A stretch of 64,000 nucleotides of DNA from an uncultured Succinivibrio sp. (GTDB lineage: Bacteria; Pseudomonadota; Gammaproteobacteria; Enterobacterales; Succinivibrionaceae). Both the position numbers and the translations under genes were made by a program. How positions within the stretch are numbered: position 1 is the stretch's first letter; every line of letters begins with the position of its first letter. Below are positions 1-64,000 of this stretch, piece after piece. The notes under the pieces were generated by a model that saw only the letters and a program-made list of their open reading frames with translations, searched no databases and was not told the origin of the DNA. The stretch is from the NCBI GenBank assembly GCA_902785325.1, contig CACZXZ010000009.1, positions 55,132-119,131 of the forward strand, read 5' to 3'.

Positions 1-1047
1 TAAATTTATTTTTTCTTTAAGAAAAGCTATCAAATTATCTGTAAGTGATCCAAGTGAAATTAAGTGATTAGACCATTCTTTACTTAAGTCTTTCCATTCC
101 TTCCAAAAATAACAAATATCAAACTGGTCAATATTAATATCAGCACCATTGTAAAATAAGGTTATAGATCTTAATTTTTCTACAGCTTGTTTATTTGTAC
201 AATAAATTTTCATTAGATCAAAAAGAGCTTCTATCTTTGTTATATGGTAGTTGTCTTTTTGTGGATAGATATTCCATAAAAAAGGTTTTCCAATTAGCAT
301 AGCTCTAACTATAGAGTCTTCACCTCTTACTAAATTTAAATCTGAATTTAGAAGTATTGAATCATACTCATCTTGATTTACCATCTTTATGGCTTTATAA
401 GTTAACTTATTATTTTTTAAAACTTTATTAACTTCTAAATTATGTTTAAATACTTTATTAAAGTTATCTAATGTTTTTCCTTCAAAAATTTGTACATCAA
501 ATTCTTTATCTAATTTGTCTAAAAGAGAGATTATTTTAAGTAATCGTTCGTTTTCGTATGAAAAAAGAGAAATTTTTGAGGTTTCTTTGCCTTTTTCTTC
601 TTTTATTAACCTTAAGAGGTTATTTTCAATAATTAGGCCACCAGTTTTGTTAGTAAAACCTGGAAAGAAAAAATAACTTTGTATCCTATCTGCAAAAGAT
701 GATAGTTTATGACAGTCTTCTGCAAATTTCTCAGCTGTTAAATAATCTAAATTTATAACTAGACTATTAGCTTCTTTTATCTTTTGATTTAATTGACTTG
801 GAAGTCTTACAGAAAAAGCTTGAATAATAACTCTTGTAGGAGTGAAGTCTTCACTATTAGAAGGCCAAGTTTTAATTTCTAATAAATGGTTAGATTGATC
901 TTCTTTTGTATAAATTTGTTTCAAGGTGTTTAAATTATTGCAAAAAAATCTTACTTGATATTTTTTATTACAAAGATCCCTGCAAAGCCTTAAACAAAAG
1001 CCTGCATCGCCATAATTATCAATAACATCACAAAAGACAGAAATCAT
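1..1047 (-). CDS. earP: EarP, EF-P arginine rhamnosyltransferase (partial, C-terminus off the window)
   Basis: The reverse strand is open from an ATG at 1047 to the window edge, giving 349 codons without a stop. The N-terminus reads MISVFCDVIDNYGDAGFCLR, the EarP opening. Later come SYFFFPGFT, SLFSYENERL and, near residue 245, the conserved RGEDS followed by GKPFLWNIYPQ, which in this family forms the dTDP-rhamnose site. EarP transfers rhamnose to a conserved arginine of elongation factor P so that it can relieve polyproline stalling. Family members are about 380 residues, so only some 30 residues and the stop are missing. The EF-P gene often lies next to earP but is not visible here. The gene is divergent from nrdD. 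Confidence 0.9.
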   Translation of the reverse strand, partial: MISVFCDVIDNYGDAGFCLRLCRDLCNKKYQVRFFCNNLNTLKQIYTKEDQSNHLLEIKTWPSNSEDFTPTRVIIQAFSVRLPSQLNQKIKEANSLVINLDYLTAEKFAEDCHKLSSFADRIQSYFFFPGFTNKTGGLIIENNLLRLIKEEKGKETSKISLFSYENERLLKIISLLDKLDKEFDVQIFEGKTLDNFNKVFKHNLEVNKVLKNNKLTYKAIKMVNQDEYDSILLNSDLNLVRGEDSIVRAMLIGKPFLWNIYPQKDNYHITKIEALFDLMKIYCTNKQAVEKLRSITLFYNGADINIDQFDICYFWKEWKDLSKEWSNHLISLGSLTDNLIAFLKEKINL

Positions 1048-1291
1048 TAGTTTTAAGTTAACCTATTAAAATAAAAAAAGAAATTTTTAGTCAATACCAA
1101 ATATTTTATTATTTGATGATTTTGAGCTGTCAAGCAATATTCAAAAAAAATATGAATTATTCTATTTGAAATAACTTACCGTATTGTAGATAATATTAGC
1201 AGTTAAAATTCAAAGTTATTTAACTATTTGATTTATAAAGAAAAATTATTAAGTTTTTATAATATATAATAATTATTGTTGGGCACTTGTA

Positions 1292-3559
1292 ATGATTAGA
1301 TTTATTGTTAAAAGAGACGGTCGTAAGGTATCTTTCAATGAAGATAAGATATCTAACGCAATAAGAAAAGCTTTAATTTCTTCACACCCAGATGATAAGT
1401 CTACCTCAGCTTCAGAAGAACAGTTAATTGAGAAATTAACAAGACAAGTAGTTTCTGAAATTGAGAAAGAAAATTTACAAGAGCCATCAGTAGAAAATAC
1501 TCAAGATATTATTGAAAAAGTTTTGATTCAAAATGAAATGGCTCAAGAAGCTAAGAATTTCATTTTATATCGTCAAAACAGAACTAATGCCAGAATTTAC
1601 AATACCGAATTAACCAAAATTTATAGAGATTTAACATCAAAAAGCACTGCTGACATGGATCTTAAGAGAGAAAATGCCAACATTGATGCTAATGCCCCTA
1701 TGGGATTGATGCTTCGTTTTGGTTCTGAAGGTTCAAAAGATTACGTAAGAAGATATGTTTTAAGACCAGAACATTCAATTGCTCATTCTAGAGGTGATAT
1801 TCATATTCACGATCTAGACTTCTACATGTTAACAATTAACTGCTGCCAAATTGGTCTTAAAGATCTATTTAAGAGAGGTTTTAGTACCGGTCACGGTTTC
1901 TTAAGAGAGCCTCAATCTATTCAATCAGCTGCTGCTTTATGCTGTATTGCTATTCAGTCAAATCAAAATGACATGCATGGTGGTCAGTCTATACCATTAT
2001 TTGAGTACGATTTAGCACCTTATGTTGCAATTTCTTATTCAAAGCACTTATGCAAAGTAGTATGCATTTGCTTAAGAAATGATGATGCAAAAGTTGATGA
2101 CTTAAAAGCTTACTGTAAAGAGATTTATGCTAAGTTTAATACATGTCTATCAGATGAGACTCAAGCACTTATTCGTAATAAAGTAATTGAAGTTTTCAAG
2201 AGAGAAGATCCTAATAAAGATCATCAAGCTGATGTTGATTACGTATTAAGTGAGGCAATTAAGCTTACAGAGCGTGAAACTTATCAAGCTATGGAAGCTT
2301 TAATTCACAATTTAAATTCTATGCAATCTAGAGCTGGTGCTCAGGTTCCATTCTCTTCAATCAACTATGGTACTGGTACTATGCCAGAGCATAGAATGAT
2401 TATGAAGAATGTTTTATTAGCTACAGATGCTGGTTTAGGTGGTGGTGAAACCCCTATTTTCCCTGTTCAAATTTTCAAGGTAAAAGATGGTGTTAACACT
2501 AAGAAGGGTGATCCAAACTTTGATCTATTTGAATTAGCTTGCAAGGTATCTGCTAAGAGATTATTCCCTAACTTCTCTTTCTTAGATGCTCCTTATAATG
2601 CTATGTATTACAAGGAAGGTCATCCTGAGACTGAAGTTGCTTTAATGGGTTGCCGTACTAGAGTTGTATCAAATTATTTTGATAAGACAAAGGAAGTAAT
2701 TCCTGGTAGAGGTAATTTATCCTTTACTACCATCAATTTACCAAGATTAGCTATTGAAGCTCATGGTTCTATTAGTAAGTTCTATGAATCTTTAGATGAG
2801 CTAATTTACATGGTATTTGATCAATTGATGGATAGATTCAAGATTATTGCTAAAAAGCAGGTACTAAATTATCCATTCTTAATGGGACAAGGTGTTTGGA
2901 TTGATTCTGAGAGATTAAATCCAGAAGATACCATTGAAGACGTAATTAAAAATGGCACTATGTCAGTAGGCTTTATTGGTTTAGCTGAGTGTTTAGTAGC
3001 TTTAATTGGCAAACACCATGGTGAAAGCAAGGAAGCTTTTGATTTAGGTTATCAAATTCTAAAATACATGAGAGATATCTGTGACAAGCACACTGTTGAT
3101 ACAGGCTTGAATTTCTCATTATTCTCAACTCCTGCTGAAGGTTTATCAGGTAGATTCGTAAAAATTGATAAAAAGCTATATGGAATCATACCTGGTGTAA
3201 CAGATAGAGAGTACTATACAAATAGTTTCCATGTTCCTGTTTACTATGAAATCTCTGCTGCAGAGAAGATTAGAATTGAGGGACCTTTCCACGAATTGTG
3301 TAATGCAGGTTCTATTTCTTATATAGAAATGGATGGTGATTTAACTAAGAACATTGAAGCCTTCGAAAAAGTTATTCTTTATATGAAGGAATGCGGCGTA
3401 GGCTATGGTTCTATCAACCACCCAGTAGATCGTTGTCCTGTATGTAATTACGTTGGAATTATTGGTGATGTTTGCCCTCGTTGTGGAAGACGCGATGGTG
3501 AAGGTGTAAGCATCGAGAGATTAAGAAAGTTGGGTGTAGGTTGCATCTGCACTGGTTAG
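1292..3559 (+). CDS. nrdD: Anaerobic ribonucleoside-triphosphate reductase, large catalytic part lacking a normal glycyl-radical tail
   Basis: Class III ribonucleotide reductase makes deoxynucleotides from NTPs without oxygen. Residues 1-95 form an ATP-cone regulatory domain (start MIRFIVKRDGRKVSF). The 10-stranded barrel follows, with NSMQSRAGAQVPFSS near residue 343. The C-terminal zinc site CPVC...CPRC is near 718-735. The protein then ends VSIERLRKLGVGCICTG instead of the family's RVxGY glycyl-radical motif with its usual tail. An intact copy of that tail is encoded separately 34 bases downstream. The remnant RKLGVG looks like a decayed copy of the motif without the tyrosine. The start is the first ATG before the ATP cone; the ribosome-binding site is weak. 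It opens an nrdD-glycyl domain-nrdG operon. No clear NrdR box was found upstream. Confidence 0.95.
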   Translation: MIRFIVKRDGRKVSFNEDKISNAIRKALISSHPDDKSTSASEEQLIEKLTRQVVSEIEKENLQEPSVENTQDIIEKVLIQNEMAQEAKNFILYRQNRTNARIYNTELTKIYRDLTSKSTADMDLKRENANIDANAPMGLMLRFGSEGSKDYVRRYVLRPEHSIAHSRGDIHIHDLDFYMLTINCCQIGLKDLFKRGFSTGHGFLREPQSIQSAAALCCIAIQSNQNDMHGGQSIPLFEYDLAPYVAISYSKHLCKVVCICLRNDDAKVDDLKAYCKEIYAKFNTCLSDETQALIRNKVIEVFKREDPNKDHQADVDYVLSEAIKLTERETYQAMEALIHNLNSMQSRAGAQVPFSSINYGTGTMPEHRMIMKNVLLATDAGLGGGETPIFPVQIFKVKDGVNTKKGDPNFDLFELACKVSAKRLFPNFSFLDAPYNAMYYKEGHPETEVALMGCRTRVVSNYFDKTKEVIPGRGNLSFTTINLPRLAIEAHGSISKFYESLDELIYMVFDQLMDRFKIIAKKQVLNYPFLMGQGVWIDSERLNPEDTIEDVIKNGTMSVGFIGLAECLVALIGKHHGESKEAFDLGYQILKYMRDICDKHTVDTGLNFSLFSTPAEGLSGRFVKIDKKLYGIIPGVTDREYYTNSFHVPVYYEISAAEKIRIEGPFHELCNAGSISYIEMDGDLTKNIEAFEKVILYMKECGVGYGSINHPVDRCPVCNYVGIIGDVCPRCGRRDGEGVSIERLRKLGVGCICTG

Positions 3560-3593
3560 TTGTTTATTGATATTACTTTGAGGTGTGTTATTT

Positions 3594-3752
3594 ATGCAAA
3601 CAAGATTACATGCTAGAAATGGAATCGTAGGCACTGGTGTTAAATTCGAAAGAATTAGAAGAGTTACCGGTTATTTAGTAGGTACTCTAGATCGCTTTAA
3701 CGACGGTAAGCGTGCTGAAGAAAGAGATCGTGTTAAGCATTTAACTGTTTAA
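3594..3752 (+). CDS. Stand-alone NrdD glycyl-radical domain, 52 residues
   Basis: A short gene starts at ATG 3594, preceded by a good ribosome-binding site (TTTGAGGTG at 3578-3586), and ends at TAA 3752. Its product reads FERIRRVTGYLVG at residues 22-34, followed by DRFNDGKRAEERDRVKHL. This is the glycyl-radical motif and terminal helix that normally finish NrdD, with the radical glycine in VTGY at about residue 30. It lies between the large NrdD gene, which lacks this tail, and nrdG, which encodes the activase that would install the radical. I infer that it docks on the large polypeptide as a separate chain, by analogy with the GrcA (YfiD) spare part of pyruvate formate-lyase. Its first 18 residues (MQTRLHARNG onward) have no counterpart I recognise. 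Confidence 0.85.
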   Translation: MQTRLHARNGIVGTGVKFERIRRVTGYLVGTLDRFNDGKRAEERDRVKHLTV

Positions 3753-3755
3753 TTT

Positions 3756-4286
3756 ATGGAAGACGTAGATTATTCTTTATTAGATAAAACTACTGTTAGA
3801 ATTGCTGGGGCTGTTGGCGAATCAATCGTTGATGGTCCTGGTATTAGATATGTAGTGTTTACTCAAGGTTGTCCATTCCACTGTAAAGGTTGTCATAATG
3901 TACAATCACAATCTTTAACAGGTGGATTAGATGTTAATCTACGTGTTCTTTACGATGAAATAAAATCCAATCCTCTAGTTAGTGGCGTTACTTTCTCAGG
4001 TGGTGAACCTTTCATTCAACCAGAGCCATTAACAATTTTTGCTAAAATCTTAAAAGCAGAAGGCTATTCTATTTGGGCCTATACTGGTTTTACATACGAT
4101 AAACTTATTACTGATCAAAAACGATTAAAATTACTAGAATATGTAGATGTTCTTGTTGACGGACCTTTTGTTTTGTCATTAAAATCACTTGATCTTGATT
4201 TTAGAGGTTCAAGTAATCAACGTTTAATTAACGTAAAAGAGACTCTTGCAAAAAATTCAGTAGTTTTAATGGAAGGTTATAAATAA
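3756..4286 (+). CDS. nrdG: Anaerobic ribonucleotide reductase activating protein (radical SAM)
   Basis: NrdG is the radical-SAM activase that abstracts hydrogen from the NrdD glycine to create the glycyl radical. The 176-residue product has GPGIRYVVFTQGCPFHCKGC near residues 27-46, containing the CxxxCxxC cluster motif, and VSGVTFSGGEP near 76, the SAM-binding GGE motif. Length is slightly above the usual 154-170. It begins 3 bases after the stop of the separate glycyl-radical gene, so the two are almost certainly co-translated. In this organism its substrate would be the detached small chain or the complex of both NrdD parts. Confidence 0.95.
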   Translation: MEDVDYSLLDKTTVRIAGAVGESIVDGPGIRYVVFTQGCPFHCKGCHNVQSQSLTGGLDVNLRVLYDEIKSNPLVSGVTFSGGEPFIQPEPLTIFAKILKAEGYSIWAYTGFTYDKLITDQKRLKLLEYVDVLVDGPFVLSLKSLDLDFRGSSNQRLINVKETLAKNSVVLMEGYK

Positions 4287-4298
4287 CCTATAGTCTAG

Positions 4299-5495
4299 TT
4301 GGATAAAGTAACTGTATGTAGCTCATGTGACTTAATAGTTAAACTTGATGAGCATGATCAATATTGTCCTCGTTGTGGAAAAAAATTACTTTCCACTAAA
4401 AATCCTGTAAATAGTGATATTGCAGTAGTCTCTGTTAGCGCCATAATTTTTCTTATTATTAGCATTGTAGAGCCTTACATGTCCATAAATTCCATGGGCT
4501 TAACAGCTAATATGTCTTTACTCTCTATAGTGGATATTTTAGAAAAACAATGGGGTGGACTACTTTATTGCTTTCTATTTTTTACTTTTTTTGCACCTTT
4601 ATACGTATTAGTTACTATCTTTTGTACTTGTGGTTTGAAATTTAAACCAAATGTATTAGTTGGAAAGATTTATTCCTTCAATCATAAGATGTGTATGGTT
4701 GATGTATTTATCTTAGGTATCATTGTAAGCTTAGTTAAGCTTACTAGTCTTGCTGAGGTAGTATTTTATACAGGCTTTTATACCTCTTTCATTTTCTCTA
4801 TCTTGCTTTTATGGTGTTGTATTAACTATAAACCTGAAAAATTATGGAATGAAATTAAACCTCAAGAAAAAATTGATTTAAATGTAGGTGATAATGCAAA
4901 AGATCAGCAGGTTAAGTGCTGTCATGAGTGTGGCTACATATATAAATCAACTAATGCTGTAGATACCTGTCCTAGATGTAAAGCTAAAAACGAATATAGG
5001 ATTTCTAATAGTATTGTTAAAAGCTGTTGTTTACTAATAGCTGCATTAATTTTTTACTTACCTTCAAATTTGTACCCTGTTATGTATACTGAATTTTTGT
5101 TTAGAACAACAGGCTCTAATATCATTGATGGTGTAGTTGCAATGTGGGAAATGAATTCTTACTTTGTTGCTATAGTAATTTTGGTAGCCTCCATATTTAT
5201 ACCTGCGTTTAAGATTTTATCGCTAGGCTACATACTTTATGTAAGTTCAAAGGCAAATGACTACAACAAGCTTAAGTTATCAAAACTTTATCGTTGTGTG
5301 TTATTTATTGGAAGATGGTCATTGATTGACGTTTATGTAGTTATCATTATGTCTTCTATTGTTAGAATTGGTGGAATTTTAACTATTTATCCAGGCTTTG
5401 CGATTGTGTGCTTTTGCAGTGTAGTGTTGATAACTATATTTTCAGCTGAATCATTTGATGAAAGGTTAATTTGGGACGATAAAAATGAAAAGTAA
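4299..5495 (+). CDS. pqiA: Paraquat-inducible protein A, inner-membrane component
   Basis: PqiA is the inner-membrane partner of the PqiB lipid-transport tunnel. The 398-residue product has two homologous halves. Each starts with a zinc ribbon: CSSC..CPRC near residues 8-26 and CHEC..CPRC near 206-226. Each half then carries about four hydrophobic segments, for example around residues 40-65, 90-115, 240-260 and 283-308. The start is TTG at 4299, chosen because the first CxxC begins only seven residues in and no ATG precedes it; no strong ribosome-binding site is visible. It lies 12 bases after nrdG and overlaps pqiB by 11 bases. Confidence 0.88.
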   Translation: MDKVTVCSSCDLIVKLDEHDQYCPRCGKKLLSTKNPVNSDIAVVSVSAIIFLIISIVEPYMSINSMGLTANMSLLSIVDILEKQWGGLLYCFLFFTFFAPLYVLVTIFCTCGLKFKPNVLVGKIYSFNHKMCMVDVFILGIIVSLVKLTSLAEVVFYTGFYTSFIFSILLLWCCINYKPEKLWNEIKPQEKIDLNVGDNAKDQQVKCCHECGYIYKSTNAVDTCPRCKAKNEYRISNSIVKSCCLLIAALIFYLPSNLYPVMYTEFLFRTTGSNIIDGVVAMWEMNSYFVAIVILVASIFIPAFKILSLGYILYVSSKANDYNKLKLSKLYRCVLFIGRWSLIDVYVVIIMSSIVRIGGILTIYPGFAIVCFCSVVLITIFSAESFDERLIWDDKNEK

Positions 5496-7044
5496 TTTAA
5501 ATTTGAACAAAAAACATATTTCATTTTATTGGTTTGTACCTTTATTAGCTTTAATAATAACAGCAAGTTTAATTTGGCAAAATTCCTTTAATAAAGGTGA
5601 ATTAGTAAAGTTACATATTGCAGAAGCTACTGGAATTGAAATAGGAAAAACTTTAGTTAAGTTTCATTCAGTTCCTGTTGGCTTAGTTGAGAATGTAGTA
5701 TTAAATGATAGATTAGATGGAGCTGTAGTCTCCATTAGAATGAATCCAAATACTGATAAATTGCTAAATGAAGACACTAAATTTTGGGTAGTTAAACCTA
5801 CCATTCAAACTAATAATATTTCTGGTCTAGAAACCATTTTATCTGGTGTTTATATTCAGTTGAGTAAAGGTAAATCTTATCATTACTCAAGTGAGTTTTA
5901 TGCTGTAGATAAAGCTCCTATTTTTTCTGATGAAAATACTGAGTATATTCAATTAAATCTTATTGGCTTAGGCAGTAAAGTTATAAAAAATGGTGTTCCT
6001 ATCAATTATCACGGATTTCAAATTGGTGCTATCGAAAGTAACAACTTTGATGGTAATTTAGGCAAGGTAGTTTATATAGCAAAAATTAAAAAGAAGTTCG
6101 CTTATTTAATTGATACCAACTCTGTTTTTTGGATTGATTATGGCATCAATATGACCTTTAATACCAATGGATTCAACTTCAATATGCAAAATCTTGATAA
6201 TTTGATTTTAGGTAGTATTAGTGTTGATAACCAATCTAAATTAAAAGGCAGGCAAATCCAAAATAATGACAAGTTTGATCTCTATGCAAACCAAGCTGAA
6301 GCAAGTTTAAATAAAGATAGTGATTCTCTTGAATATGTAGTCTTTTTAAAACACGGTATTCAGAATTTATCAGCAGGTAGCGAAGTAAATTTTAGAGGTA
6401 TTACTGCTGGTCGTGTATCAATAGTACCTTTCTTTGAAAAAGAAACAGATAAATTTGATGTAAATAAAGATATTCCAGCTCTTATTAGCATTAGCGTACC
6501 TTCTAAAGAAAAAAATGCTATTCAGTATAAATTTGATAAGTTACTAAAACAGGGGCTATTGTGTGCTAATGTAGATTCGAAATCATTTATTTCCCCAGGT
6601 AGTGTAATTAACTTAAAATCAGATACTAAAGCAAAATGCTTTACAAAAACCACTAAATTTAGAGGAATAAGCGTCATTCCTGTAGTTGATTCTGTTTCTT
6701 TGACTCAAGAGTTAAATACCTTTTCTCGTAAGCTAAATAAGCTTGATTTAGACAAACTTTCAAACAATTTAAATACTTCTTTAGATTCTCTAAATAAGAC
6801 TATCTTGTCTGTAAATGAGGTTGTGTCAGAGCTTAAGAATAAGGGTACTATTTCAAAACTAAATTCAACCATTGAAAGCTATGATGAGAATTCAAAGCTT
6901 TATAAGTCAATAACAGAACTATTAGATAAACTAAATAACAATATGAATGAATTATCCCCAACTATTAAAAAGTTAGGACAAAAGAGTAATTCATTAGTAT
7001 TTAGTGGTTCAGATGATAAAGACGTTGAACCTTCAGTTCGTTAG
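5485..7044 (+). CDS. pqiB: PqiB, MCE-domain intermembrane transport protein
   Basis: PqiB forms a periplasm-spanning tube of stacked MCE rings for phospholipid traffic between the inner and outer membranes. The 519-residue product has one N-terminal membrane anchor (about residues 15-31). Three MCE repeats follow: one begins near GELVKLHIAEATGIEIGKT, one near YIQLNLIGLGSKV, one near YVVFLKHGIQNLSAGSEVNF. The last 120 residues are a predicted coiled helix rich in N, L and S, the C-terminal needle region of the family. E. coli PqiB is 546 residues. It starts inside the end of pqiA. Confidence 0.92.
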   Translation: MKSNLNLNKKHISFYWFVPLLALIITASLIWQNSFNKGELVKLHIAEATGIEIGKTLVKFHSVPVGLVENVVLNDRLDGAVVSIRMNPNTDKLLNEDTKFWVVKPTIQTNNISGLETILSGVYIQLSKGKSYHYSSEFYAVDKAPIFSDENTEYIQLNLIGLGSKVIKNGVPINYHGFQIGAIESNNFDGNLGKVVYIAKIKKKFAYLIDTNSVFWIDYGINMTFNTNGFNFNMQNLDNLILGSISVDNQSKLKGRQIQNNDKFDLYANQAEASLNKDSDSLEYVVFLKHGIQNLSAGSEVNFRGITAGRVSIVPFFEKETDKFDVNKDIPALISISVPSKEKNAIQYKFDKLLKQGLLCANVDSKSFISPGSVINLKSDTKAKCFTKTTKFRGISVIPVVDSVSLTQELNTFSRKLNKLDLDKLSNNLNTSLDSLNKTILSVNEVVSELKNKGTISKLNSTIESYDENSKLYKSITELLDKLNNNMNELSPTIKKLGQKSNSLVFSGSDDKDVEPSVR

Positions 7045-7052
7045 GAGTAATT

Positions 7053-7571
7053 ATGGCAAAGTTTTCATTAATTATATTAGCAAGTATGATATTTGCTCTT
7101 AATGGATGTTCTTCTCAAGTTGTTAATTATGATAGGTATTCTCTGATAGAAGATGTTAGTGCTATATCAATTCAAAGTAATTACAACGTTGAAGTAAGCC
7201 TTAATGAGATCTTAAATCAACCTGGCATTGTTTTGAAAACTTCTGATGTCTCTTTGCGTTCTGCTAATAAACATCTATGGTCTTCATCCCTAAGAAGTCA
7301 ACTTGAGTCAATCTTTAAAGATGTTTTGTATAAAGAAAATTTTGCTAAAAATACTTCTTTTGCAATTTATGTAAATAAGTTTAACGGGGCTCTTGATGGT
7401 ACAGTAGAAATAGATTTATCCGTTGCTGCTTTCAAAAATAATAAGCAAATTCTCTTTAAAAATTACGTAAGAAAGGGAAAACAAGATGCTAGTGGATATG
7501 ATGCCTTGGTGATTAAATTAAAGGGCTTCTATAAGGAAATATGTAAGGAAATAGTGGCTGATATTAGATAG
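7053..7571 (+). CDS. pqiC: PqiC-type outer-membrane lipoprotein (ABC-type transport auxiliary family)
   Basis: A 172-residue lipoprotein. The signal MAKFSLIILASMIFALNGC ends in a lipobox with the acylated cysteine at residue 19. The mature part, about 150 residues, has the spacing of the PqiC/YmbA family, which anchors the PqiB tube at the outer membrane. Sequence similarity to other PqiC proteins is weak by eye, so the name rests largely on position directly after pqiB and on the lipobox. The ribosome-binding site TAGGAG lies 8 bases before the ATG. A strong hairpin follows the gene. Confidence 0.8.
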   Translation: MAKFSLIILASMIFALNGCSSQVVNYDRYSLIEDVSAISIQSNYNVEVSLNEILNQPGIVLKTSDVSLRSANKHLWSSSLRSQLESIFKDVLYKENFAKNTSFAIYVNKFNGALDGTVEIDLSVAAFKNNKQILFKNYVRKGKQDASGYDALVIKLKGFYKEICKEIVADIR

Positions 7572-7604
7572 TTTTGATTTGAAAAGATGATCTACTTAAA
7601 ATGT

Positions 7605-7647
7605 AAGTAGTATTTTCTAGTGAATACAGATTTAGAAAATACTACTT
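7605..7647. terminator. 15-bp hairpin between convergent pqiC and mnmE
   Basis: A perfect 15-bp inverted repeat (AAGTAGTATTTTCTA at 7605-7619 and its complement at 7633-7647) with a 13-base loop sits between the two convergent stops. The flanks are AT-rich but there is no long T-run on either side. It may act in both directions. Confidence 0.7.
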
Positions 7648-7655
7648 TTAAAGAT

Positions 7656-9029
7656 CTATTTGCCAATACAGAAAGTACTAAATATCTTACCTAGAATGTC
7701 ATCTGAGGTAACTTTTCCTGTAATCATTCCAAGATAATCTTGAGCCTGTCTAATTTCTTGAGCACATAGCACAAGATCACCTGTTTGAAGGATCTCTTTA
7801 GCGTTAATGATATATTGATACGCTTTTTCTAGATTGGTTAGATGACGTCTTCTAGCAATAAATACACCTTCTACAGGCATAATTCCTAAGGCATCTGCTA
7901 ATTCATTTCTTAATGAATTTAGACCATCTTCAGTCTTAGTTGAGGTAAAAACTTTCTTTAACTTAGAGAAAGGCTCTTGTTCTAAAAGCTTATTAACTTC
8001 TTTAGATACTGATTTATCTGCTTTAGAAATAATTAACAGAATTCGGTTTTCATCTTTTTCAAATTCTTTAATTTTTTCATAGTTATCAATAGCATCACTG
8101 CCATCTGATGATCCATCTATCATAAATAGTACCAAATCAGCCTTCTTCAACTCCTCAATAGCTTTTTTGATACCAATAGCTTCGATTTCATCTGATGGAG
8201 TATCTCTTATACCTGCTGTGTCAGTTATAACTACAGGAACACCACTTATTTCAATTTGAGCTGTTAATACATCTCTAGTAGTACCAGGTATATTAGTTAC
8301 AATTGCTTTATCAGTACCTGATAAAGCATTTAGTAGGCTTGACTTACCAGCGTTAGGAGCTCCAGATAGAACAATCTTAGCACCTTCATTCAATTTAATA
8401 CCTTGTTTAGCAATTTGAATGGTTTTAGCTGCTAATTGTTCTATAGAGTTTAATTCAAGATCTGTTTTTCCTGATTCATAAAAATCTTCATGTTCTTCAG
8501 GAAAATCTAAACAACCTTCTAATCTAACTCTAAAATTAGTAATCTTGTCAGATAATTCATTTAGGTTAGTTGCAAAGGTTCCTTCTAAGGAAGATAGTGC
8601 AGCTTTTGCAGCACTATCTGAACCTGCTGAAATAAGATCTTCAACAGCTTCTGCAGCTGTTAAATCCATCTTATTGTTTAAAAAGGCTCTTTTGGTAAAT
8701 TCGCCAGGCTCAGCTTGTCTTATACCATCAATAGAGATTACTGCTTCAAGAACTCTTTTTGGTGCAAAATTTCCACCATGTCCTTGGAATTCAACTACAT
8801 CTTCTCCAGTATAAGAATTTGGGGCATTAAAATACAAAACAAGACCTTCATCGATAGTCTCATTTTGTAATTTAAATTTTCTAAAATATGCAATTCTAGG
8901 TTTTGGATCTACATCACCTAGAATTTTAGCTGCTTGTTTTGCAAGTGGACCTGAGACTCTAACTACAGCAATACCACCTCTACCAGGTGGTGTTGCTATT
9001 GCAGCAATGGTATCTTCTATTGATGACAT
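7656..9029 (-). CDS. mnmE: tRNA uridine-5-carboxymethylaminomethyl modification GTPase
   Basis: MnmE works with MnmG to modify the wobble uridine of several tRNAs. The 457-residue product has the N-terminal tetrahydrofolate-binding domain (MSSIEDTIAAIATPPGRGG). The GTPase follows with P-loop GAPNAGKSS near residue 225, switch II DTAGIRDT near 271 and SKAD near 336. It ends with the catalytic C-terminal FCIGK. It is the last gene of the leftward rpmH-rnpA-yidD-yidC-mnmE run. The usual next genes (mnmG, rsmG, parA, parB) are not here; pqiC converges instead. Confidence 0.97.
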   Translation of the reverse strand: MSSIEDTIAAIATPPGRGGIAVVRVSGPLAKQAAKILGDVDPKPRIAYFRKFKLQNETIDEGLVLYFNAPNSYTGEDVVEFQGHGGNFAPKRVLEAVISIDGIRQAEPGEFTKRAFLNNKMDLTAAEAVEDLISAGSDSAAKAALSSLEGTFATNLNELSDKITNFRVRLEGCLDFPEEHEDFYESGKTDLELNSIEQLAAKTIQIAKQGIKLNEGAKIVLSGAPNAGKSSLLNALSGTDKAIVTNIPGTTRDVLTAQIEISGVPVVITDTAGIRDTPSDEIEAIGIKKAIEELKKADLVLFMIDGSSDGSDAIDNYEKIKEFEKDENRILLIISKADKSVSKEVNKLLEQEPFSKLKKVFTSTKTEDGLNSLRNELADALGIMPVEGVFIARRRHLTNLEKAYQYIINAKEILQTGDLVLCAQEIRQAQDYLGMITGKVTSDDILGKIFSTFCIGK

Positions 9030-9044
9030 TGACTCTTTTCTCTA

Positions 9045-10661
9045 TTAAGCTTTTTTCATGCTTAATCCACGTTTCTCAAGTGATCTAAAGATAATCACTT
9101 GTTGGAAGATTGTGAAGCAGTTTGAGATTAACCAATATAAGGTTAAGCCTGCTGGGAATGTACAGAACATAAAGGTAAAGATGAAAGGCATTGCCATAAA
9201 TACTTTACGCTGAATTGGATCTGTAATAGGTGTAGGTGACATCTTCTGTAATAAGAACATGGATACACCGTATAAAATAGGTAGTACAAAGTATGGATCT
9301 TTTACAGAAAGATCAGTAATCCATAGAATGAAACTTGACTGACGTAATTCTGTTGATTCCATTAAGGTCCAATATAAAGCAATGAATATTGGCATTTGAA
9401 TTAACAATGGTAAACAACCGCCTAAAGGATTAACCTTTTCAGCTTTGTATAACTTCATTGTTTCAGCACCAATCTTTTGGCGGTCATCTTTAAATTTCTC
9501 TTTGATTTCCATTAATTTTGGCTGCAATAAACGCATCTTAGCCATAGATGTGTATTGTGCTTTGGTTAATGGGAACATCACGCCTCTAACTACTAAGGTT
9601 AATAAAATAATAGCAAAACCCCAGTTGTTTACGATGCTGTGGATAAAGTTAAGAATTTTAAATAATGGAATAGAAATAAACCATAACCAGCCGTAGTCTA
9701 CAGTTAAGTCTAAGTTCTTAGCAACTTGAGATAGAGCGTCTTGCTCTTTAGGACCTAACCATAGTTTTGAACCGATAGTTTTGTTTTCACCAGCTTTAAT
9801 TGAAATATTATTAGTTCTGATACCAATAATAGCAGCAGTATTCTTTTCAGCTGGTGAAGAATAGATAACATTTCCATTATCATCGCCACTTCCAATCCAA
9901 GAAGAAACGAAATAGTGTTGGATCATTGCAACCCAGCCGTTTTTGGTTGCAATGTTAAGTTTTAAATCATCATTGATATCGTCTAGTGTTGCTTTCTCAT
10001 AACGAGTATCATCAGTTGAATAAGCAGTTCCACGGTATGCACTAGCTACCATACCAAAGCCTGTATCATTCTTTAAGTAGCTATCATCGCAGGTTTGTTT
10101 TAACTGACCGTAGAAGCAAAGATTTAAATCTTTTTCTGAATTATTTTGAATATCGTAGCTTACGTTAACTACATAGGAATCTTTATCGATGGAGTATTTT
10201 TTAGTGTAAGTAACGCCATCTTTTTCATACACTAAGTTAGCTACAACTGTATTTTCGCCGTCTTTTAATAAGAATTCCTTTTGAGCAGCGGTAAATTCAG
10301 GTCTGAATTGATTGTCAATTCCATCTTTTCCTGCAAGACCACTTTGTGCTTGATATAGGAACTTATTGTTGGTCATTAACAAATGGAATGGATCGTCTTT
10401 GTCTTGATACTGCTTAATTTTTAATAATTTAGCATCAATAACATCGCCGCCCTTTAAGTTAACAGTTAACTCAAGATTATCACTTTTAATTGTTACTGTA
10501 TTGCTAATATCAGACTTGTCATTAATCTCTTGATTTAGACTAGCCACAGCTGCATTTTCAGCTTCTTTTAAAGCGTTATCCTTATCTGAGTTCCAATCCC
10601 AGAATAAGAACATAGCAGCGCAAAGTAAAAGGATAAATAATAAATTTCTTTGTTGTTCCAT
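9045..10661 (-). CDS. yidC: Membrane protein insertase YidC
   Basis: YidC inserts and folds inner-membrane proteins, alone or with SecYEG. The 538-residue product has an N-terminal membrane segment (MEQQRNLLFILLLCAAMFLF), a large periplasmic domain (about residues 55-330) and the conserved C-terminal core of five membrane segments. The core contains VVRGVMFPLTKAQY with the functional arginine, the cytoplasmic hairpin NPLGGCLPLLIQMPIFIALY, and LYWLISNCFTIFQQ near the end. Length and architecture match the gammaproteobacterial form. Confidence 0.97.
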   Translation of the reverse strand: MEQQRNLLFILLLCAAMFLFWDWNSDKDNALKEAENAAVASLNQEINDKSDISNTVTIKSDNLELTVNLKGGDVIDAKLLKIKQYQDKDDPFHLLMTNNKFLYQAQSGLAGKDGIDNQFRPEFTAAQKEFLLKDGENTVVANLVYEKDGVTYTKKYSIDKDSYVVNVSYDIQNNSEKDLNLCFYGQLKQTCDDSYLKNDTGFGMVASAYRGTAYSTDDTRYEKATLDDINDDLKLNIATKNGWVAMIQHYFVSSWIGSGDDNGNVIYSSPAEKNTAAIIGIRTNNISIKAGENKTIGSKLWLGPKEQDALSQVAKNLDLTVDYGWLWFISIPLFKILNFIHSIVNNWGFAIILLTLVVRGVMFPLTKAQYTSMAKMRLLQPKLMEIKEKFKDDRQKIGAETMKLYKAEKVNPLGGCLPLLIQMPIFIALYWTLMESTELRQSSFILWITDLSVKDPYFVLPILYGVSMFLLQKMSPTPITDPIQRKVFMAMPFIFTFMFCTFPAGLTLYWLISNCFTIFQQVIIFRSLEKRGLSMKKA

Positions 10662-10684
10662 TTGAGTAACCTTACGGAAATTAC

Positions 10685-10927
10685 TTAATGCTCTTTTTTA
10701 GGTACAGGATCATATCCACCTGGATTTAAAGGATGACATCTTGAGATCCTTTTTATTCCTAGGTATGTTCCTTTAATAAAACCCCATTCTTTAATTGCTT
10801 CAAGAGTATATTGTGAACAGCTAGGGTAAAAACGGCAGTGCTGTCCTAGAATAGGACTAATGAAGATTTGATAGAAACGAATCAAAGCGATTGCTAGTTT
10901 TCCAAACGGTGAGATATTTGTCTCCAT
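10685..10927 (-). CDS. yidD: Membrane protein insertion efficiency factor YidD
   Basis: An 80-residue protein with the family core [20 protein letters not shown], then SQYTLEAI, and the [13 protein letters not shown] ending. YidD is a small amphipathic inner-membrane-associated protein thought to help YidC-dependent insertion. It overlaps the end of rnpA by 34 bases and precedes yidC, the standard arrangement. Confidence 0.95.
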
Positions 10928-11250
10928 AGGCGTATAAAAACTTCTCGTAGTTCAGAATTTGATTTTTCTTCTATCTTTGGTCTTGCCAAGATTACAAGAT
11001 CTATATTAGGAAGAGAATGTTGGTTTTGCCTAAAGGTCTCTCTAGCTATGCGTTTAATACGATTTCGCCAAACAGCCCTTTTTAAAACTTTTTTAGGTAC
11101 AATCAAGCCGAGCCTTGAACCTTCCTTGTCGTTTTTGCAAGCAAGAACTAACACACCAGGTTCGCTAGCGCGGACAGGTTTTTTAAATACCTTATCATAT
11201 TCCTCGGTAGACAAGATCCTTGCAGACCGAGGAAATATATTACTAGCCAT
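10894..11250 (-). CDS. rnpA: Ribonuclease P protein component
   Basis: RnpA is the basic protein cofactor of the RNase P ribozyme that trims tRNA 5' ends. The 118-residue product carries the RNA-binding signature near residues 60-75 ([17 protein letters not shown]) and the upstream [13 protein letters not shown] strand. Its ATG lies inside the last codons of rpmH (8-base overlap), and its own 3' end overlaps yidD by 34 bases. Translation of the three is probably coupled. Confidence 0.96.
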
Positions 11251-11386
11251 TAACGGTAGTTAAACGCTTACGGCCTTTAGCGCGACGGCGTGATAGTACT
11301 TTACGACCGTCTGCAGTACGCATACGAACACGGAAACCGTGGGTGCGCTTACGCTTTGTAACGTTTGGTTGGAAAGTGCGCTTCAT
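11243..11386 (-). CDS. rpmH: 50S ribosomal protein L34
   Basis: A short reverse-strand gene from ATG 11386 to TAG 11243 encodes 47 residues: [20 protein letters not shown], then a basic tail [15 protein letters not shown]. This is the L34 pattern; usual length is 44-46. The last three residues extend the protein and make its stop overlap the rnpA start by 8 bases. It is the first gene of the leftward block next to dnaA. Confidence 0.97.
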
Positions 11387-11612
11387 TTGTATCTCCAATG
11401 ACGGTTCACACCGTCAATTATTAATATATTAAAATCTCAAATTAATCAGCTATTAATTGCTAATTAATACAAAGTACGACATTTTACATTGTAAATACTA
11501 CTAACGTCAACACTGTTATGATAAAATCACAAGACTATTAATTAGTTAATACTGTTCATTAATCTTAATTAATTTTCTTATTCCTAGTTTTCTCATTATT
11601 TAAGGCTGTTTT
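11387..11612. promoter_or_regulatory. Divergent rpmH/dnaA intergenic region, AT-rich
   Basis: This 226-base AT-rich spacer must hold the outward promoters for rpmH and dnaA. It is a classical oriC position, but by eye I find no TTATNCACA DnaA boxes in either orientation. A short hairpin GACGGTTCACACCGTC lies at 11400-11415 in the rpmH leader. Confidence 0.5.
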
Positions 11613-13088
11613 ATGGATTTGCAACAAATTTGGAATGATGTTATTCAAAGTTTTGTTGAATCAGAAAAAGATGAAAGTAAAAAAGCTTTGATACAGCTTT
11701 TAAGTACTCAGTGTTCCTTTACAATCAAAGATAATAATGTTTGTTTTTTATGCCAGAACGATATCGCTTATAAAGTAATTAAACGTTATGCTTTTGATTT
11801 TCATGATGAAATTAAGAGAATGCTTGGAAATAACTCACTAGCTATGAATATTATGATGGCTAGTGATTTTGTGGGGAATAATTCAAATAATCAAAATTAT
11901 ACTCAAGGAATCCAAGCTCAAGTAAATTCTCAAAATTCTTTTGCTACAACATCTGTATCCACACAGAATACTGTTGAGTTTAATAATCCTACTTATGCTG
12001 AAGCAAATACAGCTACTGTACAGAAGAAAGTTTCTTCTTTTAAGGATTATGGCAATATCAACCCTACTAAGACTTTTGAGAACTACGTTACCGATCCTGA
12101 AAATCAACTTGTATATGCTATAGCTCAATCTATTGCTAATAATCCAGGTACAGATTCTTATAATCCTTTCTATATTTATGGTGGATCTGGTCTTGGTAAA
12201 ACCCATTTACTATGGGCAATTGCAAATAGAATTAAAGAAACCAAACCAAATGTTTCAGTAGCATATATCAGAGCAGAAGAGTTTATTAGAAGTTATGTTG
12301 ATTCAATGGCTAAAAAAAATGCTTTTGATCCTCAACAGGTTCACTTCCAAGATAGATTTACTCAATATAATGTATTTATCATGGATGATATCCAGAGCTT
12401 AACTAGAGGTGAAAAGGCTAGAGATACTTTCTTTGATATTATTGCAGAGTTCTTAGATAAGCCTGGTAGACAACTTATACTAGCTTCTGATGTTCCACCT
12501 GGAAATTTAAAGAATTTCTCTCCAAGATTAGTTTCTAGATTCGGTTCTGGTGTATGTAGAGAAATCTATCCACCTAGCAATGAAACTCGCTTGGCAATTA
12601 TTAAAAGCAAGTGCAGTGAATTAAAAATTGAATTCCCTGATTCAGTAGTTGAGTACATTGCTAATAATATTAGATCTAGTGTTCGAGAGATAGAAGGTGC
12701 TATCAAGACCTTAAAATCACATGTTGATTTAACAGGTCAGATGATTTCTCTTGATGATGCTATTAAGAATCTATCTAATTTAGTTAACGTAACTAGTCAG
12801 GTTACTACCTTAGATTCAATTAAAGACAGAGTTGCAAAAGAGTTTGAAATAAGTGTTGCTTCAATGGAATCTGCACTTAGAAAAAAGGAAATTACTACAG
12901 CCCGTTCAATGGCTATGTTAATTGCTAATGAACTTATTCCTACTTTGTCACTTTCTGATATTGGAAGATCCTTTAATAAGGATCATTCATCAGTTCTGAC
13001 TGCTATTAGAAGAACTAAAGCTAGAATTGAAGAAAGTCAGGAAATCGCAGCAATTCATCAAAAATTAGTTCTTTCTTTAAAGAAATAA
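11613..13088 (+). CDS. dnaA: Chromosomal replication initiator DnaA
   Basis: DnaA opens the origin and recruits the helicase. The 491-residue product has the N-terminal domain I (MDLQQIWNDVIQSFVESEKD), a polar N/Q/S-rich linker (residues 90-140), and the AAA+ core with Walker A YGGSGLGKTHLL near 188 and Walker B VFIMDDIQSL near 254. The C-terminal DNA-binding helices end in DIGRSFNKDHSSVLTAIRR. The box-reading motif is KDHSSV where E. coli has RDHTTV. It heads dnaA-dnaN-recF-gyrB. Confidence 0.97.
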   Translation: MDLQQIWNDVIQSFVESEKDESKKALIQLLSTQCSFTIKDNNVCFLCQNDIAYKVIKRYAFDFHDEIKRMLGNNSLAMNIMMASDFVGNNSNNQNYTQGIQAQVNSQNSFATTSVSTQNTVEFNNPTYAEANTATVQKKVSSFKDYGNINPTKTFENYVTDPENQLVYAIAQSIANNPGTDSYNPFYIYGGSGLGKTHLLWAIANRIKETKPNVSVAYIRAEEFIRSYVDSMAKKNAFDPQQVHFQDRFTQYNVFIMDDIQSLTRGEKARDTFFDIIAEFLDKPGRQLILASDVPPGNLKNFSPRLVSRFGSGVCREIYPPSNETRLAIIKSKCSELKIEFPDSVVEYIANNIRSSVREIEGAIKTLKSHVDLTGQMISLDDAIKNLSNLVNVTSQVTTLDSIKDRVAKEFEISVASMESALRKKEITTARSMAMLIANELIPTLSLSDIGRSFNKDHSSVLTAIRRTKARIEESQEIAAIHQKLVLSLKK

Positions 13089-13105
13089 TAGTTGGAGTTT
13101 ACTAT

Positions 13106-14236
13106 ATGAAATTCAGCATTACTTTATCATCAATAAGTAAACAATTAAGCGAAGTTGCAAGTATTGCATGTTCTGCTCCTAACAAAGAAGATATTACCCA
13201 GAATATTTTAATTAACGTTACTGGTAATGAGCTTACTTTCAAGGCTACAAATTACAATATTGAACTCCAAACTAAAATTCCTGTAATGGATGTGGTATCA
13301 GAGGGTGAAACTACTGTAAATGCAGTTAAGCTAAAAGATACTTTAGCTAATCTTGATATCAACTCAGATGTTGTTTTTGAATTAGCCAATGAAAAACTAA
13401 TTATTTCAAACAGCAGTGTTTCTTTTGAAATCAGAGCTCGTTCCTCAAAAGATTTCCCTTCTTTTGAGATTGATAATATCGTTCAATCAATTGTTTTAAA
13501 GCAAAAACAATTAAAGAATATTATTGATTCTTCTTCTTTCTGCGTTTCAAATGAAGACTTTAGAGATTACTTAAAAGGTGTTCGTTTTGAGCTTAATGGC
13601 ACTAAGTTAGAAATCTTTACTTCAGATGGTCATAGAATGGCAATCCTAGAGACAAATCTTGATAATCAAGAGCCTACTATTGCTCCATTTGGCGCTATAT
13701 TAACTAAGCGTTGTGCTACACAATTATCAAAGATCTTAGATGATAATGGTGAGTCTGAAGTTACCTTGTCCTTTACTAAGAATGCAGTTTTAACTACTTG
13801 CAATAATTACAGCCTAGTTTCAAAGCAAATTATCTGTGGTTATCCAAATGTGCGTACAGTAATTCCAAGAACTATCGATACTCAGTTATCAATTCCAAGA
13901 GAGAGTTTCTCAAACCTAATTAAACAAGTATCTGTACTTTCTTCAAAGAGAATTAACGGTGTAACCTTTAATTTTGGTAATGGCAAAGTTGATCTAAGAT
14001 GCGAAAACTCTGAGCATGAAGTTGCAACTGCTAGCTTGGATTTACCTGATGCACAAACACCAATTGAGATTTCTCTAAACTCACAGTATGTAAGAGAAGT
14101 TTTAAACGTTCTAAAGTCAGAGAATGTATTATTCTGCTTTAGCCAGCCTATGGCTCAAGTTATGATTAAGCCTGATACTGAAGAAAATGAGTTTGGAATC
14201 AAGTCTAGCTACATCATAAGTAAAGTAGTAGTTTAA
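13106..14236 (+). CDS. dnaN: DNA polymerase III beta subunit (sliding clamp)
   Basis: A 376-residue clamp subunit; the dimeric ring tethers polymerase III to DNA. Three clamp domains of about 120 residues are recognisable (start MKFSITLSSISKQLSEVASI). Domain 2 carries EDFRDYLKGVRFE and SDGHRMAI. The protein is slightly longer than E. coli DnaN (366), with a C-terminal YIISKVVV instead of the usual terminal M-P-x-R-L/M, which is a small departure. The ribosome-binding site GGAG precedes ATG by 10 bases; it lies 17 bases after dnaA. Confidence 0.96.
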   Translation: MKFSITLSSISKQLSEVASIACSAPNKEDITQNILINVTGNELTFKATNYNIELQTKIPVMDVVSEGETTVNAVKLKDTLANLDINSDVVFELANEKLIISNSSVSFEIRARSSKDFPSFEIDNIVQSIVLKQKQLKNIIDSSSFCVSNEDFRDYLKGVRFELNGTKLEIFTSDGHRMAILETNLDNQEPTIAPFGAILTKRCATQLSKILDDNGESEVTLSFTKNAVLTTCNNYSLVSKQIICGYPNVRTVIPRTIDTQLSIPRESFSNLIKQVSVLSSKRINGVTFNFGNGKVDLRCENSEHEVATASLDLPDAQTPIEISLNSQYVREVLNVLKSENVLFCFSQPMAQVMIKPDTEENEFGIKSSYIISKVVV

Positions 14237-14243
14237 TCTTTTC

Positions 14244-14272
14244 AGGTAGCCTTCAAAGGCTACCTTTATTCT
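14244..14272 (+). terminator. Hairpin with T-rich tail between dnaN and recF
   Basis: AGGTAGCCTT at 14244-14253 pairs with AAGGCTACCT at 14256-14265, followed by a T-rich stretch. It ends 5 bases before the recF ATG, which has no clear ribosome-binding site of its own. It probably lowers recF expression relative to dnaN. Confidence 0.65.
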
Positions 14273-14277
14273 TATTC

Positions 14278-17804
<3,527 letters not shown>

Positions 17805-17810
17805 TCCAAT

Positions 17811-17846
17811 AAAGCCCCGAGGAAATATCTGAGGGGCTTTTCTTTC
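17811..17846 (+). terminator. Rho-independent terminator after gyrB
   Basis: AAAGCCCC (17811-17818) and GGGGCTTT (17833-17840) form the stem, followed by TCTTTCTTCC. It starts 7 bases after the gyrB stop and closes the dnaA-gyrB transcription unit. Confidence 0.88.
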
Positions 17847-17949
17847 TTCCTACTTTTTTCTTCAATTCATTTAAAAATTTTTTCTCACCAAGTAATCTAT
17901 AGTTTGTTAGTATTGCTACCATATTAACGTTCTAGAATTTTGTCACATA

Positions 17950-17965
17950 TGTTCCACGTGGAACA
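17950..17965. promoter_or_regulatory. parS-like site 1
   Basis: Perfect 16-bp palindrome TGTTCCACGTGGAACA. The general bacterial ParB site is TGTTNCACGTGAAACA; the CC/GG form seen here is a symmetric variant. Confidence 0.85.
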
Positions 17966-18033
17966 ATTTTCTTTACCTATAATTTATGATTCTACTATTT
18001 TGAGCATGTTCAATTTTCTTTATACTATTTCAC

Positions 18034-18071
18034 TTTTCTCTCGATGCATCTATTCGAATCGAAAGAGAAAA
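18034..18071. repeat. Imperfect inverted repeat in the parS region
   Basis: TTTTCTCTCGAT at 18034-18045 faces ATCGAAAGAGAAAA at 18058-18071, giving 12 base pairs with a 2-base bulge. It lies between parS sites 1 and 2. No T-run follows and no gene is near, so it does not look like an ordinary terminator. Confidence 0.5.
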
Positions 18072-18238
18072 TATCAAATTTGAACAATTATGGACAGTCT
18101 AATTCTATGTTTATTTCGATTATGTTGGTAAAGCTGTTAAGCAGAACGTTAATAACAAGACATTCTAAAAGTTAAGTTCAAACCCTGTATAAATGTAATC
18201 GCTAAATCTTAGGCTTGAAACGAAAAATTGAAATTTGA

Positions 18239-18254
18239 TGTTCCACGTGGAACA
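18239..18254. promoter_or_regulatory. parS-like site 2
   Basis: Perfect palindrome TGTTCCACGTGGAACA, 289 bases after site 1. The core CACGTG and flanks are identical to site 1 while the surrounding sequence differs, so the 16 bases are the conserved element. Confidence 0.85.
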
Positions 18255-18677
18255 ATATGCGATGATCTTAAGTTTAATTCTATCGAGTTAGGATAATTGT
18301 TTGTACTTTCAATTTACTCATTTACATACTGTTAGTTAAACCTTAGTAATCTAACAGAGAGCTGATGTATTACCAGGGAGTCAAAAGGATTTGTTCAGCG
18401 ATATATTGGAAAATAATATAATTCTGAGCCATAAAATCTTCTAAATATGGTCCACTAATTCTTCCTAACCAGAGCCTCATTTTTGATTCTTAATCGATAC
18501 TTAAAGTGGATTCATAGATATTTTGGTGAGTTTAGAGCTATTCTATTGGTTTTAGGCGGGATCAAAAGATAATGTTTCAAGTTTTGACCGACTTAACCAT
18601 GGCTCTGATATATATATTGGCAATTGCATATCTAACAGTGAATAAATGAATGCGAAATTGTATGAGTAATATACAAT

Positions 18678-18693
18678 TGTTCTACCTGGAAAA
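18678..18693. promoter_or_regulatory. Decayed parS-like site (candidate)
   Basis: TGTTCTACCTGGAAAA matches the local palindrome at 13 of 16 positions. It is 439 bases from site 2, about twice the 220-base period seen further right. It may be a degenerate former site or chance. Confidence 0.3.
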
Positions 18694-18806
18694 ATAAGAC
18701 TTTCCTGTTGTCGATTACTCAAGTTTGATTATTCAGATCAGGGTAGGAGTGAATACTATCAATATAAATATATAGAACATCCATAATATTTGTGATTTAT
18801 ATTAAG

Positions 18807-18822
18807 TGTTCCACGTGGAACA
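18807..18822. promoter_or_regulatory. parS-like site 3
   Basis: Perfect palindrome TGTTCCACGTGGAACA. It begins the evenly spaced series (218 bases to the next). Confidence 0.85.
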
Positions 18823-19024
18823 ACACATTTAAGAAATGTGGACCGATAATTTCATTCGTTCACTACAATTTTGGAATGCATTTGAGAATTTCCGTTAATA
18901 CGTTACTGAAAATTTTTGCTCTCAACTGTGTGATTTTCAATTTTTGTTTGGATCAGCATTAGTTCTTGAAATCGTGCTAGGAAGAATATGCTAAATTTTT
19001 AGTATGAAATCCAATGGTAAGAAA

Positions 19025-19040
19025 TGTTCCACGTGGAACA
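19025..19040. promoter_or_regulatory. parS-like site 4
   Basis: Perfect palindrome TGTTCCACGTGGAACA, 218 bases after site 3 and 221 before site 5. Confidence 0.85.
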
Positions 19041-19067
19041 GTTAAACAATTGAACATACCACGATGC

Positions 19068-19085
19068 CGTTTAGTTCTGTACTAG
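19068..19085 (+). repeat. Short direct repeat, copy A
   Basis: CGTTTAGTTCTGTACTAG matches copy B at 19293-19310 at 17 of 18 bases. Each copy lies 43-47 bases after the start of a parS-like site, which hints that the flanks derive from an old tandem duplication of about 220 bases. Confidence 0.55.
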
Positions 19086-19245
19086 AATTCATTGAATAGT
19101 TACTTCTATTTACCAATCTTCTGACAAATAGAATACTCTCTAATTGGAGAAATATTCTAAAGGCGTATTGTATCCTCTAAAAGAGCTTATATTTGTTCAA
19201 ACAAATTTAGTTCAGACTATCTATTTAAACTGCTATGAATTGTAA

Positions 19246-19261
19246 TGTTCCACGTAGAACA
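19246..19261. promoter_or_regulatory. parS-like site 5 (one-base variant)
   Basis: TGTTCCACGTAGAACA differs from the other sites by one base in the right half. It keeps the same spacing: 221 bases after site 4 and 219 before site 6. Confidence 0.75.
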
Positions 19262-19292
19262 ATACTCCATTGAAATACATGAAACAAAATTA

Positions 19293-19310
19293 CGTTTAGT
19301 TCTGTTCTAG
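19293..19310 (+). repeat. Short direct repeat, copy B
   Basis: CGTTTAGTTCTGTTCTAG, the partner of copy A at 19068, 225 bases away and in the same position relative to the adjacent parS-like site. Confidence 0.55.
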
Positions 19311-19464
19311 CGGCTCTTTGAAATGTTCAGTATATACTGATTTATATTAGAACAGATGCTCATAAATAGATTTATACATGATACGAGTTTGAATCTCGCT
19401 TTGGTCAGTAGTTGCATCTGGATGATAAGTTTAGAATTTGTATACTACCGAAAGTGAATTGAAT

Positions 19465-19480
19465 TGTTCCACGTGGAACA
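19465..19480. promoter_or_regulatory. parS-like site 6
   Basis: Perfect palindrome TGTTCCACGTGGAACA, the last site, 60 bases before the glyS terminator. Confidence 0.85.
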
Positions 19481-19539
19481 TTTAATGTATGAATAACAGC
19501 AAGTTATGGAGATTGCTGAGAAGGTGAAATGTATTAGGG

Positions 19540-19567
19540 ATAAAAAAGGGGTGACAAAATCACCCCT
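19540..19567 (-). terminator. Rho-independent terminator of glyQS
   Basis: AGGGGTGA (19547-19554), loop CAAAA, TCACCCCT (19560-19567). On the reverse strand the stem is followed by a run of six T, placed 15 bases after the glyS stop. Confidence 0.88.
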
Positions 19568-19581
19568 CCTAATTTAATTGA

Positions 19582-21648
19582 TTAGTATAGTACTGAAATA
19601 TCGGCTGTTTGACCAATGATTAAGTGTAAATTTCTTAACAATGCAATTCTATTGGTTTTAATTGCAGTATCGTCTGAATTTACCATTACATTCTCGAAGA
19701 ATTGATCAACAGGATCTTTGAGCTCAGCTAGTTTTGCAAGTGCTTCAGCATAGTTAGCTTCGTCATAGTACTTGTTAATAACTGGAGTAATCTTCTGTAA
19801 GATTTCGTACAATTTGATTTCGTACTGATCTGATAATAAGCTTTGATTTACAGAAGTTTCAGTAATATCTGATTTACTTAATATATTATTGATTCTCTTG
19901 TAAGCAGAAGCCAAATTCTCAGAAGCAGGGATTTCCTTGAAGGCCTTAACAGCCTTTACTCTTCTATCAAAATCTAATAAATCAGAAGGTTTAGTTGATA
20001 GAACAGCTAAGAAAATGTTTCCTTCAATGCCTTGATCCTGGTAAAAAGCTTTTAATCTGTTGAAGATATAGCTGATTACATTATCTTTAGTTTCTTTAGA
20101 TAGTAGTTTATCAGCTAAGATTGAGCAAGCCTTCTCAACAACATCAACTACATTTAGTTGAATTGAGTTCTCAAGGATAATTCTTACAATACCAATTGCA
20201 GCTCTTCTTAAACCGAAAGGATCTTTATCGCCCTTTGGTAATTGGTTAATACCAAAAATACCAACTAAGGTGATGAATTTTTCTGCAAGGCTTACAGCAA
20301 TTTGTACTGGCTTAGTAGGAACAGCATCACCTGCAAAACGAGGTAAGTATTGTTGGAAAATTGCCTCACTAACATCGGCATCTTCACCGTCTAGTTCGGC
20401 ATAATGCATACCCATTACACCTTGTGTATCGGTGAATTCTGTAACCATGGTTGAAGCAAGATCGCACTTAGCTAAGTGAGCTGCTCTTGCTGATTTTTTC
20501 TCATCAGCACCAATTAGGTTTGCGATATAAACAGCAAGTTGTTCTACACAATTAGAACGGAATGCAATAGTACCAATATCCTTTTGGTAAACAATATTCT
20601 CTAGTTTTTCAAAGAATGACTCTAAAGTGTACTTTCTATCTGTGTTAAAGAAGAATTCAGCATCTGAAAGTCTTGGTCTTACAACTCTTTCATTACCAGA
20701 AATTAGAGAAGTTGGATCTTTAGGATTGATGTTTGAAGCAAAAGCAAATGAAGGTAGTAACATATGATCCTTATCATAGATTGGGAAGTACTTTTGGTCA
20801 CCCTTCATAGTGTACACAAGAGCTTCAGCAGGTACCTTTAAGAATCTTTCCTCAAATGATGCCTTAAAGATATGAGGTGCTTCTACAATAGAAGTTACCT
20901 CTTCAACAAGAGAATCATCTAAATCTGCAATACCATTTACTGAATTAGCAATCTCAGTTACTTGGCTGATAATAGATGCTTTTCTCTTCTCGTAGTCAGC
21001 AACTACAGAGCCTTCTTTTAATAATTGCTCTTCATAAGTGTCTGCTGATTTGATTGTTACTTTTTGTGAACCTAAGAATCTGTGTCCATTGATGGTAGCA
21101 GATGATTCAACACCAAGGATACTACCAGGTATTAACTCATCACCGTACATCATGCATAGAGTATGAACTGGACGAACGAATTCCTCTTTCTTGTCACCCC
21201 AGTGCATTAGTCTTGGAATAGGTAATGCTTTTAATGATGATTTAAACAATTCTGGAACGATAGCAGATGCAGCTTGACCCTTTTTGAAGGTCTTAATGAA
21301 TAGCCATTCACCTTTATCGGTCTTTAATCTTTGAGCATCTTCAATCTTGATGCCGTTAGCGTTAGCCCAACCTAAAGCAGCTTTAGTTGGATTGCCGTTT
21401 GCATCGAATGCAGCTTTAATAGCAGGTCCTTTTACCTCTATTTCCTTGTCTGCTTGCTTATCAGCAAGATCAGTGATGAATAGAGCTAGTCTTCTAGGAG
21501 TTGCGTACCATTTTGAACTTGAAAAAGAAAGTGAATTCTCACCTAATAGTTTTACAAATGAGTCATGCAATGATTGTGCTAAGGTGCGTAGAGACTTTGG
21601 TGGTAACTCTTCTGTACCTAATTCTAATAATAAATTCTTAGTAACCAT
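19582..21648 (-). CDS. glyS: Glycyl-tRNA synthetase beta subunit
   Basis: The 688-residue beta chain of the bacterial alpha2beta2 GlyRS binds the tRNA. It starts with the family signature LLLELGTEELPPKSL and contains TMKGDQKYFP near residue 280, LEEVTSIVEAPH-type text near 243, and GDKDPFGLRRAAIGIVRI near 480. Length matches E. coli GlyS (689). It is 6 bases downstream of glyQ in the same unit. Confidence 0.97.
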   Translation of the reverse strand: MVTKNLLLELGTEELPPKSLRTLAQSLHDSFVKLLGENSLSFSSSKWYATPRRLALFITDLADKQADKEIEVKGPAIKAAFDANGNPTKAALGWANANGIKIEDAQRLKTDKGEWLFIKTFKKGQAASAIVPELFKSSLKALPIPRLMHWGDKKEEFVRPVHTLCMMYGDELIPGSILGVESSATINGHRFLGSQKVTIKSADTYEEQLLKEGSVVADYEKRKASIISQVTEIANSVNGIADLDDSLVEEVTSIVEAPHIFKASFEERFLKVPAEALVYTMKGDQKYFPIYDKDHMLLPSFAFASNINPKDPTSLISGNERVVRPRLSDAEFFFNTDRKYTLESFFEKLENIVYQKDIGTIAFRSNCVEQLAVYIANLIGADEKKSARAAHLAKCDLASTMVTEFTDTQGVMGMHYAELDGEDADVSEAIFQQYLPRFAGDAVPTKPVQIAVSLAEKFITLVGIFGINQLPKGDKDPFGLRRAAIGIVRIILENSIQLNVVDVVEKACSILADKLLSKETKDNVISYIFNRLKAFYQDQGIEGNIFLAVLSTKPSDLLDFDRRVKAVKAFKEIPASENLASAYKRINNILSKSDITETSVNQSLLSDQYEIKLYEILQKITPVINKYYDEANYAEALAKLAELKDPVDQFFENVMVNSDDTAIKTNRIALLRNLHLIIGQTADISVLY

Positions 21649-21654
21649 GACTGA

Positions 21655-22581
21655 TTAGTCCTTTACTTGATTATTGTTTTTACACATAGGGAAACCAAGA
21701 GCTTCTCTAGACTTGTAATAAGCTTCAGCTACGGCCTTGGATAAAGTTCTGATTCTTAAGATGAATCTTTGTCTTTCTGTAACGGAAATAGCGTGTCTTG
21801 CATCTAGAAGATTAAAGCAGTGAGCTGCCTTTAAAATTCTTTCATATGCAGGAAGTGGTAGTGGCTTCTCTAGATTTAAAAGATAACTACTTTCTTTTTC
21901 CATCTGATCAAACATCTTAAATAAGAAATCAGTATCAGCGTATTCGAAGTTGTAGGTTGATTGCTCTACTTCGTTTTGATGGAAAACGTCACCGTAAGTA
22001 ACAACACCATTAGCGGTATTAGCCCATACTAAGTCGTAAACTGTTTTCTTCTTTTGAATGTACATAGCAAGTCTTTCTAGACCATAGGTCAACTCACCAG
22101 TAACAGGGAAACACTCAAGACCACCTACTTGTTGGAAATAAGTAAATTGAGAAACTTCCATACCGTTAAGCCAAATTTCCCAACCTAAACCCCAAGCACC
22201 TAATGTTGGGTTTTCCCAATTATCTTCAACAAAACGAATATCGTTTTCAGTAGGGTCAAAACCAAGCTCTTTTAAAGAACCTAAATAAAGTTCCTGAATA
22301 TTGTCAGGACTTGGCTTTAAGATTACTTGGAATTGGTAGTAATGTTGTAATCTGTTTGGATTCTCACCATAACGACCATCAGTAGGTCTTCTAGATGGTT
22401 GAACATATGCACATGAAATAGGCTCTGGTCCTAATGAACGTAAAAAAGTCATTGGGTGAGAGGTACCAGCACCAACTTCCATATCAAATGGTTCTGCAAT
22501 CATGCAGCCATGACGCATCCAATAATCTTGAAGGGTTAAAATTAATCCTTGAAAAGTTTGTAGGTCATACTTGTTAGACAT
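21655..22581 (-). CDS. glyQ: Glycyl-tRNA synthetase alpha subunit
   Basis: The 308-residue catalytic alpha chain activates glycine. It has [13 protein letters not shown] near residue 8, then [20 protein letters not shown] and [14 protein letters not shown], which build the class II active site. Length agrees with the family (about 300). It heads the glyQS unit. Confidence 0.97.
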
Positions 22582-22704
22582 TTGATTTAAACCTTACAAA
22601 ATAAAAAAGAACTTTACAGTTCACGTAACAATAAAAATAATTTGATATTTTACCATTAAAGCAGACTAAATTGCGTTGTTTATGGATATAAAGGACGATA
22701 AATT

Positions 22705-22738
22705 AAGAAAAAATTTGCTGATTAAACATATCAGCAAA
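22705..22738 (-). terminator. Rho-independent terminator of tusA
   Basis: TTTGCTGAT (22714-22722) pairs with ATCAGCAAA (22730-22738). On the reverse strand the stem is followed by TTTTTTCTT. It lies about 75 bases after the tusA stop. Confidence 0.8.
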
Positions 22739-22812
22739 GCAATATTGTTGAAATTTAAATTTAATGTTGAGTTTTCTGTTTGAAATGATCACGCTTGAGT
22801 GGATTAGAGATA

Positions 22813-23043
22813 TCAATTAAGTCCTTTTTTAATTACAAAAAGATGAGGATTTGATTTGTCTGGCATAGACACTAAAGTATGTTTCATAAATTTACAAAAG
22901 GAAGGAATATCTCTTAAAGAAACAGGATCATCAGATAAAAGATGAAAGATTTGTCCTTCATTTGCTTTTCTAATTTGATTTCTCAAAAGAGTTAATGGTT
23001 CAGGACATCTTAAACCAATACAGTCTATTTGGATGATTTCCAC
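22813..23043 (-). CDS. tusA: TusA-family sulfur carrier
   Basis: A 76-residue protein with CIGLRCPEPLTLLRNQIR at residues 8-25; the cysteine of CPEP is the persulfide-carrying residue. The motif DDPVSLRDIPSFCKFMKH resembles E. coli TusA closely, so TusA rather than YeeD or YedF is likely. TusA passes sulfur from IscS to the TusBCD relay for tRNA 2-thiouridine. The start is GTG at 23043, supported by AAGGAATGA upstream and an in-frame stop just before it. Confidence 0.88.
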   Translation of the reverse strand: MEIIQIDCIGLRCPEPLTLLRNQIRKANEGQIFHLLSDDPVSLRDIPSFCKFMKHTLVSMPDKSNPHLFVIKKGLN

Positions 23044-23124
23044 ATTTCATTCCTTTGTTAAGCTTAGTAAACAAGACAATTATAGATGTTCAGAAGAAAA
23101 AATTTAAAAAAAATTAAAAAAAAC

Positions 23125-23152
23125 TTGTAAAGGTAAAAAAAGTCTGTATAAT
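23125..23152 (+). promoter_or_regulatory. Sigma-70-type promoter for tRNA-Thr
   Basis: TTGTAA at 23125-23130 and a perfect TATAAT at 23147-23152 with a 16-base spacer; the tRNA begins 18 bases after the -10 box. The upstream flank is strongly A-rich, like an UP element. Confidence 0.7.
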
Positions 23153-23170
23153 GTGCACACATCAAGTGAT

Positions 23171-23246
23171 GCTGGCATAGCTCAGTTGGTAGAGCACCTG
23201 TTTTGTAAACAGGGGGTCGTGGGTTCAAGCCCTTCTGCCAGCACCA
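23171..23246 (+). tRNA. tRNA-Thr (anticodon UGU)
   Basis: A 76-base cloverleaf with encoded CCA. Acceptor arms GCTGGCA and TGCCAGC pair fully. The anticodon stem CCTGT/ACAGG encloses the loop TTTGTAA, giving anticodon TGU. The T arm contains GGGTTCAAGCCC. It is a single tRNA with its own promoter. Confidence 0.96.
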
Positions 23247-23322
23247 TTTCTCTCTTAAACGCAATCCCCAAAATTCTCTGATGTGATACAATAAATTTGT
23301 GTATTTGTTGTAGAGAATTATT

Positions 23323-24141
23323 ATGCCTGAATTACCTGAAGTTGAGGTTACAAGACGAGGGATCATTGATCCTTTACTAGCTCATAAAATCTCAAAAGTT
23401 TACTTTGATGATAAGAGTCTTAGAAAGCCTTTTTCTCAAGATCTTAAAAAACTTGAAAACGCCAAGGTACTAAAGGTAGAACGAAGAGCTAAATACATAA
23501 TCATAACCACTGATAAAGGTTATTTGTTAATACATCTTGGCATGACTGGTCATTTAAAAGTTAATGCTAAACCATGTCAATTGTCTATTCATGATCACTT
23601 CGCTATAACCACTGATAGCAATGTTCAAATTGTACTAAACGATGTTAGACGCTTTGGTTTAGTTGAGTATTTTGGTGAAGACAATCCTCCTTGTGAAAGT
23701 TCTCTATTAAAAAGCTTAGGTGTAGAACCTTTATCTGAGGACTTTACTGCAGAATATTTGTTTAAAAGACTTAACCGATTAAAAAAATCTATTAAACAAG
23801 CTTTAATGGATAATTCTATTGTGGTTGGTATTGGTAATATCTATGCTAGTGAGATCCTATTTGATACCTCAATATTACCTACAAGAAGCTCACATAGCAT
23901 TACACTACAAGAGTGCCATGCCATAGTTAAAAGTACTGTTAAAATCTTGAATGAATCTATCAAAAAAGGTGGCACAACCATAAGAGATTTTGAAGGTGCT
24001 GATGGTAAACTTGGATACTTTGTGCAGAATTTAAAAGTCTATGGTCACTATAATGAACCATGCCAAACTTGTGGAACTAAAATAGAAAAGATAGTTCAAG
24101 GGCAACGTACTACCTACTATTGCCCACATTGTCAAAAGTAA
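23323..24141 (+). CDS. mutM: Formamidopyrimidine-DNA glycosylase
   Basis: MutM removes 8-oxoguanine and cuts the abasic site. The 272-residue protein begins MPELPEVEVTRRGI, with the catalytic Pro2 and Glu3. KYIIITTDKGYLLIHLGMTG has the family lysine. The helix-two-turn-helix is near NSIVVGIGNIYASE (residue 165), and a C-terminal zinc finger CQTC...CPHC ends the protein. It is convergent with coaD with only two bases between stops. In E. coli mutM follows rpmG, but here rpmBG lies 40 kb away. Confidence 0.97.
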   Translation: MPELPEVEVTRRGIIDPLLAHKISKVYFDDKSLRKPFSQDLKKLENAKVLKVERRAKYIIITTDKGYLLIHLGMTGHLKVNAKPCQLSIHDHFAITTDSNVQIVLNDVRRFGLVEYFGEDNPPCESSLLKSLGVEPLSEDFTAEYLFKRLNRLKKSIKQALMDNSIVVGIGNIYASEILFDTSILPTRSSHSITLQECHAIVKSTVKILNESIKKGGTTIRDFEGADGKLGYFVQNLKVYGHYNEPCQTCGTKIEKIVQGQRTTYYCPHCQK

Positions 24142-24143
24142 GA

Positions 24144-24614
24144 CTACTTCTTAACTAAATCACAAATCTCTTTAGGCACAAAAGGTGTCACATCACCTTT
24201 ATGGATAATTACCTCTCTAACTAGAGTTGAGGAAATATAAGAGATTTGAGAGTTAGATGGTAGCATTACTATCTCAATTTCAGGGGCTGCAAGTCGGTAC
24301 ATACCAGCCAGCTGGTTTTCATAATCAAAATCAGCTACAGAGCGAACACCACGAATTAGAATGTTAGCTTGTTTTTCTTTTAAAAAAGAAATTAACATCC
24401 CAGAAAAACCTTCAACCTTGATATTAGATAAATTTTTAACAGATTTTTGGATTAGAGAGACTCTAGTATCTAAATCAAATAAGGTATGTTTAGAAGGGCT
24501 ATTAGCGACTGCGATAATGACGTGATCAAAGATTTTTGAAGCTCTAGTAATGATATCCATGTGACCTAAGGTAATAGGATCAAAGGTTCCAGGAAAAACG
24601 GCTAATGTATTCAT
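24144..24614 (-). CDS. coaD: Phosphopantetheine adenylyltransferase
   Basis: CoaD makes dephospho-CoA from phosphopantetheine and ATP. The 156-residue product has FPGTFDPITLGHMDII near residue 8, with the T/HxGH nucleotide motif, RGVRSVADFDYE near 88, and the ISSTLVRE motif near 127. It lies 5 bases after the opsX-like gene on the same strand, so LPS-core and CoA genes share a transcript, as kdtA-coaD do in E. coli. Confidence 0.96.
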   Translation of the reverse strand: MNTLAVFPGTFDPITLGHMDIITRASKIFDHVIIAVANSPSKHTLFDLDTRVSLIQKSVKNLSNIKVEGFSGMLISFLKEKQANILIRGVRSVADFDYENQLAGMYRLAAPEIEIVMLPSNSQISYISSTLVREVIIHKGDVTPFVPKEICDLVKK

Positions 24615-24619
24615 AGTAG

Positions 24620-25672
24620 TTAAATTTGGTATTTATCGATAGCGTAATCAAAAGTGTTAACAACTTGCTCAATGGAAATATTCTTCATGGCATTAGGATC
24701 TTTCACTCTATATCTCCAATTGAGCTCTTTTCCATATAGTTCTTTTTGGCATAATTGGTCATAAACACTTATCTGAAGATCTTTAAAATACCAAGACCCC
24801 ACACGCTTAGGATCGTGAATAGCATACAAGCTAATTACTGGTACTTGAAGTGATGAAGCTAAATGCATTGTAGCGCTATCTGGGGAAAGCACAAGCTTTG
24901 ATAAACTAATTACAGCTGCTAATTCTCTAAGAGAAGTTTTACCACACAAATTGATTACATTATCACCTAAGTTTTCTTGTAGTATTGAGCAAATTTGCAT
25001 TTCAATTGGATTTGGAGAACCAATTAGTACGACTTTAAATCCTTTCTCAATTGCGTGTTTAGCAATGGCGGTATATCCATCTATTGTCCAATTTTTGATG
25101 GCTTTAGCTGAGCAAGGAGAAATAGTAAAAATTCTTTGACTATTTAAAACTAAAGTCTTAGCACTTTCAATTTCCTGCTTTGACAAATCATAGTCCCAGC
25201 ATGGAGTTAAATCATCAAAACCACTTTGATGTGCAAATTCTAAAAATCCTGCTAAAACATGAGGATCTTTTGGTGATACAACTTCTTTATTTATAAATAG
25301 ATTTTGGCATTCTCTGCGTCTATCTTTATCATAACCAAGTTTTACAGAGGCTCTTATAGCTGTGGATAGTAAAGATGCTTTAATTGAAGTTTGTAAATTA
25401 AATAAAGCATCGTACTTATGGTTTGATAATTGCTTTTTTAATTTAAAAAAAGACTTTAGTAAGCCATCCTTTTTTATATCAACAGGAGTTAGAGGAACAA
25501 TAGATGTGCCATCTTCCTTAATAAAAAGCGATGAGAATCTCTTATCAATAACAAAGTTTACTTCTATATCTTTGTTAGATTTATGCAATGCATTTACTAA
25601 ACCAAAAGCATTGATGCAATCACCAAGAGCTGATAAGCGTAAAATACAGATAGATTTAGAGTCGTTTTTCAT
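24620..25672 (-). CDS. opsX: LPS heptosyltransferase I, OpsX/WaaC type
   Basis: A 350-residue family 9 glycosyltransferase. ICILRLSALGDCINAFGLV near residue 8 is the N-terminal acceptor-domain signature. LSPDSATMHLASSLQVPVISLY near 260 is the ADP-heptose-binding region. It adds the first heptose to Kdo. It faces kdkA divergently, the arrangement I recall for opsX and kdkA in Haemophilus, where the acceptor is phosphorylated Kdo. This context is why OpsX is preferred over WaaC; sequence alone does not separate them. Confidence 0.75.
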   Translation of the reverse strand: MKNDSKSICILRLSALGDCINAFGLVNALHKSNKDIEVNFVIDKRFSSLFIKEDGTSIVPLTPVDIKKDGLLKSFFKLKKQLSNHKYDALFNLQTSIKASLLSTAIRASVKLGYDKDRRRECQNLFINKEVVSPKDPHVLAGFLEFAHQSGFDDLTPCWDYDLSKQEIESAKTLVLNSQRIFTISPCSAKAIKNWTIDGYTAIAKHAIEKGFKVVLIGSPNPIEMQICSILQENLGDNVINLCGKTSLRELAAVISLSKLVLSPDSATMHLASSLQVPVISLYAIHDPKRVGSWYFKDLQISVYDQLCQKELYGKELNWRYRVKDPNAMKNISIEQVVNTFDYAIDKYQI

Positions 25673-25778
25673 CAGAATTTGAGCTAATTGTTGAAACTTA
25701 GATTATTGTAGCTTTAAGTTAATAACTTTAAAAGTGGATAAGAATGTATAATGGAGACAAACATTGGAATGTGACTCT

Positions 25779-26519
25779 ATGGAAAACTATTTTAAGTTAG
25801 ACTTTAATAATACTAGTTATTTAGTTAATTCACTTTTGCCAAAAGCACAAGAACAAGCTTACTACGAAGATTATTTTGATCTTGCTAAAATTACTTCTCA
25901 ATCTAAGGTAGAGACAAGAGGTGGTAGAGGTCAAACCATACTATTTGCTAAAGATAACTTAAACCTCATCTTAAGAAGCTATAAGAGAGGCGGTTTGTTT
26001 GGCAAGCTAGTTAAAGATAAATTCTTTAAATTTGAAAGTCATCCTCATAGAGCGTTTGATGAGTTTAGATTGCTATTAAAGCTTAAAGCACTAAACTTAC
26101 CTGTTCCAACACCTATCATTGCAAGGCAAGAGACCAACCTAATTAGTGTAAAGCAACAAATTGTAATTGAGAGATTAGTTGGTTTTAATGACTTATCCTA
26201 CGTGCTATCAAACAGAAACCTTTCTGAAGAAGAATATCTACAAATTGGTAAATGTATAAAGAAATTTTTTGAAGCAGGTGTACTTCATACAGATCTAAAC
26301 ATTAGAAATATCCTAATTAATGATAAATTAGAGGTATATGTAATCGACTTTGACAAATGCTTCCTATTAGAAAAATTAAGCGATAATAAGAAGCAAAGCA
26401 TGCTAGATCGTTTAAAAAGATCCTTTAATAAAGAGCTGTTAAAGAAGCTTGATTGTCAAAGTGAGTTTAATGAAGAGTATTTTAATAAACTATGTAATGA
26501 AGCTCTAAAATCAAATTAA
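25779..26519 (+). CDS. kdkA: 3-deoxy-D-manno-octulosonic acid kinase
   Basis: KdkA phosphorylates O-4 of the single Kdo on lipid A. The 246-residue product has an RGGRGQTILF glycine-rich loop, then RSYKRGGLFGKLVKDKF. The kinase catalytic loop HTDLNIRNILIN is near residue 170, and the metal-binding VIDFDKC near 187. These features match the KdkA/WaaP kinase family. ATG 25779 is preferred over an in-frame TTG at 25764 because GGAATG lies just upstream of it. Confidence 0.88.
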   Translation: MENYFKLDFNNTSYLVNSLLPKAQEQAYYEDYFDLAKITSQSKVETRGGRGQTILFAKDNLNLILRSYKRGGLFGKLVKDKFFKFESHPHRAFDEFRLLLKLKALNLPVPTPIIARQETNLISVKQQIVIERLVGFNDLSYVLSNRNLSEEEYLQIGKCIKKFFEAGVLHTDLNIRNILINDKLEVYVIDFDKCFLLEKLSDNKKQSMLDRLKRSFNKELLKKLDCQSEFNEEYFNKLCNEALKSN

Positions 26520-26543
26520 GCTAGACAGAGTAAGGAGCAAAAA

Positions 26544-27092
26544 GTGAAAAGTAATAAAACAGTCGTAATCTTAGATCACCCAAATTATGATCTATCTAAT
26601 GCAAATCGTAGATTTGTTGAGGAAATGAGAAAGTATCCTGATGATATTCTTATTCACAATCTACAAAGTTGCTACCCTACAGGTCAAATCGATGCAAGCA
26701 AAGAGCACTGTTTAATTGATAATAACGGATCATTAGTTTTTGAGTTTCCATTATATTGGTTTACCTGTCCACCAAAGACTAAAGAATGGTTTGATAAAGT
26801 CCTAACCTCAGATTGGGCTTTTAAAAACGGTAATCATTTAGAGGGCAAGAAAGTAGCAATCGCAGTAACTTGTGGTAGTGAGGAAGCTGCATACACTGCT
26901 GAAGGTCGTCATCACCGTAAGGTTGAAGAATATTTAGCCTGCATGCTACGTGCTTTTGAGATGTGCAAAGCAGATTATGCTGGTACTTTCGTATTATATG
27001 GCATCAACGATAAAGAAATTGTTAACGCAGATGCCATTGCTGCAAGAGCAAGAGAATATATTGATTTCTTAAAGTCTATTCAAGCTAAATAA
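26544..27092 (+). CDS. NAD(P)H-dependent oxidoreductase, flavodoxin-like fold (KefF/MdaB family)
   Basis: A 182-residue cytosolic flavoprotein. VVILDHPNYDLSNANRRF near residue 8 is the FMN/FAD phosphate loop. FEFPLYWFTCPPKTKEWFDK near 69 is the conserved PLYWxxxPxxLKxWxD motif of NAD(P)H:quinone reductases. The start is GTG with AAGGAG 7 bases upstream. It lies 24 bases after kdkA. Substrate is unknown; no potassium-efflux gene is adjacent, so KefF is not specifically supported. Its end overlaps waaA, on the other strand, by 8 bases. Confidence 0.8.
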   Translation: MKSNKTVVILDHPNYDLSNANRRFVEEMRKYPDDILIHNLQSCYPTGQIDASKEHCLIDNNGSLVFEFPLYWFTCPPKTKEWFDKVLTSDWAFKNGNHLEGKKVAIAVTCGSEEAAYTAEGRHHRKVEEYLACMLRAFEMCKADYAGTFVLYGINDKEIVNADAIAARAREYIDFLKSIQAK

Positions 27093-28362
27093 TAAACTTC
27101 TCCATATTGCTTAAAGTACGTTTAAGAGCACCACGCCCTTGTTGTTGAATATCAAGGGCTTTTATTCCAGTCTTTTCTAAAAGCTCTTGATCCTCAAGTA
27201 GTTTTACTATGAGTCTTGTTAATTCCTTAGGGTCGTAAGCAAGGTAGGCTCCATTAGCATCAATTAGCTTATCAAACTGCTCTTGGAAATTGTGATAATC
27301 AGGACCTGTAAGAATTGGCAGTGAGAAATAAGCTGGCTCTAAAGGATTATGTCCACCTACATTAACAAAGCTACCACCCATAAACACTAGATCGCACAGA
27401 CCTAAGTAAAGCTCTATTTCACCCATAGTGTCGCCAATTAAGACATCAGCGCTAAAATCACAAAGATCTTTTAATTCTGACTTCTTTTTAAAGGTAATTT
27501 GATTAGAGGTTAAGAGTTCGCAAGCTTTACTTACAGTAGTTTGATGTCTTGGAACTAAGACCAATTTTAAATTAGAAAGGTGTTTTTTAGCTTCAATAAA
27601 GGAATTGATAACGATTTCCTCTTCACCCTCGTGGGTACTTATTGCTCCAAATACTTTTCCTTTAAACAATTGATTTTTGTAAGTTAAAGCCTTAGCAAAT
27701 AGCTCATCTCTTGGTTTTAAATCGTATTTGATGTTTCCTGTAACCTTTAATTTATCCTCATCAACACCAATATGCTTAAAACGCATTAGGTCGGCAAAAC
27801 TCATGCATAAAACACTTGATAACTTATCTGCAATAAGGTGTTTTACGAGGAATTTATGTTTTAGATAACTTTTAACATTCTTATCTTGCAAGCGAGCGTT
27901 AAAGATAACTACAGGACAATGATTTTTATATGCTTTATCAAGCATATTAGGCCAAAGCTCAGTATCGATGATAAATAAAGCTTTAGGATGGAAAGCATGA
28001 AAAAAGCCCCATAAGCTAAGTGGTGAATCTAAAGGAGAGATTGCAACGTGTACATCTTTAATGGTTCTTGCTTGCAAATATCCTGTCATGGTCATGGTTG
28101 TAACCACAACCTTTTGATTTGGGTGAGTTTTAGTAAATTCATTTACTAGTGGTTTTAAAGCGTTAATCTCACCTACAGAAGCTCCATGAAACCAAACGAA
28201 ATTACCTAATTGTTTCTTGTAAAAACCTAATAAATTAAAAAACTTTACTCCGTAACTAGGATCTTTTCTTTTTTTATAGCTTAGAAAAGTAGCTCCAATA
28301 GGAGCTATAAAAATAGTTAAAATTTTATAGAGCAAAAGAACTATCTGTGCGTAAAGTTTCAT
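27085..28362 (-). CDS. waaA: 3-deoxy-D-manno-octulosonic acid transferase
   Basis: WaaA transfers Kdo from CMP-Kdo to lipid IVA on the inner face of the inner membrane. The 425-residue product has an N-terminal membrane segment, then FVWFHGASVGEINALKPL near residue 55, with the catalytic glutamate in GASVGE. ISTHEGEEE near 237 and GGSFVNVGGHNPLEPAYF near 330 belong to the donor domain. The presence of kdkA suggests a monofunctional enzyme. It follows waaF by 2 bases. Confidence 0.95.
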   Translation of the reverse strand: MKLYAQIVLLLYKILTIFIAPIGATFLSYKKRKDPSYGVKFFNLLGFYKKQLGNFVWFHGASVGEINALKPLVNEFTKTHPNQKVVVTTMTMTGYLQARTIKDVHVAISPLDSPLSLWGFFHAFHPKALFIIDTELWPNMLDKAYKNHCPVVIFNARLQDKNVKSYLKHKFLVKHLIADKLSSVLCMSFADLMRFKHIGVDEDKLKVTGNIKYDLKPRDELFAKALTYKNQLFKGKVFGAISTHEGEEEIVINSFIEAKKHLSNLKLVLVPRHQTTVSKACELLTSNQITFKKKSELKDLCDFSADVLIGDTMGEIELYLGLCDLVFMGGSFVNVGGHNPLEPAYFSLPILTGPDYHNFQEQFDKLIDANGAYLAYDPKELTRLIVKLLEDQELLEKTGIKALDIQQQGRGALKRTLSNMEKFII

Positions 28363-28364
28363 AA

Positions 28365-29396
28365 TTATAGATTTACTAGTTGTTTTAGTTTTTCAATTAC
28401 AAGTTCTGGCTTAATACCCTTTTGGCAAGCATAGGTATTAAATTTACAAGTTCTCTTAAAACAAGGGTGACAAGGCTCTGTGGACTCGACACAAATTGCT
28501 TTATCAGATAAAGGTGGAGTGTAATGAGTTGAAGTTGAACCAAAGATGCAAACTTGAGGAATATCAGCTGCAGCTACAGTGTGCATTAAACCTGAGTCAT
28601 TGCAAACAGCTGCGGTTGCGTGACCAACAATATCTAGAGCTTCAGTTAAATTAGTATTACCTGCAATATTGTAAAAGTGTTCTTTGTTTTGAATGTGAGA
28701 GTAAATACTCTCTACAGTAGGAATATCTTTCTTTGAACCAAGACCTACTACACAACCACCTTGTTCAATCCACCAGTCAGAGACTTTTGCAAAATACTCT
28801 ACAGGCCAAAGTTTAGATGGACCGTAATTAGCTCCACAGCCTAAAATTAACATCTTTTTGCTAGTATCTAGCTTAAGTTTGTTAATCAAGCTTTCTGAAA
28901 GTGGCTGAATAGTTAATTTAGGATATGCAAATTTTGGTAAATCCAAAGCTGTTTTAACCTTATTCTTATCAAAGGCTAAAGCAACATATCTTTGTACCAT
29001 TAAAGGAAAATCCTGTTTATTTGTTCTTAAGTTATTAAGAATGAAATATCTAGATTCACCTTTAAAACCAATTCTTTGAGGGATCTTTGCAAAAAAGGCA
29101 ATTAAGGCTGACTTTAAGGAATTTGGTAACACAAAAACCTTGTCATAGTGGTTTAATCTTAATTTTTTGCCTTCTTGATAGCGTTGTTTTAGATTAAAAG
29201 CACCGTGAGCAAAAGGATTTACTATTTTTGCATCAAGCTCAGGCATTCTATCTAAAATAGGCATGGTATATTCAGGTGCATAGATATCTAGAATGCAATT
29301 TGGTTCTTGACGTTTGATTTCCATAAATAGACTTTGAGCCATAATTAAATCGCCAAGCCAAGAAGGAGAAATTACAAGATAGCGTGGTTTACTCAT
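28365..29396 (-). CDS. waaF: LPS heptosyltransferase II
   Basis: A 343-residue family 9 glycosyltransferase that adds the second heptose. It begins PRYLVISPSWLGDLIMAQSL and contains GCGANYGPSKLWP near residue 185 (the WaaF sugar-nucleotide motif) and VCNDSGLMHTVAAADIPQVC near 260. The ending CHPCFKRTCKF is typical of WaaF. The ATG at 29396 is chosen because it places the start two residues before the conserved strand; an upstream in-frame ATG at 29420 would add eight unmatched residues. Neither has a strong ribosome-binding site. Confidence 0.93.
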   Translation of the reverse strand: MSKPRYLVISPSWLGDLIMAQSLFMEIKRQEPNCILDIYAPEYTMPILDRMPELDAKIVNPFAHGAFNLKQRYQEGKKLRLNHYDKVFVLPNSLKSALIAFFAKIPQRIGFKGESRYFILNNLRTNKQDFPLMVQRYVALAFDKNKVKTALDLPKFAYPKLTIQPLSESLINKLKLDTSKKMLILGCGANYGPSKLWPVEYFAKVSDWWIEQGGCVVGLGSKKDIPTVESIYSHIQNKEHFYNIAGNTNLTEALDIVGHATAAVCNDSGLMHTVAAADIPQVCIFGSTSTHYTPPLSDKAICVESTEPCHPCFKRTCKFNTYACQKGIKPELVIEKLKQLVNL

Positions 29397-29486
29397 ATTT
29401 TGTTCACTTATAGTCAGCATTTTTAGTTTTTTGTTGATTATTAAAGATTATAATAGAAACAATTAGTTTTTTTTAAGGAAAAAAAT

Positions 29487-30449
29487 ATGATCATTGTTAC
29501 AGGTGGAAGCGGATTTATTGGTTCTAATATCGTTAAACACTTAAACGATAGAGGAATTAAAGATATTTTAGTGGTTGATAACTTAAAAGATGGCCACAAA
29601 TTCATCAATTTAACTGATCTTGATATTGCAGACTACATGGATAAGGAAGATTTCTTAGAGTTATTTACTGATGAGAAAGCTTTTGAAGCTAAATATGGGT
29701 GCAACAATATCGAAGCAATCTTCCATGAAGGTGCTTGCTCATCTACTACAGAATGGGATGGTAAGTACATCATGAAGAACAATTATGAGTACACAGTAAA
29801 ACTATTTGAATTTGCAACAGCTCATAAGATCCCATTCTTCTATGCTTCATCAGCTTCTACCTACGGTGATGGCAATGTATTCGTTGAGGATAGAGAGAAC
29901 GAAGGTCCATTGAATGTATATGGCTATTCTAAGTTCTTATTCGACGAGTACGTAAGACGTAGACTTCCAACCTTAAAGTCTCAAGTTGTAGGCTTAAGAT
30001 ATTTTAATGTGTATGGTCCACGTGAGGGTCATAAAGGTACCATGGCATCCGTAGCCTTCCACCTAAATAACCAAATGCTAAGAGGTGAGAATCCTAAGTT
30101 ATTCAAAGGCATTGATGGCTATGAAGATGGTGGTCAAATGCGTGATTTCGTTTATGTAGGCGACGTTGCTGAAGTTAACTTATGGTTCTTAGAGCATAAA
30201 GGTCCATCAGGAATTTATAACTGTGGTACTGGTCGTGCTGAACCATTCTTAAATATCGCAAAAGCTGTAATTAAGCATCACGGTCATGGTGAGGTGGAGT
30301 TTATTCCATTCCCTGAGAAACTAATTGGTCATTATCAGTGTTATACCCAGGCTGATTTGACTCAATTAAGAAACGCAGGCTGTGATATTGAGTTTAAGAC
30401 AGTAGCTCAAGGTGTAGCTGAGTATCTAAAATGGCTCAATTCGAAATAA
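29487..30449 (+). CDS. hldD: ADP-L-glycero-D-manno-heptose 6-epimerase
   Basis: HldD makes the ADP-L,D-heptose used by the heptosyltransferases encoded nearby. The 320-residue product has the Rossmann motif [10 protein letters not shown] at 5-14. [11 protein letters not shown] and [11 protein letters not shown] contain the catalytic S/T and Yxxx[16 protein letters not shown] follows. It is divergent from waaF. Its last 19 bases are also the start of glpG. Confidence 0.96.
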
Positions 30450-31294
30450 TTGACGAATATACCTATGAAGTATGCCTTCTCCCTAAGGAGAAGGCTTTAG
30501 CCTTTGTAGATTATTTACAATCTATTGGTATCAATGCGAAGGCTAAAGTAGGATATTCTGGAAACTACATTATTTTTGTAACCAATGAACTTGAGGTTAC
30601 CAAGGCAAAACAAGAACTCATAAGGTATGCAACCTCTCCTTATGCTAAAGAGTTTAACAAGGCATCTTGGGATCAAGGCAAAACCATAAAGAATGAAAAG
30701 CAAATCAAACCTTCCTTTGCTCTTCCACTGTCGATAAATTTACTCTCTATAACTACTGCAGTAGAACTACTTTGCATTGTTCTATATATTGCGCTTTTAG
30801 TTAATGAAGAGTTCGTTTTACATTATTTTGCTTTAAATAACTTAGAGCAATTTGATAGTTGGTATTCCTTTTATAAACTCTTAACACCATCCTTAGTGCA
30901 TTTTAACTTTATGCACATTGCTTTTAACTTAGTAATGTTTGAAGCAATGGGAAGACCTATTGAGAATACTTTTGGTAAAGCTAAATTCTTAGTGTTGATT
31001 CTATCTGTGGCACTAATTTCTAATATATTGCAGTATGGTTTAATGACTCACATAGGCTACTTTGGTGGTTTATCAGGCGTAGTTTACGGAGTTATAGGTT
31101 ATTCTGCCTTAGTTTCCTTACGTAAAGATTTACCTGCATCCTTTAGGGTTCCAAGAGGTTTATTTACAGTAAGTGTTATCTTTATTTTGCTAGGCTTCTT
31201 GTTTAGTGGAATAGCAAACTTATGTCATTTAGGTGGTCTTGTAGTAGGAGCTGTATCTGGCTTTATAGACTATAAGCGAAAATCACTTAAATAG
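30431..31294 (+). CDS. glpG: Rhomboid-family intramembrane serine protease GlpG
   Basis: GlpG cleaves membrane proteins inside the bilayer. The 287-residue product has a GlpG-type cytoplasmic N-terminal domain (about 1-75) and then six membrane segments. [18 protein letters not shown] near 158 is the conserved HxxxN segment. [13 protein letters not shown] near 216 carries the catalytic serine. [14 protein letters not shown] near 267 carries the catalytic histidine. In E. coli glpG sits with glpE/glpR; here it is translationally coupled to hldD. Confidence 0.92.
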
Positions 31295-31304
31295 GAGTAA
31301 AAAA

Positions 31305-31332
31305 ATAAGCTACCATAAAAATGGTAGCTTAT
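31305..31332. terminator. Bidirectional terminator between glpG and gpmI
   Basis: ATAAGCTACCAT (31305-31316), loop AAAA, ATGGTAGCTTAT (31321-31332): a perfect 12-bp stem. On the reverse strand it is followed by TTTTT, serving gpmI well. Confidence 0.8.
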
Positions 31333-31355
31333 CCTAAATCTTTGTAGCTAGATTA

Positions 31356-32894
31356 TTAGTCTAGAGTAACAATTGATTTACCAGTCATTTCTGCAGGAAT
31401 TTCCATACCCTTTAGATATAACATGGTAGGAGCGATATCTGATAGACGACCATCTGCTCTCATAGTTGCCTTTCTACCGTAGTAGATGAAAGGAACTGGT
31501 AGGTTGGTGTGAGCTGTATAAGGAACACCAGTGGTTAGATCCTTCATTCTCTCGCAGTTACCGTGATCAGCTGTAATTAAGCACTCACCATCAACTTTCT
31601 TTAGAGATTCAATTACACGACCAATGCAGGTATCAACAGCTTCACAAGCCTTAACAGCAGCATCAAATACACCAGTGTGACCAACCATATCACCATTTGG
31701 ATAGTTACAAATGATCATATCGTATTTGCCAGACTCGATAGCTGCACATAGCTTATCAGTAAGCTCTGTAGAGCTCATCTCTGGTTGTAAGTCATAAGTT
31801 GCAACCTTTGGACTTTGGATTAGAATTCTGTCTTCGCCAGGGAATACAGTTTCAACACCACCGTTGAAGAAGAAGGTTACGTGAGCATACTTCTCAGTCT
31901 CAGAAATACGTAACTGAGTCATACCCTTCTTAGATAACCACTCACCTAGAGTATTAGTTAAATCCTCAGGTGGGTAAGCACAATCAGTCTTAATGTCAGC
32001 TGCATATTGAGTTAACATTACGAAACTTGCAAGCTTTGGCTTAACTTCGCGAACAAAACCAGTGAAATCAGCGTCTGAGTTTACAAATGAACGAGTAATT
32101 TGACGAGCGCGGTCAGCACGGAAGTTCATGAAGATTAGTGAATCGCCATCCTCAAGAGGAGCTTTCTCACCAATTACAGAAGCTTTTACGAACTCGTCGT
32201 TTTCGTCACGAGCATAAGCTGCATCTAAAGCTTCATCAGCAGTTGCAAAAGAACCGAACTGGCTCTTGCCTTGAGTTAGAAGATCATAAGCTTGTTGAAC
32301 ACGATCCCAACGGTTATCTCTATCCATTGCATAGTAACGACCAACTAAGGTAGCAATACGACCTACTTTTGCTTCCTTGAAAGCATTTTCGATAACTGCA
32401 ATGTATTCGTGTGCTGAACGAGGTGCAACGTCACGACCATCTGTAAAGGCATGGAAATAAACTTTCTTAGCACCACGTTGTGCGGCAAGTTTAATCATAG
32501 CAACGATATGATCTTGGTGTGAGTGAACACCACCTGGTGACATTAGACCCATGATGTGAACTGCTTTGCCAGCAGCTACAGCTTTATCAACAGCTTTGCA
32601 TAGAGTTTCATTCTTGAAGAAATCACCATCTTTAATTGCTTTACCAATTCTGGTTAATTCTTGGTAAACAATACGACCAGCACCGATATTGGTGTGACCT
32701 ACTTCTGAATTACCCATTTGACCTTCAGGTAAACCTACATCAATACCAGAAGCTTGAATGTCAGTGTGAGCATAATTTGCAACTAGGCTATCAAGAACTG
32801 GAGTTTTAGCAGCTTCAACAGCATTGAATTCTTTAACTGGATTGTCGCCCCAACCATCCATAATAATTAGGGCAAGAGGTTTTTTGTTTGCCAT
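31356..32894 (-). CDS. gpmI: 2,3-bisphosphoglycerate-independent phosphoglycerate mutase
   Basis: GpmI interconverts 3- and 2-phosphoglycerate using two manganese ions. The 512-residue product starts with [13 protein letters not shown], with the metal-binding aspartate. It has [19 protein letters not shown] near residue 55, with the phosphorylated serine, HAFTDGRD near 125 and ITADHGNCE near 440. Codon use is biased as expected for a glycolytic gene. It is monocistronic and ends at a strong terminator. Confidence 0.97.
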
Positions 32895-33177
32895 AAGTTC
32901 TCTATTCTCTAAATTAAAAAAACAAAATTACGATGTATTTTACAGTATTTATCTTGTTTTTAAGCGAAATATACAAAATTAAATTTTTCTAAAATCTATT
33001 GGTGCAAAAAATTCTCGATAATAGGTTAATTTCAAATTTGTGAGGATTAAAAAAATGTCAAGAAGTCGCATCTGCATATAGCTTATTGATTTAGGATCTG
33101 TGACTAAAGGCTTTTTAGATAGCTTACAGTTATGATAAAATCTTGTATTAACTTACTTTTATTTATGAGGTGTCATT

Positions 33178-33642
33178 GTGGGTGATTTTTTCTCATCTGA
33201 CAATTTTTCTGAACTAGTTGCATTTGCAGGTCGCCATCAAATCATGGTGATTGTATTTTTTGCTCTTTTAGCTGCTTTAATTTATGTACAAGCAAGAATT
33301 TTAATTGCTCGCGTAAAAAAGCTAAACTCCAATGCTGCAACAGCTAAAATCAACCATGAAAATGGTGTTTATGTTGATGTAAGAGCAAATAATCTATTTG
33401 TAAAAGGTCATATTGCTAACTCTATCAATATTCCTTTAAATGAAATTAAGGAAGGAAAATTAAATCGAATCGACAGCTATAAAGATAAGCCTGTAATTTT
33501 AGTTGGCAAAGACAAGATGGATTCAGATTGTTTCAACGGAGCAATTTCACTTAAAAAACAAGGTTATACCTGTGTATTTACTTTAGATGGTGGCATTGCC
33601 CAATGGTCAATGGACAATCTTCCTTTATCAACAAAGAAATAA
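33178..33642 (+). CDS. yibN: YibN-like membrane-anchored rhodanese-domain protein
   Basis: A 154-residue protein with one membrane segment (about residues 22-40) and a cytosolic rhodanese fold. The fold is seen as GVYVDVRANNLFVKGHIANSINIPL and, at the end, LDGGIAQWSMDNLPL. The active-site loop reads VGKDKMDSD and has no cysteine where sulfurtransferases carry it, so the domain is probably not catalytic. The start is GTG with ATGAGG upstream. The order yibN-secB-gpsA is the gammaproteobacterial arrangement, without grxC. Confidence 0.85.
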   Translation: MGDFFSSDNFSELVAFAGRHQIMVIVFFALLAALIYVQARILIARVKKLNSNAATAKINHENGVYVDVRANNLFVKGHIANSINIPLNEIKEGKLNRIDSYKDKPVILVGKDKMDSDCFNGAISLKKQGYTCVFTLDGGIAQWSMDNLPLSTKK

Positions 33643-33671
33643 ATTAAAAGAAAACTTAAGGAATAAAGACT

Positions 33672-34181
33672 ATGTCTGATAACGCACAACAACCACAACA
33701 AAACAATCAACCAGCATTTGATATTATTCGTTTGTATGCTAAGGATTGTTCTTTAGAAACTCCTAATGTTCCTACTATCTTTACTAAAGAGTGGAAGCCT
33801 GAAATCAAAGTTGACTTTGATGCAAAGCCAAACAAGTTAAATGAAGACAGCTATGAAGTTGACTTACGTGTAACTGTAACTTGCAAACTAGGCGAAGAAG
33901 TTGCTTTTATCTGTGAAGTTCACCAAGCTGGTATCTTCTTAGTACGTAACATTGATGATGCAACAAAAGATTTCTTATTATCAGGTGTTGCACCAAACAT
34001 TTTATTCCCATATGCTCGTGAGCACATTTCTTCTCTTGTAAACCGTGGAACTTTCCCTCCATTAAATTTACAACCAATTAACTTTGAAGCTATGTACCGT
34101 GCACAACAAGCTCAAAAAGCTCAACAGGCTCAATCAGATGTAGCTAATGGTGCTGCTTCAAACGAGGCTCCTCAGGCATAG
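33672..34181 (+). CDS. secB: Protein-export chaperone SecB
   Basis: SecB is the tetrameric cytosolic chaperone that hands precursors to SecA. The 169-residue product has a Q/N-rich head, then FDIIRLYAKDCSLETPNVPT, the SecB signature, and ILFPYAREHISSLVNRGTFP with NLQPINFEAMY near the end. The alanine/glutamine-rich tail after residue 145 is longer than in E. coli (155 residues). Ribosome-binding site AAGGAA precedes ATG. Confidence 0.97.
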   Translation: MSDNAQQPQQNNQPAFDIIRLYAKDCSLETPNVPTIFTKEWKPEIKVDFDAKPNKLNEDSYEVDLRVTVTCKLGEEVAFICEVHQAGIFLVRNIDDATKDFLLSGVAPNILFPYAREHISSLVNRGTFPPLNLQPINFEAMYRAQQAQKAQQAQSDVANGAASNEAPQA

Positions 34182-34193
34182 TTAAAGATATTT

Positions 34194-35198
34194 ATGTCTG
34201 ATTTTGCTTTTGCGTTAAGCGTGATAGGAGCTGGATCTTACGGTACAGCTCTTGCACAATCTACAGCATCAAAGGGATTACCTGTGATGCTGTGGTCTCG
34301 TAACAAAGAGTCTGCTCTAAAAATGCAACAGGAGAGGACTAATGACAAGTACCTTCCTTCGGTGCATTTTGAAGATTCTTTAGTTGTTACCTCTGATTTA
34401 GAACAAGCTATAAAAGCTTCTAAAAATATTCTAGTAGTTGTTCCATCTCACACCTTCAGTGAGGTTCTCTCTGCAATAAAACCTTATCTTACAAGTGAGC
34501 ATAGACTTGCTTGGGCTACTAAAGGCTTAGATAAAGGTACAGGTCGCTTATTAAGTTCTGTAGCAGTTGAAGTTTTAGGTAATGATATACCTATGGCTGT
34601 CTTGTCAGGTCCTACCTTTGCGATGGAATTAGCTAAAGGTCTTCCAACTGCTATTGCTATGGCAGGTACTGATCAAAACTTCATCAAAGAATTTTCTGAT
34701 TTGATGCATACTAAGACCTTTAGAATTTACGCAAGTGATGATTTAATTGGTCTTCAATTAGGTGGAGCTATTAAAAATGTCATCGCTATAGGCGCAGGTT
34801 TATCTGATGGACTTGGCTATGGCGCTAATGCAAGAACTGCTCTAATCACTAGAGGTTTAGTAGAGATGTGTAGGCTTGGTATTGCACTTGGTGCTACAGA
34901 TCGCTCCTTTATGGGGTTATCAGGTTTAGGTGACTTAATCTTAACTTGTACTGATAACCAATCTAGAAATAGACGTTTTGGTGTTTATATTGGACAAGGT
35001 TTGAGTTGTGAAGATGCTCTAGCAAAAATCGGTCAAGTGGTAGAGGGTTACACTATGAGTAAGGTTATCAAAGATCTTAAAGATAAGTGTAATGTTCAGA
35101 TGCCAATTTGTACTGAAATCTATGAAATCTTGTATAACAATAAGTCAGTTAAGGAAGCTGCTTTATCTTTACTAAGCAGAGAACAAAAAGCAGAATAA
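34194..35198 (+). CDS. gpsA: NAD(P)-dependent glycerol-3-phosphate dehydrogenase
   Basis: GpsA makes sn-glycerol 3-phosphate for phospholipids. The 334-residue product has the dinucleotide motif VIGAGSYGTALAQ at 10-22. ATKGLDKGTG and LSGPTFAMELAKGLPTA follow, then GGAIKNVIAIGAGLSDGLG near 199 with the catalytic lysine. LSGLGDLILTCT is near 243. It sits 12 bases after secB and forms one unit with it. Confidence 0.97.
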   Translation: MSDFAFALSVIGAGSYGTALAQSTASKGLPVMLWSRNKESALKMQQERTNDKYLPSVHFEDSLVVTSDLEQAIKASKNILVVVPSHTFSEVLSAIKPYLTSEHRLAWATKGLDKGTGRLLSSVAVEVLGNDIPMAVLSGPTFAMELAKGLPTAIAMAGTDQNFIKEFSDLMHTKTFRIYASDDLIGLQLGGAIKNVIAIGAGLSDGLGYGANARTALITRGLVEMCRLGIALGATDRSFMGLSGLGDLILTCTDNQSRNRRFGVYIGQGLSCEDALAKIGQVVEGYTMSKVIKDLKDKCNVQMPICTEIYEILYNNKSVKEAALSLLSREQKAE

Positions 35199-35202
35199 TG
35201 GA

Positions 35203-35229
35203 AGTTGATCCTCATTTAGAGGATCAACT
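35203..35229. terminator. Hairpin between convergent gpsA and nfuA
   Basis: AGTTGATCCTC (35203-35213) pairs with GAGGATCAACT (35219-35229), a perfect 11-bp stem with a 5-base loop. There is no T-run on either side, so it may be a weak or Rho-assisted end point. Confidence 0.55.
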
Positions 35230-35236
35230 ATTGTTG

Positions 35237-35827
35237 CTAACCGTAAGTCTTGTCAGTAACTTCGTGTTCTGTTACGTCAACAACGTCTTTAATCATTCCA
35301 GGGAAAGCTTGATTTAGTTGAGTTTGAATACCTTCTTTTAAGGTAACTCCAACCATTGAGCAACCTAAGCAACCACCTGTAAATTTAACCTTTACTATAC
35401 CATCGTCGGTTACTTCAACTAAAGAAACTGCGCCACCGTGAGCTGCTAGTGATGGGCTTACAGTTGAATCGATAAATTTCTTTAATCTATCAAACATAGT
35501 TGCATCAGCAGGCAAGTCTTGTTTATTTAAGTTTGGAGCGTGGAAAGTTAATAAGTCTTCACCATCATCATTCTTTGATAGATCAATAATAGAATCGTCT
35601 AGGTACTCAGATACAGACTGATCAATAACAATCTCAAAGCCCTTCATTTGGAAGTGCTCATCATTAGGAGTGATGTACTCTTTTGGGCAATATAGGATGC
35701 CACATTGAACGCCAGGGGTTCCTACATTAGTAGCTGTAAGACGGATTGCTAAGCCATCCATCTTTTGCTTGGTAATGATTTTTAAAAAGTATTCTTGAGC
35801 TTTATCGCTAACACTAATTTTGGTCAT
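35237..35827 (-). CDS. nfuA: Fe-S cluster carrier protein NfuA
   Basis: NfuA carries [4Fe-4S] clusters to target enzymes. The 196-residue product has an N-terminal degenerate A-type domain (about 1-100) and a C-terminal NifU-like domain. The latter contains SPSLAAHGGAVSLVEV and GGCLGCSMVGVTLKEGI, with the CxxC cluster ligands near 153-156. Length matches E. coli NfuA (191). It stands alone between gpsA and pckA. Confidence 0.95.
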   Translation of the reverse strand: MTKISVSDKAQEYFLKIITKQKMDGLAIRLTATNVGTPGVQCGILYCPKEYITPNDEHFQMKGFEIVIDQSVSEYLDDSIIDLSKNDDGEDLLTFHAPNLNKQDLPADATMFDRLKKFIDSTVSPSLAAHGGAVSLVEVTDDGIVKVKFTGGCLGCSMVGVTLKEGIQTQLNQAFPGMIKDVVDVTEHEVTDKTYG

Positions 35828-36059
35828 AAAGATCCCATTTTTAACACGGAAAATACACTTGAAATGTAAAATTCTTAAGTTTGAATATTGTATACGATTT
35901 TTGTGTCGTTTGTTTACTTATCTGACATAAGAAAATTTCTTACATTTTATTCAAATTATTAACTGAAAATAATCGCATAAATTTACAAATTACTGTAAAA
36001 TCGTACTGTACTTAAATGAAAACTGAGCATCGCTCAGGTACTAACACGTGGAGAAAAAA

Positions 36060-37667
36060 ATGAGCTTATTTGACGAGCTTAATTTAGCTAAATATGGCAT
36101 CAGCGCTGCTGCTGAGATTGTTCACAACCCATCATATGAAGACTTATATGCAGAAGAGACCAAAGCTGGTCTAACTGGTTTCGATGTAGGTCAAAACACC
36201 GAGATGGGTGCTGTTAATGTAATGACTGGTGTTTACACTGGCCGTTCTCCAAAAGATAAGTTCATCGTTAAAGATGAGACTTCAAAGGATACTTTCTGGT
36301 GGACAACCGACGAGTTCAAGAACGACAACAAGCCTCTATCAACAGAGTCTTGGAATGCATTAAAGACTCTTGCTGGTAAAGAATTATCAAACAAGAAGTT
36401 ATATGTTGTTGATGGTTTCTGCGGTGCTAACGCAAATACTCGTATGGCTATCCGTTTTGTTATGGAAGTTGCTTGGCAGGCTCACTTCGTAACAAATATG
36501 TTCATCCGTCCAACAGCTGAAGAGTTAAAGAACTTCAAGCCAGACTTCGTTGTTCTAAATGCTTCAAAGGCAAAAGTTGAGAACTACAAAGAGTTAGGTC
36601 TAAACTCAGAGACTGCTGTTGTATTCAACTTAACAGAGCGTATGCAGTTAATTCTTAACACCTGGTACGGTGGTGAGATGAAGAAAGGTATGTTCTCAAT
36701 GATGAACTACTACTTACCTCTAAAGGGTATTGCTGCAATGCACTGCTCAGCTAATACTGATAAAGAAGGCAAGAACACTGCTATCTTCTTCGGTCTATCA
36801 GGTACTGGTAAGACCACTCTATCAACCGATCCAAAGCGTCTACTAATCGGTGACGACGAGCACGGTTGGGATGATGATGGCGTATTCAACTTCGAAGGTG
36901 GTTGCTATGCTAAGGTAATCAACCTATCTAAGGAAAACGAGCCTGATATTTGGGCAGCTATCAAGCGCAATGCATTATTAGAGAACGTAACTGTTTCTGC
37001 TGATGGTAAGATTGATTTCGCTGATAAGTCAGTAACTGAGAACACTCGTGTTTCTTACCCAATCAACCACATCACCAACATCGTTAAGCCAATTTCTAAG
37101 GGCCCAGCAGCTCAGCGCGTAATCTTCTTATCAGCTGATGCTTTCGGTGTTTTACCTCCAGTATCAATTCTTGATAAGGGTCAAACTCAATACTACTTCC
37201 TATCAGGCTTCACAGCTAAGTTAGCTGGTACTGAGCGTGGTATTACTGAGCCTACTCCAACCTTCTCATCATGCTTCGGTGCAGCATTCTTATCATTACC
37301 TCCAACCAAGTACGCAGAAGTACTTGTTGAGAGAATGAACAAGTCTGGCGCTAAGGCATACTTAGTAAATACTGGTTGGAACGGTACTGGTAAGCGTATC
37401 TCTATTAAGGATACTCGTGGTATCATCGATGCAATCTTAGATGGTTCTATCGATAAGGCTGAGACTAAGACAATTCCTATGTTCTCATTCAAGGTACCTA
37501 CAGCATTACCTGGCGTTGATCCTAAGATCTTAGATCCACGTGATACCTATGCAAACCCAGCAGATTGGGATGTAAAGGCTAAGGATCTAGCAGAGCGCTT
37601 CATCAAGAACTTCAAGAAGTTCGAAGCTTTAGGTGGCGACCTAGTTAAGTCAGGTCCACAACTATAA
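36060..37667 (+). CDS. pckA: Phosphoenolpyruvate carboxykinase (ATP)
   Basis: PckA interconverts PEP plus CO2 and oxaloacetate with ATP/ADP. In succinate-producing anaerobes it runs in the carboxylating, ATP-forming direction. The 535-residue product has [13 protein letters not shown] near residue 55, the P-loop [16 protein letters not shown] near 245, and [21 protein letters not shown] near 265 with the metal site. Codons are noticeably biased toward C-ending forms (AAC, ATC, TTC), indicating high expression. ATG 36060 is preferred over an in-frame GTG at 36048 because GTGGAG lies just before it. Confidence 0.97.
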
Positions 37668-37699
37668 TTTAATTAAATTATTAGTTTAATTTAATTTGT

Positions 37700-37728
37700 A
37701 AGCCCGACTATTAGTCGGGCTTCTTTAT
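37700..37728 (+). terminator. Rho-independent terminator after pckA
   Basis: AAGCCCGACT (37700-37709), loop ATT, AGTCGGGCTT (37713-37722), then CTTTAT. It ends one base before the greB ribosome-binding site, so greB probably depends on read-through or a promoter overlapping the hairpin. Confidence 0.8.
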
Positions 37729-37738
37729 GGAGGTACTT

Positions 37739-38356
37739 ATGGGTAAGCCATTTGTTACTCGTGAAGGTTACGAACAACTACATAAAGAATTAGATTTTTT
37801 ATGGGAAGTAAAGCGTCCTGAAATTACTCAAAAAGTAAGTTGGGCTGCAAGTTTAGGTGATCGCTCTGAGAACGCTGATTATCATTACAACAAAAGATTA
37901 CTAGGTCAAATTGACCGTAGAATTCGTTATTTAAGACATTGTTTAAATGATTTGCAGGTTATTGAATATAACAAGCAGCAAGAAGGTCGTGTTTTCTTTG
38001 GGGCTTATGTAGAAATTGAAGCTGAGGATGACGGCAAGCTTTTGCAGATCCGTATTGTAGGTTCTGATGAAATCTTTGGCAGATCAAATTGCGTCTCTGT
38101 CGATGCTCCTATGGCTAAAGCATTACTTGGAAAAGCAGTCGACGATTGTGGTGAGGTGATTACCCCAAAAGGTAAACGTACTTGGTTTGTAAACAAAATC
38201 TCTTACACTAAGCCTGATTGGTTTGAAGAGCAAAAGATCGTAGAAAATTCTTTAGCTGTTGAGGATGATGATGTTCAAGTAGAAGTTGAACAGATGTCAG
38301 AAGATGAGCAAAAGAAGATTGAACAAGAGTATTTAAAGACTTTAGTTCACGATTAG
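37739..38356 (+). CDS. greB: Transcript cleavage factor GreB with an acidic C-terminal extension
   Basis: GreB rescues backtracked RNA polymerase by stimulating transcript cleavage. The 205-residue product has VTREGYEQLHKELDFLW near residue 6, the coiled-coil tip SLGDRSENADYHYNK with the acidic pair, and GRVFFGAYVEIE and DEIFGRSNCVSVDAPMAKALL in the FKBP-like domain. E. coli GreB ends after the equivalent of YTKP (158 residues). Here about 45 more residues follow, rich in D and E. Start ATG 37739 is set by GGAGG at 37729-37733. Confidence 0.93.
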   Translation: MGKPFVTREGYEQLHKELDFLWEVKRPEITQKVSWAASLGDRSENADYHYNKRLLGQIDRRIRYLRHCLNDLQVIEYNKQQEGRVFFGAYVEIEAEDDGKLLQIRIVGSDEIFGRSNCVSVDAPMAKALLGKAVDDCGEVITPKGKRTWFVNKISYTKPDWFEEQKIVENSLAVEDDDVQVEVEQMSEDEQKKIEQEYLKTLVHD

Positions 38357-38904
38357 GAAGTTGTGTCGATAAAATTACCATATACTGATCTTTGGGCACA
38401 ACTACCATACTTTGAAGCTATGGTTTTTGATTTGTAACCATTGCCCTTTTCTCTTTTTTGATCAGCATCTAAAGAATAATCAACACCACTTTTACCAAAA
38501 GCCCCTGACAGAGTAGCTCTTATCTCGTCAATACTTGCAACTTTTGAGGACAAGCTTTTTGACGATAAACTAGAACTTGCCCCACTAGCACCACCTTGCT
38601 CTTTTGTTTTCTCAGCTTTTGCTTCAGTAGTTTTTTCTTCTTTTTTATTCTTTATAGTTCCCTTTTGGGACAAATTCTTTTCCTGACTTACTTTTAAAAT
38701 TGAGTCAGTTTGAATAAAAAGATTACTGCTAGTTGGAACGTTAGCTGCAGTGTTTTGTGCTGCACCTTGGTTTTGAGAGGAAGCTGCGTTTTGATTGAGT
38801 TGAGGTATAGTTTCACGAGCCATACTATCTCTGCGGGCTTCTGCAGCTCCTTGCGGAAGTCCGATATTGACAACATTTGAGATAGTACTGTTTACAATAT
38901 CCAT
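38353..38904 (-). CDS. Uncharacterised low-complexity protein
   Basis: A 183-residue protein I do not recognise. The N-terminal 40 residues include the compact segment PQGAAEARRDSMARETIPQL, which looks like a conserved motif. Residues 40-125 are rich in N, Q, S, K and E and probably disordered. The tail has YGSCAQRSVYGNFIDTTS. There is no signal peptide or membrane segment. The ATG at 38904 is preferred over TTG at 38916; no ribosome-binding site is evident. It converges on greB with a 4-base overlap of stops. Codon use resembles its neighbours, which supports a real gene. Confidence 0.6.
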   Translation of the reverse strand: MDIVNSTISNVVNIGLPQGAAEARRDSMARETIPQLNQNAASSQNQGAAQNTAANVPTSSNLFIQTDSILKVSQEKNLSQKGTIKNKKEEKTTEAKAEKTKEQGGASGASSSLSSKSLSSKVASIDEIRATLSGAFGKSGVDYSLDADQKREKGNGYKSKTIASKYGSCAQRSVYGNFIDTTS

Positions 38905-39001
38905 AGAAAGTATCAAATTTTAGTTAAACTACACCCTTACTTACTTTATCGGAAATTTTAAAGTGAAACTTTAAAATTAAATTTCGTTAATAATCAATAG
39001 G

Positions 39002-39793
39002 TTAAATAAAAAAGAATAAATTTATAATTTTTTTTAGCTCATCAGGCTCGGTATAAAATGGCATATGACCAGAGTTTTGAAGTACTGCGCACAGATGATA
39101 TGGAGGGTTGATAATTTTATTTGCTAGAATGGATTTAACTAAGTGATCTTTTTGCCCGAAGATATGCAAACAAGGGATTTTAATGGAATTAAAAGCTTCT
39201 CTATGGTCAGAATAAGACATTTTATATATTCCATTTTGTAATACTTCAGTATCAATCTCACCCATCTTATCGTAGGCTTCTATAAGTTCGCATCCTTGCT
39301 CTTTAGTAAGTAATCCTGATTTAGTTTGCATTTTAAAGAACAATTTAATAGAACGATTATTTCTTTGTCCATCAAATAATCTTTGTGCTTTGACTACATA
39401 TTTATAATCAATACCAGGCCAATTAGGATCACAAGGAAATTTTGGGGTGCCACAGATGGATACAAACTTTGAAATCTTATGATCTTTATCATTAGCTATC
39501 GCTCTTATTGCTACTAAGGTACTTAAAGACCAGGACATTAGATAGCAATTATTAGGAATAGTATTGAGCAATAAATTTGCACTTTGTCTTGTAGAAATAC
39601 TAAATTTACTAAGAGCTTTTGATTTACCATAACCTGGCATATCTACAAGCATTATCTTAAAGTCTGGAAATAAGTTTGCCAAAGGCTTTAGAAAGTGATG
39701 ATCACAAGCCCATCCAGGAGTAATAACCAAGGGAATACCATTAGGATTGCCAAGATAGGTAACACCTAATTTTAGATCAACAGTTGAGTTCAT
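39002..39793 (-). CDS. bioH: BioH-like alpha/beta hydrolase
   Basis: A 263-residue alpha/beta hydrolase. VITPGWACDHHFLKPLANLF near residue 24 has the oxyanion strand. MLVDMPGYGKSKAL is near 48, and SWSLSTLVAIRAIA near 84 holds the nucleophile serine. VSICGTPKFPCDPNWPGID resembles the BioH lid entry with its WPGI. HIFGQKDHLV carries the acid and NSGHMPFYTEPDEL the histidine. BioH frees pimeloyl-ACP from its methyl ester for biotin. The nucleophile elbow has serines where GxSxG glycines are usual. It follows ribB by 49 bases. Confidence 0.72.
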   Translation of the reverse strand: MNSTVDLKLGVTYLGNPNGIPLVITPGWACDHHFLKPLANLFPDFKIMLVDMPGYGKSKALSKFSISTRQSANLLLNTIPNNCYLMSWSLSTLVAIRAIANDKDHKISKFVSICGTPKFPCDPNWPGIDYKYVVKAQRLFDGQRNNRSIKLFFKMQTKSGLLTKEQGCELIEAYDKMGEIDTEVLQNGIYKMSYSDHREAFNSIKIPCLHIFGQKDHLVKSILANKIINPPYHLCAVLQNSGHMPFYTEPDELKKIINLFFFI

Positions 39794-39842
39794 AACGGTA
39801 TTTAATAGAAGGCGCTACATAAAGCAGCGCCATTTTGAAGAA

Positions 39843-40493
39843 TTAAACGCCTTTAGCTTTTCTATAAGCAATTAAATCTTCGATTGAAAGGCAGGTTAGA
39901 TCGTGCAGCATAGCAAATTGAGTTACGCGAGGTAATTTTGCCATTAGGCCATCAGGAGCACATAGCTCACATAGGATACCAGCTGGTTGTAGTCCTGCTA
40001 GTCTTGCTAGATCTACAGAAGCTTCAGTATGACCATCACGCTCTAAAACGCCACCGTCTTTTGCAACTAGAGGAAACATATGACCTGGAGATGCTAGATC
40101 TGAAGGTTTGCCATTTGGATTGATAACAGCTTTAATTGCTTTAACTCTATCAGGAGCGCTTACACCGGTAGTAACACCGTGAGCTGCATCAATTGAAATG
40201 GTAAATGCAGTTCCATAAACAGATGTGTTATGCTCAACCATCATAGGAAGTTGCATCTTTTGAGCTTGTTCTTTGGAAATGCATACGCATACGATACCGG
40301 AACACTCACGGATCATGAAAGCCATTTGCTCATCAGTTACAGTTTCTGCTGCGTAAATCAAATCGCCTTCATTTTCACGGTTTTCATTGTCTACAACTAA
40401 AACACCGCGACCTTTTTTTAGAGCCTCGATTGCAGCTTCTACACGGTCAATTGATGTATCGCCAAATGGTTCTAATAAGTTTTTAAAGCTCAT
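39843..40493 (-). CDS. ribB: 3,4-dihydroxy-2-butanone-4-phosphate synthase
   Basis: RibB converts ribulose 5-phosphate to the four-carbon precursor of riboflavin. The 216-residue product has [20 protein letters not shown] near residue 30 with the acidic metal loop, TTGVSAPDR near 108, and [10 protein letters not shown] and [16 protein letters not shown] near 140-160. It is the free-standing type without a GTP cyclohydrolase II domain. The 17-base gap to pdxJ leaves no room for an FMN riboswitch. Confidence 0.96.
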
Positions 40494-40510
40494 TGTTTCC
40501 TCTATATAAA

Positions 40511-41248
40511 TTAAGAATTATTTCTTGCATCGACCATAATTGCTTTAAGAGTTTTTACAGCTTCAGTAAGACCTGTAAAGATAGCTCTAGCAATAATGCT
40601 ATGGCCAATATTAAGCTCGTTCATTTGTGGAATTCTAGCTATTGCTGCAACGTTTTGGTAGTTCAAGCCATGACCTGAGTTTACACCAAGACCGATACTA
40701 TCAGCATAGGCTGCCATAGAAGTTAGAATTTGTAATTCCTTTTCTTGCTCTTGAGGATTGGTTGCATTAGCGTAACGACCTGTGTGGAATTCAACAAATG
40801 GTGCACCAACCTTTTTAGCGGCATCAATTTGTTCTTTTACAGGATCAATAAACAAAGAGCAAACAGTTCCTACTTTATCTAATTCATTAACAGCTTTTTC
40901 AATTTTAGCCATGTTAGAAATTACATCTAATCCGCCCTCAGTAGTAACTTCCTCTCTTCTTTCAGGAACGAAACAAGCTTTCTGAGGAGCAACTGCTTTA
41001 GCGATAGCTAAAATGTCATCAGTTACAGCCATCTCTAAGTTTAAGGAGGTCTTGACGGTTTCACGAATAATACGCACATCTCTATCAGTGATGTGGCGAC
41101 GATCCTCACGCAAATGAGTGGTAATACTATCTGCACCAGCTAATTCTGCAATAGCAGCAGCGGTAACAGGATCTGGATAATCAGTGCCACGTGCATTTCT
41201 TACAGTAGCAACATGATCGATGTTTACACCAAGATATATAGGCTTCAT
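40511..41248 (-). CDS. pdxJ: Pyridoxine 5'-phosphate synthase
   Basis: PdxJ closes the pyridine ring of vitamin B6 from deoxyxylulose 5-phosphate and aminoacetone phosphate. The 245-residue TIM barrel has [17 protein letters not shown] near residue 5, [14 protein letters not shown] near 38, [18 protein letters not shown] near 94 and GHGLNYQNV near 192. ATG 41248 is preferred over an in-frame TTG at 41281 because AAGGAA lies before it and the family starts there. It heads pdxJ-ribB-bioH. Confidence 0.96.
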
Positions 41249-41505
41249 AATTTCCTTACATTCCTTAACAACAATTAGCAATATTATAACTTGATCTAGT
41301 GCAAAAAAATTTAATTTTAAAATTGTTTTTCTTATTTTTATAATCGTGAGATTTTTGTCATAATTCTATTTTTTTATCATATTTCTTTGAGCTGTAAGTC
41401 ACAGCGATAATAATAAAAAACTTTATTTTCGACAAATTAACCTATTATCTAAAGGTCCTGATACTTTTCTGTCCTTTTCTTAAAGTGATCTTTATGAGGT
41501 AAAAA

Positions 41506-42441
41506 ATGACAAAAATCTTGAATTACGGATCATTGAATATCGATTATGTATACGATGTTCCTCATTTTGTAAAAGCTGGCGAAACTTTAATGTCTAAAAA
41601 AAGACAAATTTTTGCTGGAGGAAAAGGTCTTAATCAATCAGTAGCTTTAGCAAGAGCTGGTGGTAAGGTTTACCACTTTGGTGCTGTAGGTGAAAAAGAC
41701 TCAGAGATTTTAACCTCAGTGTTAAAAGAAGATCATATCAATTCAGACTTCTTATTAAAAAGAGCTGAAGCTAGCGGTCACACCATCATTCAAGTAGATG
41801 AGAGTGGACAAAACTGCATCCTTTTATATGGTGGTGCCAATCAATCTATTACAGTAGAGGAAATTGATAAGGTTTTAGCTAATTTTGAGGCTGGTGATTA
41901 CTTAGTACTTCAAAATGAAACTAATAACATTGAGTATGTTATCAATAAAGCTAAAGAAAAAGGTTTAGTAATCTGCTTTAATGTTTCCCCATTTAATGAT
42001 TCTATTAAGCAATTACCACTTAAAAAATGCGATTTTTTAATTGTAAATGAGATTGAAGGTGCAGCCTTAGTGAATATGGATGAAGCTACAGATCCTTATT
42101 GTTTACTAGAGGCTTTAGCTTTAGAGTTTCCTGATTCCTCCTTTGTATTGACCTTAGGCTCTAGAGGTTCAATTCTTAAATTAAAAGGTCAAGATTGCAT
42201 TAGTTGTAAGTCCTTTAAGGTAGAAGCTGTTGATACTACTGCAGCTGGTGATACTTATTTAGGATACTTAATTACTAATTTATCTAGTGGGATGAATCCT
42301 GCTTTAGCTATTAAGTGCGCAACAGCTGCTTCAGCTTTAGCTGTGCAAACTAAAGGCGCAACCCCATCAATTCCAAAAGCTAATGAAGTGTTAGACTTCA
42401 TAAAGAAATCTAAGGTTGATGTATTAGTAGAGCACTTGTAG
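41506..42441 (+). CDS. PfkB-family sugar kinase, ribokinase-like
   Basis: A 311-residue cytosolic kinase. It begins ILNYGSLNIDYVYDVP and has IFAGGKGLNQSVALARAGG near residue 36, the PfkB first signature. DTTAAGDTYLGYLI near 244 is the second signature, with the catalytic aspartate. Standing directly before rbsD, phosphorylation of ribose or a related pentose at O-5 is likely, but a ketose substrate cannot be excluded. GAGG precedes the ATG. The gene opens the sugar island and is 9 bases from rbsD. Confidence 0.8.
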   Translation: MTKILNYGSLNIDYVYDVPHFVKAGETLMSKKRQIFAGGKGLNQSVALARAGGKVYHFGAVGEKDSEILTSVLKEDHINSDFLLKRAEASGHTIIQVDESGQNCILLYGGANQSITVEEIDKVLANFEAGDYLVLQNETNNIEYVINKAKEKGLVICFNVSPFNDSIKQLPLKKCDFLIVNEIEGAALVNMDEATDPYCLLEALALEFPDSSFVLTLGSRGSILKLKGQDCISCKSFKVEAVDTTAAGDTYLGYLITNLSSGMNPALAIKCATAASALAVQTKGATPSIPKANEVLDFIKKSKVDVLVEHL

Positions 42442-42450
42442 GAGATTTTT

Positions 42451-42852
42451 ATGAAAAAGATTGGTTGTTTAAATTCAGAATTATCCTATGTCATCTCAAA
42501 ACTAGGCCACTTTGATACTTTAACTGTTGGAGATTGTGGCTTACCAATTCCTAAAGGTGTACAGCGCATTGATCTTGCTGTAACTTATGGTGTACCAAGT
42601 TTTGAGTCTGTATTTAAGGTTATTGATAGTGAAGCTAAGTTTCAAAAGGTAACTATCGCTAAAGAAACTAAAGAGCAGAACCCTGAGTTTTACAAGTTTA
42701 TTTGTGAATGGGCTAAAAAAGAACAGGTAACCGTAGTTGAAGTTCCTCATGAGGAACTTAAAAAACAGTCTCAATCTTCTGTGGCTGTGGTAAGAACAGG
42801 TGAGTGTAAGCCTTATAGTAATGTCATTTTAGAATCTAACGTATCTTTTTAA
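42451..42852 (+). CDS. rbsD: D-ribose pyranase
   Basis: RbsD speeds the interconversion of pyranose and furanose forms of ribose (and can act on related sugars). The 133-residue product has MKKIGCLNSELSYVISKLGH at the N-terminus with the catalytic histidine, DCGLPIPKGVQRIDLAVTYG near 30, and the C-terminal RTGECKPYSNVIL. Length and motifs match the family closely. Its presence argues that at least one substrate of this locus forms a pyranose. Confidence 0.92.
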   Translation: MKKIGCLNSELSYVISKLGHFDTLTVGDCGLPIPKGVQRIDLAVTYGVPSFESVFKVIDSEAKFQKVTIAKETKEQNPEFYKFICEWAKKEQVTVVEVPHEELKKQSQSSVAVVRTGECKPYSNVILESNVSF

Positions 42853-42855
42853 ATA

Positions 42856-44115
42856 ATGACTACAGCTAAAAGTAACGATAACAAGACTAAGACAAATTCA
42901 ATCATGAGTTTGCCTTTGTCTTATGTTTTAAGTTTGCTTTCCCAATTCTTTCCAATGCCAGTACATATCTTTAAAAGTGATAACCACTATTTAGAGAAAT
43001 TTAATATCGATAGTGATGACGATTTAAATGTACTAAAGACAGATTTTGCTTTAAGAGAAAAAGTACTCAAGCTTATAAGAAATCGTAAGGTTGGTTTAGT
43101 TACAGATGAGAAACCATTTGTGTTTGGTGGTGTCGTTTGTAATGACGATTTAACCTTAGTCATTGGACCTATTGTAATTGCTGATATCGATCAGAATTTA
43201 AGTAAGCTCTATGCACTCAAGCATAAAGCTAATAATGTCTCACCCTTAAGATGTGATGTCAGAAAACTTGCTGCTATTTTGTTGCTGTTTCACAGCGCTA
43301 TGACTAATGAGCACATTAGTATCAATGACTTTTTAGATGCTAACTTTTTAAGTCTAGAGGTTATTGAATCTACTAAAAAACAAATTGCAAATATCATTTC
43401 AAGGCAATCTTTAACTAATAAACCCCATAATCCAAGTGTATTTGAGGATAGTATTCGTCTTGCGATAAAAAATGGTGACGAGGAGACATTAAAAAAGAGC
43501 TTGAATTCAATGTATGCAAGCATGAGAGGTACGTTATCTAGGAATGAATTAAGATCTGCTAAAAACTTAGCTATCGTAGATATAACAATTGCCACCCGTG
43601 CTGCTATTGATGCAGGCTTAAGTGCTGAAGAACTTTATGTTATTTCTGATGCTTTTATTATGGAAGTTGAAGAATGTAAGTTTCCTTCAGATGCGCAAGC
43701 CTTAGCAAGAGCCTGTGCTTTAAGATGTACTCAATTAGTCGCAAGACATAAAACTCAAATGCTAAAGTCAAATACCAATTCTTTAGTAGTTGCTCGTGCC
43801 TGTGAATATATTGAAAGACATGTCTATGATAAGTTTAACGTGCAGAAACTGTGCGAAAAATTAAAAGTAAGCTCAAGTTACTTGTCTAAATTATTTAAAG
43901 ATGAAAAGAAAATAACCTTAGGCGAATATTATCGTAACCGAAAAATAGAAGTAGCTAAGATCCTTTTAACTACTACTTCAAAGGATTTATCAGAAATCTC
44001 AAGTCTCTTAAACTTCAATTCCCAAAGCCATTTTGGACGTATTTTTATGCAAGTGGTTGGGACTACTCCATCAAAGTATAGAAACAAAAATGCCTTTAAA
44101 GATCCGATATTGTAA
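42856..44115 (+). CDS. AraC-family transcriptional regulator of the sugar island
   Basis: A 419-residue regulator. The C-terminal 100 residues form the double helix-turn-helix: VVARACEYIERHVYDKFNVQ, then LKVSSSYLSKLFKDE, and the second reader SSLLNFNSQSHFGRIFMQVV ending in TPSKYR. The N-terminal 300 residues are not an obvious cupin; they resemble the long sensory regions of YesN-type AraC proteins. It starts 3 bases after rbsD and precedes the transport genes, so local control of the downstream operon is the simplest reading. Confidence 0.85.
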   Translation: MTTAKSNDNKTKTNSIMSLPLSYVLSLLSQFFPMPVHIFKSDNHYLEKFNIDSDDDLNVLKTDFALREKVLKLIRNRKVGLVTDEKPFVFGGVVCNDDLTLVIGPIVIADIDQNLSKLYALKHKANNVSPLRCDVRKLAAILLLFHSAMTNEHISINDFLDANFLSLEVIESTKKQIANIISRQSLTNKPHNPSVFEDSIRLAIKNGDEETLKKSLNSMYASMRGTLSRNELRSAKNLAIVDITIATRAAIDAGLSAEELYVISDAFIMEVEECKFPSDAQALARACALRCTQLVARHKTQMLKSNTNSLVVARACEYIERHVYDKFNVQKLCEKLKVSSSYLSKLFKDEKKITLGEYYRNRKIEVAKILLTTTSKDLSEISSLLNFNSQSHFGRIFMQVVGTTPSKYRNKNAFKDPIL

Positions 44116-44172
44116 CGATTGCATATTTGGATAATCTATTGAGCAATTAAATAATTTTCGTTCAAAATATTG

Positions 44173-44190
44173 TTGCGATCCTCAACGCAA
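44173..44190. promoter_or_regulatory. Inverted repeat upstream of the binding-protein gene (candidate operator)
   Basis: TTGCG and CGCAA are separated by 8 bases in the 219-base spacer between the AraC gene and the binding-protein gene. The spacing suits a dimeric repressor or activator, but the half-sites are short. Confidence 0.3.
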
Positions 44191-44343
44191 AAATTAGTTA
44201 TCTTAAAATAGAATTATGAAAAAATAAGGATTTTTGTGCAAATTTTAGAAGTTGATGTCTTCTATAATCAATTTTGTAAACGGTATTGATGTATTAATTA
44301 CTGTTATACAAAACAACAAACATAGAATATAGGAGTGTATCCG

Positions 44344-45309
44344 ATGAAGTTATCTAAGATTTGTTCAACCTTTGCTGTAGTTTTAGCAGCTTCTACTTTT
44401 AGTTATTCTGCACAAGCTGCTGACGCAAAAGTTTTAACTGGTGGTGGTTCTAATATTATGTACATTATTACCCCATCTCACTCTAATCCATTCTTCAAGA
44501 CTGAAGCTGAAGTTGCAGCTAAAACTGCAAAAGAGCTCGGCTACCAAGTAAAGATGGTTTCTCATGATGATAGTCCTGTAAAACAATCAGAGTTATTTGA
44601 AACTGCAATTTCTGATAAGGCTGCTGCAATTATTTGTGATAACGCAGGTGCTGATGCAACCGTATCTGCAGTAAAACGTGCATACGAAAACAACATTCCT
44701 ACATTCTTAATAGACCGTGAGATTAACGAGCAAGGTATTGCTATCTCTCAGATTGTTGCTAATAACTATCAAGGTGCAAAGGGCGCAGCTGAAGTATTCG
44801 TAGAAGCAATGGAAGAAGAAGGCGAGTATGCTGAGTTATTCGGTATTGACTCTGATACTAATGCTAAGACTCGTTCTACAGCATTCCATGAGGTTATTGA
44901 TCAATATCCAGATATGAAGTTAGTAGCTGTACAAACTGCAAACTGGGATCAGAACTTAGCTTATCAAAAGATGGAGACTATTTTACAGTCTTATCCAAAT
45001 CTAAAAGGTGTAATCTCTGGTAACGACAACATGGCTGTAGGTGCAGCTGCTGCTATCAAAGCTGCAGGTAAGACCTTAAAGATCATTGGTGTTGACGGCT
45101 CAAACGATGCTAGAGATGAAATCTTAGCTGGTAACATTACTGCAACTGCAATGCAACCTGCAGCTTTAATTGCGGAGACTGCAGTTCGTCAAGCAGATCA
45201 ATATCTAAAGACTGGCTCTACTGGTAAACCTGAAAAGCAGTTAATCGACTGCGAAATCATCACTGTTGATAATGCTAAGAAGTTAAATAACTTCGCACTA
45301 TCAGAATAG
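44344..45309 (+). CDS. Periplasmic pentose-binding protein, RbsB type
   Basis: A 321-residue exported binding protein. The signal peptide runs MKLSKICSTFAVVLAASTFS to about YSAQA (residue 25). The mature part has IMYIITPSHSNPFFKTEAEV, DNAGADATVSAVKRAYENNIP and ISGNDNMAVGAAAAIKAAG, all hallmarks of the RbsB family. It would capture a pentose such as D-ribose or D-apiose; the ligand cannot be read from sequence alone. ATG 44344 is chosen because AGGAG precedes it and it begins the signal peptide. A hairpin after the gene probably protects its message and lowers downstream transcription. Confidence 0.9.
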   Translation: MKLSKICSTFAVVLAASTFSYSAQAADAKVLTGGGSNIMYIITPSHSNPFFKTEAEVAAKTAKELGYQVKMVSHDDSPVKQSELFETAISDKAAAIICDNAGADATVSAVKRAYENNIPTFLIDREINEQGIAISQIVANNYQGAKGAAEVFVEAMEEEGEYAELFGIDSDTNAKTRSTAFHEVIDQYPDMKLVAVQTANWDQNLAYQKMETILQSYPNLKGVISGNDNMAVGAAAAIKAAGKTLKIIGVDGSNDARDEILAGNITATAMQPAALIAETAVRQADQYLKTGSTGKPEKQLIDCEIITVDNAKKLNNFALSE

Positions 45310-45318
45310 TCTAAAACT

Positions 45319-45342
45319 ACACCACAGCAAAAGCTGTGGTGT
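45319..45342 (+). terminator. Hairpin after the binding-protein gene (attenuator)
   Basis: ACACCACAGC (45319-45328), loop AAAA, GCTGTGGTGT (45333-45342), then TTCC. It has only a short T-tract, so partial termination and 3'-end protection are likely, giving more binding protein than ABC subunits. Confidence 0.7.
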
Positions 45343-45415
45343 TTCCTAACCTATTGATTTTTAAAAAGTGCCTGTAAAGGTAGGGATATTTTCAACCTAA
45401 AAAAGGAGAAATAGT

Positions 45416-46057
45416 ATGACTAAAGGTCGTATTGTTACAGCCGTAATAGCAGCCTTAGTTTTGGTTTATGCTGGTTTTACAGCAACAATTGTAAAAGAAG
45501 GTCAGGAGGCAACTCTAACTGGTGAGGTTGCATTTGATCCTACTACTGAGGCAACTAATTTCTGGAAAGAAAAGTCAAAAGCATATTTTGATGAAAATGC
45601 TGTGGATTTGACAACCTTAATTGAAGAATCACAAGGTGATTTTGCTTCAGTTGCAAGCAAGTATGGTCACTATTCTATGGGTGATAAAGGCGAGTTATCT
45701 TTTATTGTTAAAGGTACCGCTACAGTAAAAACTATTAAAACAAAGCTTAGAGCAGGTTATCTTGGTGTGAGTGTTGATGGTATTCCTGATGATTACCAAT
45801 TAAGAATTCAAGTAGGTCCAGTATTTAAAGGATCAGCCGTTCGTGACTCTATTAGCTTAATTTCATACAAAGATTACAAGAATCAAATTGAATGGGCTCA
45901 AGTATCAGTAGCTTTCCATGATCTAATTTTAAAAGAAATTTTATCCCCAATCGATCTTAATGCTACAGAAGGTAAGCAACTAGACTTTATTGGCTGTTTT
46001 ACTGTTGCAAGAAAAGGTTTAATTCAAATTACTCCTGTTAAGTTAGAACTAAAGTAG
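45416..46057 (+). CDS. DUF2291 family protein of sugar ABC operons
   Basis: A 213-residue protein with an N-terminal hydrophobic segment (residues 6-24) followed by a soluble, probably periplasmic domain. Segments such as YGHYSMGDKGELSFIVKGTA and LRIQVGPVFKGSAVRDSI match my recollection of DUF2291. Proteins of this family sit beside RbsABC-like transporters in proteobacterial pentose and polyol loci; their function is unknown. A strong AAAGGAG site precedes ATG. It lies 7 bases before the ATPase gene. Confidence 0.75.
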   Translation: MTKGRIVTAVIAALVLVYAGFTATIVKEGQEATLTGEVAFDPTTEATNFWKEKSKAYFDENAVDLTTLIEESQGDFASVASKYGHYSMGDKGELSFIVKGTATVKTIKTKLRAGYLGVSVDGIPDDYQLRIQVGPVFKGSAVRDSISLISYKDYKNQIEWAQVSVAFHDLILKEILSPIDLNATEGKQLDFIGCFTVARKGLIQITPVKLELK

Positions 46058-46064
46058 GTGAATT

Positions 46065-47600
46065 ATGAGCACAAATGATGAAATCTACTTGCATGCTGAG
46101 AAAATCGACAAGATTTATCCTGGCACCAAAGCGCTAGACCAAGTTTCTTTTGATATTAAGCGTGGCAAAGTAAATGTTTTAATTGGTGAGAATGGTGCTG
46201 GCAAGTCTACTTTGATGAGAATTATTGCTGGTATCGAAAAGCAATCTGCTGGAAAACTATACCTTCAAGGTAGAGAAGTTGAGTTTAACTCTACTGTAGA
46301 TGCTCGCAAAGAAGGCATCGCTATTATTCACCAGGAGTTATGTTTGTTCCCAAACATGACAGTATTCCAGAATTTATTCATGTCCTCAGAGCGTACCAAA
46401 GGTGGCTTTTTAGACGATGCTGAGCACAGAAAGCTTGCAAAGCAAGTATTAGCAAGACTTAACTACCCAATTGATCCAGATACTATGGTTGGTGACTTGC
46501 GCGTAGGTCAGCAACAGATGATCGAAATTGCAAGAAATCTTTTGATCCCTAATCTTAAGATTTTAATCATGGATGAGCCTACTTCATCTCTATCAGAGCA
46601 AGAGGTAGAAGTGCTATTTAACATTATGCGTGAGCTTACTGCTTCAGGCATATCCATTGTATATATTTCTCATCGTCTTGAGGAGTTGATGAGAATTGGT
46701 GACTTCGTGACTATTTTCCGTGATGGTCGTTTAGTTGCAGAAGCTGCTGTAAAAGATATTGATGTACCTTGGATTGTTAAACAAATGGTAGGTGAAGGTA
46801 AATCATATCCTAAACGTGAAGTAGCTGTTGACTGGGAGAAGACAGATAAGATTTTAGAAGTTAAAGATTTAACCTTACCAAAGAGTGGTGGTGGTTATCT
46901 TTTAAATAAGGTTTCCTTCTCCTTACATAAAGGCGAAATCTTAGGTATTTACGGTCTATTAGGTGCAGGTAGAACTGAAATCTTTGAATGCATCATGGGT
47001 ATGAGACCTAATCATACTGGTGAGATTACCTTAAATGGTCAAAAGATTGAGGTAGGCTCGGTTTCAGATCAGATTGATAAAGGTTTTGCATGGTTACCAG
47101 AAGACAGACAACGTGATGGTTTAATCCAAACCATGAGCATCGATAAGAATATTGCCTTATCTAACATCGGCAAATATGTAAACAAATTCGGTCTTATCGA
47201 CAATAAGAAAGAAGATCAAGCTGTAAAAGGCATGATTGATGAAGTGCATATTAAAGTTGCAGATAAGGAATTACCAATTTTATCTTTATCAGGTGGTAAT
47301 CAACAAAAGGTTGTATTTGCTAAAGGCGCCTTAACAGGACCTCAAATTATGCTTTTAGATGAACCATCTCGTGGTATTGATATTGGTGCTAAGACTGAGA
47401 TTTTCAAGCTTATCTATCAATATGCTAAAAAGGGCGTTTCTCTGTTGGTTGTTTCCTCAGAATTAGAAGAAATTATTGCTATTGCAGACAGAATTATCGT
47501 GCTTTCAAATGGTCAAAAAACCGCAGAATTAACCGGTGATGACATCACTCAAGATAACTTAGTAAAGGCTTCCTATATGGGCCACCACAAAGCAGACTAG
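46065..47600 (+). CDS. Sugar ABC transporter ATP-binding protein, RbsA type
   Basis: A 511-residue double ATPase. The first half has Walker A GENGAGKSTLMRI near residue 37, LRVGQQQMIEIARNL and Walker B ILIMDEPTSSLS near 163. The second half has GIYGLLGAGRTEIFE near 290 and LSGGNQQKVVFAKGAL near 405, followed by MLLDEPSRGIDIGAKTEI. The second P-loop is the degenerate kind normal in RbsA/MglA. It energises the permease encoded next. Confidence 0.93.
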   Translation: MSTNDEIYLHAEKIDKIYPGTKALDQVSFDIKRGKVNVLIGENGAGKSTLMRIIAGIEKQSAGKLYLQGREVEFNSTVDARKEGIAIIHQELCLFPNMTVFQNLFMSSERTKGGFLDDAEHRKLAKQVLARLNYPIDPDTMVGDLRVGQQQMIEIARNLLIPNLKILIMDEPTSSLSEQEVEVLFNIMRELTASGISIVYISHRLEELMRIGDFVTIFRDGRLVAEAAVKDIDVPWIVKQMVGEGKSYPKREVAVDWEKTDKILEVKDLTLPKSGGGYLLNKVSFSLHKGEILGIYGLLGAGRTEIFECIMGMRPNHTGEITLNGQKIEVGSVSDQIDKGFAWLPEDRQRDGLIQTMSIDKNIALSNIGKYVNKFGLIDNKKEDQAVKGMIDEVHIKVADKELPILSLSGGNQQKVVFAKGALTGPQIMLLDEPSRGIDIGAKTEIFKLIYQYAKKGVSLLVVSSELEEIIAIADRIIVLSNGQKTAELTGDDITQDNLVKASYMGHHKAD

Positions 47601-47626
47601 CTAAAGGATTTTTGGAGATATTAGTT

Positions 47627-48649
47627 ATGAACAAAAATGACATTATCATGACCATCTTAAAAGGTCGTACTTTAATCGTGTTGACCTTACTTGTGATCTT
47701 CTTTTCATTTGCAAGTGAGTCTTTCTTTACTAGCCAATCCTTATTATTGATTGCAAAACACGTAGCCTTGTACGGTATTTTAGGTATCGGCATGACTTAT
47801 GTGTTAGTAACAGGCGGTATTGATTTGTCAGTAGGCTCAGTTGTTGGTTTATCTGGCATGGTAGCAGGTTTACTAATCAATAAAGGTTTTACAGTCTTTG
47901 GTTATACCATTTACTTTAGTGTTCCTGTAATTGTACTAATTGCAATTGCCATAGGTGTAATCGTAGGTGCAATCAATGGTCTTATCATTACTAAGTTTGC
48001 TGTAGCTCCATTTATTGCAACCTTAGGTATGATGTATGTTGCTCGTGGTGCTGCAAATTTAACCTCTAACGGTGCTACTTTCCCAAATCTAGTTGGTAAA
48101 GAGGCTTTAGGAAACACAGGTTTTGAAATCTTTGGTAGAGATATAGGTGGATTCCCTGTTGCCGTAATGATTTTAATTGTCATTGCAATCATTGCAGCAG
48201 TAATTCTAAGAAAGACTCCTTTTGGTTGGCATATCCTTGCTATCGGTGGTAACGAGCGCGCTTCTAAGTTATCTGGTGTTCGTGTAGATAACAACAAGAT
48301 TTTAGTTTACATGTTCTCTGGCGCTTGCGCTGCTATCGTAGGTATCATCGCTACTTCTCAATTAGTTGCATCACACCCAATGACTGGTAATACCTGGGAA
48401 ATGAATGCTATTGCTGCAGCTGTTCTAGGTGGTACTTCTCTAATGGGTGGTGTAGGTACCATTATCGGTACTGTAATCGGTGCTTTTATCATCGGCGTAA
48501 TCTCAGACGGTATGGTTATGTGCGGTGTATCTGAGTTCTGGCAGATGATTATTAAAGGCTTAGTTATCGTATTAGCTGTAATCATCGATCAATATCAACG
48601 TTCTCTACAAGCTCGTATGGCACTTCAAGCTCGTAACGAAAACAAGTAG
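47627..48649 (+). CDS. Sugar ABC transporter permease, RbsC type
   Basis: A 340-residue permease with about 8-10 hydrophobic segments. It has the RbsC signature ITKFAVAPFIATLGMMYVARG near residue 117 and the EAA-like GWHILAIGGNERASKLSGV near 195, where it contacts the ATPase. AIAAAVLGGTSLMGGVGTIIG near 255 is also characteristic. ATG 47627 is preferred over an in-frame TTG at 47612 because GGAG lies just before it. It is 12 bases from the EIIA gene. Confidence 0.92.
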   Translation: MNKNDIIMTILKGRTLIVLTLLVIFFSFASESFFTSQSLLLIAKHVALYGILGIGMTYVLVTGGIDLSVGSVVGLSGMVAGLLINKGFTVFGYTIYFSVPVIVLIAIAIGVIVGAINGLIITKFAVAPFIATLGMMYVARGAANLTSNGATFPNLVGKEALGNTGFEIFGRDIGGFPVAVMILIVIAIIAAVILRKTPFGWHILAIGGNERASKLSGVRVDNNKILVYMFSGACAAIVGIIATSQLVASHPMTGNTWEMNAIAAAVLGGTSLMGGVGTIIGTVIGAFIIGVISDGMVMCGVSEFWQMIIKGLVIVLAVIIDQYQRSLQARMALQARNENK

Positions 48650-48660
48650 GGAGAAAAAGG

Positions 48661-49140
48661 ATGTTTTTAAGACAAAAAGGAGAGGAGATTTTAGCTCCTC
48701 TAAGTGGCAAGGTAATTTCCATCAGTGATGTAAATAGCCCAATTTTCTCAGGAAAAGTAGTAGGTGATGGCGTAGCCATCTTCCCTACCGACAATGTAGC
48801 ACTAGCTCCAATTTCAGGTGTAGTGTCTTTTGTCGGCGCTCAAAAACATACTTATGGTATTACCGCTTACGATGGTACAGAGGTACTAATTCATCTTGGT
48901 ATAGGTACTGTTTCCTTAGATGGTGAGGGCTTTGAGTCATTAGTTAAAGCAGGGGAGCAAATTACCGCTGGAACTCCAATTTGTAAGGTAGATTTTGATT
49001 TAATCAAATCAAAGCAATTGGATATTACCTGCCCTGTAGTAATTACCTCAAGCTCTATCGATAAGGTAAAAAGATTGACTATTACTTTAGGTGAAGCAAT
49101 TGCAGGAAAGACAGCCTGCATGCGCTATGTAAATAAATAA
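48661..49140 (+). CDS. Stand-alone EIIA(Glc)-like PTS protein inside the sugar operon
   Basis: A 159-residue protein of the glucose EIIA fold. It begins ILAPLSGKVISISDVNSPIF and has GDGVAIFP near residue 39. VLIHLGIGTVSLDGEGF near 75 carries the phosphorylatable histidine, matching LFVHFGIDTV of E. coli Crr. The helper histidine is present in KHTYGI near 62. Its catalytic pair is therefore intact. It lies between the ABC permease and the isomerase with GGAG just upstream, so it is expressed with a non-PTS uptake system. A regulatory role such as inducer exclusion is inferred. Confidence 0.85.
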   Translation: MFLRQKGEEILAPLSGKVISISDVNSPIFSGKVVGDGVAIFPTDNVALAPISGVVSFVGAQKHTYGITAYDGTEVLIHLGIGTVSLDGEGFESLVKAGEQITAGTPICKVDFDLIKSKQLDITCPVVITSSSIDKVKRLTITLGEAIAGKTACMRYVNK

Positions 49141-49146
49141 TTAGGC

Positions 49147-49179
49147 AGAATGCAACTGCTACAAAGCAGTTTGCATTCT
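49147..49179 (+). terminator. Long hairpin between the EIIA and isomerase genes
   Basis: AGAATGCAACTGCT (49147-49160), loop ACAA, and AGCAGTTTGCATTCT (49165-49179) pair over 14 bases with one bulge. There is no T-run, so it may stabilise or process the message, splitting transport from catabolic genes, rather than terminate. Confidence 0.5.
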
Positions 49180-49212
49180 AGTTGAAAAGAAATCATAAGG
49201 AGCATAAGACAT

Positions 49213-50616
49213 ATGGTAGCTAAAATTAAATTAGGTTTTGTTCCTACAAGAAGAAGTGTATTCAGTGCCCCAGATGCACTCAAATATAGAGATTTAACCG
49301 CTGCAAGATTAACAGAGCTTGGTATTGATTTTGTAGATATTAAAGATATCAATCCTGAAGGTCTATTATTCAGCGATGAGGATGTAGCAAAGATTGCTGA
49401 TAAGTTCCGTCGTGAAAAAGTAGATGGAATTATTCTTGCACATTGTAATTTTGGTACAGAATATGTCTGTGCTCGCCTGGCTAAACAATTAGGTTTACCT
49501 GTGTTGTTATGGGGACCTTTAGATGAAAGACCTCTACCTGATGGTAGACGCCTTCGTGATACCCAATGTGGTTTGTTTGCAACTGGTAAAGTTTTACGCC
49601 GTTTCCAAGTTAAGTTTACATATTTAACTAACTGCAGATTGTCAGATCCTGTCTTTGAACGTGGTATTCGTGACTTTATGGCAGTTTGTAATGTAGTAAA
49701 AACCTTTAAGAATATACGTATTCTACAGATGGGGCCTAGACCATTTGATTTCTGGACTACCATGTGTAATGAAGGTGAGTTACTAGAAAAATTCAATATC
49801 CAATTATCCCCAATTCCTTTACCAGAGCTAATAGCTGAGGTGAAAAAGATTAGAGATGGTAATGGTGCAAAAGAAGAATTAGAAATTCTGCATGATAAGA
49901 CCATTATTAAGATCTCTGAGCCTAAGGTTGAAACAGTAGCCGCTCTTGCCCGTGCTATGCGTAACTTAATTGAGAAGTATGGTTGTCAAGCTGGTGCTAT
50001 TCAGTGTTGGACAGCCTTACAAGGTGAGCTTGGTATTATGCCATGCGCTGCAAACGCTATCTTAAATGACTTAGGCATCCCTGTAGTTTGTGAAACAGAT
50101 ATTCACGGTGCTATTACCGCTTTAATGGCAGAAGCTGCAGTTATGAATGAATCTAGAAGTTTCTTTGCCGATTGGACTGTGCGCCACCCTGATAATCCAA
50201 ATGGAGAATTATTACAACACTGTGGTCCATGGCCAATTTCTATTGCTAAAGATAAACCTGAATTAACCTGTCCTATTGCCTTTAGTGATGAAGGTTCTTT
50301 ATCAGCAGAGGGTAAGCCATCTAATGAATTAACCTTAACTAGATTTGATGGTGACAATGGTGAGTACTCACTATTACTTGGTAATGCTAAGAGTGTTGAA
50401 GGTCCTAAGATTTTAGGTACCTACATGTGGGTTGAGGTTGAGAATATCAAACGTCTAGAAGAGAAGATTGTAACAGGACCTTACATTCACCATTGTGTGG
50501 GTGTTTACAAGAATGTCGTACCAATTTTATATGAAGCATGTAAGTACATTGGTATTAAAGCAGATTTATATGATCCAATCGAAGAAGATGTAAAAGCTTA
50601 TCTACGTGGAGAATAA
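49213..50616 (+). CDS. L-fucose/L-arabinose isomerase family protein, candidate D-apiose isomerase
   Basis: A 467-residue cytosolic protein. It begins KIKLGFVPTRRSVFSAPDAL and contains GIILAHCNFGTEYVCARLAK, LLWGPLDERPLPDGRRLRDT, and IQCWTALQGELGIMPCAANA near residue 262. This is the fucose/arabinose isomerase superfamily, metal-dependent aldose-ketose isomerases. Followed by a split transketolase and an FGGY kinase, it fits the D-apiose to D-apulose step of the route I recall from Actinobacillus succinogenes. Other aldoses remain possible. AAGGAG precedes ATG. Confidence 0.75.
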   Translation: MVAKIKLGFVPTRRSVFSAPDALKYRDLTAARLTELGIDFVDIKDINPEGLLFSDEDVAKIADKFRREKVDGIILAHCNFGTEYVCARLAKQLGLPVLLWGPLDERPLPDGRRLRDTQCGLFATGKVLRRFQVKFTYLTNCRLSDPVFERGIRDFMAVCNVVKTFKNIRILQMGPRPFDFWTTMCNEGELLEKFNIQLSPIPLPELIAEVKKIRDGNGAKEELEILHDKTIIKISEPKVETVAALARAMRNLIEKYGCQAGAIQCWTALQGELGIMPCAANAILNDLGIPVVCETDIHGAITALMAEAAVMNESRSFFADWTVRHPDNPNGELLQHCGPWPISIAKDKPELTCPIAFSDEGSLSAEGKPSNELTLTRFDGDNGEYSLLLGNAKSVEGPKILGTYMWVEVENIKRLEEKIVTGPYIHHCVGVYKNVVPILYEACKYIGIKADLYDPIEEDVKAYLRGE

Positions 50617-50618
50617 GT

Positions 50619-51443
50619 ATGAAGAATTTAAAGCAGCTAGCATACAAACTACGTCAAGACGTAGTAGACATGATTGTTAACGGTAAAGGTGGACATATCG
50701 GTGGTGATATGTCTGTAATGGATGTATTAGTTACCTTATATTTTAAAGAAATGAATATTAGTGTTGATAACTTCAATACTAAAGATCATGACCACTTTAT
50801 TATGAGTAAAGGTCACTCAGTAGAATCCTTGTATGCTGTATTAGCAGAAAAAGGCTTCTTCTCAAGAGAACAAGTACTAAAAGAATTTAGTCAATTTGGA
50901 TCATTATTTATCGGTCACCCTAACAATAAATTACCAGGTATTGAGATGAACTCTGGTGCTTTAGGTCATGGTTTACCTGTTGCTGTAGGTATGGCAATAG
51001 CCGAACGCATGAATAAGAGTCACAATCGCGTTTATGTGGTTATGGGCGATGGTGAGTTAGCTGAAGGCTCTGTTTGGGAAGGTGCTATGGCAGGTGCAAA
51101 TTATAGATTAGATAATTTGTGTGCCGTAGTTGATAGAAACAGACTTCAAATCTCAGGTACAACAGAAGATGTAATGGCTTTAGATGACTTGATTGCTAAG
51201 TGGAGTGCTTTTGGTTGGCATGTAATCAATGTAGCTGACGGTAATGATATTGATCAACTACAAAAAGCTTTTGATGAGGCAAGGGTAGTAAAAGGTAAAC
51301 CTACTGTACTTATTGCTAATACTATCAAGGGAAAAGGCTCAAGTGTAATGGAGAATAAGGCTGCATGGCATCATCATGTTCCTAATGCTGAGGAATATGA
51401 ACAGATAAAACAGGATTTATTAAAGGGTGCAGAGGAGAACTAA
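50619..51443 (+). CDS. Transketolase, N-terminal subunit (candidate apulose-4-phosphate transketolase A)
   Basis: A 274-residue half-transketolase. It has GHIGGDMSVMDVLVTLYF near residue 26 and MSKGHSVESLYAVLAEKGF. GALGHGLPVAVGMAIAERMN follows, then the thiamine-diphosphate motif VVMGDGELAEGSVWEGAM near 140 with NRLQISGTT. The partner half is the next gene, 2 bases away. Split transketolases are common in anaerobes for ordinary pentoses, but here the pair is locked inside a sugar-uptake operon between isomerase and kinase, which favours a dedicated substrate. Confidence 0.9.
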   Translation: MKNLKQLAYKLRQDVVDMIVNGKGGHIGGDMSVMDVLVTLYFKEMNISVDNFNTKDHDHFIMSKGHSVESLYAVLAEKGFFSREQVLKEFSQFGSLFIGHPNNKLPGIEMNSGALGHGLPVAVGMAIAERMNKSHNRVYVVMGDGELAEGSVWEGAMAGANYRLDNLCAVVDRNRLQISGTTEDVMALDDLIAKWSAFGWHVINVADGNDIDQLQKAFDEARVVKGKPTVLIANTIKGKGSSVMENKAAWHHHVPNAEEYEQIKQDLLKGAEEN

Positions 51444-51445
51444 TT

Positions 51446-52381
51446 ATGGCTAACATTGCAAATAAACAAATGATTTGTGAAGTGCTCATGGAAGCTGCAA
51501 AAACCGATAAAGATATCGTAGTTTTATGCTCTGATTCTCGTGGTAGTGCTTCTGCTACTCCTTTTTTCAATGCATTCCCTGAGCAAGCTGTGGAAGTAGG
51601 TATTGCTGAGCAAGATCTTGTAGGTATCGCTGCAGGTATGGCTCGTGTAGGAAAACGTACTTTTCCAATGTCTCCAGCTTGCTTTATTACCGCAAGATCA
51701 TATGAGCAATGTAAGGTAGACGTAGCTTACTCTCACACTAATGTTAAGTTAATTGGTATTTCTGGTGGTGTAAGTTATGGAGCTTTAGGTATGTCTCACC
51801 ATTCAGCTCAGGATATTGCTTGTATGAGTTCTATTCCTGGTATGAGAGTTTACCTACCATCAGACTGTTATCAAACTAAAAAACTAATGGAAGTATTAGT
51901 TAAAGATAATGAGCCTGCATATATTCGCGTAGGAAGAAATGCTGTAGATCCAGTTTACAGTGAGGATGACACTCCATTTGAGATGGATAAAGCAACCTTT
52001 GTATGTAGAGGTAAGGATGTTGCAATCATTGCTTGTGGTGAAATGGTCCTTTATGCAAAGAAAGCAGCTGATCTTCTAAAGGATAAAGGTATTAGTGCCA
52101 CTGTAGTGGATATGTACTGTGTAAAACCTATTGATAAAGCTGCAGTTATTGAAGCGGCTTCAAATGCTAAAGTTGTAATCAGCGTAGAAGAGCACTCTCC
52201 TTACGGTGGTTTAGGCTCTATGGTAAGTCAAATTGTAGCTGAAAATTGCCCTAAAAAGTGTGTAACTATGGCTTTACCTGATGCACCTGTAATCACAGGT
52301 AATTCAAAAGAAGTGTTTAAGCATTACGGTTTAACTGCAGAAGGTATTGCTAAGAAAGCTGAGGAATTACTACATGGTTAG
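51446..52381 (+). CDS. Transketolase, C-terminal subunit (candidate apulose-4-phosphate transketolase B)
   Basis: A 311-residue partner chain. It has VEVGIAEQDLVGIAAGMARVG near residue 50 with the catalytic glutamate that activates thiamine diphosphate. SHHSAQDIACMSSIPGMRVY follows near 114, and the C-terminal domain contains VVDMYCVKPID and EEHSPYGGLGSMV. Together with the preceding gene it makes one complete transketolase. Its last 8 bases overlap the kinase start, so translation is coupled. GAGGAG precedes ATG. Confidence 0.9.
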   Translation: MANIANKQMICEVLMEAAKTDKDIVVLCSDSRGSASATPFFNAFPEQAVEVGIAEQDLVGIAAGMARVGKRTFPMSPACFITARSYEQCKVDVAYSHTNVKLIGISGGVSYGALGMSHHSAQDIACMSSIPGMRVYLPSDCYQTKKLMEVLVKDNEPAYIRVGRNAVDPVYSEDDTPFEMDKATFVCRGKDVAIIACGEMVLYAKKAADLLKDKGISATVVDMYCVKPIDKAAVIEAASNAKVVISVEEHSPYGGLGSMVSQIVAENCPKKCVTMALPDAPVITGNSKEVFKHYGLTAEGIAKKAEELLHG

Positions 52382-53867
52382 TGATGCTTATGTACTAGGC
52401 ATCGATCAAAGTACGCAGGGCACTAAAGCCCTGCTATTTGATGCCAGTGGAAAATTAGTGTCTTTAAAATCACTACCTCATAAGCAAATTATCAATGACA
52501 AAGGCTATGTTGAGCATGATCTTAATGAGATTTATCAAAATGTCATTGCTGTTGTCAAAGCGGTGGTAGCAGATTGTAAAGAAGCATTTAACAAGATAGC
52601 TACAGTAGGTATCTCTGTTCAAAGAGAAACTGTCGCAGCATTTAGCAGAACTACTCAAAAACCATTATATAACGCTATTGTGTGGCAGTGCTCCCGCGGT
52701 GCAACTTATATCAATCAAGATCACGTAAAAGCATGTGCTGACAAGGTAAGAACTATTACAGGTCTTGAATTGTCAGAGTACTTTAGTGCCTCTAAATTTA
52801 CATGGCTTATTGATAATGTTAGAGCTGTAAAGGAGGCTTTTGCTAACCACGATTTATGTCTTTCAAATATCGATGGCTATTTAATCTCTAAACTTACTCA
52901 TGGTAAAAGCTTTTTGACAGAGCCATCTAATGCCTCAAGAACCATGTTAATGGACTTAAATACCTTGCAATGGTCTTCATCATTGTGTGATTTATTTAAG
53001 GTTCCTGAAGAAGCATTACCAGAAATTGTAGATTCAGATAATTTATTTGGATATACAGATTTTGAGGGGGTATTAGGCAAAGAAATACCTATTTTTGCTG
53101 CAATTGGTGATTCTCAAGGTGCTTTATTTGGTCATGGTTGTTTATCAAAAGGTCAGGTAAAAACTACTTATGGTACAGGATCTTCAATCATGATGAACAG
53201 TGGTGACACTGTAAGCTCTTGTCTTCATGGAGTGGTAAATTCTGTTGGTTGGCGTCGAGGGGGTAATACTACTTATGTGCTAGAAGGTAATATTAACTAT
53301 TCAGCAGGCATCATAAGTTACCTAAAAGACGACTTACAACTAATAGAAAGTGCTAAAGAAACTCAAGAGTTAGCTTTGGCGGCTAACCCTAATGATACTT
53401 GCTATTTTGTACCTGCTCTTTCTGGTTTAGGAGCTCCTTACTTTAATTCAAAGGTAAGAGGATCTATTTTTGGAATGAGTAGATTAACCACCAAAAAGGA
53501 AATAGTAAGAGCAGCTTTAGACTCTATAGCTTATCAAGTTACAGATGTGCTAAATCTTATAGCTAAGTCAGCAGGTAGCAATATCACTACTTTAAATGTA
53601 GATGGTGGCGCTACTAAGAATGAGTACTTAATGCAGACTCAAGCAGATTTTGCAAAAGTCCCATTAAAGTTACCATCACAAAATGAGTTATCTGGGTTTG
53701 GGGCAGCTTTAATGGCTGGAATAAAAGCTAAGGTTTATACGGAGGAGATTTTTAAGTTAGAGAAAATAGCTTCAGAATATAAACCAAGAATGAGTCAAGA
53801 GGAGTGCCAACGCAAACTTGATGGTTGGCACAAGGCAGTCAAAGCTGCCATTGAATTTGGACTTTAA
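52374..53867 (+). CDS. FGGY-family carbohydrate kinase (candidate apulose kinase)
   Basis: A 497-residue kinase. It starts AYVLGIDQSTQGTKALLFDA with the phosphate-1 motif. VGISVQRETVAAF and IVWQCSRGA follow; TTYGTGSSIMMNSG near 265 and NVDGGATKNEYLMQTQADF near 405 belong to the second half. The overall type is xylulokinase/glycerol-kinase-like. ATG 52374 is used because GAGG precedes it and it overlaps the transketolase stop (ATGGTTAG); upstream frames add unmatched residues. In the proposed pathway it phosphorylates the ketose made by the isomerase before transketolase cleavage. Confidence 0.85.
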   Translation: MVSDAYVLGIDQSTQGTKALLFDASGKLVSLKSLPHKQIINDKGYVEHDLNEIYQNVIAVVKAVVADCKEAFNKIATVGISVQRETVAAFSRTTQKPLYNAIVWQCSRGATYINQDHVKACADKVRTITGLELSEYFSASKFTWLIDNVRAVKEAFANHDLCLSNIDGYLISKLTHGKSFLTEPSNASRTMLMDLNTLQWSSSLCDLFKVPEEALPEIVDSDNLFGYTDFEGVLGKEIPIFAAIGDSQGALFGHGCLSKGQVKTTYGTGSSIMMNSGDTVSSCLHGVVNSVGWRRGGNTTYVLEGNINYSAGIISYLKDDLQLIESAKETQELALAANPNDTCYFVPALSGLGAPYFNSKVRGSIFGMSRLTTKKEIVRAALDSIAYQVTDVLNLIAKSAGSNITTLNVDGGATKNEYLMQTQADFAKVPLKLPSQNELSGFGAALMAGIKAKVYTEEIFKLEKIASEYKPRMSQEECQRKLDGWHKAVKAAIEFGL

Positions 53868-53883
53868 CCTACAAAGGCACAAG

Positions 53884-55062
53884 CTATTGTGCCTTTTGAG
53901 TATTTACTTTGAGTACAGTTAAAATTGCCAAGATTAAGCTTGGGAAGATAAAGATACTCAAAGCTTCATGCAAACCTACAAAGTCAGCTAATATTCCTAT
54001 AAACACTGACAAGATATAACCTATACCAAAGGTAAAGCCTAACATCATGGAGGTTGCAAAAGAGTCTGCATGTGGCAACAATCTTTGGGCTAAAACAATA
54101 GCTACTGGAGTTGATCCATATAAACCAAAGCCTGCTGTAAAGATGCAGATAAAGCTTAAGATTGAGTCGTCGGCTTTAATTAAGAACACAATCATCATAG
54201 CAATAGTTAGCACGTAAGATAAGATGATAAGTGTTTTCATTCTAAAGCGATGAGCTATAAGTCCTATTACAAGTCCACCTACTGCAGTACCAATTAGCAT
54301 AGTCATTAAAATTGCTGAAGCACTGACTGAAGATATGCCTCTTGAAGTAAATAAAAGAGGAATATAAATCACTAAAGCACAATAGCAAACTGATCTTAGA
54401 CCTATAGAAGCTACAAGATATAAAAAGGACTTGTTGTGAAAAATAATCTTTAAGTTTAAGGTTTCACTTGGTTTTGGTTGCCAAGTTTTAACATGTAATC
54501 TTCTGATTACTACCATTACAGTAGTTAAGATTGGGATGATAGCTAAATAGGCAAGCTGTTCTACCTCAAAAACTTCAAGATATAAAGCCGTGATAAAAGG
54601 TGCTATAGCAAAGCCTACATTACCACCTACAATAAAGATACTTGTAGAAAGCACCCCTTTGTCTTTAGGACTTATGTGAGGAATAATGCCACCTGCTATA
54701 GGGTGAAAGCCTGAAGAGCATAGACCTGATAAAAAGATAATTATGACTAAAACTACAGGACTATCAGTAAGCCCTACACAAGAAGCTAGTACCCCTGAGG
54801 TTAAAATTGATAGTGGCAAGATGAAACCTAGGTTTTTCTTATCTGCATATAATCCAATAGGAGCTTGCAAAAAAGAAGCTGTTACTTGGAAAATCATGTA
54901 TAAAAGGCCACATTGCGAATATGAAAAACCATACTTTAGGGCAAAAATTGGCAACAGTACAGGTAGTATGTTGCAGTAAAAATCACCACAAAAGTGAGCA
55001 AAACTTGCTAAGGCTACATTAAAGTAGCCTACTTTTGGTCCTATTTTTAGATTAGCTTCCAT
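53884..55062 (-). CDS. MFS transporter, fosmidomycin-resistance (Fsr) type
   Basis: A 392-residue major-facilitator protein with 12 predicted membrane segments. The N-terminus has FAHFCGDFYCNILPVLLPIF, then FQVTASFLQAPIGLYADKK between helices 2 and 3. FLSGLCSSGFHPIAGGIIPH in helix 4 is typical of the Fsr group. Export of a small toxic compound is likely; the substrate is unknown. It converges on the sugar kinase with 16 bases between stops and lies 5 bases after hslO, so it may be co-transcribed with hslR-hslO. Confidence 0.82.
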   Translation of the reverse strand: MEANLKIGPKVGYFNVALASFAHFCGDFYCNILPVLLPIFALKYGFSYSQCGLLYMIFQVTASFLQAPIGLYADKKNLGFILPLSILTSGVLASCVGLTDSPVVLVIIIFLSGLCSSGFHPIAGGIIPHISPKDKGVLSTSIFIVGGNVGFAIAPFITALYLEVFEVEQLAYLAIIPILTTVMVVIRRLHVKTWQPKPSETLNLKIIFHNKSFLYLVASIGLRSVCYCALVIYIPLLFTSRGISSVSASAILMTMLIGTAVGGLVIGLIAHRFRMKTLIILSYVLTIAMMIVFLIKADDSILSFICIFTAGFGLYGSTPVAIVLAQRLLPHADSFATSMMLGFTFGIGYILSVFIGILADFVGLHEALSIFIFPSLILAILTVLKVNTQKAQ

Positions 55063-55067
55063 AATTA

Positions 55068-55940
55068 TTACTGAGATACTTTAGCTAAAATGGTTTGAAG
55101 ATCTTCTTTGGTAAAGGTATAGGTTTTTCCACAATGCTGGCAAGTCATTGAGGTTCCTTGCTCTTCTTTTGCAAGATCTGCTAATTCTTGTTGAGATAAT
55201 TGCTGTAAAGCATTCTCACAACGAGCGCGTGAACAAGAACACTTAAACTCAACGGTCTTTGGTTCAAATACCTTCACTTCTTCATGAGCAAATAGTCTTA
55301 ATAAGATGTCATTAAAACTTAAGCTGTACAATTCTTGAGGACTTAGGGTATCTGCAAGAATTGATAGGTGTTCAAGAGACTCAACATTATCTTTAATCTC
55401 AGGAATAATCTGTAGCATGATGCCACCTGCTTGAGAGGTAGCAACGTCACTGTGAATAACAAAGCGAGTTGGTAATTGCTGGGATTCTTTAAAGTAGTTT
55501 TCTAAAGTTTTGGCAATAGAGGTAGTATCAATTTGTACTACACCTTGCCATTTTTGTCCGTCTTTTGAAAATACTGAAAGTACTAACACACTATCATTTG
55601 AGCAAACACTTGCAAGGGTATCTTTGTCGTCAATTTGACAATTGTCTTGCAAAGCAGCTGATCCATAGAAAGATAAATCCTGACGGATATTGATTAGGGC
55701 GTACTTAATTTTTGAAGTCTTGCCACCATGGATTTGCACCATGATTTCAGAGCCGTCTTTTAAAGTAGAAGCTACAAGCACTGAGGATACAGCAAGCTCC
55801 ATCATGATCTTTTTAATTATTTTTGGATATGAATCGTGTAAAAGCTCTGTAAAAGGAGTATTTAACTTAACGATTTCACCACGAACACCATGGTTGTCAA
55901 ATAAAAATCTTTGAATTGAATCTTGATTAGAAATATCCAT
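55068..55940 (-). CDS. hslO: Redox-regulated chaperone Hsp33
   Basis: Hsp33 is a holdase activated by oxidation that unfolds its zinc site. The 290-residue product has IQRFLFDNHGVRGEIVKL near residue 8, the Hsp33 N-terminal strand. SLSFNDILLRLFAHEEVKVF is near 205, and the C-terminal zinc motif is KCSCSRARC...TCQHC near 232-268. It directly follows hslR, the classical hslR-hslO pair. Confidence 0.96.
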   Translation of the reverse strand: MDISNQDSIQRFLFDNHGVRGEIVKLNTPFTELLHDSYPKIIKKIMMELAVSSVLVASTLKDGSEIMVQIHGGKTSKIKYALINIRQDLSFYGSAALQDNCQIDDKDTLASVCSNDSVLVLSVFSKDGQKWQGVVQIDTTSIAKTLENYFKESQQLPTRFVIHSDVATSQAGGIMLQIIPEIKDNVESLEHLSILADTLSPQELYSLSFNDILLRLFAHEEVKVFEPKTVEFKCSCSRARCENALQQLSQQELADLAKEEQGTSMTCQHCGKTYTFTKEDLQTILAKVSQ

Positions 55941-55942
55941 GT

Positions 55943-56338
55943 TTACATTCCATATTTAATGTTAATTAAAGCTCTTCTATCCTTTTTATTAGGTTTTTCA
56001 TCTGGATGTGGAGCTAATAGAGCATTTATCTTAATTTGCTCTAGTTGTTTTTCTCTTTGTTTAATGCTCTCTTCTGTTTCCTTATATAAGGTTTGGGCGA
56101 CGCAAGCAGGACCTCTAGTATCGGAAATTTCCACAACTAAAACTTCCCTTCTGACATTGCCTTGTAGCAACTTAACTTTAGCGCCAACTTCAACAATTCT
56201 AGAAGGCTTTGCTTTTACACCATTGTAATCAACTTTTCCACCATCGATCATTTGTCTGGCAATATTTCTTGTTTTGTAAAAGCGACAAGCCCAAAGCCAC
56301 TTATCTAGGCGGACATTTTGTTCTTTACTTTCGGTCAT
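55943..56338 (-). CDS. hslR: Ribosome-associated heat shock protein Hsp15
   Basis: Hsp15 binds free 50S subunits carrying a stalled peptidyl-tRNA. The 131-residue product has an S4 RNA-binding domain: VRLDKWLWACRFYKTRNIAR near residue 9 and GGKVDYNGVKAKPSRIVEVG near 33. A charged C-terminal tail (DEKPNKKDRRALINIKYG) is typical. It is divergent from nudE. Confidence 0.94.
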   Translation of the reverse strand: MTESKEQNVRLDKWLWACRFYKTRNIARQMIDGGKVDYNGVKAKPSRIVEVGAKVKLLQGNVRREVLVVEISDTRGPACVAQTLYKETEESIKQREKQLEQIKINALLAPHPDEKPNKKDRRALINIKYGM

Positions 56339-56434
56339 AATCTTAAGTAATTAAAAAAGCACAAAAAGTGTTAGAGAAATCTATATTCTTGGTGCTAAAG
56401 TATATCAGTGAAATAGATAAAATAGGATAGATAA

Positions 56435-57001
56435 ATGGATTTAAATGCACTCAATGCTCAAGTCCCAAAAATCTTAAGCAAACGCCGCAATAAAGTATCA
56501 AAACTTTTTACAGTTGAACAATTAGATTTGCAGTTTTCAAATAACACCACTATGACCTATGAGCGCTTGATGGGCGGTAATGGTGCTATTTTAGCAGTAC
56601 CCTTTGATGGTAAAGACTTTTTACTTACAAGTGAATATGCCTGTGGTTTTGAACGCTATGAGTTAGGCTTTGTAAAAGGCAAAATCGATGCTAATGAAAC
56701 TCCTAAAGAAGCTTGTAATCGAGAATTAAAAGAAGAGATAGGTTTTGGCGCGCAGAATATCATGACTTTAAGAAATGAGATGACTGTAGCTCCTGGCATG
56801 TTACAACTTAAGATGTATACCTATTTGTGCACTGGTTTGTATGAGATGCATTTAGATGGAGATGAGCCAGAGCCAATCTCTATAGTTAAGGTATCTCCTA
56901 AAGAAGCTTATGATTTAATCTTTGATGTAGATTCTCCTTTAACCGAAGCTAGAGCAATCGCGGCTTTAACTTTAGCCTTGAACAGATTGAATATGTTTTA
57001 A
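56435..57001 (+). CDS. nudE: ADP compounds hydrolase NudE (Nudix)
   Basis: NudE hydrolyses ADP-ribose, Ap3A and NADH-type dinucleotides. The 188-residue product has RYELGFVKGKIDANETPKEA near residue 72, continuing into the Nudix box with the REL-EE-G signature (CNRELKEEIGF). KRRNKVSKLFTVEQLDLQFS at the N-terminus and the TVAPGML segment match E. coli NudE (186 residues). It lies near hslR-hslO, as in other gammaproteobacteria. Confidence 0.9.
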   Translation: MDLNALNAQVPKILSKRRNKVSKLFTVEQLDLQFSNNTTMTYERLMGGNGAILAVPFDGKDFLLTSEYACGFERYELGFVKGKIDANETPKEACNRELKEEIGFGAQNIMTLRNEMTVAPGMLQLKMYTYLCTGLYEMHLDGDEPEPISIVKVSPKEAYDLIFDVDSPLTEARAIAALTLALNRLNMF

Positions 57002-57154
57002 AAAAATTTGCTCTATTAATGCACTGCTTTAAGGCATTATTGATTTTATTTCCTATCTTATTTGTTTTTGCTATGATAAAACACGTTTTTCAAGTTTTTG
57101 TATTTTCAATAATAGCAAAGACTTTAATCTTTGTTTGTCGCATGGGAGCTTAGG

Positions 57155-58063
57155 ATGCGCCATTTACTAACTGGCTTTGAATTTAGCCAAGATGAATATT
57201 TAGACATTTTAGAAACCGCAAGTGCAATGAAAAAAGATCCTGCAAAGTATCGTGCTACTTTACAAGGACGGTCTGGTGCTATTATGTTTGAGAAGCCATC
57301 CTTAAGAACTAGAACTACCTTCGAGTTAGCTTTCTATCGTTTAGGTGGCCATGGTGTTTATCTAGATTTACAAAATGGTGAGTTAGGTAAACGCGAAACA
57401 ATTGCCGATTATTCTCGTAACTTATGTCGTTGGGTAGATTGCCTTGTAGGTAGAGTATTTGCTCAAAGTACCTTAGAAGAGTTAGCTAAGTATGGCTCTG
57501 TACCAGTAGTTAATGCTTTATCAGATTTATATCACCCAGCTCAAGCTATGGCTGATTACCTAACTATTAAAGAACATTTAGGTAAGATTGAAGGTGTAAA
57601 GGTAGCTTACGTAGGTGACGGTAATAATGTTACAAATTCATTATTTGTAGCAGGTGCAATTTTAGGTGCAAACGTAACTTGTTTCTGCCCTGAAAATCGT
57701 TCTCCAGATGCAGCTGTATTTATTAAAGCAAATGAGATTGCTAAACAACATGGTTGCGTATTAAATGTTGAGAATGATATTTCAAAATTAAAAGATTTCG
57801 ATGTGATTTATACCGATACTTGGGTATCAATGGGTGATAACACTCCACTTGAGGCTGTAAAGAAAGTTTACATGCCATACCAAGTTAACCAAAATTTAGT
57901 TGATAAGTCTGGTGCTAAGATTGTAATGCACTGCTTACCAGCACACCGTGGTTATGAAATCACCGATGAGGTTATGGATGGTTCTAAGTCTGTAGTATTT
58001 GATGAAGCAGAGAACCGCTTACATATTCACATGGCAGTACTTGCCAAGCTAATTAATGCTTAA
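57155..58063 (+). CDS. argF: Ornithine carbamoyltransferase
   Basis: This enzyme makes citrulline from ornithine and carbamoyl phosphate. The 302-residue product has KPSLRTRTTFELAFYRLGGH near residue 46, with the SxRTR carbamoyl-phosphate site, then LYHPAQAMADYLT near 125 and IVMHCLPAHRGYEI near 265, with the catalytic cysteine. ATG 57155 is chosen because GGGAG precedes it and the family starts there; an in-frame TTG at 57131 would add eight residues. It begins argF-argG-argH. Confidence 0.96.
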   Translation: MRHLLTGFEFSQDEYLDILETASAMKKDPAKYRATLQGRSGAIMFEKPSLRTRTTFELAFYRLGGHGVYLDLQNGELGKRETIADYSRNLCRWVDCLVGRVFAQSTLEELAKYGSVPVVNALSDLYHPAQAMADYLTIKEHLGKIEGVKVAYVGDGNNVTNSLFVAGAILGANVTCFCPENRSPDAAVFIKANEIAKQHGCVLNVENDISKLKDFDVIYTDTWVSMGDNTPLEAVKKVYMPYQVNQNLVDKSGAKIVMHCLPAHRGYEITDEVMDGSKSVVFDEAENRLHIHMAVLAKLINA

Positions 58064-58082
58064 TATATTTGAGGAATAAGCA

Positions 58083-59315
58083 ATGTTAAAACATGAGAAC
58101 AAGCACTATAAAAAAGTAGTGTTAGCATATTCTGGTGGCCTAGATACTTCTACCATTGTACCTTGGTTAAAAGAGAATTATGGTGATTGCGAAGTAGTAT
58201 GCTTCGTTGCAGATGTAGGTCAAGAGCGCGATGATCTTGAAGGTATTGAGCAAAAGGCAAAGCAATCTGGCGCAAGCAAGTGCATTGTTAAAGATTTAAG
58301 AGAAGAGTTCGTAAAGGACTATGTTTTCGAGGCTATGAAGACTGGTGCTATTTATGAAGGCGAGTACTTACTAGGTACTGCTATTGCACGTCCTATCATT
58401 GCTAAGGCAATGGTTGAGTGCGCTCTAGCTGAAGGTGCTGATGCAATTGCTCACGGCGCAACTGGTAAAGGTAACGATCAGGTTCGTTTTGAGAGTGCTG
58501 TTGCAGCTTTAGCTCCTCAATTAGACGTTATCGCTCCATGGCGTATTTGGGATATGCAATCTCGTGAAGAATTATTAGCATACCTAGAAAAGCGTCACAT
58601 CCCATGTAAGGCTTCTTTAAAGAAGATTTATAGCCGTGATGCTAACTGCTTACACATTTCTACAGAAGGTGGTGAGCTAGAGAATACTTGGAATGCTCCA
58701 TCAGAGAATGTATGGGTATGGACTACCGATCCTGAGAAAGCTCCTGATACTCCAGAAACCTTCGAGTTAACCATCAAGAATGGTTATGTAACAGCTTTCA
58801 ATGGTGAAGAATTATCACCTTTCCATATGATGGAAAAGTTAAACGAGATTGGTGCTAGAAACGGTGTTGGTCGTATTGATATCACTGAGAACCGTTTAGT
58901 TGGTATGAAGTCACGTGGTTGCTATGAGACCCCTGGTGGAACCATCATTTACAAAGCTTTACGTGCAATTGAGCAACTAGTTTTAGATAAGTCTACTAGA
59001 GTATTCCGTGAGCATTTAGCTATTGAGTTTGCTCAATTAGTTTACGATGGTCGTTGGTTCACTCGTCTACGTGAGATCTTATTAGCTGCAGCTGATAATC
59101 TAGCTAAAGACGTAAATGGTAAGGTTGTAGTTAAGTTATATAAGGGCAACATTGAGATCATCCAAAAGGATTCTCCAAACAGCCTATTTAACTTCGACTT
59201 CGTAACCTTTGGTGCAGATGAAGTATATAGTCAGGCTGATGCTGAGGGCTTTATTCGCCTATATTCTCTACCAAGCAGAATTCGTGCAATCAATGCTAAT
59301 GCAAAAAAGAAGTAA
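58083..59315 (+). CDS. argG: Argininosuccinate synthase (short, common type)
   Basis: ArgG condenses citrulline and aspartate using ATP. The 410-residue product has [20 protein letters not shown] near residue 12, the PP-loop, and [15 protein letters not shown] near 118, the citrulline/aspartate site. Length and sequence match the roughly 400-residue common bacterial type rather than the 447-residue E. coli type. It follows argF by 19 bases with a GAGGAA site before ATG. A hairpin separates it from argH. Confidence 0.96.
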
Positions 59316-59336
59316 TTCTTTGAAACATTAAAAAGC

Positions 59337-59376
59337 AATACGGTTCAGAGAGGGATCTTTGAGCCGTATTTTGTCT
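59337..59376 (+). terminator. Hairpin between argG and argH
   Basis: AATACGGTTCA (59337-59347) pairs with TGAGCCGTATT (59360-59370), 11 bp with one G-U, followed by TTGTCTT. It may partly terminate the argFG message ahead of argH. Confidence 0.65.
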
Positions 59377-59404
59377 TAACAGATTAAAACTTTTAGAGGT
59401 GATT

Positions 59405-60790
59405 ATGGCTCTATGGGGCGGTAGGTTCACTCAAGGACCAGATCAAAGATTTAAAGACTACAACGATTCTTTAAAATTTGATTACAGAATGGCAATAGAA
59501 GATATCGAAGGCTCAATCTGCTGGGCAGATGCAATTTATAAGGCTGGTGTATTAACAGCTAAAGAAAATGCTGATTTAAAAAAAGCCTTATCAGAGCTTT
59601 TAGAAGAAGTATCAAAAGATATTCATGCTATTGCAACTGCTGGTGATGAGGATATCCATTCTTATATTGAAAGAAGACTTATTGAAAAAGTAGGCGATTT
59701 AGGTAAAAAGCTACATACAGGTAGAAGCCGTAATGATCAGGTAGCATTAGATCTTAAATTATGGTGTAACAAGGCAGTTGATGACGTATTAAAAGCAATT
59801 GTTCATCTTGAAAAAGAGCTTGTAAAAGTTGCTGAAGAAAATCAAGGTAAAATTTTCCCAGGTTACACCCACTTACAAAGAGCTCAACCAGTTACTTTTT
59901 CTCACTGGGTGTTAGCTTATGTTCAGATGTTTGATAGAGACTATCACCGTCTATTAAATGCTAAGAAGTTAATGTCAACCTGTCCTTTAGGATCAGCTGC
60001 TTTAGCAGGTACAGCCTATAACATCGACAGAGATGAGTTAGCTCGTAACTTAGGTTTTGAGACAGCTACCTCTAACTCCTTAGATGGCGTATCAGACAGA
60101 GATCATGTAATGGAATTATTGTCCTGTGCAAGTATCTCTATGGTTCACCTATCAAGACTTGCTGAAGATTTAATTATCTACAACAGTGGTGAAGCTAAGT
60201 TTGTTGAGTTATCAGATAAGGTAACTTCAGGATCTTCACTAATGCCACAAAAGAAAAACCCAGATGCTCTAGAGTTAATTAGAGGCAAGTGTGGTCGTGT
60301 AGTTGGTGCTTTAACAGGTATGTTAGTTACCACTAAGGCACTACCTTTAGCTTATGATAAAGATCTTCAAGAAGACAAAGAAAGATTATTTGATGCAATT
60401 GATACCTGGTCAGATAGCTTATATATGGCTTCATTGGTATTTGAAGGTATCAAGCTAAATGAAAAGAATGCCAAAGATGCAGCAAAGGGTGGTTACTCAA
60501 ATGCAACTGAGCTTGCTGACTACTTAGTATCTAAAGGTATTCCTTTTAGAGAGGCACACTCAATTGTAGGTAGAGTTGTTCTTTATGCTATTTCAAAAGA
60601 AAAAGCACTAGAAGATCTGTCTGTTGCTGAGTTCAAAGAGTATTCTCAAGTAATTGAGGATGATGTTTATCCAATTTTACAGTTAGAGTCTATTCTAGCT
60701 AAGAGAAATATCAAAGGTGGTGTGGCACCAGCTCAGACCGCTATTGAAATTGAAAAGCTAAAGCAAATTTTAGCAACTAGAGAAGGGTAA
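59405..60790 (+). CDS. argH: Argininosuccinate lyase
   Basis: ArgH splits argininosuccinate into arginine and fumarate. The 461-residue product has [18 protein letters not shown] at the N-terminus, [20 protein letters not shown] near 107, and [20 protein letters not shown] near 276, the fumarase/lyase signature. It is a stand-alone lyase, without the N-acetyltransferase fusion seen in some marine gammaproteobacteria. ATG 59405 is preferred over GTG 59399 because AGAGG lies 5 bases before it. Confidence 0.96.
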
Positions 60791-60803
60791 TCCTTCTTTC
60801 CTC

Positions 60804-60829
60804 AGGTGGAGATTTAAAGATCTCCACCT
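60804..60829 (+). terminator. Hairpin after argH
   Basis: AGGTGGAGAT (60804-60813), loop TTAAAG, ATCTCCACCT (60820-60829). A perfect 10-bp stem 14 bases after the stop, with only a weak T-rich tail. Confidence 0.7.
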
Positions 60830-60871
60830 AATTCCTTCCTGCACAAAACCTTTTCATTTTTGAACCGTTAT

Positions 60872-60898
60872 TGCACATAGCTCTACGTTTATGGTGCA
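60872..60898. promoter_or_regulatory. NtrC-like inverted repeat upstream of the P-II gene (candidate)
   Basis: TGCACAT and ATGGTGCA form an inverted pair spanning 27 bases. The enteric NtrC site (TGCACCA...TGGTGCA) spans 17, so the halves match but are one helical turn further apart. No clear sigma-54 -24/-12 element was found after it. Confidence 0.35.
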
Positions 60899-60976
60899 TT
60901 CTAAAATTATGTTAAATAAATTAGGTATGATTAAAGTGTACTTAATAATATTTAGTAGAATTTAAGGAGCTACTAT

Positions 60977-61303
60977 ATGCTTGCAATTACCGCTGTAATC
61001 AGACCAGAAAAAGTGATGGATGTACAAGATGCTTTGTATTCGAGAGGTTATTGCGCAATGACCAAGCTTAATGTCTCAGGTCGAGGCAAAGAGCGCGGAA
61101 TCAAAGTTGGAGAAGTACTTTATCAAGAGATGACTAAAGTCATGCTTTATATGGTGGTAGAGGATGACGAAAAAGATGAAGTAGTATCTATCATTATGCA
61201 AGCATCTATGACTGGTGAAAGAGGAAATCCTGGTGATGGTAAGATTTTTGTATCCCCAGTATATGAGTCTTACACTATTAGCACTCAATCCTTAGATGAA
61301 TAA
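60977..61303 (+). CDS. P-II family nitrogen regulator, NifI1-like
   Basis: A 108-residue P-II trimer subunit. It begins MLAITAVIRPEKVMDVQDAL and has NVSGRGKERGIKVGEVLYQE near residue 35, VMLYMVVEDDEKDEVVSIIM near 58, and the P-II C-terminal GDGKIFVSPVYESYTISTQS. The T-loop is the NifI1 type (GRGKERGI-VG) and lacks Tyr51 of GlnB, so classical uridylylation is not expected. NifI1 proteins usually pair with NifI2 and control nitrogenase; neither is visible here. It follows the arginine genes and has its own spacer and AAGGAG site. Confidence 0.85.
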   Translation: MLAITAVIRPEKVMDVQDALYSRGYCAMTKLNVSGRGKERGIKVGEVLYQEMTKVMLYMVVEDDEKDEVVSIIMQASMTGERGNPGDGKIFVSPVYESYTISTQSLDE

Positions 61304-61309
61304 TAATTA

Positions 61310-61334
61310 AAAGGCTATGGTAATCATAGCCTTT
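61310..61334. terminator. Bidirectional terminator between the P-II gene and dut
   Basis: AAAGGCTATG (61310-61319), loop GTAAT, CATAGCCTTT (61325-61334), between convergent stops. Confidence 0.75.
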
Positions 61335-61344
61335 AAGAAATTAG

Positions 61345-61800
61345 CTAAATGCCAGTTGAGCCAAATCCCTTTTGACCTCTTTGAGAATCCTCCTCAAAAT
61401 CGTCTGTAATCTCAAAGTTTGCATGAAGTACAGGAACAAATAGCATTTGTGCAACTCTGTCTCCTACATGAATAGTAAAAGGTTGTGTAGAATGGTTCCA
61501 AAGTGGCATCATTAAAGGTCCTTGATAGTCAGCATCAATTACTCCTGTAAGGTTACTAAGTACGATACCGTGCTTATAACCAAGACCAGAACGAGGAACA
61601 ATTAAAGCTGTAATATTTGGATCTGCTATATGCATAGCAAAGCCTGTGTTAACCATCCGAACTTCCCCTGGATTTAGAACAAAGTCTTCATCTACCATAG
61701 CCCTAAGATCCATGCCAGCAGAAGACTCTGTCTGATATTCAGGCAGAGGAAAATCACTTTTTAATCTTGGATCTAAAATTTTAATTTTTACGTTTAGCAT
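61345..61800 (-). CDS. dut: dUTP diphosphatase
   Basis: Dut converts dUTP to dUMP, keeping uracil out of DNA and feeding dTMP synthesis. The 151-residue trimer subunit has SSAGMDLRAMV near residue 26 (motif 1), LIVPRSGLGYKHGIVLSNLT near 66 (motifs 2), GVIDADYQGP (motif 3), GDRVAQMLFVPV (motif 4) and the C-terminal RGQKGFGSTG (motif 5). Its ATG overlaps the coaBC stop by one base (TAATG), the usual coaBC-dut pairing. Confidence 0.97.
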   Translation of the reverse strand: MLNVKIKILDPRLKSDFPLPEYQTESSAGMDLRAMVDEDFVLNPGEVRMVNTGFAMHIADPNITALIVPRSGLGYKHGIVLSNLTGVIDADYQGPLMMPLWNHSTQPFTIHVGDRVAQMLFVPVLHANFEITDDFEEDSQRGQKGFGSTGI

Positions 61801-63113
61801 TATTTGTTTCTAACTGTTTTAAAGATAAGTTCCATAATAAGTTGAGCAATAACTTGCTTGCTTTGCTTATCAAAATGAGCAAGTTGACCATCTCTATCGA
61901 AAATCTTTACTTCATTTTCATCTGAATTAAAGCCAATTGATTTGTTAGATACATCGTTTAAGATGATTAAATCTAAGTTCTTCTTAACAAGCTTGTCTTT
62001 TGCATTTTGCTCAAAATTATTAGTTTCAGCAGCAAAACCTACAGTAAATGGTCTATGAGATTGGCGATGACCAACTGTTGCTACAATATCAGGATTCTTA
62101 ATCAACTTAAGGGTAATAGAATCCTCATCATCCTTCTTCTTAATCTTTATAGGAGAAGGATTTTCTACACGGTAATCAGCAACTGCTGCACAACCAATCA
62201 TGATGTCAGCTTGAGTTACATAGGATTCTACGGCATGTAACATTTGAACAGCACTCTTTACATCAATGCGCTTTACTCCAAATGGAGTCTGTAGATTAGT
62301 AGGACCTGAAATTAAAGTTACATCAGCACCAAGATAGGCAGCAACTTGTGCTAGAGCATAACCCATTTTGCCGGAACTATTGTTAGAAATGTATCTTACA
62401 GGATCAATTTGCTCTTCTGTTGGACCAGCTGTAATAATTACCTTTAAGCCAACACCTAAAGATTTTGGTAATAATCTAGTTTGGGTAAGCTCAAGTGGCT
62501 TTTGAGGTGCAGGTAATTTTTCTTGTTCAAGTCCAAGTTGTGGATGATGATTGATGTAAGCAATGCGATTAGACAATATAGAGCATACATCGCTAAAGAT
62601 TTCCTCAGGCTCTTTCATTCGACCTGTGCCAACAATACCACATGCAAGTTCTCCTTCATTTGGAGTGAGCACGTAGATGCCACGATTTACAAGGGTTGAT
62701 AGATTAGTTTGAGTAGCGATGTTATTGTACATATTAGTATTCATAGCAGGAGCTACAACAACGGGGCAGGTTGAAGCTAGCAAGGTTGCAGTAAGCATAT
62801 TGTCAGCAAAACCACCTGCAATCTTAGCAATTGTATTAGCAGTAGCTGGAGCTACTAGGAATAGATCTGCATCTTTAGCAAGACCTACGTGAGAGATATC
62901 TTTTGCTTCATCAAAGATATCGATAGCTACTTTATGACCAGTTAGAGCTTCAAAAGTATCTTTTCCAACTAGTTTTGTGGCTGCAGGGGTCATACAAACA
63001 TATACATCGGCACCTGCTTTGATGAGAAGACGGCAAAGAGTGCATGACTTATATGCTGCAATTCCACCAGTTACACCCAAAATTATCTTACGATTCTTTA
63101 ATTGTGTATCCAT
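61800..63113 (-). CDS. coaBC: Bifunctional phosphopantothenoylcysteine decarboxylase / phosphopantothenate-cysteine ligase
   Basis: CoaBC carries out two consecutive steps of CoA synthesis. The 437-residue product has the flavin-binding CoaC domain (ILGVTGGIAAYKSCTLCRLL near residue 11, VAPAMNTNMYNN near 116). The CoaB domain follows (VIITAGPTEEQIDPVRYISN near 225, SSGKMGYALA, and KIKKKDDEDSITLKLIKNPD near 330). Length is slightly above E. coli CoaBC (406). coaD lies elsewhere, at 24.1 kb. Confidence 0.96.
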   Translation of the reverse strand: MDTQLKNRKIILGVTGGIAAYKSCTLCRLLIKAGADVYVCMTPAATKLVGKDTFEALTGHKVAIDIFDEAKDISHVGLAKDADLFLVAPATANTIAKIAGGFADNMLTATLLASTCPVVVAPAMNTNMYNNIATQTNLSTLVNRGIYVLTPNEGELACGIVGTGRMKEPEEIFSDVCSILSNRIAYINHHPQLGLEQEKLPAPQKPLELTQTRLLPKSLGVGLKVIITAGPTEEQIDPVRYISNNSSGKMGYALAQVAAYLGADVTLISGPTNLQTPFGVKRIDVKSAVQMLHAVESYVTQADIMIGCAAVADYRVENPSPIKIKKKDDEDSITLKLIKNPDIVATVGHRQSHRPFTVGFAAETNNFEQNAKDKLVKKNLDLIILNDVSNKSIGFNSDENEVKIFDRDGQLAHFDKQSKQVIAQLIMELIFKTVRNK

Positions 63114-63433
63114 TTTTCCTTCTCCCTAAAGTTTTTTTTATCTTTAACTATCGGATTATACAAGGAATTAATACACATCATGCAAGGAATTTTGCTTAAC
63201 ATTGATCTTAAGCTAAAAATTAATATATAATATCGAGATTACCACGAGAGGTTTAGGAGGATCCCTAAGCTTTTAAGTTACGTATTAATAGACTAAAGTT
63301 GTCCCAAAATTTATTAATTTTGTAGGATATAGTCTTCTTTTGTGCTAGAATACGTGAACTTTATTGACCCATTAATCAATTTCAGTGTTTACTGAATTGT
63401 TTTGTTTTTAATTTTTTTGGAGTGTGAGCTAAC
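63114..63433. other. 320-base divergent spacer between coaBC and rpmB
   Basis: No plausible gene. It holds a promoter-like pair at 63202-63231. A short stem GTTTAGG/CCTAAGC with a following TTTT lies at about 63251-63277. A longer fold, where AGACTA (63290-63295) faces TAGTCT and encloses CAAAAT/ATTTTG, comes next. The long structured leader suggests regulation of the L28-L33 operon or a small RNA. Confidence 0.5.
63202..63231 (+). promoter_or_regulatory. Sigma-70-like promoter upstream of rpmB
   Basis: TTGATC at 63202-63207 and TATAAT at 63226-63231, 18-base spacer. It would start a transcript about 195 bases before the rpmB ATG. Confidence 0.55.
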
Positions 63434-63670
63434 ATGTCCAGAGTTTGCCAAGTTACGGGCAAGCGCCCAACAGTGGGTAACCTACGTTCCCATGCTAAGA
63501 ATGCGGCTAAGCGTCGTTTTCTTCCAAATTTAAAATATCACCGTTTCTGGGTTGAGAGCGAAGGTCGTTTCGTAAGACTTCGTGTAACAACCAAAGGTAT
63601 GCGTATCATCGACAAAAAAGGCATCGATGCAGTTTTAGCTGATATGCGTGCAAAAGGCGAAAGAGTTTAA
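63434..63670 (+). CDS. rpmB: 50S ribosomal protein L28
   Basis: The 78-residue product begins [20 protein letters not shown] and continues with [20 protein letters not shown], the L28 pattern; length equals E. coli L28. The ribosome-binding site TTGGAGTG precedes ATG. It is 11 bases before rpmG. Confidence 0.97.
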
Positions 63671-63681
63671 AGGAGACTAAA

Positions 63682-63852
63682 ATGGCTAAGAAAGGCGGTC
63701 GTGAAAAGATTCGTTTAAATTCAACAGCAGGTACAGGTCATTTCTACACAACTGACAAGAATCGTCGTACAACTCCAGGTAAGATGGAGATGATGAAGTA
63801 TGATCCAGTTGTTCGTCAGCATGTCCTATACAAAGAAGGAAAGATCAAGTAA
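63682..63852 (+). CDS. rpmG: 50S ribosomal protein L33 (zinc-free type)
   Basis: A 56-residue gene from ATG 63682 to TAA 63852, with AAGGAG upstream. The product begins [20 protein letters not shown] and continues [20 protein letters not shown] with [13 protein letters not shown]. It contains no cysteine, so it is the zinc-independent form. rpmB-rpmG is the conserved pair. Confidence 0.97.
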
Positions 63853-63900
63853 TCTTTTCTAGTGAACTTTTGCAAAAGTTTATTATAAAGCCTCGATTAT

Positions 63901-63946
63901 ATCTCGGATTTTCACATTTTTTATGTCACATGAGAAAGTCCGAGAT
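63901..63946 (+). terminator. Stem-loop upstream of the rpmBG terminator
   Basis: ATCTCGGA (63901-63908) pairs with TCCGAGAT (63939-63946), enclosing a 30-base AT-rich loop. It stacks just before the GC-rich terminator stem, and may protect the mRNA 3' end. Confidence 0.5.
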
Positions 63947-63947
63947 C

Positions 63948-63978
63948 AAAGCCCCACAGAGTGGGGCTTTGCATTTCC
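63948..63978 (+). terminator. GC-rich terminator stem after rpmG
   Basis: AAAGCCCCAC (63948-63957), loop AGA, GTGGGGCTTT (63961-63970), then GCATTTCC. A perfect 10-bp stem ending the rpmB-rpmG unit. Confidence 0.82.
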
Positions 63979-64000
63979 AAGAGGTTACTCTAGCTCTCCA

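Follow-up and report, generated by a model that had tools for sequence, protein, structure and literature searches.

The window, by which we mean the whole 64,000-nucleotide stretch of DNA from an uncultured Succinivibrio sp. that was analyzed, likely codes for a functional class III ribonucleotide reductase (RNR) composed of two separately translated chains: a large NrdD chain that has lost the radical-glycine motif and a short protein that carries it. The split and the loss of the motif from the large chain are shown; the assembly of the two chains and their catalysis are inferred, with no biochemical or proteomic evidence. The features of the locus are listed in Table 1.

Table 1. Features of the split nrdD locus in the Succinivibrio window
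Feature	Position	Strand	Details
nrdD large chain	1292..3559	+	755 aa; ATP-cone, barrel, zinc site
Residues of the nrdD large chain			radical-acceptor Cys454 and formate-type residues in barrel; without radical-glycine motif
Zinc-site cysteines C715, C718, C728, C731, on large chain	3434..3484	+	sequence and alignment
Decayed glycyl-motif remnant at large-chain end	3506..3556	+	VSIERLRKLGVGCICTG, with Cys-x-Cys pair
GAGGTG, putative ribosome-binding site of small gene	3580..3585	+	8 nt upstream of ATG
Small chain: detached glycyl radical loop and C-terminal tail	3594..3752	+	52 aa, ATG at 3594
Codon of Gly26, predicted radical glycine of small chain	3669..3671	+	alignment with P. copri NrdD loop
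nrdG, radical-SAM activase	3756..4286	+	TIGR02491 above cut-off

The large and small open reading frames (ORFs) of the window lie in different reading frames, and the Pfam profile NRDD (562 positions) is divided exactly between them: positions 1 to 532 match the large chain (618 bits) and positions 533 to 562 match the small chain (32.6 bits, against a cut-off of 26.2). Because the large chain keeps the zinc site, the cut falls within the glycyl radical domain, 3' of that site. Residues 18 to 50 of the small chain align to residues 707 to 739 of the Prevotella copri NrdD chain in PDB (E 4e-7), which by spacing places Gly26 at Gly711 (paper numbering), the radical glycine of P. copri NrdD (PMC11226230). 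Among 35 aligned large chains, C184, C454, and N475, equivalents of which are named in PMC11226230, are invariant. C718, C728, and C731 are also invariant in the alignment, and the position of C715 is occupied by Asp in relatives outside the family. The P. copri enzyme (PDB 8p23 series; PMC11226230) resembles that of the window in domain order, ATP-cone, barrel, and zinc site, as well as in the finger-loop Cys, the first-strand Cys, the formate-user Asn, and the radical loop (RITGYLVG). It differs in carrying this loop on the same chain; in the window a separate 52-aa protein bears the loop, and only a decayed remnant is left at the end of the main chain.

Judged against criteria for a class III RNR, the large and small chains as a pair give a match along the whole NRDD profile, the zinc cysteines and formate-type active-site residues are present (sequence only), and an NrdG activase is adjacent. 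The criterion of an RVxGY-type motif at the C terminus of one polypeptide is not met, except by the pair together. The small chain had no match to PF01228 (Gly_radical, the GrcA/YfiD family), and NRDD was the sole glycyl-radical family detected at E values up to 1; it is possible that the small chain acts like GrcA without being a member of the GrcA/YfiD family. We consider it a member of a stand-alone family of NrdD glycyl proteins, for which no dedicated model was found in Pfam, NCBIfam, or PHROGs.

A split NrdD was found in 34 of 49 genomes of the family Succinivibrionaceae, and a fused NrdD of the Escherichia coli type was found in 12. All 34 family genomes that carry NrdD of the window type have it in split form, and in every one of them the small gene adjoins the large gene. 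Outside the family, the class that contains Desulfovibrionaceae (that of genome G062) shows the split in 22 of 70 genomes, and further cases are scattered in Clostridia and Bacilli/Mycoplasmatota. The split is rare in a 74-genome sample of the Clostridia class, where, besides the seed genome G061, we found one split (G095) and one stand-alone copy together with a fused gene (G143). The scattered distribution is borne out by the NrdD tree, which contains 10 changes between the fused and split states, at least 6 of them forced by well-supported branches. Of the 75 split loci that have at least 700 nt of downstream sequence, to which this count was limited, 68 show a match to NrdG no more than 1.5 kb downstream. 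Collecting the loci by their similarity to the small chain biases the set toward split and stand-alone cases and toward conserved motifs.

With the window's genome spread over 101 contigs, an artifact of sequencing or assembly, or an operon in decay, could be suspected. Error, frameshift, or decay is very unlikely because the split recurs in those 34 of 49 family genomes, including the single-contig genome G014 and Succinivibrio dextrinosolvens DSM 3072 (L061), because no other RNR was detected in the window's genome, and because purifying selection acts on the small gene (dN/dS of ~0.05). A full-length second NrdD and a class I or II back-up were both considered for the window's genome (97.4% complete) and rejected, as neither was found. 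Among the split-bearing family genomes searched, 12 of 19, G014 among them, likewise had no detectable class I or II RNR.

A preliminary description of the window, made from sequence alone, had proposed that NrdD is split and that a separate 52-residue glycyl chain precedes nrdG. This held, on the strength of the ORFs, the exact division of NRDD, and the recurrence in the family. The conservation that it had set as a check was borne out by every family genome with this NrdD type. Of the observations that it had named as refuting the split, an uninterrupted NrdD in relatives was not found for this type (the 12 fused family genomes carry the E. coli type), and a second NrdD was not found elsewhere in the genome. 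Its claim that the small gene has its own ribosome-binding site is upheld only as putative, the GAGGTG element matching AGGAGG at 4 of 6 positions.

Signs of separate translation are stronger across the wider set. In 78 split loci, the gap between the large and small genes ranges from 1 to 345 nt, the three relative frames are represented 31, 24, and 23 times, and an AGGAGG-like site (5 or 6 of 6 matches) precedes the small gene in 62. An alternative hypothesis is that the pair is made as one polypeptide through programmed frameshifting, stop read-through, or translational bypassing. Locus L023, in which two in-frame genes are parted by a single TAG, speaks for this, but the variable gaps, the use of all frames, and the prevalence of AGGAGG-like sites argue against it as a general rule, as do the many solo small genes that have no large gene as a neighbor. 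We therefore consider it very unlikely. AlphaFold modeled the large chain alone with a mean pLDDT of 84, falling to ~54 in the zinc region and tail (residue 711 onward), with a few loops also low. For a hypothetical L023 read-through product, the joining and small regions had pLDDT values of ~28 to 50 and the small region was unplaced. Both models rest on shallow alignments, of 48 and 35 rows, and come without a natural fused NrdD modeled as a control, so they neither support nor refute pairing.

The end of the large chain retains traces of the motif that it has lost. Compared with the fused motif, 34 of 47 non-redundant split tails, including that of the window, scored better than 95% of their own shuffles, and 36 of 47 matched at the same offset; the 13 tails below this score had no significant likeness to the glycyl motif in the shuffle test. 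A nearly full-length decayed copy persists in several other lineages, and a C-terminal cysteine pair is present on many split large chains. Selection acts on both parts, the large-chain tail having a dN/dS of ~0.13 within the genus.

This conservation of the tail is one point in favor of a second alternative, in which the small genes are spare parts only: the large chain would be active alone through its altered tail, and the small chain would serve only after damage. Also in its favor are the Gly-Tyr pair kept by two tails of the non-redundant set (L071 and L076) and the stand-alone matches beside intact, full-length fused NrdD in G068, G069, G070, and G143, which satisfy our criterion for GrcA-like logic and where the reading may hold. 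These four calls were judged from profile range and frame length, and only the G070 copy (L127, which has an extra N-terminal part) was checked as sequence. Against the spare-part-only reading, 45 of 47 large-chain tails have another residue in place of the radical glycine, whereas 169 of 170 distinct small sequences preserve the motif RR[IV]TG[YF]L (part of this motif was in the search patterns); the invariable adjacency of the two genes in split family genomes also counts against it. We consider it unlikely as a general account.

Many stand-alone copies of the small gene exist on chromosomes and mobile elements. The window's genome holds two further copies, one next to a TrbI conjugation gene, and 27 of the 34 split family genomes carry at least two small genes; no solo small gene was found in the 12 fused family genomes. 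On 80 predicted-viral loci we found 76 stand-alone ORFs (68 distinct); of 8 loci tested, 6 had phage-type genes in the neighborhood. One could argue that phage and solo copies act as decoys or inhibitors, occupying the radical site of the host enzyme or titrating NrdG, unrelated to the repair or supply of NrdD, and their tiny size and frequent location on predicted-viral contigs are compatible with this. However, they retain the radical glycine and its flanks (the motif being partly in the search patterns), and an inhibitor would have no need of that glycine; we consider this explanation unlikely.

We favor a two-part enzyme. In the proposed mechanism, the large chain would provide the ATP-cone, barrel, thiyl-radical cysteine, and zinc site, and the small chain would supply the radical loop (RRVTGY) and a surface tail in trans. 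NrdG would install the radical on Gly26, and the loop would insert into the barrel next to Cys454. By inference, a fresh small chain could take the place of one cleaved by oxygen, as GrcA/YfiD does for pyruvate formate-lyase (PFL), mobile and phage copies may serve the host's large chain, and the obligate split may have arisen once a separate copy made the original C terminus dispensable. A point against this mechanism is that a 52-residue chain, whose affinity is unknown, would need to bind tightly enough to sustain a radical that is buried.

The preliminary description had also recognized a degenerate motif copy at the large-chain end, which held for the window and for most, although not all, other tails. 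It had explained the copy by duplication followed by loss of function in the first copy; the decayed copy is supported, and the choice between local duplication and capture of a stand-alone gene remains open. Its suggestion of a GrcA-like logic is supported by comparison, with two-chain catalysis unproven, and the idea of a replaceable small part gains strength from the additional stand-alone copies, both genomic and on predicted-viral contigs.

GrcA/YfiD and T4 Y06I, which are spare parts of PFL (PMC8683613), are similarly stand-alone glycyl radical domains that serve a larger glycyl radical enzyme, one of them phage encoded. The small chain of the window differs in matching NrdD rather than PFL, in size (~50 aa versus ~14 kDa), and in being apparently obligate, beyond repair alone. 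These two are reported to be the only validated spare parts, and others are considered possible, including ones that serve glycyl radical enzymes besides PFL (PMC8683613). A spare part for NrdD, similar to GrcA, may have been the origin of the obligate two-part enzyme. Class I RNR (NrdA/NrdB) likewise has its radical polypeptide apart from the catalytic one, but it differs in radical, fold, and activation. Phage nrdD genes have also been found in pieces (PMC3653736); those cases involve introns, inteins, or unexplained fragmentation in single phages, whereas the window-type split consists of two independently translated genes, cut past the zinc site, and is common in some bacterial groups. In the open-licence literature searched, most subscription papers being outside its scope, we found neither a bacterial NrdD in split form nor spare parts for NrdD described, which does not prove their absence. 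An RNR phylogeny (PMC9531940) excluded sequences of <400 residues, which would hide the small chain.

A bolder reading, on which we find the evidence evenly balanced, is that the ~50-aa mobile glycyl-radical proteins of phages, conjugative elements, and chromosomes are interchangeable NrdD radical subunits, that hosts have repeatedly become dependent on them and lost their own loop, and that phage copies drive dNTP synthesis with the host large chain. If true, this would suggest phage-borne control of host dNTP supply. The two-part enzyme, if confirmed, would be the first glycyl radical enzyme, as far as we have searched, with its radical residue on an obligate separate subunit, and the enzyme is an essential one. 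It bears on the open question of spare parts beyond PFL (PMC8683613) and allows this question to be tested using only three small genes. The comparison also reveals an apparent repeated evolution of a one-part enzyme into a two-part enzyme, with apparent intermediates still visible.

The preliminary description had held that the window encodes NrdD as separate large and small genes; this observation was confirmed, and its interpretation was largely supported and much widened in scope. The Pfam NRDD profile is shared out between the two chains without a gap, the large chain taking positions 1-532 and the small chain 533-562. The NCBIfam model PRK07111 (746 positions), covered by the large chain from 1 to 716 and by the small chain from 710 to 744, agrees with this division; we read the slight overlap as a likely decayed motif at the C-terminal end of the large chain. 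At E values up to 10, the sole PDB match of the small chain is to residues 707-739 of P. copri NrdD, in which the glycyl radical domain combines a zinc site with a tail on the surface and a buried loop that bears the radical Gly711 (PMC11226230). Compared with that enzyme, the window's large chain keeps the zinc-site cysteines, whereas loop and tail are detached onto the small chain. Pfam, NCBIfam, and PHROGs gave no match to the small chain except via full-length NrdD models. Split NrdD is a new form of class III ribonucleotide reductase (RNR); catalysis by the two chains together is inferred, on comparative evidence only.

Coordinates of the split NrdD operon, its neighbors, and related features at other loci
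Feature	Location	Coordinates	Strand	Basis or remark
NrdD large chain, 755 aa	window	1292-3559	+	ORF
C-terminal cysteine pair of the large chain	window	3542-3550		
Small chain, 52 aa	window	3594-3752	+	ORF
NrdG	window	3756-4286	+	ORF
PqiA-matching gene, downstream	window	4299-5495		profile match
MlaD (pqiB-like)-matching gene, downstream	window	5485-7044		profile match
MnmE-matching gene, downstream	window	7656-9029		profile match
Upstream frame, which we take to be earP-like	window	1-1049	-	putative
Small gene	L141, same genome	4793-4975		adjoins TrbI conjugation gene
Small gene	L142, same genome	1514-1681		chromosomal site, next to Zn_protease (PF05618) and 7TM_transglut gene
Second NrdD-like frame	G019, contig C4	9882-10844		
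Lone TAG	L023	3742-3744		
Detached glycyl segment	L255, phage EL753P1	6964-7169		

The window's genome (97.4% complete) encodes a single NrdD large chain, and a PF02867 search for class I/II RNRs, positive in 11 of 14 control genomes, gave no match in it. Class I/II RNRs were absent from 12 of the 19 family genomes searched, all 19 of which have split NrdD; one of the 12 (G014) is a single contig. We surveyed 49 Succinivibrionaceae genomes (completeness threshold, at least 85). The split large chain was found in 34 of them, from 8 genera (the copy in G001 is broken across two contigs), and in all 34 the small gene directly adjoins the large gene on the same contig. An E. coli-type fused NrdD was found in 12 genomes from 6 genera (g5, g6, g7, g8, g10, and g11), with a match covering only 107-562 in G023. 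The remaining genomes gave small hits only (G005 and G007) or nothing (G016). No genome among the 49 combined split with complete fused NrdD; in addition to its split NrdD, G019 carries a second, shorter NrdD-like frame (513 aa, 36% identity) that lacks the C-terminal end. Two or more small genes occur in 27 of the 34 split genomes. The 12 fused genomes have the E. coli type in place of the split one and no solo small gene (one without a large chain beside it), which suggests that one NrdD type replaced the other.

Pairwise dN/dS within the genus (ratio of means) came to about 0.05 in the small gene, 0.13 in the large-chain tail, and 0.06 in the 200 codons before the tail, from 47, 39, and 46 usable pairs of 78, respectively. 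These ratios are rough because mean dS exceeds 1. Across 78 split loci, which yield 69 distinct small sequences (start codons chosen by rule), the gap from large to small gene ranges from 1 to 345 nt (median, 63), with every reading frame used. Upstream of the small gene, 5 or 6 of the 6 positions of AGGAGG are matched at 62 of these loci (4 at the window's own site), and at 68 of the 75 split loci with enough sequence NrdG is matched no more than 1.5 kb downstream. At one locus (L023), a lone TAG separates the two genes in the same frame.

Split large chains carry a remnant past the last zinc cysteine (VSIERLRKLGVGCICTG in the window), and in many of them its spacing matches that of the fused motif. 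Among 47 tails, 36 have the same offset as the fused motif, and 34 exceed 95% of their own shuffles in likeness to it, while 13 fail; these tests are not independent because the tails are related. In some Clostridia and in Mailhella, a nearly full-length decayed domain can be traced towards a final DRVKH-like stretch (L070, L097, L071, L140, and L114). With tails placed at their best offset, V is the commonest residue in the column of the radical glycine (15 tails), followed by L (9), P (7), K (5), M (4), and rarer ones; G is there in only 2 (L071 and L076). The motif RR[IV]TG[YF]L is retained in 169 of 170 distinct small sequences, the exception being a fragment in L162; this conservation is partly built in because the search patterns contained parts of the motif. 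Since the glycine is lost from nearly all tails while the small chains retain the motif, the original glycyl loop seems to have decayed in place, with the separate copy keeping the role.

Two further small genes were detected in the window's genome (L141 and L142). Zn_protease and 7TM_transglut genes adjoin a solo gene at a conserved chromosomal site in five of the genus's genomes (L142, L146, L149, L153, and L159, found among 13 loci from 8 genomes); the flanking genes are 48-81% identical to those at L142, and four of the five genomes have a similar third gene on the opposite side. A stand-alone match alongside a complete fused NrdD was found in G068, G069, G070, and G143. We also observed a second architecture, in which roughly 50 N-terminal residues precede the glycyl tail (L120, L105, L127, L220, L227, L231, L234, and L239); the N-terminal part had no Pfam match in the three tested (L120, L231, and L220), and at L120 such a gene directly follows a split large chain.

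Relatives of the small chain are encoded in 215 of 246 pattern-matched stretches from IMG/VR. The best 80 loci (81 places) comprise 78 solo, 2 fused, and 1 split; leaving out the L162 fragment and L218, which belongs to the end of a fused gene, gave 76 stand-alone ORFs, of which 68 are distinct, 63 of these being shorter than 120 aa stop to stop. Three of these predicted-viral stretches (L183, L191, and L238) encode both a large chain that lacks the radical-glycine motif and, at another place in the same stretch, a stand-alone small gene. A PHROGs scan of neighbors (ten genes at 8 loci) matched a terminase and an endolysin at L230, an endolysin at L183, a Mu-type transposase at L240, tail-type genes at L166, L221, and L228, and only a methyltransferase at L192; neighbors at L175 had no PHROGs match. 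In the cultured Eggerthella phage EL753P1 (OP172808), the NRDD match of nrdD runs only as far as 533. LAGLIDADG and weak intein matches lie within this gene, a split nrdD that appears to contain an intein. The detached glycyl segment of the phage, which carries no annotation beyond a 42-aa hypothetical protein, shifts frame immediately ahead of the radical glycine in the sequence as deposited. At E values up to 0.01, fused genes included, 15 of 50,697 phage records and 29 of 72,556 plasmid records had any match.

The preliminary description had proposed local duplication followed by decay of the first copy. The decay is supported; the choice between duplication and capture of a stand-alone gene remains undecided. 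In the absence of a small-chain tree, we give capture at least an equal chance, given how common and mobile the stand-alone genes are.

The distribution of split NrdD is patchy. A small-chain search of genome contigs returned at least 593 stretches and at least 562 relatives; the best 80 relatives (55 split, 13 solo, and 12 fused) include, by record titles, Succinivibrionaceae, Desulfovibrionaceae, several Clostridia families, and Bacilli/Mycoplasmatota. Two class surveys were not started from the small chain: split NrdD occurs in 22 of 70 genomes in the class of seed genome G062 (seed counted) and, besides the seed, in 1 of 73 (G095) in that of G061. In the former class, the large chain of G415 matches to position 556, and the small gene of G397 lies on a different contig. 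A Subdoligranulum variabile record deposited as a plasmid (OY725842) encodes a 759-aa large chain, a 53-aa small chain, and an nrdG-like gene. Large chains from 47 split and 26 fused NrdDs (8 of the latter a distant outgroup), 73 in all, were trimmed after the zinc site and placed in a tree built by a quick method with SH-aLRT support only. This tree requires 10 split/fused changes, versus 21.7 with shuffled labels; at least 6 are forced by 95%-supported branches. This count cannot separate gains from re-fusions, and sampling was biased towards split cases.

Past the zinc site, a cysteine pair of the form C-x(0-2)-C is present in 27 of the 47 large chains of split NrdD, 26 times among the final 12 residues. 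It is absent from all 11 fused chains and turns up in 4.8% of random equal-length segments from the same chains. The pair recurs across separate split clades. The pair is on the small chain instead at three Butyricicoccus loci (L097, L098, and L099) and also occurs on two solo small chains (L197 and L222), giving 5 of 170 small sequences in total.

The active-site residues of formate-type NrdD (C184, C454, and N475) are retained, and the usual chemistry is expected for that reason; the partner chain would supply the radical glycine to an otherwise usual active site. In P. copri NrdD, the whole glycyl domain orders and disorders with allosteric state (PMC11226230), which makes a detached loop a plausible step. 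By analogy, the small chain may function like GrcA, the spare part of pyruvate formate-lyase (PFL), without being a member of that family. In the window's genome, PF01228 matches a full-length PFL-like frame of 752 aa and no stand-alone frame, which suggests that the spare-part strategy serves NrdD here and not PFL. The split would probably bring two benefits: cheap, PFL-like swapping of the radical part after cleavage by oxygen, and regulation of activity through the supply of the 52-aa protein.
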